From positions 1 to 64,000 of the forward strand of contig JAFZRF010000003.1 in assembly GCA_017620025.1 (NCBI GenBank): a stretch of 64,000 nt of DNA. The letters are read 5' to 3'. The notes under the pieces were generated by a model that made no database searches, was not told the DNA's origin, and saw only the letters and a program-made list of their open reading frames with translations. Of this stretch, positions 1-64,000 are shown piece by piece. This stretch comes from Ruminococcus sp. (GTDB lineage Bacteria > Bacillota > Clostridia > Oscillospirales > Ruminococcaceae). Position 1 is the stretch's first letter, and each line of letters begins with the position of its first letter. Made by a program: the position numbers and the translations under genes.

Positions 1-118
1 AGGTTGGGGCAACGCCCCGCATTTTCCGCAGGGCGCTTCGCAAGGGGTGAATTCCAAAACAGTCCGGGGGTCTGTTTTGGAAGAGGGGACGCCTTGCAAG
101 TGAAGGCGTCCCCTGATA
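1..118 (+). repeat. Intergenic structured repeat, copy A (truncated by window edge)
   Basis: This is the right-hand half of a repeat family found six times in the window. It carries the shared hairpins: the TTGGGGC/GCCCCG stem, the stem around AATTCCAAAACAGTCC, and the terminal stem GGGGACGCCTT/AAGGCGTCCCC ending in CTGATA. It lies downstream of the GH16 gene, beyond that gene's terminator. The left half would lie before position 1. Confidence 0.85.
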
Positions 119-156
119 TAACTATGGTTGTTTGAAAGACTGAGAAGTTTCTCCGG

Positions 157-175
157 CAGCCCCTTTAGAATCCCA
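157..175 (-). repeat. Inverted fragment of the repeat left end
   Basis: Read on the minus strand, this is TGGGATTCTAAAGGGGCTG, identical to the first bases of the full repeat copies near 8417 and 61534 but in the opposite orientation. Only about 20 bases match before similarity is lost. It is either a remnant of a second, inverted copy or an end-inversion of copy A. Confidence 0.6.
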
Positions 176-177
176 TA

Positions 178-208
178 TAAAAATGACTCTCCCGTTTCCG
201 GGAGAGTC
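178..208 (-). terminator. Intrinsic terminator of the GH16 gene
   Basis: On the minus strand an uninterrupted stem GACTCTCCCG/CGGGAGAGTC with a four-base loop is followed by ATTTTTAT. It begins 33 bases after the stop codon of the GH16 gene. Confidence 0.85.
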
Positions 209-241
209 TGTTTAAGAGAGGTCCGATGGACGTGTATAGCG

Positions 242-1708
242 TTAGTCGATCTCTTCTACACGTACATTTGTGATATATACGGTAGCGTCTGATCCTCTGT
301 GACCGAGGTTGAATTCAAGGCGTCCGTAGGGATCGTCCTTCTCCTTCATCTCGAAATCATAGCTGTAGGTCTTCTGTTCTGTGGAGATCGTGAGCTTTGT
401 ATCCTCGAGGTAGCGGATCCAGCCGGCATTCGGAGCTGATACGCATACTACGATGTCACGCTCCTCGTCAGCCCATGCATCGAATGTTGCACGGTACTTC
501 TTGCCCTTGATCATGGGCATCTCAGGCTGAACGAGCTGAACGGAGTAATCAACTGTACCCTCGTTCTCGGTAGTGATGATCATGGTGTTGTCCTTGATCT
601 CGGCAGTACCCTTTCCGCCCTCGAAGAGGAGGAACTTCCAGTTCTCGTCATCGGTGAGATCCTCCTGCTCGGAGAAATCGCCGTTGTAGATGAAGTTGCC
701 GTCCTCAAGAGCCTCACGGAATTTCTTCTCGGGCTTCTTTACGTTGGTGTCGTACTCAGGCTTCTGGTATACACGCACGTAGTCTATCTCGAACTCAGCA
801 TTGTCGAAGTCAGTGGTCTCGTCGGGATTGCCCGGCCATGTGCCGCCGACTGCAAGGTTCATCTGTACGAAGAAGGGCTGGTTGAAGGGAGCGGGGTAGG
901 GCTTTTCGTCTTCGCCCTGTACTGCTGTGAACCAGTCATTTACTGTGAGGTAGAGCTCACCGTCGATATACCAGCGCATCTCGCCGGGCTCCCACTCTAC
1001 TGAATACTCATGGAAATCGGATGCGAAGGAGCCGCTGTCAAGTACGACAGTTCCCTGCTGTTCACCGTGGGGCTCGCCGTAGTGGAGAGTACCGTAAGCA
1101 GTCTTGACGTCGCTGCCGAGTACCTCCATGATATCGATCTCGCCGCACTTGGGCCACTGTCCGTAGTAGCTCTCGTCCTTGGGCATCATCCAGATAGCAG
1201 GCCAGAGTCCCTGACCCTCAGGAACCTTTGCGCTTGCAACTACCTTGCCGTACATGAAGTCCTGCTTGTTCTGGGACTTTATCTTGCCGGAGGTATAGTA
1301 GTCCTTTCCGTTCTTGTCGGTCTTGATGGCCTTTAGTACCATCTTTCCGTCGCGGACGAATACGTTGTCGGTTGAGGTGGTGTACTCCTGGAGCTCTTCG
1401 TTGGTCCAGCCGGGCTCATGGGGCTCATAGCTCCATATATCCTCGTTCATGGAATCGCCGTCGAATTCATCGTGCCAGAGCAGTTCGTAGCCTTTGATCT
1501 CGGGAACGTCTGCGGCATCGGCGGCAGGCTTCTTCTCTGTGGGTGCTTCGGTCTCTGCTTCGGTAGCAGCTTCTGTCTCAGCCTCGGTTGCTTCCTCGGT
1601 TGCAGCCTCTGTAGCGGGAGCAGTATCCTCGGAAGGCGCTGCAGCAGTACCGCAGCCTGTGAGCATCATGACAGCAGCCGTAGCTGCCAGTAATCTTTTG
1701 TTTTTCAT
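242..1708 (-). CDS. GH16 beta-glucanase lipoprotein with C-terminal CBM4/9-like module
   Basis: Predicted secreted endo-beta-glucanase of family GH16 (laminarinase or lichenase), 488 aa. A lipoprotein signal peptide ends in the lipobox LTGC, so the enzyme is probably tethered to the membrane. A Thr/Glu/Ala-rich linker follows, then the GH16 domain with the active-site motif GEIDIMEV at residues 189-196, where E190 and E195 fit nucleophile and acid/base. Residues from about 345 onward (NGDFS...VYITNVRVEE) resemble CBM4/9 modules. I chose the ATG at 1708, seven bases after AGGAGGA; an upstream in-frame start at 1804 lacks a ribosome site and would spoil the signal peptide. A TATAAT lies at 1754-1759. 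There is no dockerin, unlike the GH9 enzyme nearby. Whether the substrate is beta-1,3 or mixed-linkage glucan cannot be read from the motif. Confidence 0.92.
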   Translation of the reverse strand: MKNKRLLAATAAVMMLTGCGTAAAPSEDTAPATEAATEEATEAETEAATEAETEAPTEKKPAADAADVPEIKGYELLWHDEFDGDSMNEDIWSYEPHEPGWTNEELQEYTTSTDNVFVRDGKMVLKAIKTDKNGKDYYTSGKIKSQNKQDFMYGKVVASAKVPEGQGLWPAIWMMPKDESYYGQWPKCGEIDIMEVLGSDVKTAYGTLHYGEPHGEQQGTVVLDSGSFASDFHEYSVEWEPGEMRWYIDGELYLTVNDWFTAVQGEDEKPYPAPFNQPFFVQMNLAVGGTWPGNPDETTDFDNAEFEIDYVRVYQKPEYDTNVKKPEKKFREALEDGNFIYNGDFSEQEDLTDDENWKFLLFEGGKGTAEIKDNTMIITTENEGTVDYSVQLVQPEMPMIKGKKYRATFDAWADEERDIVVCVSAPNAGWIRYLEDTKLTISTEQKTYSYDFEMKEKDDPYGRLEFNLGHRGSDATVYITNVRVEEID

Positions 1709-1861
1709 ATACATTCCTCCTGTAAAGGGAAAAGATACTTTGTCTTTATCATTATTATAGCTTTTGTATGACGGAAAATATATCAGATAGCATACTTTTT
1801 TCACACATTGATGATATATCCGGCATGATCAGATGCTCATCCGGCTGTGCAGGGCATACAG

Positions 1862-1902
1862 GAAAAAGATATCCCCGGAACTATTTTATTGATATCCCGG
1901 GG
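1862..1902 (-). terminator. Possible weak terminator after the GNAT gene
   Basis: A CCCCGG/CCGGGG stem with a long AT-rich loop is followed on the minus strand by ATATCTTTTTC, just past the acetyltransferase stop codon. The large loop makes it weak. Confidence 0.4.
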
Positions 1903-1917
1903 AAATGTATCGGTTTA

Positions 1918-2490
1918 TCAGCGCAGTTCGCTATCTGAGCTGTACTCGCTCCTGAGTATCGAGAAATACAGCCTGCCCACATACTCTCCGTTCATATAGA
2001 AATAATCACGCAGAGTGCCTTCGTACGTCAGGCCGCATTTTTCAATAACACGCTTTGAAGGAGCATTTATCGTCTTGGTGCATATCTGGACCTTGTGCAG
2101 GTTTATCCTGTTGAAGCCGTAATCAATAACTGCCTTTGCTGCTTCGGTGGCATATCCTCTGCACTGGTATTCGGATCCGATGCAGTACTCTATCTCTGCA
2201 AAATGGTTCTTGCTGTCAACGAGGAAATATGCTATCTGTCCGATACATTCGCCTGATGCCTTTTCGATGACTGCCCAGCGGTAATAGTCCTCCCTTTCGT
2301 AGGAGCTGATATATTTGTCGAGCAGACCCTTAACCTCGTCCTTGGTGGAGTATACAGGTTCGGAATACAGTGACTGTATCTTCTCGTCAGCGATCCAGTT
2401 CCTGAGCATGGAATCATCATCTGTGTATTCGAATCTTCTGAGTACAAGTCTTTCTGTTTCTATGGTGTCTGTTCCGCAGTGAGTGAGCAT
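1918..2490 (-). CDS. GNAT family N-acetyltransferase (RimJ/RimL-like)
   Basis: A 190-aa single-domain acetyltransferase. The opening ETERLVLRRF, the central IGQIAYFLVD and the acetyl-CoA-binding stretch around CRGYATEAAKAVIDYGF are typical of RimJ/RimL-type GNAT proteins that transfer acetyl groups to N-terminal or small-molecule amines. The ATG start is preceded by AGGAGGT at good spacing. The gene lies downstream of tRNA-Arg on the same strand, separated by a terminator, and no clear promoter of its own is seen in the 40-base gap, so read-through may drive it. The substrate is unknown. Confidence 0.88.
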   Translation of the reverse strand: MLTHCGTDTIETERLVLRRFEYTDDDSMLRNWIADEKIQSLYSEPVYSTKDEVKGLLDKYISSYEREDYYRWAVIEKASGECIGQIAYFLVDSKNHFAEIEYCIGSEYQCRGYATEAAKAVIDYGFNRINLHKVQICTKTINAPSKRVIEKCGLTYEGTLRDYFYMNGEYVGRLYFSILRSEYSSDSELR

Positions 2491-2525
2491 AGCGTTACCT
2501 CCTCAGGTGAAGTGTATGGGTGAAT

Positions 2526-2554
2526 AAAGAAAACCCCTGCCGGTATGACAGGGG
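2526..2554 (-). terminator. Terminator of the tRNA-Arg transcript
   Basis: On the minus strand CCCCTG-TCATACCGG-CAGGGG is followed by TTTTCTTT, starting nine bases beyond the tRNA 3' end. Confidence 0.75.
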
Positions 2555-2562
2555 AACGCTTA

Positions 2563-2639
2563 TGGCGTCCCAAAGAGGAGTCGAACCTCCGGCCTACTGC
2601 TTAGGAGGCAGTCGCTCTATCCTACTGAGCTATTGGGAC
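2563..2639 (-). tRNA. tRNA-Arg (anticodon CCU), CCA encoded
   Basis: Read on the minus strand, a full cloverleaf is present: acceptor stem GTCCCAA/TTGGGAC, a D-arm with AGCTCAGTAGGATAGAGC, anticodon stem ACTGC/GCAGT enclosing the loop CTCCTAA (anticodon CCT), and a T-arm GGAGG-TTCGACT-CCTCT. The discriminator base is G and CCA is encoded. The minor AGG arginine codon is its target, and AGG is used often in the neighbouring genes. Confidence 0.97.
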
Positions 2640-2645
2640 ATATCA

Positions 2646-2672
2646 TGTCCGGTACATATACTGTACCGGACA
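2646..2672. repeat. Perfect 11-bp inverted repeat in the tRNA-Arg leader
   Basis: TGTCCGGTACA and TGTACCGGACA flank a five-base centre. The palindrome lies between the tRNA promoter -10 box and the mature tRNA 5' end, so it forms a hairpin in the precursor. There is no T-tract, so a terminator role for the upstream MATE gene is doubtful. Confidence 0.6.
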
Positions 2673-2680
2673 CAATAAAT

Positions 2681-2709
2681 ATTATACCATAGATATCATG
2701 GCTTTGCAA
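2681..2709 (-). promoter_or_regulatory. Sigma-A type promoter of tRNA-Arg
   Basis: On the minus strand TTGCAA is separated by 17 bases from TATAAT. It lies about 40 bases before the mature tRNA start and just past the MATE stop codon. Confidence 0.8.
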
Positions 2710-2747
2710 GTGCAGAGGATTAATTTTGTTGATTTAACTATCCTTCG

Positions 2748-4103
2748 TCATGTCAGCTTGCGCTTCTGAAGAAGGTATCCTCTGCTGAGCAGCCACTGCC
2801 TGTCAGCGAAGCGCTGGAACATGACGATTGCTGCCAGTGACGTGAGGAACTCCGATACCGGAACAGTGAGCCATACGCCTGTTATGCCGAACAGTGCGGC
2901 GAGTATGAAAGCAAGCGGTATGATAAAGAGCGTTCCTCTGAAAAGTGATATCATCTGTGCCGGACCCGGATACTCATGTGAGGTGAAGTATACGGAGAGC
3001 ACGATATTGAATCCCATGAACGGCATACACGTAAAGTAGAGCCGCATACCCTTTTCTGCGACTGACTGCAGCTGTGTGTCCCTGCTGTCATTGAATATGC
3101 TGACGATACTGTGGTCAGTGAAGAATACGAGAGAATAGGCTGCTGCTGCGATGATACCTGTCATGATAAGAGCGAGATGGAGTATATACCTTGTAGCTTC
3201 GTCATTGTCCTGACCGTGGTACTTGCACATAAGCGGCTGTACACCGCAGGAAACGCCTGTGAATACGGCGGTTGCGACGATAGCTGTGTTTGCTACGACA
3301 CCGTAGGCGGCGATGCCTGTGTTGCCGAGCACTCTGTAGATCACGAAGTTGAAAACGATTATAACAACACCGCCGGATACTTCAGACACAAAGGCATGGG
3401 AACCGAGTGAGAGAATATTCTTTATCGTTTTCCAGGAAGGCTTTATGAACCTTATACGGAAAGCGTTCCATCCGGTGATGATGTGTATGCTCATGACAGC
3501 CATACTGATGAATGGAGCGATACAGGTAGCAAGGGCTGCGCCGAACATACCCATATCCATTGCGAAGATGAATACATAGTCAAGAATTATGTTTGAAAGA
3601 CTGCCGGCCAGCATACCGGCCATGGCAAGCTTAGGGGCGCTGTCGTTACGCATGAAGCAGATCATGACGTTATTGAGTATGAATGCAGGGGAGAACCTGA
3701 GTATCATTTTCAGGTAGCCGTGTGACATCTCAAATACATTCTCATCCGCGCCGAGCATAGTTGTGAACGGAGCAGAAAAGAAAAGGCCTATAAGCTCAAA
3801 TACCGCAGCGATCGAAAGTGCTGCGATGATGGTGTTGGTGAATATCCCGTCCGTTTCGTTTCTGTCGGTATGACAGTACAGCATGGAGAAGCGGCTGCCT
3901 CCGCCCATGCCGAGCATGAGACCGAAGCCGTTCAGGAAATTGAACACCGGTAAAGCAAGATTAAGGGCAGCAAGACCGTTTGAGCCCATGCCCTTTGCGA
4001 TGAAGTATGTATCTGCGAGAATATATATGGACAGCCCGATAGAGCTGACTATATTCAGCAGAGTATACTTCATAAAGCTGCGCTTCATGATAGTTCTGTC
4101 CAT
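2748..4103 (-). CDS. MATE family multidrug/cation exporter
   Basis: An integral membrane antiporter of 451 aa, the normal length for the MATE family, with about twelve hydrophobic segments arranged in two halves. Features typical of the family are the start SSIGLSIYILADTYFIAKGMG and the repeated gate-like segment NTAIVATAVFTGVSCGVQPL. The ATG at 4103 follows GGAGGG by 12 bases; a TTG 60 bases upstream has no ribosome site and was rejected. A TATAAT with extended TGG lies at 4205-4210. Substrates are probably organic cations or drugs, exchanged for Na+ or H+, but none can be named from sequence. Confidence 0.9.
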   Translation of the reverse strand: MDRTIMKRSFMKYTLLNIVSSIGLSIYILADTYFIAKGMGSNGLAALNLALPVFNFLNGFGLMLGMGGGSRFSMLYCHTDRNETDGIFTNTIIAALSIAAVFELIGLFFSAPFTTMLGADENVFEMSHGYLKMILRFSPAFILNNVMICFMRNDSAPKLAMAGMLAGSLSNIILDYVFIFAMDMGMFGAALATCIAPFISMAVMSIHIITGWNAFRIRFIKPSWKTIKNILSLGSHAFVSEVSGGVVIIVFNFVIYRVLGNTGIAAYGVVANTAIVATAVFTGVSCGVQPLMCKYHGQDNDEATRYILHLALIMTGIIAAAAYSLVFFTDHSIVSIFNDSRDTQLQSVAEKGMRLYFTCMPFMGFNIVLSVYFTSHEYPGPAQMISLFRGTLFIIPLAFILAALFGITGVWLTVPVSEFLTSLAAIVMFQRFADRQWLLSRGYLLQKRKLT

Positions 4104-4434
4104 TATTCTGTTAAACCCTCCAATAAGCGGCTGACCGGCCGCAAAACTGCCGCGAAACGTCAATATGTGACATATTCCGGCGGTAACCCATATATCTGTA
4201 TCCTATTATACCACATTATTCCGGCAAATAACAGACTTTACAATAAAATTCTGTATATTATGTAAAACAGAACGTTGTCACAAGGAAAACTTTGTACAAA
4301 ATACCATCTTGACATTAGTGTACAGATGTGTGACATAAACTTGTTTCAGCGGCTTACATATTTTTACATGATACTTGCATTGAACAAGAAAAGATGTTAT
4401 AATAAATTATATATCACGATCGGAGGAACATACA
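4104..4434. other. Divergent promoter region between the MATE gene and fhs
   Basis: This 331-base gap holds an extended -10 box for the MATE gene (minus strand, TATAAT at 4205-4210, weak -35) and the fhs promoter on the plus strand. I see no riboswitch-like structure in the short fhs leader: only about 30 bases lie between the fhs -10 box and its ATG. Confidence 0.7.
4375..4403 (+). promoter_or_regulatory. Promoter of the fhs operon
   Basis: TTGCAT, 17 bases, TATAAT. The start codon lies 31 bases after the -10 box, with GGAGGA at 4422-4427 as ribosome site, so the leader is too short for a riboswitch. Confidence 0.85.
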
Positions 4435-6114
4435 ATGCTATCAGATATAGAGATCGCTCAGAATGCGAAAATGAAGAAGATAACCGAGATCGCTGCCGAA
4501 CTCGGCATATCGGATGACTGCCTCGAGCCCTACGGCCACTACAAGGCAAAGGTATCGGAGAGCCTTTACTCAAGCCTTGCATTCCGCAATGACGGCAAGC
4601 TGATACTCGTTACAGCAATCAATCCCACTCCTGCCGGTGAGGGAAAGACCACAGTCAGCGTAGGCCTTACCGAGGCTATGGGACGCATCGGCAAGAAGAC
4701 GGTCCTTGCCCTGCGTGAACCGTCTCTCGGCCCGGTATTCGGCATCAAGGGCGGTGCTGCCGGCGGCGGCTATGCACAGGTAGTGCCCATGGAGGACATC
4801 AACCTCCACTTCACAGGCGATATGCACGCAATCACTGCTGCAAACAACCTGCTCTGCGCCATGATAGACAATCATCTCCAGCAGGGAAATACCCTCAGGA
4901 TAGACCAGCGCCGCATCCTCTTCAAGAGATGTCTTGATATGAATGACCGTGCGCTGAGAAATATAATCGTAGGTCTCGGCGGAAAGGCTAACGGCGTTCC
5001 CCGTGAGGACGGCTTCAATATCACCGTTGCCTCAGAGGTAATGGCAATACTCTGCCTTGCCTCCGACCTTGCAGACCTCAAGGAGAGACTCGGAAACATA
5101 CTCGTTGCATACGACCTTGACGGCAAGCCCGTATTCGCCCGTGACCTCGGCTGCACAGGCGCTATGACCGCTCTCCTCAAGGACGCACTCAAGCCGAACC
5201 TTGTACAGACGCTTGAGAACAATCCAGCATTCATACACGGCGGCCCCTTTGCGAACATCGCACACGGCTGCAACTCAGTACGTGCCACCAAGCTCGCACT
5301 CAAGCTCGGTGATTACGTTGTTACCGAGGCAGGCTTCGGTTCCGACCTCGGCGCTGAGAAGTTCTTTGATATCAAGTGCCGCTATGCCGGACTTGTACCC
5401 TCATGCGTAGTTCTTGTAGCTACGATCAGGGCTCTGAAATACAACGGCAAGGTTCCGAAGGAGGATCTCGGAAAGGAGAACCTCTGGGCTCTCGAGAAGG
5501 GCAGCGTGAACCTCCGTACACACATCGAGAATATGCATAAGTACCATGTGCCGGTAGTAGTAGCCATAAACCGCTTTGCCTCCGATACCGACGCCGAGAT
5601 ACAGTTCGTAAAGGATCTCTGCACGGAGATGGGCGTTGAGGTATCCATGTGCGAGGTATTCGCCAAGGGCGGCGAAGGCGGAGTTGACCTTGCTGAGAAG
5701 GTATGCCAGACCATACAGCTCACCGAAGGCGGCGACGAGAGATTCCGTCCGCTGTATTCCACATCCCTCCCGATAAAGGAGAAGATCGAGACTATCGCCC
5801 GTGAGATCTACCGTGCCGACGGTGTTACCTACACCGCTCAGGCAGAGAAGGCCATCAAGGAGATAGAGGCTATCGGCTTCGGGGACCTGCCCGTATGCGT
5901 GGCCAAGACACAGTACTCCCTCTCCGATGACCCGAAGAAGCTGGGCAAGCCGAAGAACTTCACCATCACAGTCCGTGACGCACGTCTCTCCTCCGGTGCA
6001 GGCTTCGTAGTAATCTACACCGGCGAGATACTCACCATGCCCGGACTTCCCAAGGCACCCTCAGCCCTCAACATCGATTGCGATGTGAACGGCTGCATCA
6101 CAGGCCTGTTCTGA
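4435..6114 (+). CDS. fhs: Formate--tetrahydrofolate ligase
   Basis: A cytoplasmic enzyme that joins formate to tetrahydrofolate using ATP, giving 10-formyl-THF for purine synthesis and initiator-tRNA formylation. The 559-aa length is normal. The ATP-binding loop TPAGEGKTT lies at residues 65-73, and [23 protein letters not shown] is the family's signature stretch. The ATG follows GGAGGA closely. tsaE begins two bases after the stop, so the two are cotranscribed. Bacteria often place fhs under a ZTP riboswitch; here the leader is only about 25 bases long, while a ZTP-like aptamer sits before rpsU instead. Confidence 0.98.
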
Positions 6115-6115
6115 T

Positions 6116-6580
6116 ATGACAGAGATAATTACACATTCTCCGGAGGAGACCATAGCCGCAGCTGAGAAGCTGGCAAAATGTCTCCGTCCCGGGGATATGA
6201 TAGCCTTCCGGGGCGGCCTCGGCGCCGGAAAGACCACCTTCACCCGCGGACTTGCCTTAGGTCTCGGGCTGGGGGACTGCGTCTCCTCCCCGACCTTCGC
6301 TCTCGTCAACGAATACCGCGACGTAAAGGGCAGCGGCAGCCTCACCCTCTACCACTTTGATATGTACCGCATCACAACCGAGGAGGGCCTTGAATCCACA
6401 GGCTTCTTCGACTACGATTTCGATAACAATATCGCCGTGATAGAGTGGTCTGAGAATATCGAGGAATTCCTCCCGGAGGATACTATATATATTACTATCG
6501 GAGCAGCCGGTGAGGGCGACGCTCCGGAAAGAAAAATCACGATAAAGGACGGTGAAAGGTTTGCTGACGCTTGGGATTGA
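6116..6580 (+). CDS. tsaE: tRNA t6A synthesis ATPase TsaE
   Basis: A small (154 aa) P-loop ATPase that works with TsaB and TsaD to put threonylcarbamoyl on A37 of tRNAs reading ANN codons. The Walker A motif is GLGAGKT at residues 34-40, preceded by the typical DMIAFRGG, and SSPTFALVNEY is the usual TsaE switch motif. It begins one base after the fhs stop and its end overlaps tsaB by 29 bases if tsaB starts at GTG, which is common for the tsaE-tsaB pair. TsaD is not in this window. Confidence 0.96.
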   Translation: MTEIITHSPEETIAAAEKLAKCLRPGDMIAFRGGLGAGKTTFTRGLALGLGLGDCVSSPTFALVNEYRDVKGSGSLTLYHFDMYRITTEEGLESTGFFDYDFDNNIAVIEWSENIEEFLPEDTIYITIGAAGEGDAPERKITIKDGERFADAWD

Positions 6581-7253
6581 CACCTCAGGAAAGACAGCAT
6601 CCGCAGCTCTCCTTGATACTGAAACGGAGACAATCCTTGCGGAATCCGCACTGTATACACAGAAGACACATTCACAGGTGATAATGCCCATGGTGAAGAG
6701 CCTTCTTGAGCAGAGCGGAAAGGCAATGACGGATATAGGCGCTGTTGCAGTAGCGGCAGGCCCCGGCAGCTATACCGGGCTCCGTATCGGAGTTGCGGCA
6801 GTAAAGGCCATGGGCTTTGCGCTGAACGTGAAGTGCTGTGCAGTATCGACGCTTGAGGCCCTTGCCTGCAACAACATAGCCTACAAGGGGCTGATATGCT
6901 CAGTCATGAAGGCGAGGGGCGATATAGTCTATGCGGCGGTATACAGGAGCGACTGCTATTCACTCGCGACTGTCTGCGAAGAGAGGCTTATGAGCCGTGA
7001 CGAGCTTGCAGAGATACTTGCCTTCAACGGCAATGAGGTGATGCTCTGCGGAGACGGCGCAGCGGATTTCTTTTCCGCATACCGTTCCCCGATGCTTCTT
7101 ATAGCTCCGCCTCAGGGCAGGCTCCAGAATGCCTGCGGGGTATGCCTTGCTTCGCTTTCAAAGGAGCTTGTCTCACCGGACGAGCTGGAGGTAAGCTATC
7201 TCCAGAAGGTCAAGGCTGAAAAGGACCTCGAGGACAGAAACGCAAAGGCATAA
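6552..7253 (+). CDS. tsaB: tRNA t6A synthesis protein TsaB
   Basis: An ASKHA-fold partner of TsaD in the t6A37 complex, 233 aa. The start LLTLGIDTSGKTASAALLD and the conserved GPGSYTGLRIGVAAVKAM are diagnostic. The start is ambiguous: GTG at 6552 lies two bases after AAAGGA, too close, while TTG at 6561 has that AAAGGA 11 bases upstream and would give an N-terminus more like other TsaB proteins. The gene is translationally coupled to tsaE. The rimI gene that often follows is absent; rpiB follows instead. Confidence 0.95.
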   Translation: MKGLLTLGIDTSGKTASAALLDTETETILAESALYTQKTHSQVIMPMVKSLLEQSGKAMTDIGAVAVAAGPGSYTGLRIGVAAVKAMGFALNVKCCAVSTLEALACNNIAYKGLICSVMKARGDIVYAAVYRSDCYSLATVCEERLMSRDELAEILAFNGNEVMLCGDGAADFFSAYRSPMLLIAPPQGRLQNACGVCLASLSKELVSPDELEVSYLQKVKAEKDLEDRNAKA

Positions 7254-7282
7254 GCAATTATATATGAAAGGAGCTGTCAACT

Positions 7283-7720
7283 ATGATAGCTATCGGCTGC
7301 GATCACGCAGGAGTAGAAATGAAGGATGCGATAATCGAGGCACTGACTGAAAAGGGCTTCGAGCTGAAGGATTTCGGCACGAACGGCGATCCCTGTGATT
7401 ACCCCGACAAGGCTAAGGAGGTCTGCGCTGCCGTTGTATCCGGCGAGTGTGAGAAGGGCATCCTCATATGCGGCACAGGAATCGGTATGTCGATCGCCGC
7501 GAACAAGGTGAAGGGCATACGTGCAGCACTCTGTTCCGATTCGTTCTCAACACGCTTTACACGCCTGCATAATGATACGAATATCATGTGCATGGGCGCA
7601 CGTACAATAGGCCCCGGACTTGCCATTGAGCTGGCTGAGATCTTCCTGACAACAGGCTTCGAGGGCGGACGCCACCAGCGCAGAGTTGACAAGATTATGG
7701 CTATAGAAAAGGAAAACTAA
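7283..7720 (+). CDS. rpiB: Ribose-5-phosphate isomerase B
   Basis: Interconverts ribose-5-phosphate and ribulose-5-phosphate in the pentose phosphate pathway; related RpiB/LacAB proteins also use allose-6-phosphate. The 145-aa length is usual. Seen are the phosphate-binding start [10 protein letters not shown], the catalytic-loop [13 protein letters not shown] with its Cys, and [22 protein letters not shown] precedes the ATG. It stands 14 bases before upp, so ribose-phosphate supply and uracil salvage (through PRPP) appear linked in one transcript. Confidence 0.96.
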
Positions 7721-7734
7721 AGGAGGAAAACACC

Positions 7735-8358
7735 ATGTTACATATTATAGATCATCCGCTCGTACAGCACAAGATCTCTCTTCTGAGAGACAAGACCACA
7801 GGCACAAAGGAATTCCGTGAGCTGGTATCCGAGATAGCAATGTTCATCTGCTACGAGGCTACCCGTGATCTCCCGCTCAAGGAGATCGAGATAGAGACTC
7901 CCGTTGCAGTTGCGAAGACCAAGATCATCTCCGGCAGAAAGCTCGCATTCGTTCCGATACTCCGTGCAGGACTCGGCATGGTAGACGGCGTTACAAAGCT
8001 CGTTCCTGCTGCAAAGATCGGTCATATCGGACTTTTCCGTGACCCCGAGACAAAGGAGTCTGTGAAGTACTACTTCAAGCTGCCTGAGGATATCGCAGAG
8101 CGTGATACCATCATCGTTGATCCGATGCTCGCAACAGGCAACTCTGCTATCGCAGCTATCGATGAGCTCAAGAAGCTCGGCGTAAAGCAGATCAAGTTCA
8201 TGTGCATCATCTGCTCACCCGAGGGTGTTGAAGCAGTTACAAAGGCACATCCGGACGTTGAGATCTATGCAGGCGTTCAGGACGAAGGCCTCAACGAGGA
8301 CAAGTACATCGTTCCCGGCGTAGGCGACGCAGGCGACCGTATCTTCGGTACAAAGTAA
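7735..8358 (+). CDS. upp: Uracil phosphoribosyltransferase
   Basis: Salvages uracil by transfer of phosphoribose from PRPP, giving UMP. The protein is 207 aa, the normal size. The PRPP loop reads [11 protein letters not shown] and the uracil-binding C-terminus reads [17 protein letters not shown], both family signatures; the N-terminal [24 protein letters not shown] is also typical. A strong AAAGGAGG precedes the ATG. It closes the fhs-upp gene set and is followed by a terminator. Confidence 0.98.
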
Positions 8359-8362
8359 TGAT

Positions 8363-8397
8363 AAAGCACCTCCGGCTGACCGGAGGTGCTTTCTGTT
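8363..8397 (+). terminator. Terminator of the fhs-upp transcript
   Basis: A perfect 13-base stem AAAGCACCTCCGG/CCGGAGGTGCTTT with a four-base loop, then CTGTTT. It begins five bases after the upp stop. Confidence 0.92.
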
Positions 8398-8416
8398 TAT
8401 CGTAAAGTATGGACAA

Positions 8417-8655
8417 GTTTGGGATTCTAAAGGGGCTGCGCCCCTTTAGCGGAGTCCAGCGGCAGAGCCTCTGGTGGGGTGACTCCCCACAGTGTGGGGA
8501 GATGTCAGCGAAGCTGACAGAGGGGACGGACCGGTCAGGTTGGGGCAAAGCCCCGCATTATCCGCAGGGCGCTTCGCAAGGGGTGAATTCCAAAACAGTC
8601 CGGGGGACTGTTTTGGAAGAGGGGACGCCTTGCAAGTGGAAGGCGTCCCCTGATA
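8417..8655 (+). repeat. Intergenic structured repeat, copy B (full length, ~239 bp)
   Basis: The full element runs from TTTGGGATTCTAAAGG to GGCGTCCCCTGATA and is a chain of hairpins: CTAAAGGGG/CCCCTTTAG, CTCCCCAC/GTGGGGAG, TGTCAGC/GCTGACA, GGGGC/GCCCC, CCAAAACAGTCC/GGACTGTTTTGG and GGGGACGCCTT/AAGGCGTCCCC. It fills the gap between two convergent transcripts and is flanked on both sides by their terminators. The open frame across it (8409-8672) follows the hairpins and has no ribosome site, so I do not call a gene. Confidence 0.9.
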
Positions 8656-8671
8656 ATACTTTAGCTAAGTG

Positions 8672-8704
8672 AAAAAGAAGACCCGGAGGGATGACCTCCG
8701 GGTC
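8672..8704 (-). terminator. Terminator of the GH9 gene
   Basis: GACCCGGAGG/CCTCCGGGTC with a five-base loop is followed on the minus strand by TTCTTTTTC. It lies 17 bases past the GH9 stop codon. Confidence 0.88.
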
Positions 8705-8720
8705 GTAGTTTTATCGTTCC

Positions 8721-11303
8721 TTATGCAAGAGGAAGCTTCGTAACGATGCCGGCATCGAACTTCTGAACTGTGATAGCGTCGTTTCCTGTTATACCGGAAG
8801 TGCCGTCAACGTCAGCGTTCTTTGTGCCCTGATCTGTGAGCTTGTACTTGGTCTGGTTTGCAACGTACTGAAGAATAGCTACTGCATCAGCAACATTGAT
8901 CTTTGTGTCAACGTTTGCATCGCCGGGCTTGTCTGAGCCGGTGCTGTTGGGAAGATTGCCGGGTGCTGCAGCTGTTGTTGCAGGAATAGTTGAAGGTGCG
9001 GGTGTACCGGGTGCTGAGGAACCCTTTGTGGAAGGCTCTGTTGCAGTAGTATCGGGTACCTCGGGAACTGTTCCGTCAGGCTCGATACCGCCTACGAGAA
9101 CACCGTTGTCGTAGAGACAGATGTTGTCTGTGCGTACCTCGTTGCCAGTGCCGAAGAATGCGTCATCCTTCGTGTACATTGTAAGATCCTTGTAGCTCGG
9201 ATCGTCTGTAGGATCCCATGAATCGCCGTAGTAGAGACCTATTGAGAACTGATACTTCTTGCCGGAGTTAGCGAAGTTGTAGTCGCCGCACTTGATCTCG
9301 GCATAGTACATATCATCCATCTTGTCCCACTTGTAGGGGCCTGAGATAGTCAGGTCTGCGGGAGCAGCCTCTGTAGCAGCCTGATCGTAGAGCTCGTTTA
9401 CCTTGATTATGCTCATAGGATCTGTAGACATACCCTTTGTGCAGAAGTAGTAGCGGATAGTGAGATCCTCGGGCTTCTTTGTGCTGCCGGACATAGCGTA
9501 GAGAGATACCTTTACAACACCTGAGCCGTCATCCTTGAGATCATCGATACCGCAGGCTGTACACCAGTATCCGCCGCCGCCGCCGGATTCGTCTCCGCCG
9601 GAGAATGTAGGAGCGGGCGGGAAGTTCTTTGTAGGAGCCATAGCGGCTGTGCCGTAGTACTGATAGAGACCTGCGCAGGCTCCGGGAAGAGCTGCGTTGT
9701 AGTCAATGGTTACCTCGTTGTAGATCCAGTCCTTGGTAACATCGTTGTGCTTGTCATTAACATCGGGACCGCCTGCGAGAGCTCCGAAGAGAACGTAGCG
9801 CTGCGGATCGGAATCCTCACACTTTGTAAGGCCGGATGCTGCACGGTGGTGGGGGTACTTTGCGGAGTGGTCATTGAAACCGACGATGAAGGAACGTGAA
9901 CCGTGGGTATTGCCGTTTTCATCTGCACCTTCCATGAACTCTATATCATTGTCGCCCATGATGTAATCCATCTGCTTCTTTGCCCAGTCGCTGTACTCGT
10001 TGGTCTTATTGCCGTTGTACTTTGTGTATACAAGAGCCATGAGCTGAGCTGCTGTATTGTAACGGCAGCTGCCCCATGTATTCATCCACCAGTAGCCCTG
10101 GGGAGTGAGCTTGCCGACACCGCCGGCCATGTAGGTGTCGATAGCCTTCTTTACTGAAGCCCAGCAATCCATCTCCTCGTAGGGGCTCTTCTCAGCAGCC
10201 ACCTTGAACTCGTCGATGAAATCGGGGTATACGTGCTCGCCCTCGGTGAAGGGAGTATCCATTGTGATCTCGCCGAGGATACACTGTACACCACCCCATA
10301 CGTCGTTCCAGCAGTGAACGTAGCAGGGAGCAGCATAGTAGTCGTAGTAGGGATAGATCTCTTCAAGGTAGTCGTGGTCGCCTGTGATCTTGTAGAGCCA
10401 TGCAGCAGCCCAGCAGTAGTCATCTTCCCACTTGCTTGACTGGTAGTAGCCCTTGGGGCCGTCACCGTTCTCGGAGAGCTCCTTGGGATGATCCTGAGCG
10501 AACTTGAACAGAGCCTTTGCGTAGTCGAGAGACTTCTCGGCGTAGTCGGGGTCTGTGTCCTTGAAGTTGAGGTAGTTGATAGCGAGAGCAGCTGCTGCGG
10601 AAGCAGGGTAGTCTGTCTGCGGCTTGTCAACTGTGCAGAAGAATGCAGGTCTTGCCATCTCGTCCATTTCCGGAGAGTTCCAGAAAGCGTGGTCGATATC
10701 GCCGTCGCCGACCTGATAGCAATGAGCGATCACATCTCCGTTGTCGTCACGGAAGGTGCATCTCATCAGGTAGTCGTTGAAGTGACGGAGGATCGTCTCT
10801 ATATGATCCTGCTCGCCGATCTTTACGTATGAATCACGGAACTCATAGTAGCCCCAGCCGAGAGTTGAAGCGGAGTAGTTCTCCGGCATACCGAACTCAA
10901 CGTGGTCACCGGCATCGTGATATCCGCCGTTTACGTCAACGTAACCGTCGCCGTCAGGATCGAGGATATCCTTGTACTTGGCTATGAAGTCCTCGGAAAG
11001 GTTGGTTCCGATATTGTCTTCCATGGGCTTGAGCGGTACCTTTGCATCGTAGGTATGGCAGTCGCTTCTCCAGGCGAATCTGGATTCCTGCTCAACGCCG
11101 AGTCCGCACATATTAGCGTCATAGAAATAGATTGAGTACTGCAGGCCTCTTGCGTAGTCTATTTCAAGACCGGAAGAGTTTTCGATAGCAATCTCAAGCT
11201 CGTTTGCTGCAGCTGCCGACATGGGAGCAAGTGCCGTAGGCAATGCCGAGGCAGCGCAGACAGCTGACGTCAGTGCCGCAGTCAGCTTTCTGAATTTGTT
11301 CAT
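8721..11303 (-). CDS. GH9 endoglucanase with CBM3-like module and type I dockerin
   Basis: A secreted cellulosomal cellulase of 860 aa. In order: a signal peptide (MNKFRKLTAALTSAVCAASA), a GH9 catalytic domain with DAGD at residues 130-133, HHRAASG, and the NEVTIDYNAAL motif with the catalytic Glu at 530; a CBM3-like module at roughly 585-750; a Thr/Pro/Ser linker; and a dockerin from about residue 793 with two calcium-loop repeats (DANVDTKINVADAV and DVDGTSGITGNDAI). The dockerin implies docking to a scaffoldin cohesin. The ATG at 11303 has GGAGGG seven bases upstream; the in-frame ATG five codons earlier does not. A GH9-CBM3c arrangement is often processive, but that is family knowledge only. 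Confidence 0.96.
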   Translation of the reverse strand: MNKFRKLTAALTSAVCAASALPTALAPMSAAAANELEIAIENSSGLEIDYARGLQYSIYFYDANMCGLGVEQESRFAWRSDCHTYDAKVPLKPMEDNIGTNLSEDFIAKYKDILDPDGDGYVDVNGGYHDAGDHVEFGMPENYSASTLGWGYYEFRDSYVKIGEQDHIETILRHFNDYLMRCTFRDDNGDVIAHCYQVGDGDIDHAFWNSPEMDEMARPAFFCTVDKPQTDYPASAAAALAINYLNFKDTDPDYAEKSLDYAKALFKFAQDHPKELSENGDGPKGYYQSSKWEDDYCWAAAWLYKITGDHDYLEEIYPYYDYYAAPCYVHCWNDVWGGVQCILGEITMDTPFTEGEHVYPDFIDEFKVAAEKSPYEEMDCWASVKKAIDTYMAGGVGKLTPQGYWWMNTWGSCRYNTAAQLMALVYTKYNGNKTNEYSDWAKKQMDYIMGDNDIEFMEGADENGNTHGSRSFIVGFNDHSAKYPHHRAASGLTKCEDSDPQRYVLFGALAGGPDVNDKHNDVTKDWIYNEVTIDYNAALPGACAGLYQYYGTAAMAPTKNFPPAPTFSGGDESGGGGGYWCTACGIDDLKDDGSGVVKVSLYAMSGSTKKPEDLTIRYYFCTKGMSTDPMSIIKVNELYDQAATEAAPADLTISGPYKWDKMDDMYYAEIKCGDYNFANSGKKYQFSIGLYYGDSWDPTDDPSYKDLTMYTKDDAFFGTGNEVRTDNICLYDNGVLVGGIEPDGTVPEVPDTTATEPSTKGSSAPGTPAPSTIPATTAAAPGNLPNSTGSDKPGDANVDTKINVADAVAILQYVANQTKYKLTDQGTKNADVDGTSGITGNDAITVQKFDAGIVTKLPLA

Positions 11304-11404
11304 GATTGATCCCTCCATGAAATGTGTAGTGGTTTTTTCTGTTTACCCGTCTGCACGGGACGAATGATGCTTCCGGCATCACACTATTTATACTATACAT
11401 CTTT

Positions 11405-11433
11405 ACTATATCATATTTCCGGGATAAAATCAA
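11405..11433 (-). promoter_or_regulatory. Promoter of the GH9 gene
   Basis: Minus strand TTGATT, 17 bases, TATAGT, giving a leader of about 100 bases that holds a small GATGC/GCATC hairpin near 11367-11381. Confidence 0.6.
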
Positions 11434-11484
11434 TACTGCCCGCCCATATTTCTTATCAATTATTGCTCAAATTTGTATAAATGG

Positions 11485-12366
11485 TCAATATTTGCGTTTT
11501 TTTAGTTTTCTGTTCTGTAAAGAGAGACGGAGAATGAATATAGTGATGATGATAGATATTACTATCAGGAGGGGGAGAGGAAGGCTCCGGCCGAGCCTTC
11601 TGCCGCTTATTCCGGTGAGAGCGGCTGCGGGAACTGTGTCACCGGTGTCGGTGTAGGAGATAAGGTTATCGGCGGCGTATTTTTTTGCGGCACTGCTGCC
11701 GGAGAGGAGAGTTGCGCCGCTGTCCGGTGAGGGGGAGGAATAGCCGAAGGCGTATTCCCCGATATAGGTCACCGAGTCAGGTATCCACAGCGTCCTCAGC
11801 TCAGGGCACATATAGAACGCATAGCTGCCTATTTCCGAGAGACCGCTGCCGAGCCGGACGCTCCCGAGCTTGCCGCAGCCGGAAAAGGCACAGCTGCCGA
11901 GGGTGCATACGCTGTCCGGCAGAGTGACCTCGCTGAGAGATACGCAGGCTCTGAAAGCGGAACCGGGTATCGTCCTGATGCCGTCCGGTATACTCAGGGC
12001 ACGCAGCTCTCCGCATCCGCAGAAGCAGCCCTCGCCGAGCGTTATAACGGAATCGGGTATGACGATGCTTTCAAGGTGCGAGCAGGCGTAGAAGCTCTTG
12101 TCGCCTATGGCGCACAGTCCTTCCGGCAGGCTTATGTGCCGCAGGGAGGAACATCCGGAGAAGGCTTCGTCCGCAATGAGCGTCACCTGATATCCGCCGA
12201 TGAACTGCGGTATCCCGAGGTATGACGGCTCGCCGGTGCAGCCTGTGACGGCAGCGCTCCCGTTTCTGACGGTATACAGCAGCTCTCCCGAACTGCCCGT
12301 ATTGCCTGTGACGGACATGACAGCGGATGCCGGAGCTGCAGCTGCGGCGCAGCAGAACAGATTCAT
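11485..12366 (-). CDS. Secreted leucine-rich-repeat (LRR_5/BspA-like) protein with C-terminal membrane segment
   Basis: A 293-aa surface protein. After a short signal-like start (MNLFCCAAAAAPASAVMS) come about six BspA-type repeats of roughly 23 residues, each built as I(P/G)...L..IG..AF..C..L. Such repeats usually mediate binding. The C-terminus carries TDTG (239-242), a spacer, a hydrophobic stretch (about 262-280) and a basic tail ending KLKKRKY, which resembles a cell-wall sorting signal. The ATG at 12366 lies seven bases after AAAGGAG; a TTG start 36 bases upstream was rejected. A TATAAT lies at 12402-12407, but the TTGACA upstream is 21 bases away, so the promoter is uncertain. Cys residues are unusually frequent in the repeats. 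Ligand unknown. Confidence 0.82.
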   Translation of the reverse strand: MNLFCCAAAAAPASAVMSVTGNTGSSGELLYTVRNGSAAVTGCTGEPSYLGIPQFIGGYQVTLIADEAFSGCSSLRHISLPEGLCAIGDKSFYACSHLESIVIPDSVITLGEGCFCGCGELRALSIPDGIRTIPGSAFRACVSLSEVTLPDSVCTLGSCAFSGCGKLGSVRLGSGLSEIGSYAFYMCPELRTLWIPDSVTYIGEYAFGYSSPSPDSGATLLSGSSAAKKYAADNLISYTDTGDTVPAAALTGISGRRLGRSLPLPLLIVISIIITIFILRLSLQNRKLKKRKY

Positions 12367-12442
12367 TCCATCGCTCCTTTCGTGTAATTGTTGCTGTAAC
12401 AATTATACTTTGATTTTTATGCAGAAATTGTCAATTTTTACG

Positions 12443-12471
12443 TTGACATTCGTGTCGCTTCGTGATATAAT
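12443..12471 (+). promoter_or_regulatory. Consensus promoter of the secreted protein-spoIIR unit
   Basis: TTGACA, 17 bases, TATAAT, a perfect match to the vegetative sigma consensus. The start codon is 32 bases after the -10 box. Confidence 0.9.
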
Positions 12472-12502
12472 ATAAATATATTAAGGATCGGAGGGATTAT
12501 CA

Positions 12503-13060
12503 ATGAAGATTATCCGTGCAATATTTCTCACATTACTGTCTGCTGCGTTCGCATTGTACCTGATATGCTGCCTGGTGGGTAATTCGTGGAACCCGGTTAT
12601 AGCGGCGGATGCAGTTGTTGCTGCTTCATCGAACAAGAATGAACAGATCGTTAAGGAAGCAAAGTACGGCACAGACTGGACAAGCAAGCTGCCTGAAGGC
12701 TTCAGCGAGAATGAAGGATATATTTACTACAAGAACGGTCTTGTAGATATGGACGAGGCTCTCATAAATCTCGGCTTTGCGCAGGGAAAGGGTAATGTAT
12801 GGATAACTCCTTCCGGAAACACAGCAAAGATACTTTCCGTTACATACAGCCCCGGAGGAAAGATGATACACTATACTCTCACCGGTGAGACTGCTGCTCC
12901 GGCTTCTGAGGATACACCCGAGGAAGTAACCGAGGCGCCTACTGAGGCTCCGACAGAAGCTCCCACAGAGGCACCGACCGAGGCAGAGGAGGCAGCACCC
13001 GAGGAGGGTGAGGCTCCCGCAGAGGACGGCGGAGAGAATCCTGAGGATACAGCTGAATAA
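12503..13060 (+). CDS. Hypothetical secreted or membrane-anchored protein with PTEA repeats
   Basis: Not recognised as any family. The 185-aa product begins with a long hydrophobic segment (residues 3-30) that may be a signal peptide or an anchor. A compact region of about 90 residues follows, containing YIYYKNGLVDMDEALINLGF and TYSPGGKMIHYTLTG. From about residue 130 it is a low-complexity tail of PTEA repeats ending in Glu/Pro-rich sequence, similar in style to the linker of the GH16 lipoprotein and suggestive of an extracellular spacer. GGAGGG precedes the ATG. spoIIR follows after 41 bases with no terminator between, so the two may be cotranscribed. Confidence 0.75.
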   Translation: MKIIRAIFLTLLSAAFALYLICCLVGNSWNPVIAADAVVAASSNKNEQIVKEAKYGTDWTSKLPEGFSENEGYIYYKNGLVDMDEALINLGFAQGKGNVWITPSGNTAKILSVTYSPGGKMIHYTLTGETAAPASEDTPEEVTEAPTEAPTEAPTEAPTEAEEAAPEEGEAPAEDGGENPEDTAE

Positions 13061-13101
13061 TATGCAGAAAAATGCCAATCATTTCTTACGAGGTGATTGG
13101 C

Positions 13102-13746
13102 ATGAAGCATTTTAAAGGGAAGATTCTTTTGGCAGGACTTATACTGACCGTAGTTATATCCAACTCCTGTTCACTTCTGAAAACAGGGATGGAATACGAC
13201 GAGCTCAGGCGGAACGTCCTGAGACTGCATATCCTTGCGGACAGCGACAGCGGACGTGACCAGTGGCTCAAGCTGAGGGTGCGTGACGAAGTGCTGAGGC
13301 TGTCAGACAGCATCTTCGGCGGGGCGTCATCCCGTGAGGAAGCTGAGGAGAAGGTGATGCAGAACCTGCGCCGCCTTGAGGAAAGAGCGGAGGATACCCT
13401 GAGAAGACTCGGCTGCACTGCACCCGTAAGAGCACAGCTTGAGACAGTACGTTTTGACGAGAGGACATACGGGGATATCACGATGCCGGCGGGAGATTAC
13501 CGTGCGCTGAGACTGATGATAGGCAGCGCAGAGGGGCATAACTGGTGGTGCGTGATGTATCCGGAGCTCTGCCTGCCGGCTGCCTGTGCGGAGAGCGGCA
13601 GTGCTGATGAGCTGTTCACAAAGGAGCAGCTTGAGATACTCAGGAAACCGAAGAAATACCGTATCCGGTTGGCAGTATGGGATAAAACAAAAGCTCTCAG
13701 AAAGAAACTGACTGGTAAAAATGACGAAAATCGTGATGGCGCTTGA
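13102..13746 (+). CDS. spoIIR: Stage II sporulation protein R
   Basis: In Bacillus, SpoIIR is secreted from the forespore to trigger SpoIIGA, which activates sigma-E in the mother cell. This 214-aa protein has the conserved VLRLHILADSDSGRDQWLKL and the C-terminal GHNWWCVMYPELC block of the family, plus an N-terminal hydrophobic signal segment. The ATG at 13102 follows GAGGTGA; an upstream in-frame start at 13072 is less likely. The stop codon overlaps the -35 box of the infC promoter. Its presence argues that the organism has, or had, a sporulation programme. Confidence 0.92.
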   Translation: MKHFKGKILLAGLILTVVISNSCSLLKTGMEYDELRRNVLRLHILADSDSGRDQWLKLRVRDEVLRLSDSIFGGASSREEAEEKVMQNLRRLEERAEDTLRRLGCTAPVRAQLETVRFDERTYGDITMPAGDYRALRLMIGSAEGHNWWCVMYPELCLPAACAESGSADELFTKEQLEILRKPKKYRIRLAVWDKTKALRKKLTGKNDENRDGA

Positions 13747-13771
13747 CAAAAACCGGCTCACGGTGTATAAT
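13743..13771 (+). promoter_or_regulatory. Consensus promoter of infC-rpmI-rplT
   Basis: TTGACA, 17 bases, TATAAT, a perfect consensus. The -35 hexamer overlaps the TGA stop of spoIIR. Confidence 0.92.
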
Positions 13772-13777
13772 CTATTA

Positions 13778-13912
13778 GTAAACAAAGCAGGACTATGCGT
13801 TCTCACCGTCGGGCTATGCTGAAACGGTCAATATGTAAGTTATGCGTCAGGGGGATACCCGGGGCGCTGTACGTATTGTGTGAGTGCGGATGAGTCTGCA
13901 CTCATTTTTGTT
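13778..13912 (+). ncRNA. L20-type autoregulatory leader with attenuator before infC
   Basis: The 170-base leader of the IF3-L35-L20 operon holds several paired segments and ends in an intrinsic terminator: stem TGAGTGCGGA/TCTGCACTCA (13881-13904) followed by ATTTTTGTTT, 30 bases before the ribosome site. In Firmicutes this operon is known to be controlled by L20 binding a leader that mimics its rRNA site and favours termination. Position and terminator fit; I did not align the L20-binding core. Confidence 0.75.
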
Positions 13913-13944
13913 TATCCAAAATTTATAGCTGGAGGTGCTTGAAA

Positions 13945-14463
13945 ATTAGCAAACAGGAACTGCAGATCAACGAAGAGATAAGAGATAAGGAAATTCTCGT
14001 AATCGACGCTGACGGAACAAAGCTCGGTGTATTGTCAGCCAAGGAGGCTCAGAAGATAGCCTACGACAAGGATCTCGACTTAGTTAAGATCGCTCCCCAG
14101 GCAACGCCGCCCGTATGCCGCATCATGGACTACGGAAAGTACTGCTTTGAACAGCAGAAGCGTGAAAAGGAAGCCAAGAAAAATCAGAAGGTAGTTTCTA
14201 TCAAGGAGATCAGAATGTTCTCCACGATCGATACTCACGACTTTGAAACTAAGGTGAATCAGGCTGTAAAATTCCTGAAGGGCGGAGACAAGCTCAAGGT
14301 ATCGGTAAGATTCCGCAAGAGAGCTATCGCACACCCCGAACTCGGCAGCGAGCTGCTTGACCGTTTCAAGGAGGCTATCTCCGAGGCAGGTACTGTTGAT
14401 AAGCCGGCTAAAATGGAGGGTCGCAGCATAGTAATGTTCGTGAACCCGAAAGCAAACAAGTAA
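13945..14463 (+). CDS. infC: Translation initiation factor IF-3 (AUU start)
   Basis: IF-3 binds the 30S subunit, prevents premature 50S joining and checks start codons. The 172-aa sequence has the family's [11 protein letters not shown] start, [28 protein letters not shown] and FKGRxI-like [15 protein letters not shown] place the start at ATT (13945), nine bases after GGAGG and directly followed by AGC AAA, matching the N-terminus SK... known for IF-3 of bacilli that use AUU. The TTG at 13939 lies only a few bases after the same ribosome site. Use of AUU lets IF-3 repress its own synthesis. Confidence 0.9.
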
Positions 14464-14498
14464 GAACCAGCCTGTTCTTGACTAAGGAGGAATATAAA

Positions 14499-14702
14499 AT
14501 GGCAAAGGTTAAGGTAAAAACTCACTCTGGCGCAAAGAAGCGTTTTAAGATTACAGGAAGCGGTAAGGTAAAGTACCAGCACACCAACAAGAGACACAGA
14601 CTCACACAGAAGGACACAAAGCGCAAGAGAATCGCACGTAACGCAGGTGTTGCAGGAAGCGCAAACGCTCCTACAATCAAGAAGCTCGTTCCTTATCTCT
14701 GA
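14499..14702 (+). CDS. rpmI: 50S ribosomal protein L35
   Basis: A 67-aa basic protein with the family start [17 protein letters not shown] and the central [15 protein letters not shown]. The ATG at 14499 is preceded by AAGGAGG at ideal distance; an in-frame ATT-type or ATG upstream would add unneeded residues. It lies between infC and rplT as in nearly all bacteria. Confidence 0.97.
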
Positions 14703-14758
14703 TCGCAGGTACAAGGACTCAACCGTTAATCGTAATTCTATACTGGAGGTAAAAGACT

Positions 14759-15112
14759 ATGGCACGTATCAAGGGTGCAATGATGACTCGTAAGAGAAGA
14801 AATAAGACATTAAAGCTCGCTAAGGGCTACTGGGGCGCAAAGAGCAAGCACTTCAAGATGGCTAAGCAGGCCGTAATGAAGTCCGGCAACTACGCTTATA
14901 TCGGAAGAAAGCAGAAGAAGAGACAGTTCAGACAGCTCTGGATCACCAGAATCTCCGCTGCTGCAAAGCTCAACGGAATGAACTACTCCACATTCATGAA
15001 CGGCTGCAAGAAGGCTGGCATCTCCCTCAACAGAAAGATGCTCTCCGAGATCGCTATCAACGATGCTGCCGGATTCACAGCTATCGCTGACAAGGCTAAG
15101 GCTGCTCTCTAA
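14759..15112 (+). CDS. rplT: 50S ribosomal protein L20
   Basis: L20 binds 23S rRNA early in 50S assembly and in Firmicutes also represses its own operon. The 117-aa sequence [29 protein letters not shown]... matches the family over its full length. CTGGAGGT provides the ribosome site. A terminator follows at once, closing the infC operon. Confidence 0.98.
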
Positions 15113-15123
15113 TTTGTGAACAG

Positions 15124-15158
15124 AAACACGCTCTATATTAAAGAGAGCGTGTTTTCTT
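15124..15158 (+). terminator. Terminator of the infC-rpmI-rplT operon
   Basis: The stem AAACACGCTCT/AGAGCGTGTTT with a nine-base loop runs into TTCTTGT. It lies 12 bases after the rplT stop. Confidence 0.88.
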
Positions 15159-15188
15159 GTAAATGACTGCCGTAACAGGAGGTCGCAG

Positions 15189-15998
15189 ATGGAAACAATA
15201 TCTGTCGGCGGATACACTGTCCCGGCGGACAGGTATCTTGCCTCAAAGGATAATCCGAAGATCAAGCTGTATCAGAAGCTGTCCTCTCTTAAAAAAGAGA
15301 GGCAGAGATACGGCTTATTCGTGTTGGAGGGGCAGCGTATCGTAAAGGATGCCCTTGACGCTGACGCTGTACACTTCATATTCTTTACCGGAAAGGCCTT
15401 CGCAGAGTTCAGGGAGAACGGCGGAGATCCCGGAAGCATCGGCGAATGGTACATCATTTCCGATGACCTTGCAGAGAGGATATCGCAGACCGAGACACCG
15501 CAGGGATGCTTTGCCGTATGCAGGATACCGCAGTCCGTCCCGCTGCTGACAGAGGGCGGGAAGTACGTTGTGCTGTACGGTTTGCAGGATCCCGGGAATA
15601 TGGGCACGGTCATACGCACCGCAGATGCCTTCGGAATAGACGGCATAATACTCTGCGGCTCATGTGACCTCTACAACCCGAAGACAGTGCGCTCTACAAT
15701 GGGGTCGCTGTTCCGGGAGAGGATCTCAGTCGTGAACGATGCGGATCAGCTCTTCGCACTGCTGAAGGCGCAGAACGTGCAGACCCTTGCAGCGGTAATA
15801 GATACAGACGCAGTAAAGGTGACGGAGATGCCGCACAGCGGCACGCAGGCCGTTTTCATTGGCAACGAGGGCAGAGGCCTTCCGCCGGAGACGGCACAGA
15901 GATGCGATATGAGGATAACGATCCCCATGCAGGGAAGTATCAATTCACTCAATGCAGCTATGGCTGCCGGAGTGATAATGTGGGAAATGAAAAAATAA
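15189..15998 (+). CDS. TrmH/SpoU family RNA 2'-O-methyltransferase
   Basis: A 269-aa SPOUT methyltransferase using S-adenosylmethionine to methylate a ribose in rRNA or tRNA. An N-terminal substrate-binding domain (KDNPKIKLYQKLSSL...FVLEGQRIVKDAL) precedes the knotted catalytic domain with motif 1 LQDPGNMGTVIRTADAFG, motif 2 IGNEGRGLP and motif 3 SINSLNAAMAAGVIMWE. The exact target is not predictable. A TrmH-like gene after rplT is common in Firmicutes. The first gene of the long plus-strand run; no strong promoter is visible between the rplT terminator and its ATG. Confidence 0.92.
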   Translation: METISVGGYTVPADRYLASKDNPKIKLYQKLSSLKKERQRYGLFVLEGQRIVKDALDADAVHFIFFTGKAFAEFRENGGDPGSIGEWYIISDDLAERISQTETPQGCFAVCRIPQSVPLLTEGGKYVVLYGLQDPGNMGTVIRTADAFGIDGIILCGSCDLYNPKTVRSTMGSLFRERISVVNDADQLFALLKAQNVQTLAAVIDTDAVKVTEMPHSGTQAVFIGNEGRGLPPETAQRCDMRITIPMQGSINSLNAAMAAGVIMWEMKK

Positions 15999-16029
15999 AG
16001 GATGAGATCTCTGAAAGGCGGGTGTTGAC

Positions 16030-17319
16030 ATGGAGCAGACGAAATACTGGTTATGGCTCTCGATGGTGTTCGGCGTAGGAAGCCGGAGAATATGGGAAGC
16101 CATGTGCATTTACGAAACGGCTGAAGAAGCCTATGCCGCTCTTACAGACCCGGAGTGTTTCCTTCGGCTCAGTGATACCGAGCTGAAGAATACACAGCTG
16201 ATCGGCATAGCACAGGCGGATGCGCTGATGCAGGAGTGCGAAAAGCACGGCATCGGTGTCATAGGCTACAGCTCGGAGGAATATCCCCCGAGACTGAGGC
16301 ATATCATGAACCCGCCGGCAGTGCTGTTCTATAAGGGAAATATAGGCTGCCTCAGCGGTACAAGAGCAGTTACCGCAGTCGGAACGAGACGTGCCTCGGA
16401 GTATGGCCTCAGAGCCTGCGCCGAGATATGCGGCGAGCTTTCCGGCAACGGCTTTACCATAGTCAGCGGCTTTGCAGTCGGCATCGATATCACAGCATCG
16501 ATGGCAGCTGTCGAGCGCAACCGTCCCACAGCCTGCGTAATGGGCTGCGGAGTGGATGTTGACTACCCGAGAGATAATTTCGCCTTCCGTGATAAAGTGA
16601 TTGCAGCGGGTGGAGTATTCGTATCAGAATTCCCGCCGGGAACATCGCCTGCACCGGGCAATTTCCCGAGGCGCAACCGCATACTTGCGGCACTCAGCCG
16701 TGCAACGATAGTCTTTGAAGCACCGGAGAAGAGCGGCTCGCTTATAACCGCACATCTTGCGGCAGAGCAGGGCAGGGACGTTTTCGTGCTGCCGCCCGCA
16801 GATATTTTCTCGCCTTCATGGTCGGGAAATCTCAGACTTCTTCAGGAGGGTGCAGAGCCACTTTACTGCGCCGAGGATGTATCCGGACTCTTCAGGGACG
16901 GAGCCTTCGTTGACAAGCTGATGTATGAGGAGGGCGAGCTGAGAAGGATAAGCCCCTTCACCTCTGTATACAATGAGGATATGAACGAGGAGAAGGTCGC
17001 CGAGGAGCTTGCAGGACGTGTCGCACGCCAGAAGCGCCGTGAGCGCAGGAAGGCTGAGGAGACTGCGGCCAAGACAGCACCGGCCGTAAATGCTCCTGAG
17101 GAAAAAGAAGAAAAGGCGCCTGATTTATCAGCGCTTACAGATATACAGAAGCAGATAGCAGAGATACTCAGCGGAGGTCCTCTGCACGCAGACGAGATAG
17201 CACAGCGCACAGGCATGGGCTCGGGAGAGCTTTTCTGTGAGCTGACTGAGCTCGAGCTTTCCGGAGCAGTGCGTTCACTGCCCGGCAACAGATATGAACT
17301 GCTGACTGAGAGGAGATAG
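16030..17319 (+). CDS. dprA: DNA processing protein DprA
   Basis: DprA loads RecA onto incoming single-stranded DNA during transformation. The 429-aa protein has an N-terminal helical domain, the Rossmann-like domain with AVGTRRASEYGL, IVSGFAVGID and FPRRNRILAALS, and GSLITAHLAAEQGRDVFVLP. A charged linker (about 320-365, rich in Glu, Ala and Lys) leads to a C-terminal winged-helix domain (LSGGPLHADEIAQRTGM). The stop is followed two bases later by topA, the classic dprA-topA pair. Competence genes themselves are not in the window. Confidence 0.96.
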   Translation: MEQTKYWLWLSMVFGVGSRRIWEAMCIYETAEEAYAALTDPECFLRLSDTELKNTQLIGIAQADALMQECEKHGIGVIGYSSEEYPPRLRHIMNPPAVLFYKGNIGCLSGTRAVTAVGTRRASEYGLRACAEICGELSGNGFTIVSGFAVGIDITASMAAVERNRPTACVMGCGVDVDYPRDNFAFRDKVIAAGGVFVSEFPPGTSPAPGNFPRRNRILAALSRATIVFEAPEKSGSLITAHLAAEQGRDVFVLPPADIFSPSWSGNLRLLQEGAEPLYCAEDVSGLFRDGAFVDKLMYEEGELRRISPFTSVYNEDMNEEKVAEELAGRVARQKRRERRKAEETAAKTAPAVNAPEEKEEKAPDLSALTDIQKQIAEILSGGPLHADEIAQRTGMGSGELFCELTELELSGAVRSLPGNRYELLTERR

Positions 17320-17321
17320 AA

Positions 17322-19403
17322 ATGTCAGATTTAGTTATAGTAGAGTCGCCTGCAAAGGCTAAAACAATACAGAAGTACCTCGGTCCCGGCTTTGAGGTAA
17401 TAGCCTCCATGGGACACGTCAGGGATCTTCCGAAGTCACGTCTCGGCGTTGATACCGAGAACGACTTCCAGCCCCAGTACACCGATATGAAGGGCAAGGA
17501 GGACGTTATCAAGGACCTCAAGAAGCGTGCCAAGAAGTGCGGCAGAGTATTCCTTGCTACCGACCCTGACCGTGAGGGAGAAGCGATATCATGGCATATC
17601 GCACAGATGCTGAAGCTCGATATGAACGACAACAACCGTGTTGCCTTCAACGAGATCACCAAGACCGGAGTACAGACCGGTATGAGCAACCCGCACAAGA
17701 TAGACGTCGATCTTGTGAACGCACAGCAGGCAAGGCGTATACTGGACCGCCTTGTGGGCTACAAGCTCAGCCCCTTCCTCTGGAAGAAGGTCAAGAGAGG
17801 CCTTTCCGCAGGAAGAGTACAGTCCGTTGCAGTACGTCTCGTAGTTGACAGGGAGAAGGAGATCCGCTCCTTCATACCCAAGGAGTACTGGTCAATAGAC
17901 GCAAAGTTCACAGCACCCGGCTCACGAAAGATATTCGATGCGGCACTTGTCGCAGTTGACGGCAAGAAGCTCGAGATACCCGGACAGGCAGAGGCGGATG
18001 ATCTTCTCGCACGTCTTGAGGGAGCGGAGTATACCGTAAGCTCCGTAAAGAAGCGTGTAACGAAGAAGCAGCCCGCACCTCCGTTCATAACCTCCACGAT
18101 GCAGCAGGAGGCCTCCCGTAAGATGGGATTCAGCGCAAAGCGCACCATGAAGGCGGCACAGGAGCTGTACGAAGGCGTTGACGTTGAGGGAGTAGGCGCT
18201 GTAGGTCTTATCACCTACATGAGAACAGACAGTCTCCGTATCTCCGATGAGGCAAAGGCAGCAGCTGCCGAGTACATCGGAACGGTATACGGCAAGGACT
18301 ACCTCCCCGACAAGCCGAGAGTATTCAAGACCAAGAACAATGCACAGGACGCTCACGAAGCTATACGTCCCTCAACTCCGGAGCTCACTCCCGAGAGAGT
18401 AAAGAGCAGCCTTACAAGCGACCAGTACAAGCTCTACAAGCTGATATGGGAGCGCTTCATTGCGAGCCAGATGGCTAATGCCCTGCTCGATACGGTATCC
18501 GCCGATATCGAAGCAAACGGCTGCACATTCAGGGCTACAGGCTACTCAGTCAAGTTCGACGGCTTCATGGCTCTTTATGTAGAGTCAACAGACAGCGAGG
18601 AATCGAGCAAGAAGATGCTGCCGGAGCTCAAGAAGGACGACAAGCTGAAGCTGAAGTCCATCACAGGCAATCAGCACTTCACTCAGCCGCCTCCGAGATA
18701 TACCGAAGCTTCTCTCATCAAGGCGCTCGAGGAGAACGGAATCGGCAGACCGAGTACCTACGCTCCTACCATTACTACGATAACAGCACGCCAGTATGTC
18801 GAGCATGAGGGCAAGCAGCTCAAGCCGACAAATCTCGGCGAGACCATAACCGATCTTATGATCGACCACTTTGAAAAGATAGTAGACGCCAAGTTCACTG
18901 CGGATATGGAAAACGAGCTCGACGAGGTCGAGCACGGCACAAAGGACTGGGTCAAGACTCTCCATGAGTTCTACGACGACTTTGCCGCAACCCTTGAAAA
19001 GGCTGAGACAGCCATGGAGGGCAAGAGGGTAAAGGTGCCGGACGAGGAGACAGACGTAGTCTGTGAGGTCTGCGGCAGGAACATGGTTATAAAGTACGGC
19101 AGGTTCGGAAAGTTCCTGGCCTGTCCCGGATTCCCGGAGTGCTCCAACACCAAGAAGATAGTGACCGAGACCGAGGGCTGCTGCCCGCGCTGCGGAAAGA
19201 AGATGCTGCTCAAGAAGTCCAAGAAGGGCAGGAGCTTCTACGGCTGCGAGGGATACCCCGAGTGCAACTTCATGACCTGGAACGTGCCGACGGCTGAGGT
19301 ATGTCCTCAGTGCGGCAAATCGCTCTTCATGAAGGGCGGAAAGTCCGGCAGGCTGGTATGTGAGAACGACGGATGCGGCTACGAAAGAGAGCTCAAGAAA
19401 TGA
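17322..19403 (+). CDS. topA: DNA topoisomerase I
   Basis: A type IA topoisomerase that relaxes negative supercoils. The 693-aa protein starts with the TOPRIM domain (LVIVESPAKAKTIQKYLG...TDPDREGEAISWH); the catalytic tyrosine is Y299 in GLITYMRTDS. Three C-terminal four-Cys zinc ribbons are present (CEVCG..., CPRCG..., CPQCG...), a usual number. Start ATG follows GAGGAGAT. The ATG of trmFO overlaps the stop codon (ATGA). Confidence 0.98.
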   Translation: MSDLVIVESPAKAKTIQKYLGPGFEVIASMGHVRDLPKSRLGVDTENDFQPQYTDMKGKEDVIKDLKKRAKKCGRVFLATDPDREGEAISWHIAQMLKLDMNDNNRVAFNEITKTGVQTGMSNPHKIDVDLVNAQQARRILDRLVGYKLSPFLWKKVKRGLSAGRVQSVAVRLVVDREKEIRSFIPKEYWSIDAKFTAPGSRKIFDAALVAVDGKKLEIPGQAEADDLLARLEGAEYTVSSVKKRVTKKQPAPPFITSTMQQEASRKMGFSAKRTMKAAQELYEGVDVEGVGAVGLITYMRTDSLRISDEAKAAAAEYIGTVYGKDYLPDKPRVFKTKNNAQDAHEAIRPSTPELTPERVKSSLTSDQYKLYKLIWERFIASQMANALLDTVSADIEANGCTFRATGYSVKFDGFMALYVESTDSEESSKKMLPELKKDDKLKLKSITGNQHFTQPPPRYTEASLIKALEENGIGRPSTYAPTITTITARQYVEHEGKQLKPTNLGETITDLMIDHFEKIVDAKFTADMENELDEVEHGTKDWVKTLHEFYDDFAATLEKAETAMEGKRVKVPDEETDVVCEVCGRNMVIKYGRFGKFLACPGFPECSNTKKIVTETEGCCPRCGKKMLLKKSKKGRSFYGCEGYPECNFMTWNVPTAEVCPQCGKSLFMKGGKSGRLVCENDGCGYERELKK

Positions 19404-20716
19404 CGGCGCCTGTAAATGTCATCGGTGCGGGGCTTGCAGGCTGTGAGGCCGCATGGAGCCTTGCACGGTACGGTATAAACGTCCGCCTTTACGAGATGAA
19501 GCCGGAGAAGTATTCACCGGCGCACAAGTACAGCGGATTTGCGGAGCTTGTATGCTCCAATTCGCTCAAGGCTGCAAGAGTGGAATCTGCGGCAGGTATG
19601 CTCAAGGCTGAGATGGAAATGCTCGGCTCGCTGACAGTGCCCTGTGCAAAGGAGAACGCAGTCGAGGCCGGCGGAGCTCTTGCGGTAGACCGTGAACGCT
19701 TTTCCGACGCCGTTACAGAAAAGATAAAGTCGGAGCCTCTTATAGAGGTCATCCCCGGCGAGGTCACCGCACTTCCCGAAGGAATAACCATAATCGCAAC
19801 AGGTCCTCTTACCTCCGGTGCTATGGCCGATGTCATAAAGGAGCTCTGCGGTGAGGGACTCAGCTTCTACGATGCCGCTGCTCCGATAGTGACTTATGAG
19901 AGCCTTGACAAGGATAAGGTATTCTTCGCCTCACGCTACGGCAGAGGCGGCGACGATTATATCAACTGCCCCATGAACAAGGAGGAGTACCAGGCCTTCC
20001 AGCGTGAGCTCCTTACAGCGGAAAGGGTGCAGCTCCGCGACTTCGAGACTCATCCGTTCAGCGTATACGAGGGCTGTATGCCTATCGAGGTGCTTGCCAC
20101 AAGAGGCGAGGACGCAATGCGCTTCGGACCGATGAAGCCTGTGGGTATAGACGACCCGAAGACCGGAAGAAGACCGTATGCTGTAGTACAGCTCCGCCGA
20201 GAGAACCGTGAGGCCACGCTCTTCAATCTTGTGGGATTCCAGACAAACCTGAAATTCGGCGAGCAGAAGAGGGTATTCTCCATGATACCCGGACTTGAGA
20301 ACGCCGAGTTCATGCGCTTCGGAGTGATGCACAGGAACACCTTCATAAACAGCCCGGTGCTGCTGGATGCGGATTTCTCCATGCGTGAGCGCCCGGAGAT
20401 ATTCTTCGCCGGACAGATAACCGGAGTAGAGGGGTATATGGAGTCTGCCGCAAGCGGCATCATTGCCGGTACGGCAGCCGCAAGGCGCATACTCGGACTG
20501 GAGAGGATAAGCCTCCCAGCTGACTGCATGACGGGAGCTCTCTCAGCGTACATCAGTGATCCGTTCAACGACGGAAAGTTCCAGCCCATGGGGGCGAATA
20601 TGGGTATACTGCCGGATATCGGCGTAAGGATAAAGGACAAGAAGGAACGCTACGGCGCCTATGCTGCCCGTGGCATAGAATCTCTCAAGAGGGAGCTGGA
20701 AAGAGTTGGCAGATAA
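19400..20716 (+). CDS. trmFO: Methylenetetrahydrofolate--tRNA-(uracil-5-)-methyltransferase TrmFO
   Basis: A folate- and FAD-dependent enzyme making m5U54 in the tRNA T-loop. The 438-aa protein begins with the FAD-binding NVIGAGLAGCEAAWSLAR and has the family blocks FAELVCSNSLKA and GPMKPVGIDDPKTGRRPYAVVQLRREN. The ATG at 19400 overlaps the topA stop by four bases, and an upstream in-frame ATG inside topA is rejected. topA-trmFO order is common in Firmicutes. The end overlaps plsX by 11 bases. Confidence 0.97.
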   Translation: MTAPVNVIGAGLAGCEAAWSLARYGINVRLYEMKPEKYSPAHKYSGFAELVCSNSLKAARVESAAGMLKAEMEMLGSLTVPCAKENAVEAGGALAVDRERFSDAVTEKIKSEPLIEVIPGEVTALPEGITIIATGPLTSGAMADVIKELCGEGLSFYDAAAPIVTYESLDKDKVFFASRYGRGGDDYINCPMNKEEYQAFQRELLTAERVQLRDFETHPFSVYEGCMPIEVLATRGEDAMRFGPMKPVGIDDPKTGRRPYAVVQLRRENREATLFNLVGFQTNLKFGEQKRVFSMIPGLENAEFMRFGVMHRNTFINSPVLLDADFSMRERPEIFFAGQITGVEGYMESAASGIIAGTAAARRILGLERISLPADCMTGALSAYISDPFNDGKFQPMGANMGILPDIGVRIKDKKERYGAYAARGIESLKRELERVGR

Positions 20717-21719
20717 GACTGTAGTTATTGTTGATGCCTTCGGAGGGGACAATGCCCCTCTGGAGGTACTCAGAGGCTGCGAAAAGGCTGTCAGGGAGCT
20801 CGGTACGGGCATCGTACTGACAGGCAGCAGCGAGAAGATAAAGAAATGTGCCGGGGAGAACGGCATAAGCCTTGAAGGTATGGAGATAGAGCATACCGAT
20901 GATGTTTTTGATATACATGAAGAGCCGGGCGAGATAATCAAGTCCGGGAAGAATACCTCCATGGGTCTCGGTCTGAGGCTTCTTTCCGAGGGCAGGGGCG
21001 ACGCCTTTGTATCGGCGGGCAGCACCGGAGCTCTGGTAATGGGGGCGACCTTCATCGTCAAGCGTATCAAAGGCATTAAACGTGTTGCTCCGGCACCGGT
21101 GCTCCCGGCAGACAAGGGCAGCTTCCTGCTGCTCGATGCGGGTGCGAATACCGAGTGCCGCCCGGAGATGCTCCTCCAGTTCGCCGTCATGGGCAGCGCC
21201 TATGCGGAGCACGTACTCGGCTACAAGTCGCCGAAGGTAGGACTTCTGAACATAGGTGCGGAGGAGACCAAGGGCAGGGAGCTGGAGCTCGAGAGCTACA
21301 GGCTGCTCACGGAGTCGGGGCTCAACTTCACAGGCAATATCGAAGCAAGGGATCTTCCGAAGGGCGAGTGCCAGGTAGTCGTTACGGACGGCTTCACGGG
21401 CAATATAGCCCTCAAGCTCTACGAGGGCATGGGCAGCTTCTTTGCAGGAAAGCTGCGCTGGATATTCTCCGGCACAGGAAAGCTCGGAGCGCTCTTCGCT
21501 CTGAACAGGATAAAGACATTCAAGAAACAGATGGATTACAGGGAGGTCGGCGGTTCGGCTCTCCTCGGTGTAAGATATCCGGTCATAAAGGCACACGGCA
21601 GCTCCGACTATATTGCGTTCTTCAATGCTGTCCGTCAGGCAAAGCAGTTTGCCGAGGGCGGAGTTACAAAGGCTATCGAAGAATACGTCTCTGAACTGTC
21701 AGGCAGTCAAAAGGAGTAA
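20706..21719 (+). CDS. plsX: Phosphate acyltransferase PlsX
   Basis: Converts acyl-ACP to acyl-phosphate, the first step of phospholipid synthesis in most Gram-positives. The 337-aa sequence begins ADKTVVIVDAFGGDNAPLEVL; VDAMGGDNAP is the usual form, so a Met-to-Phe change is seen in this block. GSTGALVMGATF and NIGAEETKG are also characteristic. The start is TTG, overlapping the end of trmFO. An acpP gene that often follows is missing; rnc follows after three bases. Confidence 0.96.
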   Translation: MADKTVVIVDAFGGDNAPLEVLRGCEKAVRELGTGIVLTGSSEKIKKCAGENGISLEGMEIEHTDDVFDIHEEPGEIIKSGKNTSMGLGLRLLSEGRGDAFVSAGSTGALVMGATFIVKRIKGIKRVAPAPVLPADKGSFLLLDAGANTECRPEMLLQFAVMGSAYAEHVLGYKSPKVGLLNIGAEETKGRELELESYRLLTESGLNFTGNIEARDLPKGECQVVVTDGFTGNIALKLYEGMGSFFAGKLRWIFSGTGKLGALFALNRIKTFKKQMDYREVGGSALLGVRYPVIKAHGSSDYIAFFNAVRQAKQFAEGGVTKAIEEYVSELSGSQKE

Positions 21720-21722
21720 ACA

Positions 21723-22418
21723 ATGTGTAATAATATAGAGAAACTGGAAGAAGCAATCGGATACAGATTCAATGACAGAAAGCTTATAATGCAGGCGCTC
21801 TCCCACTCATCCTACGCCAACGAGAAAAAGCGTCCGGGCGGGAGCAACGAGCGTCTTGAGTTCCTCGGCGACAGCGTACTCTCCATCGTGGTGTCGGAAT
21901 ACCTCTACACCCACCTGACGAACGTAGCCGAGGGCGACCTCACAAAGATGAGAGCATCACTGGTATGCGAGAAGTCACTGCATATCTTCGCACAGCAGAT
22001 AAACCTCGGCGACTACCTCCTCCTCGGCAAGGGTGAGGAGAATACAGGCGGCAGGGAGCGTCCCTCCATACTTGCGGACGCCTTTGAGGCAGTCATCGCG
22101 GCAGTATACCTCGACGGAGGCATGGAAGCTGCAAAGAAGCATATCCTCCGCTTCATGCCGCAGGATATCGAAACACGCAAGGCTCCGGTATTCCGTGATT
22201 TCAAGACTGTTCTCCAGGAGGTCGTACAGATGAACCCCGAGGAGAAGGTCGAATACGTACTCATCGGTGCAGAGGGCCCCGACCACAACAAGCGCTTTGT
22301 CGTTGAGGTATGCCTCAACGATCAGGTGATAGGCCGCGGCAAGGGCAGGAGCAAGAAGGAAGCAGAGCAGCTCGCAGCCAAGGAAGCCTTGGAACTTATG
22401 GGCTATGAAACACAGTAA
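21723..22418 (+). CDS. rnc: Ribonuclease III
   Basis: Cleaves double-stranded RNA in rRNA maturation and mRNA decay. The 231-aa protein has the catalytic signature ERLEFLGDSVLSIVVSE, the second acidic cluster LADAFEAVIAAVYLD, and a C-terminal dsRNA-binding domain ending SKKEAEQLAAKEALELMG. AAAGGAG precedes the ATG. The end overlaps the radical SAM gene by 14 bases. The plsX-rnc-smc-ftsY order is conserved in Firmicutes. Confidence 0.98.
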   Translation: MCNNIEKLEEAIGYRFNDRKLIMQALSHSSYANEKKRPGGSNERLEFLGDSVLSIVVSEYLYTHLTNVAEGDLTKMRASLVCEKSLHIFAQQINLGDYLLLGKGEENTGGRERPSILADAFEAVIAAVYLDGGMEAAKKHILRFMPQDIETRKAPVFRDFKTVLQEVVQMNPEEKVEYVLIGAEGPDHNKRFVVEVCLNDQVIGRGKGRSKKEAEQLAAKEALELMGYETQ

Positions 22419-23403
22419 TATCTCCATATTTGTACCGCACATCGGCTGTCCGCACAGGTGCAGCTTCTGCGATCAGAATACCATCAGCGGCGCACAGCAT
22501 CTCCCGGACGGAGACGAAGTGCGCAGCATATGCAGCAGGGCTCTCGCTGAGGCGAAATCTCCGGCAGATACGGAGATAGCCTTCTTCGGCGGCAGCTTCA
22601 CGGCCATCCCGCGGGAGTATATGCTCGAACTGCTTACGGCGGCTTCTGAGTTCGTCGGCGAGGGCAGGTTCAGGGGCATACGCTGTTCCACACGTCCCGA
22701 CTGCATCAGCCATGAGGTGCTGGACCTCCTTGAAGAGTACGGAGTAACAGCGATAGAGCTCGGGGCGCAGTCAATGGACGATGAGGTGCTCAGAGCCAAT
22801 GAACGAGGTCACACGGCACAGGACGTCATGGATGCCTGCGCACTTATAAAGGAGCACGGCTTCGAGCTGGGTCTGCAGATGATGACGGGGCTGTACCTCA
22901 GCAGCCCGGAGAAGGATATGGCGACGGCGGAGGCTGTAAAGGCGCTCGCGCCGGCTACGGTGAGGATATACCCGGTAGTCGTGCTGGAGAATACCGCCCT
23001 TGCAGAGCTCTACAGGAGCGGGAAATACCGCATGACGCCTTTTGACGATATGACGCAGCTCTGTGCGGATATGATAAGGCTGTTCACAGAAGCGGGGATA
23101 AGAGTCATAAAATGCGGCCTTCATGCGAGCGAGTTCGTGGAGCGTGATATGGTCGCCGGCTACTATCATCCGGCCTTCCGTGAGATATGCGAGAGCCTTA
23201 TCTACCGTGACGCTATTGCTGCTCAGCTGAGAGAAAGCGGCATCACGGGAGGCAGTGTCACAGTCGCAGTCAACGACAGATGTATCAGCAAGGCCGCAGG
23301 ACAGAGCCGCAGCAACATAGTTTATTTCGGAGAGATGGGCATAAGCATCAGGATATCGGGAGACAGCAGTATACCGGTATACGGATGCAGTATAAAGGGG
23401 TGA
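22405..23403 (+). CDS. Radical SAM protein (Elp3/HemN-like fold)
   Basis: A 332-aa radical S-adenosylmethionine enzyme with the [4Fe-4S] motif CPHRCSFC (Cys 15, 19, 22). It shares blocks with Elp3-like proteins: FFGGSFTAIP, ELGAQSMDDEVLRANERGHT and GLQMMTGLYLSSPE. A member of this family is regularly found between rnc and smc in Clostridia, but its substrate is not established. It has no acetyltransferase domain, so it is not a full Elp3. It overlaps rnc and stands four bases before smc. Confidence 0.9.
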   Translation: MKHSNISIFVPHIGCPHRCSFCDQNTISGAQHLPDGDEVRSICSRALAEAKSPADTEIAFFGGSFTAIPREYMLELLTAASEFVGEGRFRGIRCSTRPDCISHEVLDLLEEYGVTAIELGAQSMDDEVLRANERGHTAQDVMDACALIKEHGFELGLQMMTGLYLSSPEKDMATAEAVKALAPATVRIYPVVVLENTALAELYRSGKYRMTPFDDMTQLCADMIRLFTEAGIRVIKCGLHASEFVERDMVAGYYHPAFREICESLIYRDAIAAQLRESGITGGSVTVAVNDRCISKAAGQSRSNIVYFGEMGISIRISGDSSIPVYGCSIKG

Positions 23404-23407
23404 ATCA

Positions 23408-26400
23408 ATGTACCTTAGATCACTTGAGATACAGGGCTTCAAGTCCTTTCCGGACAAGATAAGCCTTACCTTTGACAAGGGACTTACGGCAGTCGTAGGA
23501 CCCAACGGCAGCGGAAAAAGTAATATCGGCGACTCAGTGCGCTGGGTGCTGGGAGAGCAGTCCACCAAGACTCTCAGAGGCAACAAGATGGAGGACGTTA
23601 TTTTTTCCGGTACTGTTGCGAGGAAGCCTATGGGCTTTGCCGCAGTAACTCTCAATATCGACAATTCCGACCGCACTCTTCCGGATATGGAGGAAGAGGT
23701 CGCAATAACAAGAAAGCTCTACCGCAGCGGTGAGAGCGAATATATGATAAACGGACGCAGCTGCCGTCTGAAGGACATCAACGAGCTGTTCATGGATACC
23801 GGTCTCGGACGTGACGGATATTCCATAATCGGACAGGGACGTATCGCAGAGATAGTAGGAGCCAAGAGCTCAGAGCGTCGTGACATATTCGAAGAAGCGG
23901 CAGGTATATCCAAGTTCCGCTACAAGAAGATAGAGGCTGAGCGAAAGCTCTCTGCGGCACAGGAGAACCTTCTCAGACTGACTGACATACTCTCCGAGCT
24001 GGAGGGCAGAGTCGAGCCGCTGAAGATACAGTCACAGAAGGCTGAGAAGTACATAAAGCTTGCTGAGGAGCGCAGACGTCTTGAGATATCGGTATGGGTC
24101 GCAAGGCTTGACGAGCTGAAGACCAAGCTCACCGATCTTGACAACAAGATGCTCTCGAGCCGCAGCGAGTACGAGAGCCTTGAAAACGATATCGCCGCCG
24201 AGGAGGAGAAGCTCCAGGAGGGCTACCGCAGGATGCAGGAATGCACCATGCGTTCCGATGAGCTCAACCGGAAGATGCTCGAGGAGGAGCAGGATTCCTC
24301 CGGCAAGAAGGCGGATATCGCCGTATACGAGAACGATATAAAGCACTGCGAGGAAGCGATACGCTCCGCAAAGCGCAGTATTGAGGATTCCGGCGAGCGC
24401 CGCATCGACCTTATCTCTCAGAAGAAGGAAGCGGCAGCAAAGGCGGAAGAGCTGAGAAAGCAGCGTGAGGAGCTTGCAGCCGAGGTCGAAGCTGCACAGA
24501 AGGAGTTCGAGAACGCCGAGGGCAGGGCTTCCGTTCTGAGCGGCAATGCCGAGAAGATAAGCGCCGAGCTGAGCGCTCTCACACTCAGGCAGAGTGAGGC
24601 AGGCTTTACGGCAGATTCCGCAAGGCGTGCAATAGCCGAAGAGGAGGAGCGTCTCGATTCGCTCCGTGAGTCGAGCAGCGATGCAGAGAAGGCTCTTGAA
24701 GCATACAAGGCCAAGGAGCAGAGCCTCAGGAACGAGGAGCGTGAGAACGAGGAGAAAATAGCCTCTCTCCGCAATAAGCTCACCGGACTTGAAAAGCTCC
24801 TCAGTTCCCGCAGGGAGGGCTTCGAGCAGGCCAAGGCAGACGTTGAGAAGCAGCTCTATGAGCTCAACGGCAGAAAGCAGAGACTGAAGATCCTTACCGA
24901 TCTTGAAAACAATATGGACGGCTTTGCAGGCAGCGTAAAGAACGTACTCAAAGCCGCAAAGCAGGGCAGGCTCGGCGGAGTCTGCGGAACTGTGGCGCAG
25001 ACTATCAGTGTTGAGCCGCAGTATGCAACAGCCATTGAGACAGCACTCGGCGGCAGTATGCAGAACATCATCGTAGAGAACGAGGATATCGCCAAGCGCT
25101 GTATCCGCTTCCTCAAGGAGAACAAGGGCGGAAGAGCCACCTTCCTGCCGATAACCTCCGTAAAGGGCGGCGGCCTGCGTGAGCAGGGCATGGAGAACTG
25201 CGAGGGCTATGTTGCCTTAGCGAGCGAGCTCGTCGCATACGATCCGAAATACAGCGGCATTATCGCTTCGCTTCTCGTACGCATAGTGGTTGCCGAGGAT
25301 ATAGATACCGCCACAGTCATAGCCAAGAGATACGGATACAAGTTCCGCATCGTCACTCTTGACGGACAGGTCATCAACGCAGGAGGTTCCTTCACCGGAG
25401 GCTCTGCACAGAAGTCCGGCGGCATCATCACAAGAAAGCATGAGATAGAGACTCTCGAGACCGAGATAGCCAAGCTTGAAGCCGACCGTGAAAGACTGAC
25501 GGAGCGAGCTGAGAAGCTGCGTGCCGAGTCGGGCAAGCTGAGGTTCGATACCGAGGCTGCTCAGTCGGAGATGAACGATGCCGAGAAGGAAAAGGTACGC
25601 ATATCGGCAGAGCTCTCAAGCCTTGCTTCACTTATGGAGCAGCTCACCGGACAGTCGGAATCCTCCGGCAGACAGGTGACAGAGGCCGAGCAGAAGATAA
25701 TCAATGCACGTGAGCAGATAGCAGCTGCGGAGAAGCAGCTTGCAGAGCTTGCCGCAGAGATAGAGGATGCCGAGAAAAGGCTCACAGCGGAGCAGGGCAG
25801 CCGTGAAAAGCTGAGACTTGAGCGTGCTGAGCTCACAGAAAAGCTCTCACAGCTCAGGATCCGTGATATGGAGCTTGAGAAGGACATACAGGCTCAGATC
25901 GCAGAATGCGACCGTGCAGATGCAGCTCTCGAGGAGCTGAAGAGCGGCAGCGGACAGTTCGAGGAGGAGATAAACCGCCAGAACCGTATCATCGCCGCCA
26001 AACAGGAGGATATCGAGCGTCTGAAGGCAGAGCTCGAGTCCGTAAAGGACAATGCCGGAAAGTACCGTGAGGAGATAGCACGCTGTCAGGCTCAGCACAA
26101 CGAGCAGAGCCGTCTCGTCAGCGAGATACAGAAGGGACTCAAGGGCTACAACGAGGCAAAGGAGAAGCTCTCCGGCGAGCTCACAAGACTCGAGGAGCGC
26201 TCCGAGGCAGCCGCAAAGGATTCTGACAGCATCATCAGTCAGCTCCTTGAGGTATACCAGCTCACCCGTTCTGAGGCAGAGGAGGCAGCCGAGCAGCTCG
26301 AGGATCTTGCAGCAGCCCAGAAGGAGCTTGCTGACGTAAAGCGCAGGATATCCTCACTCGGCAGCGTCAACGTAGATGCCATCGAGGAATACCGTGAGGT

Positions 26401-26989
26401 ATCCGAGAGATACCGCTTCCTGTCGGAGCAGCTTGCAGACGTACAGAAGTCGAAAGCGGAGCTCGAGAAGATAATCGGCGAACTCACAGAGGAGATGTGC
26501 CGGATATTCTCAGAGAGCTTCCGTATCATAAACTCCAACTTCAAGGAGATATTCACAGAGCTTTTCGGAGGAGGAAAGGCAGAGCTGATACTCACAGACC
26601 CGGACGACGTTCTCGGATCGGGAATCGAGATAAGCGTAGCGCCTCCCGGAAAGGTCATAAAGAACCTGATCTCGCTGTCAGGAGGAGAGCAGTCATTCGT
26701 AGCCATAGCGATATACTTCGCTATCCTCAAGCTCAGGCCAGCGCCCTTCTGTATACTTGACGAGATCGACGCCGCACTTGACGAGGTCAACGTAAGGAAG
26801 TACGCACAGTATCTGAAGAAATTCACTGATACTACCCAGTTCGTTCTGGTAACTCACCGCCGCAGTGCCATGGAGGAGGCAAACGTCCTCTACGGTGTCA
26901 CCATGCAGGAGGACGGTATATCCAAGCTCCTGAAGATGGAGCAGGTGGATTTCCAGGAGGATATCGCAGACATACAGGACGCTGAATAA
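23408..26989 (+). CDS. smc: Chromosome partition protein SMC
   Basis: The ATPase core of the condensin-like SMC-ScpAB complex that organises and separates chromosomes. The 1193-aa protein has Walker A GPNGSGKS at residues 31-38, two long coiled coils rich in Glu, Lys, Arg and Ala, a central hinge (about 500-670, with GGVCGTVAQTI and INAGGSFTGG), and the C-terminal LSGGEQSFVAIAIYFAIL signature with Walker B FCILDEIDAALDEVNV. Full length for the family. The scpA and scpB genes are not here. ftsY follows. Confidence 0.98.
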   Translation: MYLRSLEIQGFKSFPDKISLTFDKGLTAVVGPNGSGKSNIGDSVRWVLGEQSTKTLRGNKMEDVIFSGTVARKPMGFAAVTLNIDNSDRTLPDMEEEVAITRKLYRSGESEYMINGRSCRLKDINELFMDTGLGRDGYSIIGQGRIAEIVGAKSSERRDIFEEAAGISKFRYKKIEAERKLSAAQENLLRLTDILSELEGRVEPLKIQSQKAEKYIKLAEERRRLEISVWVARLDELKTKLTDLDNKMLSSRSEYESLENDIAAEEEKLQEGYRRMQECTMRSDELNRKMLEEEQDSSGKKADIAVYENDIKHCEEAIRSAKRSIEDSGERRIDLISQKKEAAAKAEELRKQREELAAEVEAAQKEFENAEGRASVLSGNAEKISAELSALTLRQSEAGFTADSARRAIAEEEERLDSLRESSSDAEKALEAYKAKEQSLRNEERENEEKIASLRNKLTGLEKLLSSRREGFEQAKADVEKQLYELNGRKQRLKILTDLENNMDGFAGSVKNVLKAAKQGRLGGVCGTVAQTISVEPQYATAIETALGGSMQNIIVENEDIAKRCIRFLKENKGGRATFLPITSVKGGGLREQGMENCEGYVALASELVAYDPKYSGIIASLLVRIVVAEDIDTATVIAKRYGYKFRIVTLDGQVINAGGSFTGGSAQKSGGIITRKHEIETLETEIAKLEADRERLTERAEKLRAESGKLRFDTEAAQSEMNDAEKEKVRISAELSSLASLMEQLTGQSESSGRQVTEAEQKIINAREQIAAAEKQLAELAAEIEDAEKRLTAEQGSREKLRLERAELTEKLSQLRIRDMELEKDIQAQIAECDRADAALEELKSGSGQFEEEINRQNRIIAAKQEDIERLKAELESVKDNAGKYREEIARCQAQHNEQSRLVSEIQKGLKGYNEAKEKLSGELTRLEERSEAAAKDSDSIISQLLEVYQLTRSEAEEAAEQLEDLAAAQKELADVKRRISSLGSVNVDAIEEYREVSERYRFLSEQLADVQKSKAELEKIIGELTEEMCRIFSESFRIINSNFKEIFTELFGGGKAELILTDPDDVLGSGIEISVAPPGKVIKNLISLSGGEQSFVAIAIYFAILKLRPAPFCILDEIDAALDEVNVRKYAQYLKKFTDTTQFVLVTHRRSAMEEANVLYGVTMQEDGISKLLKMEQVDFQEDIADIQDAE

Positions 26990-27010
26990 TTAACGACCAA
27001 CGGAGGAAAT

Positions 27011-28354
27011 ATGGGTATTTTTTCAAAGATCGCAGCCGGACTGCGAAAGACCAAGGATTCGTTTCTGGGCGGGCTCCAGAGGATCTTCAACTCCTTCACC
27101 AAGATTGACGAGGAGCTTTTTGAGGAATTAGAGGAACAGATGATCATGAGCGATATCGGAGTTGATACTTCGGTATATATCTGCGAGCAGCTCCGCAAGA
27201 AGGTCAAGGAGAAGGGCGTTACCGACCCCAAGGACGTTATGGAGCTGATACAGGAGGTCATCGCCGAGATCATGGGCGACGACACCGGACTTGATCTCTC
27301 AGTATCACCGGCGGTCATCATGGTAATAGGCGTAAACGGCGCCGGCAAGACCACTACCATCGGAAAGCTCTGCCACCAGTTCAAGGAGGAGGGCAAGAAG
27401 GTGCTCGTTGCGGCAGCCGATACCTTCCGTGCCGCAGCCATAGATCAGCTGCAGGTATGGACAGAACGTGCCGGAGTAGATATAGTAAAGCATACAGAGG
27501 GCAGCGACCCCGGTGCTGTCGTATACGATGCCCTTGAAGCCGCAAAGGCGAGAAAGTGCGACGTAGTCATCATAGATACAGCCGGTCGTCTTCACAACAA
27601 GAAGAACCTCATGGATGAGCTTGCCAAGATAAACCGCATCATCGACAACAAGGCGGGCGACTGCTCAAGAGAGGTACTGCTCGTCCTTGATGCCACCACA
27701 GGACAGAACGCCGTAAGTCAGGCGAAGCTGTTCAGCGAGACCGCTCCTATTACAGGTATAGTCCTTACCAAGCTTGACGGTACAGCCAAGGGCGGTATCG
27801 TTATCTCCATAAAGAACGAACTCGGCATTCCTGTAAAGCTCATCGGCGTAGGCGAGAAGATCGACGATCTCCAGCCCTTTGACAGCAGTATGTTCGTTGA
27901 TGCCCTCTTCGATACTCCTTATGAGGAGGACGAGGAGACTGAGGAAGAAACAGAGTACGGTGAGAACGCTGAGTACGGGGACGAGGAGTATGAGGGCGAA
28001 GAGCCGGAGTACGAGGAGTCTGAGTATGAAGAAGAAACTGAGTACGAAGCAGACGAAGAGGCTGAGGAAGAGGAGACTCCCGTTGCGGAGGAGCCTGCCG
28101 CTGCCGCTCCCGTTGAAGAGCAGCCTGAGGTAACAGCAGAGCCCGCAGCCGCAGAGGACGAGGACGAAGAGGAAACAGAGGACGGATCAGATGAAGAGTC
28201 AGAGGAATATGAAGAGTCTGACGAAGAGACTTCTGACGAGGATGAAGAGTCCGATGAAGAGGAGAACGAAGAGGAAGCAGAGGAAGAGCCTGTAAAGAAG
28301 AAGGGCTTCTTCAGCCGCCTGTTCGGAAGAAAGGACAAGAACAATGATAAGTAA
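27011..28354 (+). CDS. ftsY: Signal recognition particle receptor FtsY with C-terminal acidic domain
   Basis: The SRP receptor GTPase that delivers ribosome-nascent chains to the membrane translocon. Residues 1-303 are a normal NG domain: GVNGAGKTTTIGKL, DTAGRLHNKKNLMDEL and TKLDGTAKGG. Residues 304 to about 428 are an added, extremely acidic region (mostly Glu, Asp, Tyr, Ser), and the last 19 residues (KKKGFFSRLFGRKDKNNDK) look like a basic amphipathic helix. In the better-known FtsY proteins the acidic, membrane-binding part is at the N-terminus, so the order is reversed here. GGAGG precedes the ATG; the end overlaps rdgB by 11 bases. Confidence 0.96.
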   Translation: MGIFSKIAAGLRKTKDSFLGGLQRIFNSFTKIDEELFEELEEQMIMSDIGVDTSVYICEQLRKKVKEKGVTDPKDVMELIQEVIAEIMGDDTGLDLSVSPAVIMVIGVNGAGKTTTIGKLCHQFKEEGKKVLVAAADTFRAAAIDQLQVWTERAGVDIVKHTEGSDPGAVVYDALEAAKARKCDVVIIDTAGRLHNKKNLMDELAKINRIIDNKAGDCSREVLLVLDATTGQNAVSQAKLFSETAPITGIVLTKLDGTAKGGIVISIKNELGIPVKLIGVGEKIDDLQPFDSSMFVDALFDTPYEEDEETEEETEYGENAEYGDEEYEGEEPEYEESEYEEETEYEADEEAEEEETPVAEEPAAAAPVEEQPEVTAEPAAAEDEDEEETEDGSDEESEEYEESDEETSDEDEESDEEENEEEAEEEPVKKKGFFSRLFGRKDKNNDK

Positions 28355-28925
28355 GCTCGTTATGGCGACCAACAACGCCAACAAGCTGCGTGAGGCGAGG
28401 GAGATACTCTCGCCCCTCGGTATAGAGGTGCTGTCCCAGCGTGAGGCAGGAGCAGACTGTGAGCCCGACGAGAACGGTGCGACCTTTGCAGACAACGCAA
28501 GGATAAAGGCGCAGGCGGTATACGATATCGTAAAGCTTCCCGTCATAGCAGATGACAGCGGTCTCTGCGTTGACGCCATGGACGGCAGACCGGGAGTGCA
28601 TTCGGCAAGATACGCACCCAAGGGACAGGAATGCGCAAAGCTTCTCCGTGAGATGAAGGACGTCCCCGACGGCGAGCGCACAGCTGCATTCCGCTGTACG
28701 GTATGCTACATCGACGAGAACGGCGAGGCGATACTCGAGGGCTCATGCGAGGGAAGCATCAGCCGCAGCGAGGCAGGCGAGAACGGCTTCGGTTACGATC
28801 CTGTTTTCCTTGTGGGCGACAGGACGATGGCGGAGCTTTCCGCAGAGGAAAAGAACAGGATCAGTCACAGAGGTGCGGCTCTCAGGGAGCTGTACCGTTT
28901 CCTGAAAGAAAGATACGGTGAATGA
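28344..28925 (+). CDS. rdgB: XTP/dITP diphosphatase (RdgB/HAM1)
   Basis: Removes deaminated purine nucleoside triphosphates (dITP, XTP) from the pool. The 193-aa protein carries LVMATNNANKLREAREIL, the acidic cluster ADDSGLCVDAMDGRPGVHSARYA, and the C-terminal GFGYDPVF and SHRGAALREL. Its ATG lies inside the end of ftsY and its end lies beside the next start, showing translational coupling. Confidence 0.97.
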   Translation: MISKLVMATNNANKLREAREILSPLGIEVLSQREAGADCEPDENGATFADNARIKAQAVYDIVKLPVIADDSGLCVDAMDGRPGVHSARYAPKGQECAKLLREMKDVPDGERTAAFRCTVCYIDENGEAILEGSCEGSISRSEAGENGFGYDPVFLVGDRTMAELSAEEKNRISHRGAALRELYRFLKERYGE

Positions 28926-28926
28926 T

Positions 28927-29229
28927 ATGCTTACAAGCAAACAGAGAGCGTACCTAAGAGGTATCGCTTCCACATACGAGACTATATTCCAGGTAGGCAA
29001 GGGCGGCGTTACCGAGGCAATGTGCAAGGATATCGCCGAGGCTCTCCGCAAGAGGGAGCTCATCAAGCTCAGAGTGCTTGAGAACTCCGGCTGGACTGCC
29101 CGTCAGGCAGCAGAGGCTATCTCGGGATTTACAGGAGCCGACGTGGTACAGGTAATAGGCAGCAAGTTCGTGCTCTTCAAGCGCAATGAGAAGGAGCCCG
29201 TGATAGAGAATCTTCCCAAGGGCAAATAA
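28927..29229 (+). CDS. yhbY: YhbY-family (CRM domain) RNA-binding protein
   Basis: A 100-aa CRM-domain protein associated with the pre-50S ribosomal subunit. MLTSKQRAYLRGIA at the N-terminus and GKGGVTEAM (the GxxG loop of the fold) with LIKLRVLENS are characteristic. The ATG at 28927 lies one base after the rdgB stop; an upstream GTG within rdgB is in frame but unneeded. Part of the translation-linked section of the long gene run. Confidence 0.93.
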   Translation: MLTSKQRAYLRGIASTYETIFQVGKGGVTEAMCKDIAEALRKRELIKLRVLENSGWTARQAAEAISGFTGADVVQVIGSKFVLFKRNEKEPVIENLPKGK

Positions 29230-29233
29230 GGAT

Positions 29234-29929
29234 ATGAAAGTCCTTATCATAAGCGGTACGAACCACAAGGGCTCGACCTACAATATCGGCCGCCTTGTGG
29301 CAGAGAAGCTGACTTCGGCTGAGAATATCAGCGAGGTGTTTCTGCCAAGGGATTTCGGTGAGTTCTGCTGCGGCTGCACCAACTGTATAGTGAAGGGTGC
29401 GGAGAAATGCCCGCACTATGCGAAGCTTGCATCAGTAACGGAGCTTATAGACGCTGCCGATGTGCTTATACTGACCTCTCCCGTCTATGTTTACCACTGT
29501 ACGGGACAGATGAAGGCTTTCCTTGACCATTATGCCTGGCGTTGGATGTCGCACCGTCCCGATGAAGGAATGTTCAGCAAGCAGGCGGTAGTTGTATCTA
29601 CAGCAGCCGGTGCCGGTATGAAGTCGGCCATGAAGGATATGGCGGACAGCTGCTTCTTCTGGGGCATACCTCAGACCTACAGGCTCGGCAAAGCCGTTGC
29701 CGCAGTTGACTGGCAGAGCGTAAAGCCGGAGATAAAGAAAAGCATCGAGGCAAAGGCTGACAGCATCGCTGAGAAGATACTGAAGAGGCAGGGGAAGGTG
29801 CCTGTCCCGCTGAAGACAAGGGCATTTTTCAGGATAATGAGCCTTATGCAGCGCAACGGCTGGAACAAGGCCGATGAGGACTACTGGAAGGAAAAGGGCT
29901 GGACAGGAAAAAAGCGCCCGTGGAAATGA
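29234..29929 (+). CDS. Flavodoxin-fold NAD(P)H-dependent FMN oxidoreductase
   Basis: A 231-aa protein of the NADPH-dependent FMN reductase type. The phosphate-binding loop SGTNHKGSTYN and the flavin loop TSPVYVYHCTGQMKAFLDH fit the fold, as does the paired-Cys block CCGCTNCIVKGAEKC typical of multimeric flavodoxin-like iron-sulfur relatives. The C-terminal extension (about 175-231, basic) is of unknown use. It starts four bases after yhbY. Substrate unknown; it sits in the run without clear functional link. Confidence 0.85.
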   Translation: MKVLIISGTNHKGSTYNIGRLVAEKLTSAENISEVFLPRDFGEFCCGCTNCIVKGAEKCPHYAKLASVTELIDAADVLILTSPVYVYHCTGQMKAFLDHYAWRWMSHRPDEGMFSKQAVVVSTAAGAGMKSAMKDMADSCFFWGIPQTYRLGKAVAAVDWQSVKPEIKKSIEAKADSIAEKILKRQGKVPVPLKTRAFFRIMSLMQRNGWNKADEDYWKEKGWTGKKRPWK

Positions 29930-29942
29930 ACGGAGTGAGAAT

Positions 29943-30575
29943 ATGCGTATAGGTATTTACGGCGGAAGCTTCAATCCCGTACACAACGGACATATACATC
30001 TTGCCGGGACTGCGATAGAGGAGCTCGGCCTTGACAGGCTCTACCTTATCCCTTCAAGGATATCTCCTCATCGTTCCACAGCGGAATACGTCGCTCCCGA
30101 GGACAGGCTCGAGATGCTGCGCCTTGCCTGCAAGGGCAGCAGATACAGGAAGATACTCAGGGTATCCGACTATGAGCTGCGCTCCGACAGGGTGAGCTAT
30201 ACTATATACACGGTCGAGGAGTTCCGCAGACGCTTTCCGAAGGAGGAGCTCGTTCTCCTTATCGGCAGCGATATGCTGCTCAGCTTTGACAAGTGGCACC
30301 GCTACGAGGATATTCTCCATGAGGTGACTCTTGCCGCGTTCTCCCGTGAGGAGGGCGACCTTGAAGAGCTCCGGAAAAAGGCTGAAGAGCTCGGAAAATA
30401 CGGCAAAGTCCTGATCAGCAGAGCTGAACCCGTAGTAGTATCATCGACTGAGATACGGAAAAAAATTGCAAAAAATGAGAATTACTCTTGCTATCTTGAC
30501 AAAAATGTAGTACAATATATAAGATCGGGAAATCTTTACGCTGACAAAAATGCGGAAGGGGAGGCGGAAGGCTGA
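29943..30575 (+). CDS. nadD: Nicotinate-nucleotide adenylyltransferase
   Basis: Joins nicotinate mononucleotide and ATP to give deamido-NAD. The 210-aa protein shows the nucleotidyltransferase start IGIYGGSFNPVHNGHIHLA with the HxGH-type motif, LIPSRISPHR, LVLLIGSDMLLSFDKWH and the C-terminal SSTEIRKKIA. The ATG at 29943 is preceded by GGAGTGA; the longer in-frame version starting in the previous gene is rejected. The stop shares a base with the yqeK start, the usual nadD-yqeK-rsfS cluster. Confidence 0.97.
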   Translation: MRIGIYGGSFNPVHNGHIHLAGTAIEELGLDRLYLIPSRISPHRSTAEYVAPEDRLEMLRLACKGSRYRKILRVSDYELRSDRVSYTIYTVEEFRRRFPKEELVLLIGSDMLLSFDKWHRYEDILHEVTLAAFSREEGDLEELRKKAEELGKYGKVLISRAEPVVVSSTEIRKKIAKNENYSCYLDKNVVQYIRSGNLYADKNAEGEAEG

Positions 30576-31186
30576 TGTACAGCATAGACGATAAAAAGAA
30601 GTATCTCAAGGAGATACTCTCTCAGAAGCGATATCAGCATTCGCTGAACGTAGCAGCAGAATGCCGCAAGCTTGCGGTAAAGTACGGCGAGGACCCCGAC
30701 AAGGCATACTATGCCGGGCTGCTTCATGATATATGCAAGGAGATGCCGGCAGAGGAGCAGAAGGCTCTTGTGCTCGAGAGCGGTTTTTCCGTATTCAAGG
30801 AGGAGCTTGAAACACGTTCGCTCCTTCACGGTATCGCCGGGGCATATTTTGTCAAGACTAAGTACGGAGTAGGGGATATAGATATCCTCAATGCCATACG
30901 TTTCCATACAGTAGGAAGGGCAGGGATGTCTCTGCTCGAGGAGATAGTCTATCTCGGGGATCTTGTGTCCGCCGAGCGTGACTACAAGGACGTAGAGAAG
31001 ATGCGCAGGCTCGTATATACCGATCTTGATATGGCGATGCTCTATGCGCTGACCTTTTCCATAAAGGCAGTTCTGAAAAAGAACGGACTGATACCGCCGT
31101 GTACGATAGACGGGTATAATTTCTACACGGCTCTCCTGAAGCAGGAAGAAAAGCCTGACAGGAGCAAGAAGAAAGATACCGACTGA
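30575..31186 (+). CDS. yqeK: HD-domain bis(5'-nucleosyl)-tetraphosphatase (symmetrical) YqeK
   Basis: A 203-aa HD-superfamily hydrolase. Members of the YqeK family have been shown to split Ap4A into two ADP, limiting alarmone build-up under stress. Metal-binding residues are visible in the order H (QHSLNVA), HD (AGLLHDICKEMP), H (LLHGIAGAYF), H (IRFHTVGR) and D (VYLGDLVSAER). TGATG couples it to nadD. The tail is charged (RSKKKDTD). Confidence 0.94.
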   Translation: MYSIDDKKKYLKEILSQKRYQHSLNVAAECRKLAVKYGEDPDKAYYAGLLHDICKEMPAEEQKALVLESGFSVFKEELETRSLLHGIAGAYFVKTKYGVGDIDILNAIRFHTVGRAGMSLLEEIVYLGDLVSAERDYKDVEKMRRLVYTDLDMAMLYALTFSIKAVLKKNGLIPPCTIDGYNFYTALLKQEEKPDRSKKKDTD

Positions 31187-31216
31187 CAATATACAAGTGC
31201 GAAAAGAGGATAATAT

Positions 31217-32632
31217 ATGGCAGAAAACGAGATCAGGGACGGCAGTAAAGAGAATGCTTCCGGAAGCACTCCGAAGCCGCTGAGAAAGCTGACGAAGGTC
31301 AGTCCGCAGCAGCCGCAGGGCGGTGAAAGGAAGCCCAAGCCTCTGAAGAAGCTCGAACCGCTGAAGCCCGCCGGACAGCCTGCTGCACCTGAGCAGAGGA
31401 CTGCACCGAAGGACGTCAAAGGCTCCGGAAAGAGACAGAGAACTGTACAGCAGCCGTCAGCACCGAGGGGTGCGGATTTTCTCGTAAAGTTCACTTCGAT
31501 AATAGCAACGCTCCTGATAGTGGCGGGCATGACGCTGAATATGCCGATCCTGCGCTATAAGGACGCTGACAGCAATATCTCCATCATGCGTATGTTCAAG
31601 GAATGGCAGCCTCTCAACATGGAGGGCGATCTTGAACAGAACACAATGGATCTGCAGATCAATTCGGATGTTGTCATCAAGGACTACACCGACGGACTTG
31701 ACCTCCCGCAGCTGATTGAAGGACAGTACAGCGTGCTTCTCCTCGGCTTCGATGAGGAGGAATTCAATACCGACGTTATGTGGGTGCTCGAATTCGATAT
31801 CGGCCACGGAAAGCTGAATATACTCCAGATTCCCCGTGACTGCTGTCTCCCGGACTATACAACGAGCCCGACAGGAAAGATCAACAGCGTTTACGCTATG
31901 GGAAAGAATTACAACCTCACTCCCATACAGAAGGTCGTAAATGCAGTACAGGAGAATTTCGGAATCCCGATAGACGCCTATATAACAACAGCCTGCTTTG
32001 ATATCGTTGATATCGTAGACCTTATCGGAGGAATCCCGATAACCATCGACAATGAGATCATGTATGAAGCAGACAAGATAATCCCCGAGGGCGATATCAC
32101 TCTCACAGGCGAGCAGGCAGAGTGGTTCATCCGCTTCCGCCGTGAATGGATGGAAGGCGATATCGGACGTATGCAGAACCAGCGCCGCTTCATGGCAGCC
32201 GCTATGAACAAGCTCCAGAGCATAGTCCAGGACGAGGGAAGGATCAAGCTCTACGGATATCTCAAGCAGATATACGACAGAGAGCTGCTGTATACCAACC
32301 TCAGGCTTGAGGATATCGGTATGATAGCAGATTTCGCATCTACCTTGAGCATGGATGATGTACTGGTGAATATGGTTCCCGGCGAGGGTGCAAAGTACCC
32401 CGCACCGGACGGAGAGATATACGATGTATACTCCGTACACAAGCAGAAAACGCTTGATATGCTCAATCAGTACTACAGACCCTATCAGAACAACTTAAAG
32501 AATACAGACTCTACTATACAGGAGCTCATCACGGATTATGTATATGACGCTTACGACGATACAGGTGCAACTCTTGACGAGATCGAGGACAGCACCGAGC
32601 CTGAGCGTAATCCGGCAAAGGCCCCGAGATAA
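31217..32632 (+). CDS. LytR-CpsA-Psr (LCP) family cell-wall ligase
   Basis: A 471-aa membrane protein that probably transfers anionic glycopolymers to peptidoglycan. The cytoplasmic N-terminus (residues 1-88) is long, basic and Pro-rich; one transmembrane segment lies near 90-112 and the LCP domain follows, with YSVLLLGFD...TDVMWVLEFD and LNILQIPRDC matching the pyrophosphate-binding blocks. Arg residues of the active site are seen in WFIRFRREWMEGDIGRMQNQRRF. An LCP gene between yqeK and rsfS is common in Clostridia. The tail is Asp/Glu-rich. Confidence 0.92.
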   Translation: MAENEIRDGSKENASGSTPKPLRKLTKVSPQQPQGGERKPKPLKKLEPLKPAGQPAAPEQRTAPKDVKGSGKRQRTVQQPSAPRGADFLVKFTSIIATLLIVAGMTLNMPILRYKDADSNISIMRMFKEWQPLNMEGDLEQNTMDLQINSDVVIKDYTDGLDLPQLIEGQYSVLLLGFDEEEFNTDVMWVLEFDIGHGKLNILQIPRDCCLPDYTTSPTGKINSVYAMGKNYNLTPIQKVVNAVQENFGIPIDAYITTACFDIVDIVDLIGGIPITIDNEIMYEADKIIPEGDITLTGEQAEWFIRFRREWMEGDIGRMQNQRRFMAAAMNKLQSIVQDEGRIKLYGYLKQIYDRELLYTNLRLEDIGMIADFASTLSMDDVLVNMVPGEGAKYPAPDGEIYDVYSVHKQKTLDMLNQYYRPYQNNLKNTDSTIQELITDYVYDAYDDTGATLDEIEDSTEPERNPAKAPR

Positions 32633-32649
32633 CGGAAAGGAATGAAAAA

Positions 32650-33018
32650 ATGGCAGTAATAAGCGAAAAGGAAAAGCTTGAAATAATCATCAAGGCTCTT
32701 GACAGTAAGAAGGGCGAGAACATACAAGCTATCAAGGTGGCCGATCTTACGATACTCGCAGACTTCTTCGTAATAGTCAACGGAACGAGCAACACCCATG
32801 TAAGAGCACTTGCCGATGAGGTCGAGTTCCAGCTGTCACAGAAGGGCATCGAGCCCGAACGCAGGGAGTCTGATACAGGCAATACCTGGATAGTACTCGA
32901 TTACGGCGATATCATCGTTCACATCTTCTACAAGGAGACAAGAGAGTTCTACAAGCTTGAGGGACTCTGGGCAGACGGTGAGACAATGGATATAAGCTCG
33001 ATCACAGCTAAGGACTGA
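32650..33018 (+). CDS. rsfS: Ribosomal silencing factor RsfS
   Basis: Binds L14 on the 50S subunit and blocks joining of subunits when nutrients are short. The 122-aa protein has the conserved core ADFFVIVNGTSNTHVRALADEVE and WIVLDYGDIIVHIFYKETREFYKLEGLW. GGAATG lies upstream of the ATG. It belongs to the nadD-yqeK-rsfS-leuS series. Confidence 0.97.
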   Translation: MAVISEKEKLEIIIKALDSKKGENIQAIKVADLTILADFFVIVNGTSNTHVRALADEVEFQLSQKGIEPERRESDTGNTWIVLDYGDIIVHIFYKETREFYKLEGLWADGETMDISSITAKD

Positions 33019-33048
33019 GCGCAATAACAATAAAAGGAATGATAAGCA

Positions 33049-35454
33049 ATGAGCAGATATGATTTTAAATCAATAGAACCCAAGTGGCAGAAATACTGGG
33101 ATGAGCACCACAGCTTCGAGGCTTCCGAGGATCACTCCAAGAAGAAGTTCTACGCTCTGGTTGAGTTCCCTTACCCCTCCGGACACGGTATGCACGTAGG
33201 CCATATCAAGGCTTACTCCGGCCTTGAGGTAGTATCCCGCAAGCGCCGCATGGAGGGCTACAACGTAATGTTCCCGATGGGATATGACGCATACGGTCTC
33301 CCGACAGAGAATACCGCTATCAAGGAGAACATCCACCCCCGTCTCGTAACTGACCGCAACATCGAGAAGTTCACCGGACAGCTCCGTACAGTCGGCTTCT
33401 CCTTCGACTGGTCGAGGGTTATCGATACCACAGATGTGAACTACTACAAGTGGACACAGTGGATCTTCCTCAAGATGTTCGAGAACGGCCTTGTATTCCG
33501 TGACAAGACCTCTGTAAACTACTGCCCGAGCTGTAAGGTCGTACTCTCCAACGAGGATTCACAGGGCGGCAAGTGTGATGTCTGCCACAGCGACATCGTA
33601 CAGAAGACCAAGGAGGTATGGTATCTCCGCATCACAGAGTATGCCGACAAGCTCCTTCAGGGACTCGAGGAGGTTGACTACCTTCCGAACGTAAAGCTCC
33701 AGCAGGTAAACTGGATCGGCAAGTCCACAGGTGCATTCGTAAACTTCAGCCTTAAGGAGCAGGACGACAAGCTCCGTATCTATACCACACGTCCGGATAC
33801 TCTCTACGGCGTAACCTTCATGGTAATCGCTCCCGAGCATCCGATCATCCAGAAGTACCGTGACTCCATAGCCAATATCGCAGAGCTCGATGCCTACAAG
33901 GATGAGTGTGCAAAGAAGACTGAGTTTGAGAGAACTCAGCTCGTAAAGGACAAGACAGGCGTAAAGATCAACGGACTCACTGCCATCAATCCCATCACAG
34001 GCAAGGAGATCCCGATATACATATCCGACTACGTAATGATGGGCTACGGTACAGGCGCTATCATGGCTGTTCCTGCACACGATACCCGTGACTACGACTT
34101 CGCAAAGAAGTTCGGCATCGATATCATTGAGGTAATCAAGGGCGGCGATATCTCCAAGGAGGCTTATACCGGCGAGGGCGAGCTCGTCAACTCCGATGTG
34201 CTCAACGGCATCTCCAACAAGAAGGACGCTATCGAGAAGATACTTGCAGTCCTCGAGGAGAAGGGCGTAGGCGAGAAGGGCGTACAGTACAAGATGAAGG
34301 ACTGGGCGTTCAACCGTCAGAGATACTGGGGCGAGCCTATCCCGATCGTACACTGTCCTGACTGCGGCATGGTGGCTGTACCCTATGAGGAGCTTCCTCT
34401 GAGACTGCCCGATGTCGAGAACTTCGAGCCCGGTACAGACGGCGAGAGCCCGCTTGCAAAGATAGACAGCTTCGTGAACTGCAAGTGCCCGAAGTGCGGA
34501 AAGGACGCAAAGCGTGAGACAGATACCATGCCTCAGTGGGCAGGTTCCTCATGGTACTTCCTCCGCTACTGTGATCCCCACAACAACGACGAGTTCGCAG
34601 CACAGGAGAACCTGAAGTACTGGCTCCCCGTTGACTGGTACAACGGCGGTATGGAGCACGTTACCCGTCATATGATCTACAGCCGCTTCTGGCACAAGTT
34701 CCTCTATGACCTCGGTCTCGTACCCACCTCAGAGCCCTATGCAAAGCGTACAGCTCAGGGACTCATCCTCGGACCGGACGGCGAGAAGATGTCAAAGTCA
34801 AGAGGAAACGTAATCGACCCCAACGACGTAGTTGAAGAGTACGGCGCAGACGTTCTCAGACTCTATGTTCTCTTCATGGGCGACTATGAGAAGGCTGCTC
34901 CCTGGAGCGAATCAAGCATCAAGGGCTGCAAGCGCTTCGTAGACAGAGTATGGGGCCTTCAGGATATGCTGACAGAGGGCGATGACTACAGCGAGGCTCT
35001 CCGCAGCGGCTTCCACAAGACGATCAAGAAGGTATCAGAGGATATCGAGGCTATGAAGTTCAATACTGCGATTGCAGCCATGATGAGCCTTATCAACGAT
35101 ATCTATACAGCCGGTACGGTAAACAAGGCTGAGCTCAGCGCATTCTGCACGATGCTCTATCCCTTCGCACCGCATATCTCCGAGGAGATGTACTTTGCAG
35201 CAAACGGCAAGGTGCTCAGTGAGCAGAGCTGGGTAACATACGACGAGGCACTCTGCAAGGACGATACTATCGAGATCGTTGTCCAGATCAACGGCAAGGT
35301 AAGATCCAAGCTTAACATCGCAGTTGACGCTGACAAGGACTCCGTACTTGCAATGGCTATGGATGATGAGAGTGTCAAGAAGGCTGTTGAGGGCAAGACA
35401 ATAGTCAAGCAGATATATGTACCAAATAAACTTGTTAATATTGTTGCAAAATAA
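33049..35454 (+). CDS. leuS: Leucyl-tRNA synthetase
   Basis: Class I aminoacyl-tRNA synthetase charging tRNA-Leu. The 801-aa protein has HVGH (the HIGH motif) at residues 49-52 and KMSKS at 580-584; a zinc-binding CPSCK...CDVCH block; and a CP1 editing domain with TTRPDTLYGVTFMVIAPEHP and the GTGAIMAVPAHDTRDYDF signature. Only 30 bases separate it from rsfS, so there is no T-box leader. No terminator is visible before the rpsU promoter. Confidence 0.98.
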   Translation: MSRYDFKSIEPKWQKYWDEHHSFEASEDHSKKKFYALVEFPYPSGHGMHVGHIKAYSGLEVVSRKRRMEGYNVMFPMGYDAYGLPTENTAIKENIHPRLVTDRNIEKFTGQLRTVGFSFDWSRVIDTTDVNYYKWTQWIFLKMFENGLVFRDKTSVNYCPSCKVVLSNEDSQGGKCDVCHSDIVQKTKEVWYLRITEYADKLLQGLEEVDYLPNVKLQQVNWIGKSTGAFVNFSLKEQDDKLRIYTTRPDTLYGVTFMVIAPEHPIIQKYRDSIANIAELDAYKDECAKKTEFERTQLVKDKTGVKINGLTAINPITGKEIPIYISDYVMMGYGTGAIMAVPAHDTRDYDFAKKFGIDIIEVIKGGDISKEAYTGEGELVNSDVLNGISNKKDAIEKILAVLEEKGVGEKGVQYKMKDWAFNRQRYWGEPIPIVHCPDCGMVAVPYEELPLRLPDVENFEPGTDGESPLAKIDSFVNCKCPKCGKDAKRETDTMPQWAGSSWYFLRYCDPHNNDEFAAQENLKYWLPVDWYNGGMEHVTRHMIYSRFWHKFLYDLGLVPTSEPYAKRTAQGLILGPDGEKMSKSRGNVIDPNDVVEEYGADVLRLYVLFMGDYEKAAPWSESSIKGCKRFVDRVWGLQDMLTEGDDYSEALRSGFHKTIKKVSEDIEAMKFNTAIAAMMSLINDIYTAGTVNKAELSAFCTMLYPFAPHISEEMYFAANGKVLSEQSWVTYDEALCKDDTIEIVVQINGKVRSKLNIAVDADKDSVLAMAMDDESVKKAVEGKTIVKQIYVPNKLVNIVAK

Positions 35455-35481
35455 CGAATTTTTAATTATTTGAAAAACCCC

Positions 35482-35510
35482 TTGACATAATTCGGAGAAT
35501 GTGATAAAAT
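35482..35510 (+). promoter_or_regulatory. Promoter of rpsU
   Basis: TTGACA, 17 bases, TAAAAT inside TGTGATAAAAT. The predicted transcript start near 35517 leaves a leader of about 165 bases in front of rpsU. Confidence 0.85.
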
Positions 35511-35563
35511 ATTAATATATTAGTGTTGCACTGATATGTAATATTATTCGTAAATTATACAAA

Positions 35564-35675
35564 TGGGGTAATGGTGACTGGCGTCAGTGGTCATTCAGAG
35601 CAATCTGGAGACCGAATGACGGTTGGCATATATGCACCGGAGTTAGCTCCGGGAAGCCTCTGTTATAAAGGAGGG
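35564..35675 (+). ncRNA. ZTP (pfl)-like riboswitch in the rpsU leader
   Basis: The two conserved blocks of the ZTP/pfl aptamer are recognisable: TGACTGGCG (35575-35583) and a hairpin GGAG-TTAG-CTCC running into GGGAAGCC (35639-35658). A variable arm between them is a seven-base stem GTCATTC/GAATGAC. TAATGG (35569-35574) can pair with CC and GTTA (35657-35665) as P1 with a bulge. CCTC at 35657-35660 can alternatively pair with GAGG of the ribosome site (35671-35674), suggesting translational control. ZTP riboswitches sense ZMP/ZTP, a signal of low 10-formyl-THF. No terminator stem is seen. Recognised from memory of the consensus. Confidence 0.65.
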
Positions 35676-35682
35676 AAAGATA

Positions 35683-35856
35683 ATGGCAGAAGTACGTGTT
35701 GGCAAGAACGAGTCCTTAGATACCGCACTGAAGAGATTCAAGAGAAGCTGCGCAAAGGACGGAGTAATTGCTGAGGTTCGTAAGAGAGAGCATTACGAAA
35801 AGCCTTCAGTAAAGCGTAAGAAGAAGTCTGAGGCAGCTCGTAAGCGCAAGTATTGA
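35683..35856 (+). CDS. rpsU: 30S ribosomal protein S21
   Basis: A 57-aa basic protein beginning [19 protein letters not shown], followed by [23 protein letters not shown] and a Lys/Arg-rich tail ending AARKRKY. All are typical of S21, which helps the 30S subunit engage Shine-Dalgarno sequences during initiation. AAAGGAGGG is the ribosome site, next to the riboswitch-like leader. It has its own promoter and terminator, so it is a single-gene unit. Confidence 0.97.
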
Positions 35857-35880
35857 TCTTACAGCATAAAAACGTTGATA

Positions 35881-35905
35881 AAAGCGGACCTCGGTCCGCT
35901 TTTTC
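35881..35905 (+). terminator. Terminator of rpsU
   Basis: AAAGCGGAC-CTCG-GTCCGCTTT followed by TTCATTTG, 25 bases after the stop codon. Confidence 0.9.
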
Positions 35906-35929
35906 ATTTGCCTTACACAGGGAGGAAAG

Positions 35930-36451
35930 ATGATTTTCAGTATTACAGCAGCATTCCGAGGAGTAACAGACATAACGCCGGGTGTTCTTGAGCGTATGGG
36001 CGTAAAGGGGCTGATACTCGATATAGACAATACCCTCACGACACATGATAATCCCGTCCCGTCGGAGGGAGTGACGGAATGGCTTGCAGATCTCAGGAAA
36101 AACGGCATTGCCGCCGTAATAGTATCGAACAATAAGGCGCCGAGAGTAAAGCCCTTTGCCGACCTTCTCGGACTTGAGTTCGTATGCGAGGGCGCAAAGC
36201 CGCTGACAAAGGGCTATTCAGAGGCTGCCGGAGTGCTCGGTATGCCGAAGGATCAGATCGCCGCAGTCGGGGACCAGATCTTCACCGACGTTGCCGGAGC
36301 AAACCTTTACGGCATAAAGATGCTGTACGTACAGCCCATCGCAAAGGAACCGAAGAAACAGAGATTCATAAGGTTCAAGCGTGTACTGGAAAAGCCATTC
36401 CTTCCGAAGAAGGTCTACCGCAGGGACCCTGAAAAGGAGAGAAAGATATGA
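35930..36451 (+). CDS. yqeG: YqeG family HAD-IIIA phosphatase
   Basis: A 173-aa HAD-superfamily hydrolase. The nucleophile motif LILDIDNTLTTHD, IVSNNKAPR (motif II Ser/Asn), the motif III Lys in AKPLTKGY and the motif IV acid in VGDQIFTDVAGANLYG are all present. The fungal relative Gep4 dephosphorylates phosphatidylglycerophosphate; the bacterial substrate is unsettled. The basic tail (KPFLPKKVYRRDPEKERK) may bind membrane. GGAGGAAAG precedes the ATG. The stop overlaps aroQ. Confidence 0.92.
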   Translation: MIFSITAAFRGVTDITPGVLERMGVKGLILDIDNTLTTHDNPVPSEGVTEWLADLRKNGIAAVIVSNNKAPRVKPFADLLGLEFVCEGAKPLTKGYSEAAGVLGMPKDQIAAVGDQIFTDVAGANLYGIKMLYVQPIAKEPKKQRFIRFKRVLEKPFLPKKVYRRDPEKERKI

Positions 36452-36876
36452 AAAAGATACTTGTTATAAACGGCCCGAACCTCAACCTTCTCGGTGAGCG
36501 TGAGCCGGGCGTATACGGAAGTGCAGGGCTTGACGAGCTCTGTAAAAACGTAAGGGAGCGTGCAGAGGCAGCCGGTATGGAGTGTGATTTCTTCCAGTCC
36601 AACCATGAGGGCGCCATCATTGATCAGCTGCACGAAGCAAGAAAGAGCTACGACGGAGTCATACTCAATGCAGGAGCTTACACACACTACAGCTATGCCA
36701 TCCGTGACGCAATCGCAGCAATAAAGATACCCGTTGTCGAGGTGCATATCAGCAACGTCGATGCCCGTGAGGAATTCCGCTCGAATTCAGTAATAGCCCC
36801 CGTATGCAGCGGCAGTATCGCAGGCTTCGGCTTCGGCAGCTACTACCTTGCAGTGCAGGCACTTGCTGAGATGTGA
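36448..36876 (+). CDS. aroQ: 3-dehydroquinate dehydratase, type II
   Basis: Third step of the shikimate pathway. The 142-aa protein has GPNLNLLGEREPGVYG with the catalytic Tyr, FFQSNHEGAIIDQLH, NAGAYTHYSYAIRDAI and VEVHISN with the catalytic His. The length and motifs are those of the dodecameric type II enzyme. It overlaps yqeG (ATGA) and the next gene begins eight bases after its stop. A GREPxVYG-type loop with Arg is intact. Confidence 0.97.
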   Translation: MKKILVINGPNLNLLGEREPGVYGSAGLDELCKNVRERAEAAGMECDFFQSNHEGAIIDQLHEARKSYDGVILNAGAYTHYSYAIRDAIAAIKIPVVEVHISNVDAREEFRSNSVIAPVCSGSIAGFGFGSYYLAVQALAEM

Positions 36877-36884
36877 GGTGCGGA

Positions 36885-37955
36885 ATGACAGAAAGATTTG
36901 AAAAGCTGTTCCGGCAGCTCCCCACAGGAATAGACTGCGCCCTGATAACCTCCGACGTCAACAGGAGATACTTCACCGGTATGCGTTCATCGGCGGGCAC
37001 TGTCCTTGCATTCAGGGACAAGGCCTATCTGCTGATAGATTTCAGATATATCGAGAAGGCACGCTCTGTCGTAAAGACAGCAGAGGTCATCGAGCAGAAG
37101 AAGCTCTATTCCCAGATATCACAGCTGCTGCATGAGCACGGTGCAAAGAGCTGCGCCATAGAATCGCAGACCATGACTGTCAGCGAGCTCTCGCAGCTGA
37201 AGAACAATCTGCCCGATACGGAGCTAATCTCAACCGATGCTCTCAGCAATGCGATAAATGCACTCCGCAGCTGCAAGGACGAGGCTGAGATAGGATATAT
37301 CCGCAAGGCACAAGAGATAGCCGAGGACGCTCTTGAGGAGCTGCTCCCTTCCATAAAGCCGGGCGTCAGCGAGCGTGAAATTGCGCTCCAGCTCAATCAT
37401 ATCATGTTCCTGCACGGAGCGGAGGATCTTTCCTTCGATACGATAGTCCTCTCCGGAGCAAATACCTCTATGCCCCACGGAGTTCCCTCCGGAAAGCTGA
37501 TACAGGAGGGCGAGTTCGTGCTTATCGACTTCGGTGCGGTATGGAACGGCTATCACAGCGACATGACACGTACCCTCTGCGTAGGCAAGCCTACAGAGGA
37601 GATGGAGAAGGTCTACGATATCGTGCTTGAGGCTCAGAACAGTGCCATAAAGGCGGCAAGGAGCGGCATCACAGGAAAGTCCCTCGATGTCATCGCAAGA
37701 TCCATAATTGAAGATGCCGGCTATGGTGACTGCTTCGGCCATTCTCTCGGCCACGGTGTAGGCATGGAGATACATGAAAAGCCCAATGCAGCCCCGAACA
37801 ATACGCAGATACTCTGCGAAAATGCGGTTGTTACGATAGAACCCGGCATCTATATCGCAGGCAAATTCGGAGTCCGTATAGAGGACTTTGTCGTTTTGCA
37901 CGAAAACGGCTGCGATAACATTACGAAATTTGCAAAAAATCTCATAACTTTATAA
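36885..37955 (+). CDS. M24 family Xaa-Pro aminopeptidase
   Basis: A 356-aa creatinase-fold metallopeptidase that likely removes residues before proline from peptides. The N-terminal domain (MTERFEKLFRQL...) is followed by the catalytic domain with metal ligands in LIDFGAVWNGYHSDMTRTLCVG (two Asp), GHSLGHGVGMEIHEKP (His), TIEPGIYI (Glu) and RIEDFVVL (Glu). The ATG at 36885 follows GAGGTG; an upstream GTG overlapping aroQ is in frame. A gene of this family before efp is standard in Firmicutes. Confidence 0.95.
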   Translation: MTERFEKLFRQLPTGIDCALITSDVNRRYFTGMRSSAGTVLAFRDKAYLLIDFRYIEKARSVVKTAEVIEQKKLYSQISQLLHEHGAKSCAIESQTMTVSELSQLKNNLPDTELISTDALSNAINALRSCKDEAEIGYIRKAQEIAEDALEELLPSIKPGVSEREIALQLNHIMFLHGAEDLSFDTIVLSGANTSMPHGVPSGKLIQEGEFVLIDFGAVWNGYHSDMTRTLCVGKPTEEMEKVYDIVLEAQNSAIKAARSGITGKSLDVIARSIIEDAGYGDCFGHSLGHGVGMEIHEKPNAAPNNTQILCENAVVTIEPGIYIAGKFGVRIEDFVVLHENGCDNITKFAKNLITL

Positions 37956-37972
37956 TAATATCACAAGAGGTA

Positions 37973-38001
37973 TTGCAAAAAACGCTGACTTGTGATAAAA
38001 T
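37973..38001 (+). promoter_or_regulatory. Promoter of efp
   Basis: TTGCAA, 17 bases, TAAAAT within TTGTGATAAAAT. The ATG lies 40 bases downstream. Confidence 0.8.
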
Positions 38002-38040
38002 GTATGTATGTAATATTTGAAAAATACGGAGGTATTTATA

Positions 38041-38598
38041 ATGATTTCAGCAGGCGATTTCAGAAACGGCGTGACTTTCGAGCTCGACGGACAGGTAGTT
38101 CAGGTAATTGAATTCCAGCACGTTAAGCCCGGTAAGGGAGCTGCTTTCGTTAGAACCAAGTACAAGAATGTTATTACCGGCTCGGTAGTTGAAACTTCCT
38201 TTAACCCTACAGCAAAGTTCCCTACAGCTTTCGTAGAGAGAAAGGATATGCAGTACAGCTACAATGACGGAGAGCTTTATTACTTCATGGATATGGAGAC
38301 CTATGAGCAGGTTCCGATCAGCGCATCCACACTCGGCGACAGCTTCAGATTTGTCAAGGAGGAGATGGTCTGCAAGATCCTTTCCTACAAGGGTACAGTA
38401 TTCGGCGTAGAGCCCCCGAACTTCGTAGAGCTGGTCGTAACACAGACTGATCCCGGCTTCAAGGGCGATACAGCTACAAACGCTACAAAGCCCGCTACAG
38501 TTGAGACCGGCGCTGAGGTCAAGGTTCCTCTCTTCATCAACGAGGGAGAGAAGATCCAGATCGATACTCGTACAGGCGAGTATATGTCCAGAGCATAA
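38041..38598 (+). CDS. efp: Translation elongation factor P
   Basis: Relieves ribosome stalling at polyproline stretches. The 185-aa protein shows [17 protein letters not shown], the loop [17 protein letters not shown] with K32 at the tip position that is modified in many bacteria, and the C-terminal [11 protein letters not shown]-type end ([12 protein letters not shown]). The ATG at 38041 follows GGAGGT; the in-frame upstream start is not used. No modification enzyme gene is visible in this window. Confidence 0.98.
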
Positions 38599-38651
38599 GT
38601 CCAAACTTAAACAAAGGATGATAATTTTGCAGTCCGAAAGGAGGAGCTGTT

Positions 38652-39155
38652 ATGAAGCTTACAGAGAAAATGTCCTATTTACAGGGACTCATTGAAGGCC
38701 TTGAGATCGACACGAACACCAAGGAGGGCAAGGCACTCGTTAAAATGTCAGAAGTGCTTTCCGAGCTGGTTCTTTACGTTGACGACCTTCAGTCCCAGGT
38801 AGACGAGCTCACAGAGCTGTGCGATATCCTTGACGAGGATCTCGGCGCAGTTGAGGAGGATTTCTACGATTTTGACGAAGACGGTGAATGCGGCCCCTGC
38901 GCTGGCTGCGATGACTTCGACGAGGATTACGACGAGTTCGATGATGACTTCGACGAAGAGGAAGACGATGAAGAGCTCTACGAGATCACCTGCCCCACCT
39001 GCGGTGATACAGTTCTCATAAACGAGAATATGCTCGAGGAAGGCTCCATCCATTGTCCTAACTGCAACGAGCTTCTTGAGTTTGATCTTGAGGATCTTAC
39101 TATTGAGGATATCGAGGCAGCAAACGGAGACGCTGAGGCTCCTGAGACTAAGTAA
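38652..39155 (+). CDS. CD1247-like N-terminal domain protein with zinc ribbon
   Basis: A 167-aa protein of unknown function. The N-terminal part (MKLTEKMSYLQGLIEGLEID...ELVLYVDDLQSQVDELTELCDILDEDL) resembles the CD1247 N-terminal domain found in Clostridia and is probably a coiled coil. The middle (about 72-115) is extremely rich in Asp and Glu, with a CGPCAGC cluster. The C-terminal part is a four-Cys zinc ribbon, CPTCGDTVLINENM...IHCPNC. AAAGGAGGAG precedes the ATG. It follows efp with no terminator between and is probably cotranscribed, which hints at a translation-related role (inference). Confidence 0.82.
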   Translation: MKLTEKMSYLQGLIEGLEIDTNTKEGKALVKMSEVLSELVLYVDDLQSQVDELTELCDILDEDLGAVEEDFYDFDEDGECGPCAGCDDFDEDYDEFDDDFDEEEDDEELYEITCPTCGDTVLINENMLEEGSIHCPNCNELLEFDLEDLTIEDIEAANGDAEAPETK

Positions 39156-39162
39156 GAATATG

Positions 39163-39189
39163 CGGACGGCTTCGGCCGTCCGTTTTTTT
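39163..39189 (+). terminator. Terminator of the efp unit
   Basis: CGGACGGC-TTCG-GCCGTCCG followed by seven T. It lies seven bases after the stop codon and just before the next start. Confidence 0.93.
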
Positions 39190-39199
39190 GAGGTGCAGC

Positions 39200-39607
39200 A
39201 TGGGAAAGTATGATGATATCATAGATATGCCACGCCCCGAGCCGGGCAGGCACAGGAAGCTCAGTACCGGGAAAAGGGCAGAGCTTTTCGCCTCCTTCGA
39301 TGCCCTTACGGGGCTCGATGACAAGGTGTCGGAGGCCGGCAGGCTTACGGATGCACGTATGGAGAGCAGCGAGGAGCGTGAGATGCGTATTGACGGCGTG
39401 CTGAATCTGCTGCTTGCCCGTATCTCAGAGCAGCCGGAGGTGCGGGTAGTCTATTTCGTACCGGACAGGCGCAAGGAGGGCGGCAGCTATGTCTTCCATG
39501 AGGGTACTCTCCGCCGTATCGACGAGGTCATGAGGGTGCTTTGCTTCACGGACGGAACGGAGATAGATATCGGCAGCATATACGACATAGCGATTCCCGG
39601 CACTTGA
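39200..39607 (+). CDS. YolD-like family protein
   Basis: A 135-aa protein whose first half (YDDIIDMPRPEPGRHRKLSTGKRAELFASFDALTG) matches the YolD-like pattern, often seen near Y-family polymerases. The second half (about 75-135) is a small beta-rich region with VRVVYFVPDRRKEGGSYVFHEGTLRRID. No polymerase gene is near. The ATG at 39200 follows GAGGTG and lies 11 bases past the terminator T-run, so expression probably depends on read-through. The function is unknown. Confidence 0.75.
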   Translation: MGKYDDIIDMPRPEPGRHRKLSTGKRAELFASFDALTGLDDKVSEAGRLTDARMESSEEREMRIDGVLNLLLARISEQPEVRVVYFVPDRRKEGGSYVFHEGTLRRIDEVMRVLCFTDGTEIDIGSIYDIAIPGT

Positions 39608-39632
39608 CACAGAGCCGGAAATATGGTAGAAT
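39604..39632 (+). promoter_or_regulatory. Promoter of RNase P RNA
   Basis: TTGACA, 17 bases ending TGG, TAGAAT. The -35 box overlaps the stop codon of the YolD-like gene. The predicted start falls at or near 39637. Confidence 0.85.
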
Positions 39633-39636
39633 ACGA

Positions 39637-39986
39637 ATGTGAGCAGTCCATACGGCAGCGGGATCGTTCAGGTCACGAGGAAAGTCCGGGCATCACAGAG
39701 CAGGGTAGCTGCTAACGGCAGCCGAGGGCGACCTTAGGGCAAGTGCAACAGAGATATACTGCCTCCGCTTGCGGGGGTGATGGTGGAAAGGCGGGGTAAG
39801 AGCCCACCAGAGTGCGGGAGACCGTACTGCTATGTAAACCCTACCCGATGCAACGTCTATTGGTGTCAGGTATCTTAACGTCTGCTCGGCGGATATCTGG
39901 CAATGACGGCTTGAGCCTTCCGGCGACGGGAGGAGTAGATAAATTGCCGTACACGACAGAACCCGGCTTATCGGTCTGGTCACATT
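39637..39986 (+). ncRNA. rnpB: RNase P RNA
   Basis: The catalytic RNA of RNase P, about 350 bases, which trims tRNA 5' ends. Universally conserved blocks are visible: GAGGAAAGTCCGGGC, the GGGCGACCTTAGGGCAAGTGCAACAGAGA region, GGTAAGAGCCCACC, TGTAAACCC and the 3' AGAACCCGGCTTATCGGTC. P1 is formed by ATGTGAGCAG with CTGGTCACAT at the two ends. The open frame at 39812-40102 is only a by-product. Confidence 0.97.
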
Positions 39987-40008
39987 GTCCCGTACACCGG
40001 GACGTAAT

Positions 40009-40040
40009 CAGGATCATCGCTTTTGCGGTGGTCCTGTTTT
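40009..40040 (+). terminator. Terminator of RNase P RNA
   Basis: CAGGATCATCGC pairs with GCGGTGGTCCTG, including G-U pairs, across a four-base loop, then TTTTACT. Confidence 0.85.
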
Positions 40041-40213
40041 ACTGTATGGGATCTGAAGCGCCTTTTGGCATGACCGCAAATATCGGTTATAAAAAATCCT
40101 GAAAGAATAATCATTTTTTGCGCCGGAGGTGTGTTTTTTAAGAATTATTTAAGGTTGTTATGTATAATAATATACAAATAGCCGGAGAGGGCCGGCATCA
40201 GGAGGGAAAAGGA

Positions 40214-40483
40214 ATGAAAATTGCAATACTTCTGACAGCTTTTCTTGCTGTCACACCGCAGCCGGCAGTATCAGCCTCAGCTGTACAGCCGGTGTGCGAA
40301 TCACAGGTCAAAACATCTGATATAGTCGTTGTGCCTGACAAGGACTATGAAGCAACACCGTTCATTATTGCAGGAGGTACGGTTGCCGTTGTTGCGGCTG
40401 CCGGAGTGGGTGTATACCGCAGCAGGAAGGGAGGTAAGTTCAGAAGAAATAGTAAAAATAATAAAATAAATAGAAATCTATGA
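40214..40483 (+). CDS. Small hypothetical secreted/membrane protein
   Basis: An 89-aa protein not recognised as any family. It starts with a signal peptide (MKIAILLTAFLAVTPQPAVSASA), followed by about 25 polar residues, a hydrophobic Gly/Ala/Val stretch (FIIAGGTVAVVAAAGVGVY, about 50-68) and a basic Asn/Lys/Arg tail. This topology would leave a short external segment anchored in the membrane. The ATG at 40214 is seven bases after GGAGGG; an in-frame ATG at 40160 has no ribosome site. A TATAAT lies at 40163-40168 without a good -35. Confidence 0.65.
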   Translation: MKIAILLTAFLAVTPQPAVSASAVQPVCESQVKTSDIVVVPDKDYEATPFIIAGGTVAVVAAAGVGVYRSRKGGKFRRNSKNNKINRNL

Positions 40484-40490
40484 AAAACAC

Positions 40491-40519
40491 TTCCCAAAGT
40501 ACTGGAAATATGCTATAAT
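40491..40519 (+). promoter_or_regulatory. Promoter of the phosphohexomutase gene
   Basis: TTCCCA, 17 bases ending TGC, TATAAT (extended -10). The ATG follows 33 bases later with AGGAGG between. Confidence 0.75.
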
Positions 40520-40551
40520 AATATATATTTCTTTTACAGGAGGAATTATCA

Positions 40552-42267
40552 ATGAGAGAAATGGAGCTTTATAATGTCTGGTGCGAGAAGGCTGTCCAGG
40601 ACCCGGATCTTCAGACTGAGCTCAAAAGCATCGCGGGGGATAACGATGCTATCTTAGACAGATTCTACAGAGATCTTGAATTCGGCACAGGCGGACTCAG
40701 AGGCGTTATCGGCGCCGGTACCAACCGCATGAATATCTATACAGTAAAACGTGCGACACAGGGATTTGCTGATTATCTTAATCAGGAATATGACTCCCCG
40801 AGCGTGGCTATCTCCTATGACAGCCGTATCAAGTCGGATGTTTTCTCCAAAGCAGCTGCTGAGGTACTTGCTGCAAACGGCATCAAGGTACATATCTATA
40901 CAGAACTCATGCCTACACCCTGTCTTTCCTTCGCTGTACGTCAGCTGAAGTGCCAGGGCGGTATCATGGTAACAGCAAGCCACAACCCTGCCAAGTACAA
41001 CGGTTACAAGGTGTACGGCGAGGACGGCTGCCAGATCACACTCAGAGGCGCTGAGATCATACTTGAGAAGATCAATTCACTTGATATGTTCGCTGACGTT
41101 AAGACCTCCGATTTTGAGGAGGAGCTCGCAAAGGGCAATATTTCCTACATCGGCGGAGAGGTGATCGAGGAGTTCTACAAGAACGTTCTTGCAGAGGGCA
41201 TCAATACAGATCTCTGTGCAACAAGCGGCCTTAAGGTAGTTTACACTCCTCTCAACGGCACAGGCAACAAGCCTGTACGTGAGATACTCAAGCGTATCGG
41301 CATCACCGATGTCACAGTTGTCAAGGAACAGGAGAAGCCGGACGGCAACTTCTCTACCTGTCCTTATCCGAACCCCGAGATCCGTGAGGCTCTTGAGATC
41401 GGCCTGAGATACTGCGACGAGGTAAAGCCTGATCTTCTGCTTGCTACCGATCCCGACTGCGACCGTGTAGGTATCGCTGTTCCCGACGGAAAGGGCGGCT
41501 ATGCACTGTTCAGCGGCAACGAGGTAGGCGCAATGCTCCTTGAGTATATCTGCGATCAGCGCACAAAGAAGGGCACAATGCCCAAGAATCCGGTAGCTGT
41601 AAAGACTATCGTTACCACTGATATCGTATCACTCATAGGCAAGGCCTACGGAGTTGAGATAATCGATGTTCTCACAGGCTTCAAGTTCATCGGCGAGCAG
41701 ATCGGTATACTTGAGTCAAAGGGTGAGGAAGACCGCTACATCTTCGGCTACGAGGAGAGCTACGGCTATCTTTCCGGCTCTTACGTAAGAGACAAGGACG
41801 CAGTAAACGCTTCAATGCTCATCTGTGAGATGGCTGCATACTACCGTACACAGGGCATCACTCTTATGGACGCAAGAGAGAATATGTACAAGAAGTACGG
41901 TGTATTCTACCAGACTCTCTACAGCTTCACATTTGAGGGCGCAAGCGGCATGAAGAAGATGGAAGATATCATGACCACTCTCAGGAACGATCCCGTCAAG
42001 GAGATCGCAGGCCTCAAGGTCGTAAGATTTGACGACTACAAGGTAAGCGTATCCAAGGATCTTATAAACGGTACAGAGACAGAGCTCACACTGCCGAAGT
42101 CAAATGTACTTGCATTCTTCCTCGAGGGCGGCTCAAAGGTAATAGTACGTCCTTCCGGTACAGAGCCCAAGATCAAGACATACCTTGCAGCAAAGCAGCC
42201 TACACACGAAGAGGCTGAGGTGCTCGAGAAGAAGCTCCACGACGAGTTCTCCAAGAACTTCCAGTAA
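40552..42267 (+). CDS. Phosphoglucomutase/phosphomannomutase family protein
   Basis: A 571-aa alpha-D-phosphohexomutase interconverting hexose 1- and 6-phosphates, supplying sugar nucleotides and handling glucose-1-phosphate from cellodextrin phosphorolysis (inference). Motifs: FGTGGLRGVIGAGTNRMN near the N-terminus, the phosphoserine loop VTASHNPAKYNGYKVYG, the metal loop TDPDCDRVG, sugar-binding GYEESYGYL and the phosphate-binding RPSGTEPKIKTYL. The length fits the larger PgcA-like type. A single-gene unit with its own promoter and terminator. Confidence 0.95.
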   Translation: MREMELYNVWCEKAVQDPDLQTELKSIAGDNDAILDRFYRDLEFGTGGLRGVIGAGTNRMNIYTVKRATQGFADYLNQEYDSPSVAISYDSRIKSDVFSKAAAEVLAANGIKVHIYTELMPTPCLSFAVRQLKCQGGIMVTASHNPAKYNGYKVYGEDGCQITLRGAEIILEKINSLDMFADVKTSDFEEELAKGNISYIGGEVIEEFYKNVLAEGINTDLCATSGLKVVYTPLNGTGNKPVREILKRIGITDVTVVKEQEKPDGNFSTCPYPNPEIREALEIGLRYCDEVKPDLLLATDPDCDRVGIAVPDGKGGYALFSGNEVGAMLLEYICDQRTKKGTMPKNPVAVKTIVTTDIVSLIGKAYGVEIIDVLTGFKFIGEQIGILESKGEEDRYIFGYEESYGYLSGSYVRDKDAVNASMLICEMAAYYRTQGITLMDARENMYKKYGVFYQTLYSFTFEGASGMKKMEDIMTTLRNDPVKEIAGLKVVRFDDYKVSVSKDLINGTETELTLPKSNVLAFFLEGGSKVIVRPSGTEPKIKTYLAAKQPTHEEAEVLEKKLHDEFSKNFQ

Positions 42268-42280
42268 TATAAAAGATCAG

Positions 42281-42309
42281 GACCCGCAGAGAACTGCGGG
42301 TCTTTTGTT
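42281..42309 (+). terminator. Terminator of the phosphohexomutase gene
   Basis: GACCCGCAG-AGAA-CTGCGGGTC followed by TTTTGTTT. Confidence 0.92.
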
Positions 42310-42337
42310 TACGGTATGCGGCGTTGTAATTAAAACA

Positions 42338-42516
42338 GTCTGGGATTCTAAAGGGGCTGCGCCCCTTTAGCGGAGTCCAGCGGCAGCGCCTCGCGCAGGG
42401 TGTGGGACAGAGTCCCGCATTTATCCGCAGGGCGCTTCGCAAGGGGTGAATTCCAAAACAGTCCGGGGGACTGTTTTGGAAGAGGGGACGCCTTGCAAGT
42501 GAAGGCGTCCCCTGAA
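42338..42516 (+). repeat. Intergenic structured repeat, copy C (internally shortened)
   Basis: Both ends match copies B and E (CTGGGATTCTAAAGGGG at the left, GGCGTCCCCTGA at the right), but about 60 bases holding the GACTCCCCAC and TGTCAGCGAAGC hairpins are missing. It fills the gap between two convergent transcripts and their terminators. Together with the flanking terminators it accounts for the 306-base stretch 42268-42573. Confidence 0.9.
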
Positions 42517-42532
42517 TAAAGTATGGGTCGTT

Positions 42533-42567
42533 GAAAAGACAAGCCCCGCAGGATAACCGCGGGGCTT
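42533..42567 (-). terminator. Terminator of the ABC-F/NSS unit
   Basis: AAGCCCCGC/GCGGGGCTT with a nine-base loop, followed on the minus strand by GTCTTTTC, seven bases past the stop codon. Confidence 0.85.
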
Positions 42568-42573
42568 TGTATA

Positions 42574-43977
42574 TCAGATATCAGTAACAAACGGAGTAAG
42601 CAGGATTATTATCATACATATCGGGCAGAACACCTTTATCATGATGCGGTAGAGGAGCACCGCAGCGAATTTCTGTCCTCCCTCCTTTACCTCGTCCTCG
42701 ATGTACTTCGTCTTTACGATGTAGCCGAAGAGGATGCAGGTGAAGAGTGCGAGCACGGGCATGAAGATGTTGTTGGATATGAAGTCGAAGAAATCAAGTA
42801 TCTGCATACCGAAGAGCTCGAAGTCTGACCATACGCTGTAGCCCATAACCGATAGCATACCTACTGCAATCGTGAATGCGATGACTGCGAAGCAGCTTAC
42901 CGGACGGCTGAACTTCGTCTTTTCCATTACGGCTGCCACTACCGTCTCCATAAGCGAGATGGAGGAGGTGAGTGCCGCAAGGGAAACGAGGAAGAAGAAT
43001 GCAGCGCCGACTATCTGTCCGCCGGGCATGGAATCAAATACCTTCGGGAGGGTCTCAAACATAAGTCCGGGGCCTGCATTGAGGGCAGCAGGATCTCCGT
43101 TCGAGAAGGCGAAAACTGAGGGCACGATGACCATTCCTGCAAGGAAGGCAACGAGAGTGTCAAATACCTCTATCTGTCGTACGGAGCCCTCAAGGGAATC
43201 GCTGCGGCGCATATAGGAGCCGTATGTTACCATGATCCCCATAGCAAGAGACATGGAGTAGAAGAGCTGTCCGACTGCAGCTGCTATGGTCTTCATCAGC
43301 TTTGTGACAGTGAAGCCTGTGAAGTCGGGGAGGACGTAGTATTTCAGGCCTTCAACGGCTCCGTCCATGAAAAGGATGTAGACTGCGATAACTATAATAA
43401 GCACCAGCAGAACGGGCATAAGTATCTTGCTTATCTTCTCGATGCCCTTTTCCACTCCGAGGAGTACCGCAACAGAGCCGATGAGCACATATATAATAAA
43501 GAAGAAGGTAGGCTCTCCGAAGAGTCCTATGTAGTGTACGAAGAAGGAGTGGGTCTTGTCGGAGTTCTCAGCGGCGAACTGTGCATTTGCAGCTGAGGCA
43601 CCGTTGCCGGATACGAACATACACATATATTTCAGCACCCAGCCGCCGATAACGGAGTAGTAGGGAAGTATGATAGCGGGGACGGCAGCTGCAAGCCAGC
43701 CGAGGGGAGCGAACCGCTTGTCCGCCTCCTTGTAGGCACCAAGCACGCTCTTGCCAGTCTTTCTTCCGAGGGCTATCTCCGTAAGCATCATGGTGAAGCC
43801 GAAGGTCACTGCGAGTATCAGGTAAACGAGGAGGAATATTCCTCCGCCGTACTTTGCCGCAAGGTAGGGGAAACGCCATATATTGCCGAGACCGACCGCA
43901 GAGCCGGCGGCGGCGAGTATGAAGCCGAGCTTTGAACCGAATCCGCCCTTGGTCTTTTCAGCTGTGTTTTCCGTCAT
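42574..43977 (-). CDS. Sodium-dependent transporter, neurotransmitter:sodium symporter (NSS) family
   Basis: A 467-aa LeuT-fold symporter with about eleven membrane segments, taking up an amino acid or related compound with Na+. The first helix carries FILAAAGSAVGLGNIWRFPY, the unwound substrate/sodium site of the family, and the N-terminal KLGFI is typical. The ATG at 43977 has AGGA about ten bases upstream; in-frame ATGs further up overlap the ABC-F stop region and were rejected. It starts 14 bases after the ABC-F stop. Substrate unknown. Confidence 0.94.
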   Translation of the reverse strand: MTENTAEKTKGGFGSKLGFILAAAGSAVGLGNIWRFPYLAAKYGGGIFLLVYLILAVTFGFTMMLTEIALGRKTGKSVLGAYKEADKRFAPLGWLAAAVPAIILPYYSVIGGWVLKYMCMFVSGNGASAANAQFAAENSDKTHSFFVHYIGLFGEPTFFFIIYVLIGSVAVLLGVEKGIEKISKILMPVLLVLIIVIAVYILFMDGAVEGLKYYVLPDFTGFTVTKLMKTIAAAVGQLFYSMSLAMGIMVTYGSYMRRSDSLEGSVRQIEVFDTLVAFLAGMVIVPSVFAFSNGDPAALNAGPGLMFETLPKVFDSMPGGQIVGAAFFFLVSLAALTSSISLMETVVAAVMEKTKFSRPVSCFAVIAFTIAVGMLSVMGYSVWSDFELFGMQILDFFDFISNNIFMPVLALFTCILFGYIVKTKYIEDEVKEGGQKFAAVLLYRIMIKVFCPICMIIILLTPFVTDI

Positions 43978-43991
43978 AGTACTGCTTCCTT

Positions 43992-45545
43992 TCATATTAT
44001 CTTGGTGGACCATTCCTCGATGTTCCATATATTATCTGCGATATCCATATAGAACTCCGGTTCGTGGCTGACGATGAGCACTGTGCCCTTGTAGTCCTTG
44101 ATAGCCTTTTTCAGAGACTCCTTTGCATCTACGTCAAGGTGGTTGGTGGGCTCGTCGAGGACAAGGAGATTGACCTCCTTGAGCATTATCCTGCATATCC
44201 TCACCTTGGCGTTCTCACCGCCGGAGAGCACCTTCATCTGCGAGGTGATATGCTCCGTAGTGAGTCCGCACTGAGCGAGTGCCGCTCTGACCTCCGCATT
44301 CGTCATTGAGGGGTATTCCTCCCAGATAACGTCGAGGGCAGTCTTTGAGGAGCTTTCCTCCTCCTGCTCGAAATAGCCGTACTCCACGAACTGGTCATGC
44401 TCGACATAGCCGGAAAGCGGCGGTATTATCTTCAGCAGGGTCTTGAGCAGGGTGGATTTGCCGATGCCGTTTACTCCGCGAATGGCTATCTTCTGTCCGT
44501 TTTCCACCTTCACGGAAATGGGTTTTGTGAGCGGTTCGTTATAGCCGAGCACAATGTTCTTGCAGTCGATGACGACTCTTCCCGGAGTGCGGGCCTTTCT
44601 GAATGAGAAAGTGGGCTTCGGCTTCTCACGCATCAGGGTTATCTTGTCCATCTTGTCGAGCTTCTTCTGGCGGGACTTGGCCATGTTCGTTGTAGCTACA
44701 CGAGCCTTGTTGCGGGCGATGAAGTCCTCAAGATCGGCGATCTCCTTCTGCTGCTTTTCATAGGCCTGCTCTATCTGTCTCTTCTTGAGCTCGTACATCC
44801 TTGTGAAGTTGTCATAGTCGCCGGTATATCTTGTCATAACGGCGTTCTCGACGTGGTAAACCACATTGATGACGCTGTTCATGAAGGGTACGTCATGCGA
44901 TACGAGTATGAATGCGTTTTCGTAGTTCTGAAGGAAGCTGGTAAGCCAGCGGATATGGTTCTCGTCAAGGAAGTTCGTCGGCTCGTCGAGTATGAGTATC
45001 ATCGGGTTTTCGAGCAGCACCTTCGCAAGCAGCACCTTTGCACGCTGACCGCCCGAAAGCTCGGATACGTCCCTGTCAAGGCCTATCTCGTTGAGACCGA
45101 GTCCGTTTGCGTATTCGGAAATCTTTGCATCTATGGTGTAGTAGCCGCTGTAGTCGAGTATTCCCTGTATCTCGCCGACTTCCTCCATAAGGGCGTTCAT
45201 CTCGTCTTCTGAGCAGTCCGCCATCCTGTCGTAGAGACCGAGCATTTCAGTCTCAAGCTCGGAGAGATGGTCGAAGGCGCTGCGGAGAACGTCACGGATG
45301 GTGAGTCCCTTAGCAAGTGTGCTGTACTGGTCGAGGTAACCGGTCGTGATATGCCTGCACCATTCTATCTTTCCTTCGTCCGGCTGTAGCTTTCCCATGA
45401 TGATGTTGAGAAAGGTGGATTTGCCTTCGCCGTTTGCACCGACGAGTCCGACGTGCTCACCCTTGAGAAGCCTGAACGAAGCGTCATTAAGTATCTGTCT
45501 CGCACCGAATCCGTGCGTTACGTGTTCAACATTGAGTATACTCAT
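43992..45545 (-). CDS. ABC-F family ATPase
   Basis: A soluble 517-aa protein with two ABC domains in tandem and no membrane segment. Walker A motifs are GANGEGKST and GVNGIGKST; signature motifs ELSGGQRAKV and VLSGGENAKV; Walker B LILDEPTNFLD and LVLDEPTNHLD. The charged linker between (about 230-300) is the P-site tRNA-interaction motif region of ABC-F factors, which act on the ribosome in translation control or antibiotic protection. It looks more like a housekeeping YkpA/EttA type than a resistance determinant, but I cannot place it in a subfamily. GGAGGAATTAG precedes the ATG. Confidence 0.93.
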   Translation of the reverse strand: MSILNVEHVTHGFGARQILNDASFRLLKGEHVGLVGANGEGKSTFLNIIMGKLQPDEGKIEWCRHITTGYLDQYSTLAKGLTIRDVLRSAFDHLSELETEMLGLYDRMADCSEDEMNALMEEVGEIQGILDYSGYYTIDAKISEYANGLGLNEIGLDRDVSELSGGQRAKVLLAKVLLENPMILILDEPTNFLDENHIRWLTSFLQNYENAFILVSHDVPFMNSVINVVYHVENAVMTRYTGDYDNFTRMYELKKRQIEQAYEKQQKEIADLEDFIARNKARVATTNMAKSRQKKLDKMDKITLMREKPKPTFSFRKARTPGRVVIDCKNIVLGYNEPLTKPISVKVENGQKIAIRGVNGIGKSTLLKTLLKIIPPLSGYVEHDQFVEYGYFEQEEESSSKTALDVIWEEYPSMTNAEVRAALAQCGLTTEHITSQMKVLSGGENAKVRICRIMLKEVNLLVLDEPTNHLDVDAKESLKKAIKDYKGTVLIVSHEPEFYMDIADNIWNIEEWSTKII

Positions 45546-45576
45546 CTAATTCCTCCATATATAAGCTGTATTTCTT

Positions 45577-45605
45577 ATTATACCATAATGAGACGTGTTG
45601 TGTAA
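45577..45605 (-). promoter_or_regulatory. Promoter of the ABC-F/NSS unit
   Basis: Minus strand TTACAC, 17 bases ending ATGG, TATAAT (extended -10). Confidence 0.75.
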
Positions 45606-45648
45606 AGAGGGAAGCTTACATTGTGATCGTTCGGTCGCACATAACGCA

Positions 45649-45687
45649 TATCAGGGGACGCCTTGCAAGTGAAGGCGTCCCCTGATA
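45649..45687. repeat. Intergenic repeat, copy D (terminal hairpin only)
   Basis: A perfect 16-base stem, TATCAGGGGACGCCTT/AAGGCGTCCCCTGATA, around the loop GCAAGTG. It equals the right-end hairpin of the full repeats, but with the left arm extended to be exactly symmetrical. It lies between the ABC-F promoter and the aquaporin terminator. Confidence 0.88.
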
Positions 45688-45702
45688 AAACTAAGGTATT
45701 AT

Positions 45703-45726
45703 GAAAAAGCGCCTCCGCAGAGGCGC
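45703..45726 (-). terminator. Terminator of the aquaporin gene
   Basis: Minus strand GCGCCTC-TGCG-GAGGCGC followed by TTTTTCAT. Confidence 0.9.
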
Positions 45727-45733
45727 CTTAATA

Positions 45734-46510
45734 TCACTTTTTCGTTCTTTTTAGTGGCTTTGTCGGAGCTGCTTTCGGTGCAGCGGGTATTTCCGCGGGC
45801 TTGTCCTCCTTGAGACCGTCCTCAAAGCAGATATGTGTGAATGCAGCGATGGCTGCACCGAACATAGGTGCTATGATGAAGAGCCAGAGAGACTTGATCG
45901 GGCCGGAATTGCCGTTGATCGCAGCAGCGATAGCCGGACCGATGCTTCTTGCGGGGTTTACGGATGTGCCTGTGAGGCCGATGCCGAGAATGTGAACGAG
46001 TGTGAGCGAAAGGCCGATAACAAGACCTGCAAATGAGCCGTGTCCCTTTTTCTTCGAGGTAACACCGAGTATGGTGAGCACGAAGATGAATGTGAGCAGA
46101 AGTTCAACGACCAGTCCTGCAAGAGCGCTGCCGTTTACACCGGCAAGTCCGTTTGCGCCGAAGCCGCCTGTCTTGTCGATAACGTCGCCCTCGATGAAGA
46201 TCAGCGCAAGGATGCCTGAGCCGGTGAGTGAGCCGAGTACCTGAGCGGCAACGTAGCCGAGGAACTCGCTTCCGGTCATACCGCCTGTCATCAGTACTGC
46301 AAGAGATACCGCAGGGTTGATGTGGCAGCCGGAAATATTGCCGATAGAGTAAGCCATTGCAACGATCACAAGGCCGAATGCAAGTGCTGTAAGGATGTAG
46401 CCGCAGCCGTTTGATGCATCGCATCCGACGAGCATTGCAGTTCCGCAGCCGAGGGTAACGAGTACCATAGTGCCGATAAACTCAGCTACATACTTTTTGA
46501 TTGATGTCAT
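45734..46510 (-). CDS. MIP family aquaporin (AqpZ-like)
   Basis: A 258-aa channel with six membrane helices and the two half-helix NPA motifs, SGCHINPAVS and GTSVNPARS. The residue after the second NPAR is Ser rather than the Asp of glycerol facilitators, which favours a water channel of AqpZ type. The C-terminus (about 228-258) is a Lys/Pro/Ala-rich cytoplasmic tail. AAAGGAGGA precedes the ATG. It is a single-gene unit whose promoter overlaps the upstream gene's terminator. Confidence 0.94.
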   Translation of the reverse strand: MTSIKKYVAEFIGTMVLVTLGCGTAMLVGCDASNGCGYILTALAFGLVIVAMAYSIGNISGCHINPAVSLAVLMTGGMTGSEFLGYVAAQVLGSLTGSGILALIFIEGDVIDKTGGFGANGLAGVNGSALAGLVVELLLTFIFVLTILGVTSKKKGHGSFAGLVIGLSLTLVHILGIGLTGTSVNPARSIGPAIAAAINGNSGPIKSLWLFIIAPMFGAAIAAFTHICFEDGLKEDKPAEIPAAPKAAPTKPLKRTKK

Positions 46511-46532
46511 TTTGTTTCCTCCTTTTTCTTTG

Positions 46533-46573
46533 TAAAAAAAATATGTTTAACCGAATCGCTCGATTAAACATAT
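46533..46573 (-). terminator. Terminator of the sortase operon, overlapping the aquaporin promoter
   Basis: On the minus strand a 14-pair stem (ATATGTTTAATCGA with TCGGTTAAACATAT, one G-U pair) around GCGAT is followed by eight T. Its first base lies within the -10 box of the aquaporin promoter, so transcripts starting there lack part of the stem. Confidence 0.85.
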
Positions 46574-46600
46574 TATACCATGTCTGAGAAAACAAATCAA
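46572..46600 (-). promoter_or_regulatory. Promoter of the aquaporin gene
   Basis: Minus strand TTGATT, 17 bases ending CATGG, TATAAT. The -10 box shares bases with the terminator stem of the upstream operon. Confidence 0.75.
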
Positions 46601-46611
46601 TATTATAAATT

Positions 46612-47523
46612 TTATTTATCGTTTAACTTATTGTTGTGTATCGCCTCAAGCTCCTTTGTCTGAACCTTGAAACGCCATACAACACTGTAAAGTGTCATAA
46701 CTGCGATACCGGTGATTATAAGTGCGATCATGATAGCAGTAACAGCATAAGTAAAGCTGTACATAGCAGAAGTATAAGCGGTATATATCTGCGGCTGCTT
46801 TATGGAGAAGGAATCGTAGAACTTCGTCAGCAGCAGGTATCCGCACGGTGCTGCACCTATGATGCCGGCGATTATGGAGGAAACACCCGCCCAGTAAAGA
46901 ACATAGGTGGTATCCTTGCGGTTCACGAACATGAGAAGGAGACATATCACAAGTATTGCCGATACCAGCAGGGTCGTCATAAGAGAGCATCTGCTGTATA
47001 CCTTTGCCAGCTTTGTGATAACGCCGTGCTGCTGCAATGTCTTTATCTTGTATACATCGCAGGCTGACTCAATGATGGAGTAAGCGTTGCTTACCGCCTT
47101 GTCTACCTTCCTGTTGTAGATATCATCCTTTTCAGCACCTACGCTGTCGGCATAGTTGCTGAAGAAATTGCGTATATTCTTCTCAAGCTCATCGTTCTTG
47201 AACTCTCTCTCGAGAGCGGTATGCTCATTGAGTACCTCGAAGCCGTCCTTGATATCAGCTTCGATTATCTCCTTGAGCCAGTTGTTGTCGATGGCATCCA
47301 TGTATATTCCGGCAGGGATACCGGAAGTATAGTACCTGTCCTTGTAAAGATTATCAAGATAATCATAGACCTTCTGGTCTATAGCGTTCTCGTGCGTCAG
47401 CTCAACAGTATTTTCGGGTGTTACTGTAAAGTTAACAACGGCGCAAAAAGCTGCGCCGAGTATCGAGAATACGAGTATAACAGAAAGGAACAGGGAGAAG
47501 AGGTATGTGCTTGCCCTGTTCAT
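46612..47523 (-). CDS. Hypothetical four-helix membrane protein of the sortase operon
   Basis: A 303-aa protein that I do not recognise. One membrane helix at the N-terminus (LFSLFLSVILVFSILGAAFCAVV) is followed by about 150 polar residues, likely outside the cell (DQKVYDYLDNLYKDRYYTSG..., DGFEVLNEHTALEREF), then three helices (near 185-205, 213-237 and 256-285) and a short basic end. It shares one base with the sortase stop codon (TGATG), so the two are translationally coupled. A role in presenting or processing the sortase substrate is a guess from position only. Confidence 0.7.
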   Translation of the reverse strand: MNRASTYLFSLFLSVILVFSILGAAFCAVVNFTVTPENTVELTHENAIDQKVYDYLDNLYKDRYYTSGIPAGIYMDAIDNNWLKEIIEADIKDGFEVLNEHTALEREFKNDELEKNIRNFFSNYADSVGAEKDDIYNRKVDKAVSNAYSIIESACDVYKIKTLQQHGVITKLAKVYSRCSLMTTLLVSAILVICLLLMFVNRKDTTYVLYWAGVSSIIAGIIGAAPCGYLLLTKFYDSFSIKQPQIYTAYTSAMYSFTYAVTAIMIALIITGIAVMTLYSVVWRFKVQTKELEAIHNNKLNDK

Positions 47524-48200
47524 CAGCCTGTCACCTCATTTCCTGTATAAAAGCTTTTCTTTTTGAGATCGCAAACAAAGCCGATGCGGTCATCGGCGCT
47601 TCCGAGTATGTCCTTCTTGCAGGTGTACAGAGTGAGTATGTTCTCCTCTGACGGATTGACGTACTTGTTATTATTGCTCTTGAATTCAACGGCAGTCCTT
47701 ACTTCGTACTCGAACTCGCCGTAATTGGTCCTTATCTTTACGGTATCACCGGCCTTGAGCTTGCTGAGGTCGGCAAAGAATGTGTCTACGTGTGCAGAGA
47801 TAACGGCATTGCCGTCTCTGCCGGGAAGTGAAGAGCCGGAGGACTGGCAGGCGCCCCGTTCAAAGAGCTCAGGACTGTTTCCCCAGTATACAGGTACATC
47901 AAGTCCGATGGCAGGGGAGTATACAGTTGCAAAGAGCTCGCCGAACTGCGGAGGGATTACCTCTCCTTCCTCGCTCGTCTCTCCGGTATAGTTTTCTATG
48001 ATCTCGTTGTCGCGGATAACGAGACCTGTATCATCGCCGCTGAGCTTCTGATCGTCCATGAAGGCGATATTCGCATACACCTTCAGCTTGTCAGCCGGCT
48101 TTATCATAGCTGCTGCAGCAACACCCGTACACAGTGCAAGCAGAATGAACGGCGTTGCATAATGCACCGCCGGATGGTTTCGGTTCTTCTTATCTTTCAT
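47523..48200 (-). CDS. Sortase family transpeptidase
   Basis: A membrane-anchored sortase of 225 aa that should cut a sorting motif and join the protein to the wall or to another protein. One N-terminal helix (ATPFILLALCTGVAAAAMI) leads to an extracellular catalytic domain with H137 (VISAHVDTFF), C194 (LTLYTC) and R205 (DDRIGFVC), the complete triad. The AHxDTFF form resembles class B/D enzymes more than class A. The ATG at 48200 lies inside the end of the upstream gene, with GGAG ten bases before it; longer in-frame starts within that gene are rejected. Confidence 0.93.
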   Translation of the reverse strand: MKDKKNRNHPAVHYATPFILLALCTGVAAAAMIKPADKLKVYANIAFMDDQKLSGDDTGLVIRDNEIIENYTGETSEEGEVIPPQFGELFATVYSPAIGLDVPVYWGNSPELFERGACQSSGSSLPGRDGNAVISAHVDTFFADLSKLKAGDTVKIRTNYGEFEYEVRTAVEFKSNNNKYVNPSEENILTLYTCKKDILGSADDRIGFVCDLKKKSFYTGNEVTG

Positions 48201-49104
48201 CTTCAGTGATCTCCTCTGTGAAGCAGCTGTGCACGAGGACGGCGAGTCCGCCGAAGGCAGCTGCGATAAGCGCACCGCAAAGAGCAAAGAAGCCGCGTCT
48301 GTCATAGCCTGTATCGGCAACGAGCTTTCCTGCCTCGGCTACGCCTTTAAGCTCACCCTTCGCATCTCTGAGAGAGATCTTTGCGCTGTCATCGGTAAGC
48401 TCATCGACAGTAATGGTAAGGCCGAGATCGTCGGTTATACCTGAGAGTGTATCTATTACATCAAGTTTCTGGTCTGAAGGGAGCTGCTTGAGCATACTCC
48501 TGTATTCCTCGGGAGAAAGGTTCTCTATAATAACGCTCTGCTGATCAGACGTAAAGGTGCCGAGGTAAGTGAGTTTGTCCTGATACGAAAGTGCAATGAA
48601 TCTGTTTTTTCCGATCCTTGTGAATGTTGTTCCGTCCGGCATCATAAGAGTGATGTCGGGTTCGGTTGTGCTTCCTGCATTGTTTCCGCCCGAGGGGGAA
48701 GCAGGTGACTGTGAGTCCGGAGTCTGTGATGCGGTAGCCGGCTGTTCATCCTGTGCTGCGGAGGCAGCAGTGGTCACTGTCTCGGCCGGTGCCTGAGCGG
48801 CATCAGTCAGTGCAGGGATGACAGCATCGGGGTTGTATGGCACGTTTGTTACGATCTGGCCCTGAGCAATGTACAGCTGCTCGATCATCTTGTCGATGAC
48901 TTCGGGAGTGTACTTTTCAGGCTCTGCATAGAACTGATTCCATGCAGCCTGAATATCCTCTTCCGGGATACCGCAGGCACGGGCAGCAGCCTCAGCTTCT
49001 TCAGGCGTTGCAGCCTGAGCAGCACAGGGAACAACTGCAAGACCGCAAACGAGTGCGGCCCCTGCGAGGGCAGTGATCATACGGTTGAAACGATGGTTAC
49101 GCAT
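48190..49104 (-). CDS. Secreted protein with C-terminal membrane segment, probable sortase substrate
   Basis: Not assigned to a family. The 304-aa protein has a signal peptide (about 1-32, ending AAQAA), a helical segment (EEAEAAARACGIPEEDIQAAWNQFY), an Ala/Thr/Ser/Pro linker (about 95-140) and a second domain (TFTRIGKNRFIALSYQDKLTYLG...). The C-terminus has LVADTGYDRRG (261-271), a hydrophobic helix (about 272-292) and the tail HSCFTEEITEDER. This is the layout of a cell-wall sorting signal, but with DTG in place of LPxTG and an acidic tail. The ATG at 49104 has AAGGAGG upstream. It is the first gene of the sortase operon. Confidence 0.75.
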   Translation of the reverse strand: MRNHRFNRMITALAGAALVCGLAVVPCAAQAATPEEAEAAARACGIPEEDIQAAWNQFYAEPEKYTPEVIDKMIEQLYIAQGQIVTNVPYNPDAVIPALTDAAQAPAETVTTAASAAQDEQPATASQTPDSQSPASPSGGNNAGSTTEPDITLMMPDGTTFTRIGKNRFIALSYQDKLTYLGTFTSDQQSVIIENLSPEEYRSMLKQLPSDQKLDVIDTLSGITDDLGLTITVDELTDDSAKISLRDAKGELKGVAEAGKLVADTGYDRRGFFALCGALIAAAFGGLAVLVHSCFTEEITEDER

Positions 49105-49132
49105 AACAGACCTCCTTATGGTTAGTAAAATC

Positions 49133-49160
49133 ATTATACCATGTGAGACGTATATGTCAA
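49133..49160 (-). promoter_or_regulatory. Proximal promoter of the sortase operon
   Basis: Minus strand TTGACA, 16 bases ending CATGG, TATAAT. The leader to the ATG at 49104 is short. Confidence 0.8.
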
Positions 49161-49195
49161 CGCTGATTCAAAGATGGTGCTTTTTCTCTCAGCTA

Positions 49196-49224
49196 TTGAA
49201 AAACTTGGTGAAATGTGATATAAT
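49196..49224 (+). promoter_or_regulatory. Promoter of the GH31 gene
   Basis: TTGAAA, 17 bases, TATAAT inside AATGTGATATAAT. It gives a leader of about 155 bases. That leader contains an opposing minus-strand promoter and an ATTGTCAATAGAC element; no terminator is seen. Confidence 0.75.
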
Positions 49225-49303
49225 AAATCTGATGAAGTCATTAATTAACAGCGTTTCGTCTATCTGCACAAGCAGAAGAAACAACATTCAGCCGAACACT
49301 TTT

Positions 49304-49333
49304 ATTATAGCATACATACATAAAAATTGTCAA
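49304..49333 (-). promoter_or_regulatory. Distal minus-strand promoter within the GH31 leader
   Basis: Minus strand TTGACA, 18 bases ending TGC, TATAAT. Transcripts would run antisense to the GH31 leader and on into the sortase operon. Confidence 0.65.
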
Positions 49334-49386
49334 TAGACAAAAAGTTAACATTTTGCTAAGGCACTTTCCGAAGGAGGCAGATCCCC

Positions 49387-51720
49387 ATGAAATATTCCGA
49401 CGGCTACTGGGCATGGAAGCCGGGGTACAAGGTCAGCTTTGCAACTCAGATGTACCGTATCGAAGCAGATGATACCTCTGTTACTGTGTACGCTTCAACA
49501 CAGTGGATAGCCAACCGTGGCATGACGCTCGGCGGACCGATGCTCACGATACGCTTTGCCTCCGTGCTTGAGAACAGTATAAAGGTCACGATAGAGCATT
49601 TCAGCGGCGTTCCGGAAAAGAAACCGGGATTTTCACTGAACAGGGATCCGGGCTTCAGACCGGTCGTGAAGCGCAGCTCCGACGGCGGATATGAGCTGAT
49701 CTCGGGAAAAACAAGTGTGAGGATAGGCCCGGAGCGTGAGGGCTGGCAGGTCAGCTATATGTATGACGGCAGGCTTCTAACCTCCTCCGGCTGGAGAACT
49801 ACCTCCCTTATCAGTGAATCACACTGGCATAAGGCAGCACGTCAGGCAGAAGCGGCAGGTGAAAGATTCTATTCTCACTCCGAGCCGCCGGAATGCAGCA
49901 CCTGGATACGTGAGATGCTGGGGCTGTCGGTAGGCGAATACATATACGGCTTCGGTGAGAAATTCACTTCCTTCTGCAAGAACGGGCAGACCGTGGAGAT
50001 ATGGAACGATGACGGCGGAACCTGTACTGAGCAGAGCTACAAGTCAGTTCCGTTCTACGTTTCTTCACGCGGCTACGGAGTATTTGTAAATCATCCCGAG
50101 AAGGTCACCTTCGAGATCGGCACGGAGAACGTGAACAGCACTGCCTTTTCAGTTTCCGGTGAACGGCTTGAATACTACATCTTCGGCGGCGATACCATAG
50201 CCGATGTACTTTCTTTATATACAGACCTTACCGGCAAGCCCGGCCTTCCTCCGGCGTACTCCTTCGGACTGTGGCTCTCGACCTCCTTTACGACCTCCTA
50301 CGACGAGGAGACCGTAACATCATTCATAGACGAGATGGAGCGGAGAAACATACCGCTTGAGGTCTTCCACTTCGACTGCTTCTGGATGAAGGAATTCAGC
50401 TGGTGCAGCTTTGAATGGGACAGGGAGATGTTTCCCGATCCCGAGGGCATGATAAAGCGCCTGAAGAAAAGGGGGCTGAAGATATGCGTCTGGATAAACC
50501 CGTATATCAGCCAGTGCTCGCCGGTCTTTGCCGAGTGTGCGGCCAACGGATACTTTATAAAGAATAAGGACGGCAGCATCTTCCAGTGCGACCTCTGGCA
50601 GCCGGGCATGGCGATAATAGACTTTACCGACGAGGGCGCAAGAGAGTGGTATGCCGCAAGGATAAAGTGTCTTGTACGTATGGGCGTGGATGCGGTAAAG
50701 ACTGATTTCGGCGAGCGTATCCCGACCGATGTCGTCTACAGCGACGGCTCCGATCCGTACCGTATGCACAACTACTATACCTATTTATATAATAAGACAG
50801 TCTATGACGCACTCGAGGAGACAAAGGGCAAGGGCAATGCCTGTCTCTTTGCACGCTCTGCGACGGCAGGCTGTCAGAAATTCCCGGTACACTGGGGCGG
50901 CGACTGCTTCTCGAAGTATACCTCCATGTGGGAGACCCTTCGCGGCGGACTGTCACTGTGTCTTTCGGGATTCGGCTTCTTCTCGCATGATATATCCGGA
51001 TTTGAATCGACCGGCACTCCCGACCTCTACAAGCGCTGGACTGCCTTCGGGCTTATGTCCACGCACTCACGCTATCACGGCAACAGCTCCTACAGAGTGC
51101 CGTGGAGCTTTGACGAGGAGAGCTGCGAGGTGACACGGCACTTCACCGAGCTCAAGGGAAGACTTATGCCATACCTGTGGGCAAATGCCGTGAAGACTAA
51201 CCGTACCGGCGTACCTATGATGCGTGCGATGGTGGTGGATTTCACTCACGACAGGGGAATACAGACCGTGGATACGCAGTATATGCTCGGCGACAGTCTC
51301 CTTGTTGCTCCGGTATTCAGCGAGGACGGCAGATGCAGCTTCTGTCTCCCGGCCGGCGGAGTATGGACGGATATACAGACCGGCGAGGAATTCTCAGGCG
51401 GTACATGGTACGAACGCACCTATGACTACTTCGGTATGCCGCTGCTTGCACGTCCCGACTCTATAATAGTATACGGACGCTTCGAGGGCAGGGCGGTCTA
51501 CGACTATGCTGACGGTATGCGCATTGTGATATATGGTCTTGCCGACGGGCATGCGGCGGAGACGATGATATATGATCCCTCCTGTGAGCTCTCTGCGGAG
51601 ATAAAGGCGGTCCGCAGCGGGGATATCATAGAGGTCACAGTCACCGGCAGAGGCAGTTCCTTCACTGTTGAAAGCGCTCAGGGACTTGAGGTGAAGGTAA
51701 CAGAAAAGTCGTATCTCTGA
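49387..51720 (+). CDS. GH31 alpha-xylosidase (YicI-like)
   Basis: A 777-aa family GH31 glycosidase without signal peptide, so cytoplasmic. The nucleophile motif KTDFGERIP places Asp440, and HWGGD places the acid/base Asp506; the 66-residue spacing equals that of E. coli YicI (D416, D482). The following TDVVYSDGSDPYRMHNYYTYLYNKT is also YicI-like, pointing to alpha-xylosidase rather than alpha-glucosidase. The N-terminal beta domain and C-terminal beta domains are complete. It would remove xylose from imported xyloglucan oligosaccharides, fitting the cellulase and glucanase genes nearby (inference). AAGGAGG lies before the ATG. Confidence 0.93.
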   Translation: MKYSDGYWAWKPGYKVSFATQMYRIEADDTSVTVYASTQWIANRGMTLGGPMLTIRFASVLENSIKVTIEHFSGVPEKKPGFSLNRDPGFRPVVKRSSDGGYELISGKTSVRIGPEREGWQVSYMYDGRLLTSSGWRTTSLISESHWHKAARQAEAAGERFYSHSEPPECSTWIREMLGLSVGEYIYGFGEKFTSFCKNGQTVEIWNDDGGTCTEQSYKSVPFYVSSRGYGVFVNHPEKVTFEIGTENVNSTAFSVSGERLEYYIFGGDTIADVLSLYTDLTGKPGLPPAYSFGLWLSTSFTTSYDEETVTSFIDEMERRNIPLEVFHFDCFWMKEFSWCSFEWDREMFPDPEGMIKRLKKRGLKICVWINPYISQCSPVFAECAANGYFIKNKDGSIFQCDLWQPGMAIIDFTDEGAREWYAARIKCLVRMGVDAVKTDFGERIPTDVVYSDGSDPYRMHNYYTYLYNKTVYDALEETKGKGNACLFARSATAGCQKFPVHWGGDCFSKYTSMWETLRGGLSLCLSGFGFFSHDISGFESTGTPDLYKRWTAFGLMSTHSRYHGNSSYRVPWSFDEESCEVTRHFTELKGRLMPYLWANAVKTNRTGVPMMRAMVVDFTHDRGIQTVDTQYMLGDSLLVAPVFSEDGRCSFCLPAGGVWTDIQTGEEFSGGTWYERTYDYFGMPLLARPDSIIVYGRFEGRAVYDYADGMRIVIYGLADGHAAETMIYDPSCELSAEIKAVRSGDIIEVTVTGRGSSFTVESAQGLEVKVTEKSYL

Positions 51721-51744
51721 CACAGCTTCGTCACTTTTCACAAA

Positions 51745-51785
51745 GAAAAAACGGCTTTCCGGGCTTCGGAAAGCTGTTATTTTCG
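51745..51785 (+). terminator. Terminator of the GH31 gene
   Basis: ACGGCTTTCCG pairs with CGGAAAGCTGT (one G-U) around a five-base loop, then TATTTTCGTT. Confidence 0.8.
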
Positions 51786-51866
51786 TTATAATGCACAAAT
51801 TGCAGTGTTGATAATTATTTGCTATGCGCTATCATTGCGAAGTTTTTTCAATTTAGCAAAAAATAC

Positions 51867-51895
51867 TTGCAGTTTTTTGTGAAATGTGATAAAAT
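51867..51895 (+). promoter_or_regulatory. Promoter of the Ddl-like/argS unit
   Basis: TTGCAG, 17 bases, TAAAAT inside AATGTGATAAAAT. The ATG is 37 bases downstream. Confidence 0.8.
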
Positions 51896-51932
51896 ATAAT
51901 GTGATTGAAATTGACTATAGAAGGAGATCATT

Positions 51933-53006
51933 ATGGCAAAGATCAAAGCAGCGGTCATCTTCGGCGGAGTATCAAGGGAGCATGAGCTTTCCTGCGCTTC
52001 TGCGGCTGACGTTATCCGCAATATACCAACTGACAAATACGAAACTATATGTATTGGTATCACGAAGAAAGGACGCTGGCTTTATTTCCCCGGTTCGCCC
52101 GACGAGATAGCTGACGGCACCTGGGATCAGAACAGCGACTGCACTCCTGCGATCATTTCCCCGGATCCGATAAACGGAGGAGTCATCGTCATCGAGGACG
52201 GCGAGGCTACCGTAAGAAGACTTGACGTTGTATTCCCGGTGCTCCAGGGCAAGTACGGAGCTGACGGCGCTATACAGGGACTTCTTGATATGGCCGGCAT
52301 CCCCTATGTCGGCAGCGGACTTCTTGCATCTGCTTCATGTACCGACAAGTCGCATACACATATGGTGCTTGACGATTACAATATACGCACCGCTGACTGG
52401 CGTGTGATAGCACAGCGTGATATCAACAGCATAGAGGAGAAGTGCCACGAGTACGAGAGAAAAATGGGCTTCCCCCTTCTCGTAAAGCCTGCCAAGAGCG
52501 GCAGTACAGCCGGAACGAGCATCGCATGGAGCTATGACGAGCTCCTTAATGCGGTTAAGGTAGCATTCTCCAACGACAACAAGGTCGTTATCGAGAAGCA
52601 TCTCATCGGCCGCAAGCTTGAGACAGTTGTATTCGGCTACGAAGAGCCGAAATGCACCTATGTCGGCGAGATACTCTCCACCGATGCAGAGTACGATCCC
52701 ACTGAGGTAAGACGTACCACCGGTGATGATCTGAGAGTTCCCGCTGAGATACCCGGCGAGATTCAGGACAATATCCGCTCTATTGCGATCAGCGCCTACA
52801 AGGCACTCGGCTGCCGCGGCATGGCAAGAATAGATTTCGTCCTCACAAAGGACGGCGAGATCATACTCAACAAGATCGGCACAGCTCCCGGACTCCGCAC
52901 GAACAGCGTTCTCCCGAAGCTGATGGCACATTACGGCACACCTCTTCCGGAGCTTGTGGATATGCTCATGGAACAGGCGATAGACAACGCTGTAAAGAAA
53001 TACTGA
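51933..53006 (+). CDS. D-alanine--D-alanine ligase homologue with substituted active site
   Basis: A 357-aa ATP-grasp protein of the Ddl family by overall sequence: GGVSREHELSCASA at the start, DGAIQGLLDMAGIPYVGSG, LVKPAKSGSTAG and MARIDFVLT. Several catalytic residues are changed. Counting from the metal-binding Asp (D301, equal to D257 of E. coli DdlB), the positions of Glu270 and Asn272 hold K314 and G316 (ILNKIGTAPG instead of the usual LEVNTSPG). The HGxxGEDG block is QGKYGADG (Q105, A110), and the YDYEAKY-type loop reads YDPTEVRR. The reading frame is intact. A canonical D-Ala-D-Ala activity is therefore doubtful; other ligase activity or a regulatory role is possible. A true Ddl would be needed elsewhere. 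Confidence 0.85.
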   Translation: MAKIKAAVIFGGVSREHELSCASAADVIRNIPTDKYETICIGITKKGRWLYFPGSPDEIADGTWDQNSDCTPAIISPDPINGGVIVIEDGEATVRRLDVVFPVLQGKYGADGAIQGLLDMAGIPYVGSGLLASASCTDKSHTHMVLDDYNIRTADWRVIAQRDINSIEEKCHEYERKMGFPLLVKPAKSGSTAGTSIAWSYDELLNAVKVAFSNDNKVVIEKHLIGRKLETVVFGYEEPKCTYVGEILSTDAEYDPTEVRRTTGDDLRVPAEIPGEIQDNIRSIAISAYKALGCRGMARIDFVLTKDGEIILNKIGTAPGLRTNSVLPKLMAHYGTPLPELVDMLMEQAIDNAVKKY

Positions 53007-53028
53007 GCAAGGAAATAAGGAGATAATC

Positions 53029-53445
53029 TTGGATAAAAACGTATTGATATCCCTCACGAGCATACAGTGGCAGGATGACGAGAAAAACGAGAGCGAGCTG
53101 CTGACCCGTGCTACCTATACCACACAGAGCGGCTGCGATGTCATCACCTACGAGGACACCTCCGCCACGGGCTTTGAGGGCTCTGTCACGACAATAACAG
53201 TGAACGGCAGCAGATATGCTTCGATCGTCCGCAAGGGCACTGCGAATTCGGTGCTCACGCTTGAGACCGGAAGGAAGCATTTCTGTCAGTACGAAACGCC
53301 GTTCGGAGGTATGCAGATAGGCGTATACACGCACGCCATAGAGAATACGCTCTCCGAGGACGGAAAGCTCTACCTCAAATATACACTTGATCTTAATTCC
53401 TCCTATCTTTCGGATAACGAGATCATAATGACAATAAATAACTGA
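53029..53445 (+). CDS. DUF1934 family protein (YwiB-like)
   Basis: A 138-aa beta-barrel-like protein of the DUF1934/YwiB family: VLISLTSIQ...GCDVITYEDTSATGFEGSVTTITVNG and the central GRKHFCQYETPFGGMQIGVYT. Proteins of this family regularly precede argS in Firmicutes; their function is unknown. The start is TTG at 53029 with AAGGAGA five bases before it. It stands 22 bases after the Ddl-like gene and 25 before argS, so the three are probably one transcript. Confidence 0.88.
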   Translation: MDKNVLISLTSIQWQDDEKNESELLTRATYTTQSGCDVITYEDTSATGFEGSVTTITVNGSRYASIVRKGTANSVLTLETGRKHFCQYETPFGGMQIGVYTHAIENTLSEDGKLYLKYTLDLNSSYLSDNEIIMTINN

Positions 53446-53470
53446 TATATATAAAGAAAGGAACATTCCA

Positions 53471-55240
53471 ATGGCAGACCTTATCAATGCTGCTTCCGAG
53501 CAGCTGCGCACACTTATCAACGAGGCTCTCGGCAGACTCGTGGCAGAGAAGGCGATACCCGCCGAGCCGCTGCCGCAGTATGCAGTTGAGATCCCTGCGG
53601 ACAAATCGCACGGCGATTTTGCTGCGAATACCGCAATGGTGAGTGCAAGAGCGCTGAAGATGCCTCCGAGAAAGATAGCCGAGCTGATATGCGGAGCTAT
53701 TCAGCTTGAGGGCTCAATGTTCGACCGCTGCGAGATCGCAGGACCGGGCTTCATGAACTTCTTCCTCGGCAGGAAGTGGTTCGCAGACGCAGTACAGTGC
53801 GTACTCGACGAGAAGGAAAACTACGGCAGGATAAACTACGGTCAGGGCAAGAGAGTGCTGGTAGAATTCGTATCAGCCAATCCCACCGGACCGATGCACA
53901 TCGGCAACGCAAGAGGCGGAGCTATCGGCGACTGCCTTGCAAGCGTGCTGGACTGGGCAGGCTTCCATGCAGAGCGCGAGTTCTACGTGAACGATGCCGG
54001 CAACCAGATCGAGAAGTTCGGCAAGTCTCTCTCTCTCAGATATATGCAGCTCTGCAGCGATAAGGGCCAGCAGTATATATACGATTACCGTGACGATACC
54101 GAAAAGCTCTGCGCTGCGATATATGCAGAGAGCGGCGAGGGTCAGGCCTTTGAGATGCCTGAGGATGTGTACCTCGGTACAGACATCATCGAGCACGCCG
54201 CAAACTACTATCACGATCACGTATTCGAGCTTAAGGACGTATCCGAGGAGGAGCGCAGCAAGGCACTCGTTGCCTACGCTCTCCCGCTGAACGTCGCCGG
54301 ACTTGAGCGTGACCTGAAGAAGTACCGTATCGTATACGACAACTGGTTCAGGGAAAGCACGATACACGCCAAGAACGAGACAAAGCTCGTTGTGGATAAG
54401 CTCCTTGAAGCCGGCAAGGCCTACGAGCAGGACGGTGCGATATGGTTCAGGGCTACAGAGTACGGCCTTGACAAGGACTTCGTACTCCGCAGGAGCAACG
54501 GCCTCTATACTTATATAGTACCGGATATCGCCTACCACTACGACAAGCTCGTTACACGTAACTTCGACAAGGCGATAAACATCCTCGGTGCAGACCATCA
54601 CGGCTATGTACCGAGACTGAAGGCTGCTCTCACAGCTATGGGAGTAGATGCCGGAAAGCTCGATGCAGTACTTATGCAGATGGTACGCCTCGTCCGCAAC
54701 GGCGAAACGGTAAAGCTCTCCAAGAGAAGCGGCAAGGCTATCACCCTTGTTACTCTTCTTGACGAGATCCCGATAGATGCAGCAAGATTCTTCTTCAACC
54801 TCCGTGAGGCGAATTCACAGTTCGAGTTCGACCTTGACCTTGCAGTTGAGAAGACCTCACAGAACCCTGTATACTACGTACAGTACGCACACGCACGTAT
54901 ATGCAGCCTGCTGAGGAATCTTGAGGCAGAGGGTATCGCAGTACCGGAGACCGCAGACTTCACTCTCCTCACAGAGCCGGCAGAGATAGAGCTTATCCGC
55001 CATCTTGCTTCTCTCCCCGAGGAGGTAAGGCTCTCGGCAAAGAATTACGATCCTTCAAAGATGACACGCTACGTCATCGAGCTTGCAACGTTCTTCCACC
55101 GTTTCTACGATGCCTGCAGCGTAAAGAATGCAGAGACACCGGAGCTGCGTGATGCACGTATCCTCCTCTCGGCAGCTGCAAGGCAGGCAATCAGGAACGT
55201 TCTCACGATGCTCAAGATCGAGCAGCCGGAGAAGATGTGA
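53471..55240 (+). CDS. argS: Arginyl-tRNA synthetase
   Basis: Class I synthetase charging tRNA-Arg. The 589-aa protein has the N-terminal Add1 domain, the HIGH-type motif PTGPMHIGNARGGAIGD (HIGN at residues 143-146), the signature block ILGADHHGYVPRLKAAL, VKLSKRSGKAITL in place of KMSKS as usual for ArgRS, and the anticodon-binding domain ending RNVLTMLKIEQPEKM. AAAGGAAC precedes the ATG. No T-box is present. Confidence 0.98.
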   Translation: MADLINAASEQLRTLINEALGRLVAEKAIPAEPLPQYAVEIPADKSHGDFAANTAMVSARALKMPPRKIAELICGAIQLEGSMFDRCEIAGPGFMNFFLGRKWFADAVQCVLDEKENYGRINYGQGKRVLVEFVSANPTGPMHIGNARGGAIGDCLASVLDWAGFHAEREFYVNDAGNQIEKFGKSLSLRYMQLCSDKGQQYIYDYRDDTEKLCAAIYAESGEGQAFEMPEDVYLGTDIIEHAANYYHDHVFELKDVSEEERSKALVAYALPLNVAGLERDLKKYRIVYDNWFRESTIHAKNETKLVVDKLLEAGKAYEQDGAIWFRATEYGLDKDFVLRRSNGLYTYIVPDIAYHYDKLVTRNFDKAINILGADHHGYVPRLKAALTAMGVDAGKLDAVLMQMVRLVRNGETVKLSKRSGKAITLVTLLDEIPIDAARFFFNLREANSQFEFDLDLAVEKTSQNPVYYVQYAHARICSLLRNLEAEGIAVPETADFTLLTEPAEIELIRHLASLPEEVRLSAKNYDPSKMTRYVIELATFFHRFYDACSVKNAETPELRDARILLSAAARQAIRNVLTMLKIEQPEKM

Positions 55241-55374
55241 TCGTAAGCATAGATTACAAATAGTACTTGTAAAATTACGAATTGGTTACAATTATTTTAC
55301 CGGTTTTGTAATTTCAGCCAATTTAAAATGGCTAAATATAGCACTTATGCAGGGCTTTCAAAGAAAATTAACAG

Positions 55375-55395
55375 TTTGTTCATGATTTGTTCATG
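55375..55395 (+). repeat. Tandem 10-bp direct repeat upstream of the PucR-type gene
   Basis: TTTGTTCATG occurs twice, one base apart, ten bases before a TACAAT (55405-55410). The 281-base gap 55241-55521 otherwise holds AT-rich sequence with weak hairpins (for example AGCCA/TGGCT near 55316-55333) and no clear terminator. The repeats could be a regulator site or part of the promoter. Confidence 0.4.
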
Positions 55396-55521
55396 TATAT
55401 ATGTTACAATCTGTAATAAATGGAGGCATCGGTAACAGCTTTCCGCAGCTTCCGTTATTCTCTTTGAAGCTATCAGCAGATAAATAAAAATCAATAATTT
55501 CTAAGAGAAGGGATGTACATT

Positions 55522-56607
55522 ATGTCCAACAGATTATTTCAGGGTTTAGTTCATCAGATGCGTGATTCCATCGACGCTACCATCGGTGTAGTTGATGAGA
55601 CCGCAACCATCATTGCTTGCAGTGACCTTACAAGAGTAGGCACAACAAACGAGTTTGTTTCACTGGATCTGAGCGATTCACACGACATTTTCATCCGTGA
55701 CGGTTTCACATACAAGCCTTTCGGCTCAAGAGTGAAGCCCGACTATGCAGTTTTCGTAGAGGGCGTGGACGACGCAGCTGCAAAGTATGCAAGCATACTT
55801 GCTATCTCGCTCTCAAATATCAAGCAGTATTACGATGAGAAGTATGACAGGAACAACTTCATCAAGAACGTAATCCTTGATAATGTCCTTCCCGGCGATA
55901 TCGTCATCAAGGCAAGAGAGCTGCATTTCAACGCAGAGATCAGCCGTGCGGTATTCCTGATCCGCATAGTATCCGCAAATGATATTTCCGCTTATGATGT
56001 TATCCAGAACCTGTTCCCCGACAAGAACAAGGATTTCGTATTCAACATCACAGAGAGCGACATCGTGCTCGTCAAGGAGCTCAAGAGCACGGTAGATTCC
56101 AAGGACCTCGAGAAGCTGGCCCGTTCTATCGCTGATACGCTCAGCAGCGAGTTCTATACCCGTGTAAACGTAGGTATCGGTACAGCTGTTGTAGGCGTAA
56201 AGGATCTTGCACGTTCCTTTAAGGAGGCTCAGATGGCACTTGAGGTCGGCAAGGTATTCGATACCGACAAGGTGATCGTAAGCTATGACAATCTCGGCAT
56301 AGCTCGTCTTATTTACCACCTGCCCACAACACTCTGCGAGACTTTCCTCCACGAGGTATTCAAGGTAGGCAGCATCGATTCACTCGATCACGAGACACTC
56401 TTTACTATCCAGAAGTTCTTCGAGAACAACCTCAACGTTTCCGAGACCTCGAGAAAGCTGTTCGTACACAGAAATACACTTGTGTACAGACTCGAGAAGA
56501 TCAAGAAGCTCACAGGTCTTGACCTCCGTGAATTTGATCACGCTATCATCTTCAAGATCGCACTTATGGTCAAGAAGTACCTGTCAGCAAATCCGGTGAA
56601 GTTCTGA
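55522..56607 (+). CDS. PucR/CdaR-type helix-turn-helix regulator
   Basis: A 361-aa transcription factor. The C-terminal PucR-type HTH reads KFFENNLNVSETSRKLFVHRNTLVYRLEKIKKLTGLDLREFDHAI, and the centre (about 170-265) is the GGDEF-like domain with VNVGIGTAVVGVKDLARSFKEAQMALEVG. The N-terminal sensor (MSNRLFQGLVHQMRDSIDATIGVVDET...) is of unknown ligand. The ATG at 55522 fits AGAAGGG ten bases upstream better than the ATG nine bases before. It is followed after 54 bases by ftsE, with no terminator, so a role in controlling the ftsEX unit is possible. Confidence 0.88.
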   Translation: MSNRLFQGLVHQMRDSIDATIGVVDETATIIACSDLTRVGTTNEFVSLDLSDSHDIFIRDGFTYKPFGSRVKPDYAVFVEGVDDAAAKYASILAISLSNIKQYYDEKYDRNNFIKNVILDNVLPGDIVIKARELHFNAEISRAVFLIRIVSANDISAYDVIQNLFPDKNKDFVFNITESDIVLVKELKSTVDSKDLEKLARSIADTLSSEFYTRVNVGIGTAVVGVKDLARSFKEAQMALEVGKVFDTDKVIVSYDNLGIARLIYHLPTTLCETFLHEVFKVGSIDSLDHETLFTIQKFFENNLNVSETSRKLFVHRNTLVYRLEKIKKLTGLDLREFDHAIIFKIALMVKKYLSANPVKF

Positions 56608-56661
56608 TCCTGGGGTATTATTGCCTCACTTCACCTCATTCACTAAGGAAGGTGTAAACAT

Positions 56662-57549
56662 TTGGTAGAGCTTAAGAACGTATCCGTAACCTACTCAAGC
56701 GGAGTTGACGCTCTCAACAACGTCACTCTGAAGATAAACGACGGCGACTTTGCCTTCGTGGTAGGTTCATCAGGTGCGGGAAAAAGTACCATGATCAAGC
56801 TGCTGCTGAAGGAGATCGACGCAACGAGCGGTCAGGTCTCAGTCAACGGCTATAACCTCAATAAACTCAAGCAGAGGAAGATACCTGAATTCCGCCGTAC
56901 TCTCGGATTCGTATTCCAGGACTTCCGTCTGATACAGTCGATGACGGTATACGAGAACATAGCATTCGTATTGAGAGTTATCGACGCACCGCCGAAATTC
57001 ATACGCAAGAGAGTACCGTATGTTATAAGCCTTGTAGGGCTTCAGTCAAAGGCGGATTCCTATCCGGATGAGCTTTCCGGCGGAGAGAAGCAGCGTGTCG
57101 CCATTGCAAGAGCACTTGTAAACGACCCGCAGCTCATCATTGCCGACGAGCCTACCGGAAATATCGACCCTGAGCTCTCCTATGAGATAGTTGAGCTGCT
57201 CAAGGGTATCAACGATCAGGGTACTACCATACTTATGGTCACACATGAACATGATCTTGTACGTCATTTCGGCGGACGCATCATCAATATCACCGACGGT
57301 AAGGTGGTATACGATGAGGTCATCACCGGTATCAACGACGAGGTCACACAGGAAGAGCTGGAGCAGTTCGAGGAGCAGCAGTTGCTTGCTGAGGCCCTTG
57401 AAAGCACAGCCGGCGGTCAGGCAGCTGCCCCGCAGCAGGGAATATCCTACGAAGCCTCATCGGCACACTCCACAGAGGACGACGTCATCAACGAAGTCAT
57501 GCGGAGGATCACCGAGCAGGCAGGATCTGAGCAAGGAGGCAGCAAATGA
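56662..57549 (+). CDS. ftsE: Cell division ATP-binding protein FtsE with C-terminal extension
   Basis: The ATPase of the FtsEX complex, which drives peptidoglycan hydrolases during division. Walker A is GSSGAGKST, signature LSGGEKQRVAIARAL, Walker B LIIADEPTGNIDPE. The ABC part ends near residue 228; a further 65 residues, Glu/Gln-rich then Gly/Ser/Ala-rich, are not present in typical FtsE of about 230 aa. The start is TTG with GGAAGGTG upstream. The stop overlaps the ftsX ATG. Confidence 0.95.
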   Translation: MVELKNVSVTYSSGVDALNNVTLKINDGDFAFVVGSSGAGKSTMIKLLLKEIDATSGQVSVNGYNLNKLKQRKIPEFRRTLGFVFQDFRLIQSMTVYENIAFVLRVIDAPPKFIRKRVPYVISLVGLQSKADSYPDELSGGEKQRVAIARALVNDPQLIIADEPTGNIDPELSYEIVELLKGINDQGTTILMVTHEHDLVRHFGGRIINITDGKVVYDEVITGINDEVTQEELEQFEEQQLLAEALESTAGGQAAAPQQGISYEASSAHSTEDDVINEVMRRITEQAGSEQGGSK

Positions 57550-58451
57550 AACTGAGCGGATTCCGGTACCTTACCAATCAGGGTATCGAAAATATCTGGA
57601 AAAACAAGATGATGGCGTTTGCCACGTTCTGCGTGCTGCTGATATCACTGCTGCTCGTAGGCGTATCTGCGCTGTTCTACATGAATATGAATTCAATGAT
57701 CCTCGGACTGGGCGACCAGAACGAGATCGCAGTATACCTGAATCCGGACACTCCGTCAGGTGATGTAGACAAATTCCCGGATGAACTCTATAAGATCGAG
57801 AATGTCGAGAGAGTAGAGTACATCTCCAAGGAGCAGGCTCTTACACGTATGCAGAGCCAGATCACAAAGGGACAGAAGATCTTCAACTATATTGACGGCT
57901 ATGACTTCATGCCGGACGGATTCAGCGTAACGGTATGGGATAACGATTACATCGAGTACACCACAGAGGAGATATCAAAGCTCCCGAACGTACAGAGCGC
58001 AAGCTCATCACCTCAGGTCGCAGAGTTTCTCCGTGAGCTGAGAAAGGTGGTATCGCTTATTGCCGGAGCTATCATTGTAGCGCTGGTAATAGTATCCATG
58101 ATCATGATCTCCAACACCACAAAGGCGAGCGTATTTGCACGCCGTGAGGAGATACAGATCATGAAGTACGTTGGTGCGACAAATTCGTTCATCCGTACCC
58201 CGTTCTTCGTAGAGGGACTTATTACAGGCTTCTTTGCGGGAGCCGGAGCATTCTTCATCACCTGGGCAGGCTACGATGCAGTATACCGCATCATGACCGA
58301 GCAGGGAGCGCTGATGAATGCCTTCGGTGTAGGAAGTCTTATACCATTTGAAAATCTAAGATTCTCAGTGGCCGTATGCTATATAGCAGCCGGTTCACTC
58401 ACAGGGGCATTGGGAAGCGTAATCAGCACAAGACGTCATATCGACGTTTAA
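57546..58451 (+). CDS. ftsX: Cell division protein FtsX
   Basis: Membrane partner of FtsE, 301 aa. The N-terminal stretch RYLTNQGIENIWKNKMMAFATFCVLLISLLLVG holds the first helix; an extracellular domain (about 45-165) follows, then three helices with the conserved TTKASVFARREEIQIMKYVGATNSFIRTPFFVEG between them. The extracellular loop is where partner hydrolases dock; the downstream M23 protein is the obvious candidate. ATG overlaps the ftsE stop. Confidence 0.96.
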   Translation: MKLSGFRYLTNQGIENIWKNKMMAFATFCVLLISLLLVGVSALFYMNMNSMILGLGDQNEIAVYLNPDTPSGDVDKFPDELYKIENVERVEYISKEQALTRMQSQITKGQKIFNYIDGYDFMPDGFSVTVWDNDYIEYTTEEISKLPNVQSASSSPQVAEFLRELRKVVSLIAGAIIVALVIVSMIMISNTTKASVFARREEIQIMKYVGATNSFIRTPFFVEGLITGFFAGAGAFFITWAGYDAVYRIMTEQGALMNAFGVGSLIPFENLRFSVAVCYIAAGSLTGALGSVISTRRHIDV

Positions 58452-58491
58452 ACTTGAAAAGGCTTAACACAACTTGCGAAAGGAGTCTGAG

Positions 58492-60192
58492 GTGCATAGG
58501 CACCGCCTTAACATGAGTAGTTTTAAAATGATCAGGAAAGTGTTGTCCTTTATCACCTGCTCAGCACTGGCATTCAGTACACTTACAGTGTTTGAGGCAG
58601 TAAGCGGAACCGATAAGGACATATCTGCCAAGACCATCTCGGAGATACAGGAACAGCGTAAGCTGAACCAGATCGAGATCGAAAGGATAGAGTCACAGCT
58701 CACAACTCTCGAAGGCAATAAGACCGAAGAGAAGGAGTATCAGGAGACTCTTATGAATCAGATCGGACTGATACAGGAGAATATCACTCTCCTCAATGCC
58801 GAGCTTGACAAGCTTGGCAGCGATATCGGTACAGCTGAGGTGAATATTCAGAAACTTGACAAGGACATAATTCTCCAGCAGGCAGCTATCGATGATAATA
58901 TCGAGCTGTTCAAGCAGCGTCTCTGCGCTATGTACATGACAGGCAACGAGAACCTTGCATCAGTGGTACTCGGTTCAGCCAGCTTCTATGACATGATGTC
59001 AAGAGTACAGATGGTAAACCGTATCGCTGAGTACGATTCAGAGCTGATCGAGAACATTCTAAGCGAGATCGATGAGCTTGAAAAGACCAAGAAGGATATC
59101 GAGACTGAGCGTCTCACACTTCAGATGAAGCAGGAAGAGCAGCAGAAGAAGTGGGATGAGAAGCAGGCCGATATAGACTTGCTCAACGATAAGATGAAGG
59201 ATACTCAGGATACTATCAACAGGCTCCAGATGGAGCAGGATAATCTCAGCCGCAGCAAGGAGCAGGTAGAGAAGGAGCAGCAGGAGCTCGACGCCGAGGA
59301 GGCAGAGATCCAGCGCCTTATCGCCGAGGCTCAGGCTCGTTATGAGAGAGAGCAGGAGATAGCAAGAGAGGCCGCAAGAAAGGCTGCCGAAGAGGCTGCA
59401 CTCAGAGAAGCCGAGGAGGCCGCACGCAAGGCCGCTGAGGAGGCTGCACGCAAGAAGGCTGAAGAAGCCGCACGCAAGGCCGCTGAGGAAGAAGCACGTC
59501 TCGCAGCAGCAGAAGCCGCTCAGAAGGCCGCTGAGGAAGCTGCAAGAGCTGCAGCAGAAGCCGCTGCAAAGGATGCTATCGAGGAGGCTAACCGTAAGGC
59601 TGCTGACGAAGCTGCTGTAAAGGCTGCCGCAGAGGCTGCCGCTGCAGAGGCTGCCGCAGAGGCTGCACGTGAGGCTGCTGAAGAGGCTGCACGCCTTGCC
59701 GCACAGGCAAGCGTAAACAACCAGCCCGAGCCTGTAATACCTTCATATACAGAACCCAAGGTGTCATCATCCGGCTTTGCATGGCCTGCACCGGGATTCT
59801 GCTATATCTCAAGCTATTTCGGCGCACGCTGGGGCACTACTCATAAGGGTATAGATATCGGTGATGCCGGTATCGGAGGAGGAGCAGCAGTTGCTTCACG
59901 CTCTGGTACAGTCATCCAGGTATGCAATACCTGTACACATAACTATGCAAAGAACTACAGCTGCGGCTGCGGAGGCGGCTACGGCAATTATGTAGTTATC
60001 TCACATGACGGTACATACTCCACACTTTACGGACACCTTGCATATGCAACAGTATCCGTGGGAGACTATGTAGAGCAGGGACAGACGATCGGTATTATCG
60101 GTTCGACAGGCCATTCTACAGGTGATCACCTCCATTTCGAGGTTCGTGTAAACGGTTCACAGGTCGATCCTACCGGCTATGTAAGTCCTTAA
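58492..60192 (+). CDS. M23 peptidoglycan endopeptidase with coiled coil and Ala-rich helix
   Basis: A secreted hydrolase of 566 aa, probably activated by FtsEX like EnvC/PcsB-type partners. A signal segment (residues 13-30) leads to a coiled coil (about 45-280), then an unusual Ala/Glu-rich helix of about 120 residues built of AAEEAARKA-like units (284-405), then the M23 LytM domain with HKGIDIG (H451, D455) and HLHFEV (H546, H548), all zinc ligands kept. An insertion with four Cys (478, 481, 491, 493) lies in the domain. The GTG at 58492 follows AAAGGAG by six bases. Cotranscribed with ftsX, 40 bases away. Confidence 0.93.
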   Translation: MHRHRLNMSSFKMIRKVLSFITCSALAFSTLTVFEAVSGTDKDISAKTISEIQEQRKLNQIEIERIESQLTTLEGNKTEEKEYQETLMNQIGLIQENITLLNAELDKLGSDIGTAEVNIQKLDKDIILQQAAIDDNIELFKQRLCAMYMTGNENLASVVLGSASFYDMMSRVQMVNRIAEYDSELIENILSEIDELEKTKKDIETERLTLQMKQEEQQKKWDEKQADIDLLNDKMKDTQDTINRLQMEQDNLSRSKEQVEKEQQELDAEEAEIQRLIAEAQARYEREQEIAREAARKAAEEAALREAEEAARKAAEEAARKKAEEAARKAAEEEARLAAAEAAQKAAEEAARAAAEAAAKDAIEEANRKAADEAAVKAAAEAAAAEAAAEAAREAAEEAARLAAQASVNNQPEPVIPSYTEPKVSSSGFAWPAPGFCYISSYFGARWGTTHKGIDIGDAGIGGGAAVASRSGTVIQVCNTCTHNYAKNYSCGCGGGYGNYVVISHDGTYSTLYGHLAYATVSVGDYVEQGQTIGIIGSTGHSTGDHLHFEVRVNGSQVDPTGYVSP

Positions 60193-60209
60193 AACCTTAA
60201 TAGAATATT

Positions 60210-60249
60210 ATCCGGGGCAGGGGAGAAAAGTCCGCTGCCCGGATTTTTT
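60210..60249 (+). terminator. Terminator of the ftsEX-M23 unit
   Basis: ATCCGGGGCAG pairs with CTGCCCGGAT (one bulged G), followed by TTTTTG. Confidence 0.88.
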
Positions 60250-60318
60250 GTATTGCCGTATATACGGGATCTGCTTCAGCAGCAGCTCAGAATCAAAGAA
60301 ACAGAAAGCGATGATGTG

Positions 60319-61485
60319 ATGAACAAAAAGATCAGTCTCGGACTTGCGATAAGTCTTATTGCTATAGCGATGGCAGTCACTTTCATACTCACCTCATTCT
60401 TCTCTCTCCAGAGCTTCAACCGCAAGGTCATGGACGTTAACGAGAAGTCGAAGAAGTATGGAGCGCTTGAACTGCTTGATACCTACGTAAGGGAGAATTA
60501 TTCGGGGAAAATAAACGAGACAGAGCTGAGCGGAGGCATCCTCAAGGGCTATGTCTCAGGCCTCGGCGATAAATACTCACGCTATCTGACAGCAGATGAG
60601 TACATTACAGAAAAGAACAATTCCTCCGGCGAGGTAGTCGGTCTCGGCTTCACTATGACCGAGGATGAGAGCGGATATATCCGCATCTCCGATATACTTC
60701 CCGATTCACCGGCAACGGAATCCGGTATCGTGGAGGGAGATATCATCACCTACGTTGAGGGCGTTGACGTCAAGGAGGCAGGCTTCAAGGTATCTGTCGA
60801 AGCAATGAGCGGTACAGAGGGCACTCCTATAAACCTCAAGATACGCCGCAAGGGCAAGGATCAGGATTTCACCTTTGTACGCCGTTCCATAATCGAGAAA
60901 TCTGTTAAGGGTGAGATGCTGGCGAGCCGTATCGCATATATAACGATAAGCGACTTCAAGTCCAATACTCCCGGACAGTTCATAGATGTCCTTGACAGAC
61001 TCATATCCAACGGAGCGAAGGGTATAGTATTCGACCTGCGTGACAACGACGGTTCAGTCATAGAGGCCGCAGAGGAATGTCTCAATCCGCTTCTTCCCGA
61101 GGGAGTGATGGCCACTGCTGAGTTCAAGGACGGCCATTCCGAGACGATAGTATACTCTGACGAATCTGAGCTTGATCTGCCGATGGCAGTTATCATAAAC
61201 AGTGGCACACAGGGAGCGGCAGAGCTCTTTACCGCAGTTCTTGCCGACTGCGGAAAGGCTGTTGCCGTAGGCTCACAGACCTACGGAAAGGGCGTATACC
61301 AGACTATCAACGAGATGTCTGACGGCGGCGCAGTAATACTCACAGTTGCCGAGATAAAGACAGCATCAGGCGATACCTATAACGGTATAGGAATAACTCC
61401 CGAGGTACCCGTTGATGATACGGATGAGGGCTATGATGCCCCGTACTATAAGGCCGTTGAGGTCGTAACATCTAAGATACAGTAA
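60319..61485 (+). CDS. S41 (C-terminal processing) peptidase homologue lacking the catalytic Ser
   Basis: A 388-aa membrane-anchored protein of the CtpA/CtpB type: an N-terminal helix (LGLAISLIAIAMAVTFILTSF), a region with YVRENYSGKINETELSGGILKGYVSGLGDKYSRYL, a PDZ domain (about 95-185) and the S41 core. Where active enzymes read TASAAELF or SASASE, this one reads TQGAAELF, so the Ser nucleophile is G299. The Lys (K324) and Gln (Q328) of the dyad/triad are kept, with the same 25- and 4-residue spacing as S309, K334 and Q338 of B. subtilis CtpB. The start at 60319 is my choice; an upstream TTG lies in the terminator. No strong ribosome site is visible. Confidence 0.87.
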   Translation: MNKKISLGLAISLIAIAMAVTFILTSFFSLQSFNRKVMDVNEKSKKYGALELLDTYVRENYSGKINETELSGGILKGYVSGLGDKYSRYLTADEYITEKNNSSGEVVGLGFTMTEDESGYIRISDILPDSPATESGIVEGDIITYVEGVDVKEAGFKVSVEAMSGTEGTPINLKIRRKGKDQDFTFVRRSIIEKSVKGEMLASRIAYITISDFKSNTPGQFIDVLDRLISNGAKGIVFDLRDNDGSVIEAAEECLNPLLPEGVMATAEFKDGHSETIVYSDESELDLPMAVIINSGTQGAAELFTAVLADCGKAVAVGSQTYGKGVYQTINEMSDGGAVILTVAEIKTASGDTYNGIGITPEVPVDDTDEGYDAPYYKAVEVVTSKIQ

Positions 61486-61489
61486 CAGG

Positions 61490-61520
61490 AAAGCTCCGGA
61501 GAATCCTCCGGGGCTTTGTT
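61490..61520 (+). terminator. Terminator of the S41 gene
   Basis: AAAGCTCCGGAG pairs with CTCCGGGGCTTT (one G-U) with a short loop, then GTTTG. Confidence 0.88.
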
Positions 61521-61533
61521 TGCAGATGATCAG

Positions 61534-61771
61534 TTTGGGATTCTAAAGGGGCTGTGCCCCTTTAGCGGAGTCCAGAGGCAGAGCCTCTGCTGGGGTGACT
61601 CCCCACAGTGTGGGGAGATGTCAGCGAAGCTGACAGAGGGGACGGACCGGTTAGGTTGGGACAGCGTCCCGCATTTATCCGCAGGGCGCTTCGCAAGGGG
61701 TGAATTCCAAAACAGTCCGGGGGACTGTTTTGGAAGAGGGGACGCCTTGCAAGTGAAGGCGTCCCCTGATA
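61534..61771 (+). repeat. Intergenic structured repeat, copy E (full length, ~238 bp)
   Basis: Nearly identical to copy B over its whole length, with scattered substitutions, some of which keep the stems (for example GGGAC/GTCCC in place of GGGGC/GCCCC). It lies between the S41 terminator and the terminator at 61794, in a convergent gap. A frame of 107 codons runs across it without ribosome site and is not called. With the terminators it accounts for 61486-61835. Confidence 0.92.
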
Positions 61772-61793
61772 ATACTAAGGTTTACAGACAAGC

Positions 61794-61826
61794 ACAGCCC
61801 CGGAGGATCTCTTCGGGGCTGTTTTA
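61794..61826 (-). terminator. Terminator at the end of the GGDEF gene (possibly bidirectional)
   Basis: ACAGCCCCGGAG pairs with CTTCGGGGCTGT (one G-U) around GATCT. TTTT follows on the plus strand; the minus side has only TGCTTGT, so it may stop plus-strand transcripts leaving the repeat better than the GGDEF message. Confidence 0.7.
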
Positions 61827-61835
61827 TCGTGTACC

Positions 61836-63599
61836 TTAATTCGCCGGTGTCTCTTTGAGCTCTTTTGATACGTTGGTATGCAGCTTCATTCCCTTCTTGC
61901 GTATATCTTCCTTGTTCTGAAGATCGGCAAGTACGGTCTCGGCCGCAAGCTTGATGTCATCAGCCTTCATCTGCCTTTTCTTCTCGTACATACGGCTGTC
62001 TGCAAGCTTTTCGGCTGCCTCCGGACCGGTATCAGAGTCGTAGCGGTATTCGGCCATGCCGTATGCGAGCTGGAGCTTTATAGGCGGATCTTCTCTTTCG
62101 TTGTATTCGTTCTGAAGCTCGATACAGCGCTCTATGCACTTCTCGTAATCCTCATCGCAGTTCCTGCCGTCGAGGATAACAAAGAACTCGTCTCCGCCTA
62201 CACGGAAGCACTCACCGTATTCACCGAAGCTGTCACGGATGACGGTTGCTGCGGCGATGATATGCCTGTCGCCCTCCGCATGGCCGAAGGTATCGTTTAC
62301 CTTTTTCAGCCTGTTCACATCGAAATGAACGAAGAGACATTTACCCTTGCGGCGCTTCATGATCAGCTGTTCGTACTCGTTGAAGCCGGTACGGTTCTTG
62401 ATGCCGGTGAGGGAATCCTCAGTTGCAAGACGGTGCATGATCTCTGCCTGTGTGCTCTTGACCTTGATTTCGACAAGCCGTTTCAGTTCAAAGAAGAGAA
62501 GTATGATAACGAAGGCAGAAAGGCCTATTCTTGATATCTTGGTAGTGTCATCCGATCTGCCGGAATAGAATCTCACCATATCGACAAGGCCGGTAACTAC
62601 AACAAGCACTACCGACGGGAGAAGATACCTCTTCTGCTCTGATGTGAGCACCTTATGGCGCAGTGCAGTTATGATCATCCAGCAGATAAGGAATATTCCT
62701 ATGATTATGATGACGTGGCTTAAATGTATAAGCTCACTGTAATCAGCATCACCGAGCAGGATCATTGAGAGCTGGTAGATCAGATCAATGATGCAGCAGG
62801 CTATGTAGGTATATACTACAGTTTTCCTTCTGGTGCGTGTCATGGTGGCGACAAAGGAGACAACAGGTATCGGAAGTATCATCAGTATGATGTGATACAT
62901 CGCACGTTCCGCTGCCGGATTGCCGGCGAGTATCTGTAGAAAGCCGGCCGGCGGGAATTCCCATATACTCAGCATCATGGAGATCGCACCGAGCGACATC
63001 GTCTCAACGAGTTCTTCTCTGTGGCGCTGCTGGATGAGACCGAGAATAAACAGTACAACACCGAAGAAGAAGGCTATAACGCATAAAAGGAATCTCGGTG
63101 CTCCGGTCTGTATGGTATCCCTGATATAGGCGCCTGCAAACTCAAGCCTCATGTTCTCCAATTCGGCAGCGCTGTGCTCGTCAAGCGAGGTGTACCTGAG
63201 AGTTAAGGTGCGCCCGTGGTTTTCTCCGGGTATCGGGATACAGTGGAGAAAAGTACCGTAGCTGCTGCCGTAGTATCCGGAAAGGTGGGGCTCGAAATCG
63301 TATATCAGTTCATTGTCGAGATAAATCCTGAATGATACATTCCGGCTCATAAAGCAGAGGCTCCTTGAGCGGTTAGCGTAGCCGTCGAAGTAAGCAGCGA
63401 TTATCGCTTCCCCGTCAGACCATCTGAGATCTGACAGATCTGCTGTCTCACCGTCGAAGTAATGCCAGGAACTGTCGAGCGGCATCGAGCCTTTGTATAC
63501 GCTGCCGTTGACATGGAGATCAAGCGAGAAGACAAGAACCAGCGTAATGATAAGAATGAAGCCCGAAAGCATATTGATAGCTGCAAGAGTTCTTTTCAT
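61836..63599 (-). CDS. Membrane diguanylate cyclase (7TM-type sensor, GGDEF)
   Basis: A 587-aa protein that should make cyclic di-GMP from GTP. After one N-terminal helix comes an extracellular domain of about 150 residues (WHYFDGETADLSDLRW...FRIYLDNELIYDFEPH) resembling a carbohydrate-binding-like 7TMR sensor, then about seven membrane helices (165-370) and a GGDEF domain with RVGGDEF (GGDEF at 468-472), intact and thus probably active. The RxxD inhibitory site usually five residues upstream is not present. A charged tail follows. AAAGGAGAG precedes the ATG. Cyclic di-GMP could link surface sensing to adhesion or enzyme display; no target is seen here. Confidence 0.92.
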   Translation of the reverse strand: MKRTLAAINMLSGFILIITLVLVFSLDLHVNGSVYKGSMPLDSSWHYFDGETADLSDLRWSDGEAIIAAYFDGYANRSRSLCFMSRNVSFRIYLDNELIYDFEPHLSGYYGSSYGTFLHCIPIPGENHGRTLTLRYTSLDEHSAAELENMRLEFAGAYIRDTIQTGAPRFLLCVIAFFFGVVLFILGLIQQRHREELVETMSLGAISMMLSIWEFPPAGFLQILAGNPAAERAMYHIILMILPIPVVSFVATMTRTRRKTVVYTYIACCIIDLIYQLSMILLGDADYSELIHLSHVIIIIGIFLICWMIITALRHKVLTSEQKRYLLPSVVLVVVTGLVDMVRFYSGRSDDTTKISRIGLSAFVIILLFFELKRLVEIKVKSTQAEIMHRLATEDSLTGIKNRTGFNEYEQLIMKRRKGKCLFVHFDVNRLKKVNDTFGHAEGDRHIIAAATVIRDSFGEYGECFRVGGDEFFVILDGRNCDEDYEKCIERCIELQNEYNEREDPPIKLQLAYGMAEYRYDSDTGPEAAEKLADSRMYEKKRQMKADDIKLAAETVLADLQNKEDIRKKGMKLHTNVSKELKETPAN

Positions 63600-63631
63600 A
63601 CCGCTCTCTCCTTTCTGCCTGATATATTTAT

Positions 63632-63660
63632 ATTATAACATAATTGTTGACATTTGTAAA
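63632..63660 (-). promoter_or_regulatory. Promoter of the GGDEF gene
   Basis: Minus strand TTTACA, 17 bases, TATAAT. The start codon is 33 bases downstream. Confidence 0.75.
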
Positions 63661-63792
63661 TAAAAATCGGCAAAATTTATAGTTTAATACGGACCGTTAT
63701 GAAAAATCGGTTTTTCCCGCAGACATATATCCTGTACTCGACCGTGGTTTTTTGTGCAAATCGCAGTAAATAGGCGCACAGCCGCATAATAG

Positions 63793-63821
63793 TTGAAAAA
63801 ACAGGAAGAATATGGTATAAT
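63793..63821 (+). promoter_or_regulatory. Promoter of the gene starting at 63981
   Basis: TTGAAA, 17 bases ending ATGG, TATAAT. The transcript leader of about 150 bases includes the repeat fragment F. Confidence 0.75.
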
Positions 63822-63855
63822 GAATAAAATAGCATTCATTATAATTGATTTAAAA

Positions 63856-63888
63856 GCCCTTGCAGATGCGCAGGGCGTCCCCTGATAA
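63856..63888 (+). repeat. Intergenic repeat, fragment F (degenerate)
   Basis: GGCGTCCCCTGATAA equals the right end of the repeat family, preceded by CTTGCA and a different loop, so that GCCCT now pairs with AGGGC. It lies in the leader of the last gene rather than in a convergent gap. The rest of the 63600-63980 stretch holds the two divergent promoters and nothing else I recognise. Confidence 0.65.
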
Positions 63889-63980
63889 AGCAGCTGGTGG
63901 ATAAAAGGCTGCTTGTTCTCAAAGAACTTTGTACAATTCATAGAGAAATACTTATGGAAGAAAAATGAAAGGAGTCTGTG

Positions 63981-64000
63981 ATGGAGTATTATTCACCGCT
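63981..64000 (+). CDS. Start of an unidentified gene, cut by the window end
   Basis: ATG GAG TAT TAT TCA CCG follows AAAGGAG by seven bases and lies downstream of a good promoter, so a gene very probably starts here. Only six codons are inside the window and the product cannot be identified. Confidence 0.6.

Follow-up and report, generated by a model that had tools for sequence, protein, structure and literature searches.

Ribosomal protein bS21 is described as joining the 30S subunit last and as affecting the use of Shine–Dalgarno (SD) sequences (PMC9976891). In Flavobacterium, ribosomes without bS21 translate differently, and rpsU, which encodes this protein, is described as the one gene with an obvious SD (PMC9976891). 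Control of bS21 has been described in Flavobacterium and in Francisella (PMC10931766). A second type of related system is the ribosomal-protein leader, 20 of which were presented by Eckert and Weinberg in 2020; ligands are assigned there by an "Only" principle, namely that only one gene is regulated (PMC7247131). Riboswitches are a third, among them the ZTP/pfl class, whose usual targets are purine or one-carbon genes (PMC2864571).

Table 1 of PMC7247131 contains no S21 leader and the main text mentions neither S21 nor rpsU; both terms are likewise absent from the main text of PMC2864571. The Bacillus leader table in PMC4342826 was covered in its rows L10 to L21. No such leader was found for Firmicutes in the open-licence literature, and the leader matches no family of Rfam 15. 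Within the open-licence literature, an rpsU leader of this kind is apparently undescribed.

The rpsU locus

The window—the whole 64,000-nucleotide stretch of a Ruminococcus sp. contig that was analysed—encodes bS21 with 57 amino acids at 35683–35856 on the plus strand (ATG at 35683; Pfam PF01165 Ribosomal_S21, 83.2 bits). It follows leuS (33049–35454), which bears the leucyl editing domain. By its looks, rpsU is a gene of its own, because a promoter-like site lies 5' and a hairpin with a T run lies 3' of it. The former is a putative sigma-70 promoter, TTGACA-17-TAAAAT at 35482–35510 (+), a consensus match only, which agrees with 11 of 12 consensus positions and carries TG before the second hexamer. 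The latter is a GC-rich hairpin followed by a T run at 35880–35904 (+), a probable terminator that is known by eye alone; a pattern scan returned no terminator.

Upstream of leuS and rpsU, the window encodes the ribosome silencing factor RsfS (32650–33018, +), and a bacterial class A RNase P RNA is located at 39640–39986 (+; 258 bits). An ORF of 67 amino acids at 35571–35774 (+) begins in the rpsU leader and overlaps rpsU out of frame, probably by chance.

Architecture of the leader

The leader of rpsU is a real, conserved RNA structure. Covariance model R1, from whose training set the window leader was kept out, matches the whole conserved motif at 35563–35685 (+) with 47.6 bits and an E-value of 1.8e-8 for the genome, and the leader stretch folds at z = −2.57, with 4 of 200 shuffles folding equally well. 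A first-pass annotation of the same DNA had placed a structured leader at nearly the same span, 35564–35675, directly before a gene for S21, and was right in both respects.

Comparison with other Ruminococcus leaders shows a three-way junction, in which P1 is the closing helix, P2 a bulged helix (CUGA...UUAGUAUA), and P3 a variable hairpin. The common plan of the genus leaders runs from a G-rich strand over the CUGACUGA...UUAGUAUAGA helix, the variable hairpin and a AACCUCUG-like strand to AAGGGAGGGAA or similar before the start codon. In the window, where all of these parts lie on the plus strand, the 5' strand of P1, GGGGU at 35565–35569, pairs with GCCUC at 35656–35660 and thereby forms two G–U pairs. 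P2 (35578–35626) consists of CUGG (35578–35581) paired with UUGG (35623–35626), a bulged G, and CGUC (35582–35585) paired with GACG (35618–35621), beyond which it bears a long inner extension. The junction CAUAUAUGCA at 35627–35636 is the best-conserved part between the helices; relatives mostly have UAUAGAUGC at this place, and the letters A, T, and A of its ATA are invariant. P3 is the hairpin CCGGAG-UUAG-CUCCGG at 35637–35652, with stems at 35637–35642 and 35647–35652.

The strand GCCUC at 35656–35660 serves both as the 3' strand of P1 and as an anti-SD, and is the candidate switching strand with two alternative partners: GCCUC is complementary to 35565–35569 and its CCUC (35657–35660) to GAGG (35671–35674) of the SD. 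Across 71 leaders, CCUC is invariant or at least 90% conserved. The SD itself, AAAGGAGGG at 35667–35675 (+), forms a duplex with the 16S tail of −13.1 kcal/mol and ranks 12th in strength against 46 window ORFs. The ranking covers the window and is tilted towards these ORFs, since each was given the best score among several possible starts.

Conservation and covariation in the genus

An rpsU match was obtained in 116 of 125 genus genomes, and upstream DNA was taken from all 116 (30 loci and 86 regions). Parsing succeeded for 112 of these loci, and the unparsed L175, L213, L215, and L217 were nonetheless included in the motif searches. The motif is present at all 116 rpsU neighbourhoods fetched (74 + 42, one of them truncated by a contig end). 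These neighbourhoods were chosen for rpsU, and the whole-genome search with R1 is the independent test: counted from the matches listed, it yields one match below 1e-3 in each of the 116 genomes, and in the nine genus genomes without an rpsU match it yields none as strong as 1e-3. The leader also occurs in the Ruminococcus relatives L036, L038, and L048, one of which is an R. flavefaciens MAG. An occurrence of the motif at other genes was considered and rejected: among the matches listed, the five best weak ones of the genus (28.5 to 23.1 bits) have neither the core nor rpsU, as judged by eye.

Several sets of leaders were used for comparison. A1 holds 71 nonredundant leaders. A2 holds 43 leaders that were chosen for a clear P1 and P2 (44 picked, L199 omitted), trimmed to the motif and aligned with MAFFT. 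A set of 83 leaders combines 74 from the genus, seven allied family loci, and the two named relatives L033 and L042, with all 83 sources matched. In the 83-leader alignment—which was fitted to the model and hence leans to the structure, and whose shuffles carry no correction for relatedness—275 cells show double changes, whereas shuffles average 73.7 and slid controls reach no more than 65. Of the cells, 90.3% are paired against 77.9%, and 16 pairs show double changes against 13.8, a count reached by 18 of 500 shuffles. The MAFFT alignment A2 gives 91 double-change cells against 35.8 in shuffles.

The covariation is carried by P2 and P3. In the 83 leaders, the two helices of P2 are paired to 90.2% and 97.1%, with double changes at two of eight and five of five pairs, respectively, and all eight pairs of P3 have changed on both sides, with 86.8% of cells paired. 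The 5' UTR thus bears a covarying structure, as expected of a ribosomal-protein leader, with little covariation in P1; a consistent place upstream of a ribosomal-protein gene, a further mark of such leaders, is found as well.

P1 and predicted masking of the SD

P1 is the weakest part of the structure. Its outer pair is unpaired in 23 of the 83 rows, and a single double change was seen in all of P1. The consensus folds by RNAalifold depend on what is presented: with RIBOSUM scoring, A2 cut before the SD folds into P1, P2, and P3, and A2 including the SD forms an anti-SD/SD hairpin in place of P1. Default scoring of A2 leaves just three pairs of P1, and A1, with its 71 leaders and no selection for P1, yields P2 and the SD hairpin and neither P1 nor P3.

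Because its 3' strand is nearly invariant, P1 was argued from a run test instead. Within up to 15 bases 5' of P2, 73 of the 83 leaders contain a strand able to form at least five contiguous pairs with the 3' strand, whereas 28% of shuffles do. Runs average 5.29, and the highest mean among 200 shuffles is 4.28; the segments of up to 15 bases were placed by the model. Among relatives, the 5' strand appears as GAGGU, GGGGU, CAGGG, and, with its register shifted, CAGAG; this is the kind of variation that a need for pairing with CUC would give.

Further 5' of P1, a conserved UCUGCU is present in 80 of 112 genus leaders. The junction reads AUAGA in 73 of these 80, and AUAUA in 20 of the 32 leaders without UCUGCU, an association that may be due to descent alone.

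Energies could be compared for 79 of 112 leaders, since the parser misplaced P2 in some rows. For these, the SD-masked hairpin lies a median of 6.0 kcal/mol below the P1 state, with a mean probability of the SD hairpin of 0.94 and of an unpaired SD of 0.04; the window leader forms the SD hairpin with a probability of 0.61. In this energy model, which holds neither tertiary contacts nor folding order, the SD-masked state is predicted to be the lower one without ligand.

Distribution in the family and beyond

Of 396 family genomes, 37 have an R1 match at E ≤ 0.1, eight of them in the genus. Seven belong to two allied genera, lie 5' of rpsU and have a visible core. Fifteen of the other 22 were examined: five stand before rpsU as recognised by pattern and ten do not, and these ten, at 26.5 to 21.2 bits, match mainly in the SD part. 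In most family genera, R1 detects no junction of this kind. When the search was extended to the order (394 genomes) and the class (391 genomes), it gave five weak matches outside the genus (E 1e-4 to 4e-3); these, all outside the family, have no recognisable rpsU and match in the SD part. Searches of more than 40 genomes were run with stricter filters, by which weak relatives may be missed.

On visual inspection, some allied genera seem to have no P3 hairpin. L257, L274, L276, and L286 seem to keep a CUGA...UUAGUAUA-like core and to lack P3, with weak or no model scores, which suggests that P3 is dispensable. The family genome L254, one of the ten whose match does not lie at a recognised rpsU, carries AGGAGGT and then the anti-SD stretch AACCTCTGAAACAAGGGAGGG at 1501–1592, without the P2 core. 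This may be the anti-SD device put to use at a different gene, or a coincidence.

Masking of the SD seems to reach further than the junction. In a sample of about one leader per genus of the family, an anti-SD stretch faces GGGAGG in 80 of 104 leaders, a count that retains the rows of a few start codons misplaced by pattern; four of 108 loci were unparsed, and so were two of nine in a later set. The SD is unpaired with a mean of 0.315 against 0.390 with shuffled upstream sequence (Wilcoxon p = 1.4e-4), a modest effect. Since the anti-SD is this frequent and the SD less accessible than with shuffled sequence, the SD-masking hairpin seems to be widespread in the family, and the competing junction seems to be an addition in Ruminococcus and its allies. 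Control of rpsU in the family would then be layered.

Other genera show a second, longer leader type at rpsU. It contains letters resembling CCTTCACTAT, and a GRCAGAG-like strand lying far away could pair with the same anti-SD strand (L031, L039, L050, L054, L260, L262, L266, L271, L275, L277, L280, and L287). By pattern, it accounts for 7 of 111 parsed family leaders, and most of its pairings are nonsignificant when taken singly (p = 0.01 to 0.52).

A putative translational switch and its alternatives

We propose that the leader is a cis-regulatory two-state translational switch of rpsU, most likely acting in feedback repression by bS21, and would put the probability of this reading at roughly one half. 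In the ON state, the CCUC strand would close the three-way junction of P1, P2, and P3 and leave the SD free; in the OFF state, it would pair with GAGG of the SD and block initiation. The junction might form first during transcription and keep the SD open, because it is transcribed before the SD, and an excess of bS21 might then shift the RNA to the SD-masked state. Sequence comparison supports the structure of P2 and P3, the association with rpsU, and the two exclusive partners of CCUC. The assignment of bS21 as ligand follows solely from the fact that no gene other than rpsU was found downstream of the motif. We therefore read the leader as a new ribosomal-protein leader with bS21 as its presumed ligand. 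A sequence profile of the leader showed no significant likeness to 16S rRNA: E. coli 16S contains GACTGAC, yet the profile matches it no better than chance would (joint p = 0.545, with p = 0.065 for the left block and 0.685 for the right; a comparison of letters alone and with a 16S from outside the host genus). Three genomes were searched for a 16S of the genus, and none was found.

The OFF default as computed would suit an activating ligand just as well as feedback repression, and an activating small molecule is the main rival. A small molecule or ion would bind in the junction GCUGAC ... UAUAGAU, hold P1 and turn on bS21 translation. The conserved junction letters and a three-way junction closed by a P1 that competes with the SD are what such a riboswitch might look like. 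Nevertheless, a riboswitch class is usually found upstream of a number of genes that belong to the same pathway. Here, a ribosomal protein is the one target among the matches examined, and the range is narrow—one genus and a few allied genera—which makes this explanation unlikely. The gene context of the motif offers no ligand candidate. Its bolder form, a new riboswitch class by which Ruminococcus would set its ribosome composition, and hence its SD use, through a metabolic signal acting on bS21 alone, we regard as rather unlikely.

It is improbable that the structure is passive, or sensitive to temperature or magnesium, and does no more than fix a basal rate of translation. In its favour, the SD hairpin seems to occur without the junction in many genera (partly judged by eye), but a static hairpin would need neither a junction whose unpaired letters are conserved nor one strand with two exclusive partners.

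Control by ribosomes that lack bS21, whose anti-SD would open the masked SD better than that of full ribosomes, has its precedent in Flavobacterium (PMC9976891), and by eye, rpsU is often preceded by a strong SD in the family. The SD of rpsU is, however, unexceptional by energy and rank among the window ORFs, and the three-way junction would be left unexplained; we consider this distinctly improbable.

That the leader is a ZTP (pfl) riboswitch, as the first-pass annotation held on the grounds of TGACTGGCG and a hairpin leading into GGGAAGCC, is practically ruled out: the Rfam 15 model RF01750 matches neither the window at gathering (39 bits) nor, at E ≤ 10, the stretch 35440–35930 with permissive filters or the genome (about 76% complete), and the two supposedly conserved blocks occur in 6 and 3 of 112 genus leaders, respectively, and together in two (the window and L134). 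A covariance-model score below threshold had itself been named as a finding against that identity. The elements do lie where they had been reported—TGACTGGCG at 35575–35583, the CCGGAG/CTCCGG hairpin, and GGGAAGCC at 35651–35658, all in the leader of rpsU—and letters and hairpin are all that the leader shares with the ZTP class, as it has no covariance-model match and does not stand 5' of purine or one-carbon genes. In 18 related loci, the leader matches no Rfam family at gathering. The proposed link to one-carbon status is likewise unsupported. The strong matches in the genus sit at rpsU neighbourhoods; fhs is in the window as reported (4435–6114), and no ZTP match at gathering occurs anywhere in it. 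What endures from that annotation is the pairing of CCTC either in P1 or with GAGG, P1 freeing the SD, for which the P1-capable strands argue, and its suggestion that related rpsU leaders be compared for covariation, which P2 and P3 indeed show.

Comparison with known systems

If bS21 feedback through the leader holds true, the switch is a compact and testable RNA, in which one strand has two exclusive partners. It resembles the ribosomal-protein leaders of PMC7247131 in its covarying structure in the 5' UTR, its single ribosomal-protein gene, and the possible masking of the ribosome site. It differs from the 20 leaders of that study, which include none for S21, in that no sequence likeness to E. 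coli 16S rRNA was found, and by protein binding that is putative. With the bS21 autoregulation of Flavobacterium johnsoniae (PMC9976891) it shares the gene and translational control through the SD. There, control is described as ribosome-mediated via one exceptional SD, with no leader structure mentioned, whereas Ruminococcus has a structured leader and an rpsU SD that is strong but ordinary. A genus-wide RNA switch on rpsU would, if true, add to Flavobacterium another example of bS21 dosage control, with a mechanism of a different kind.
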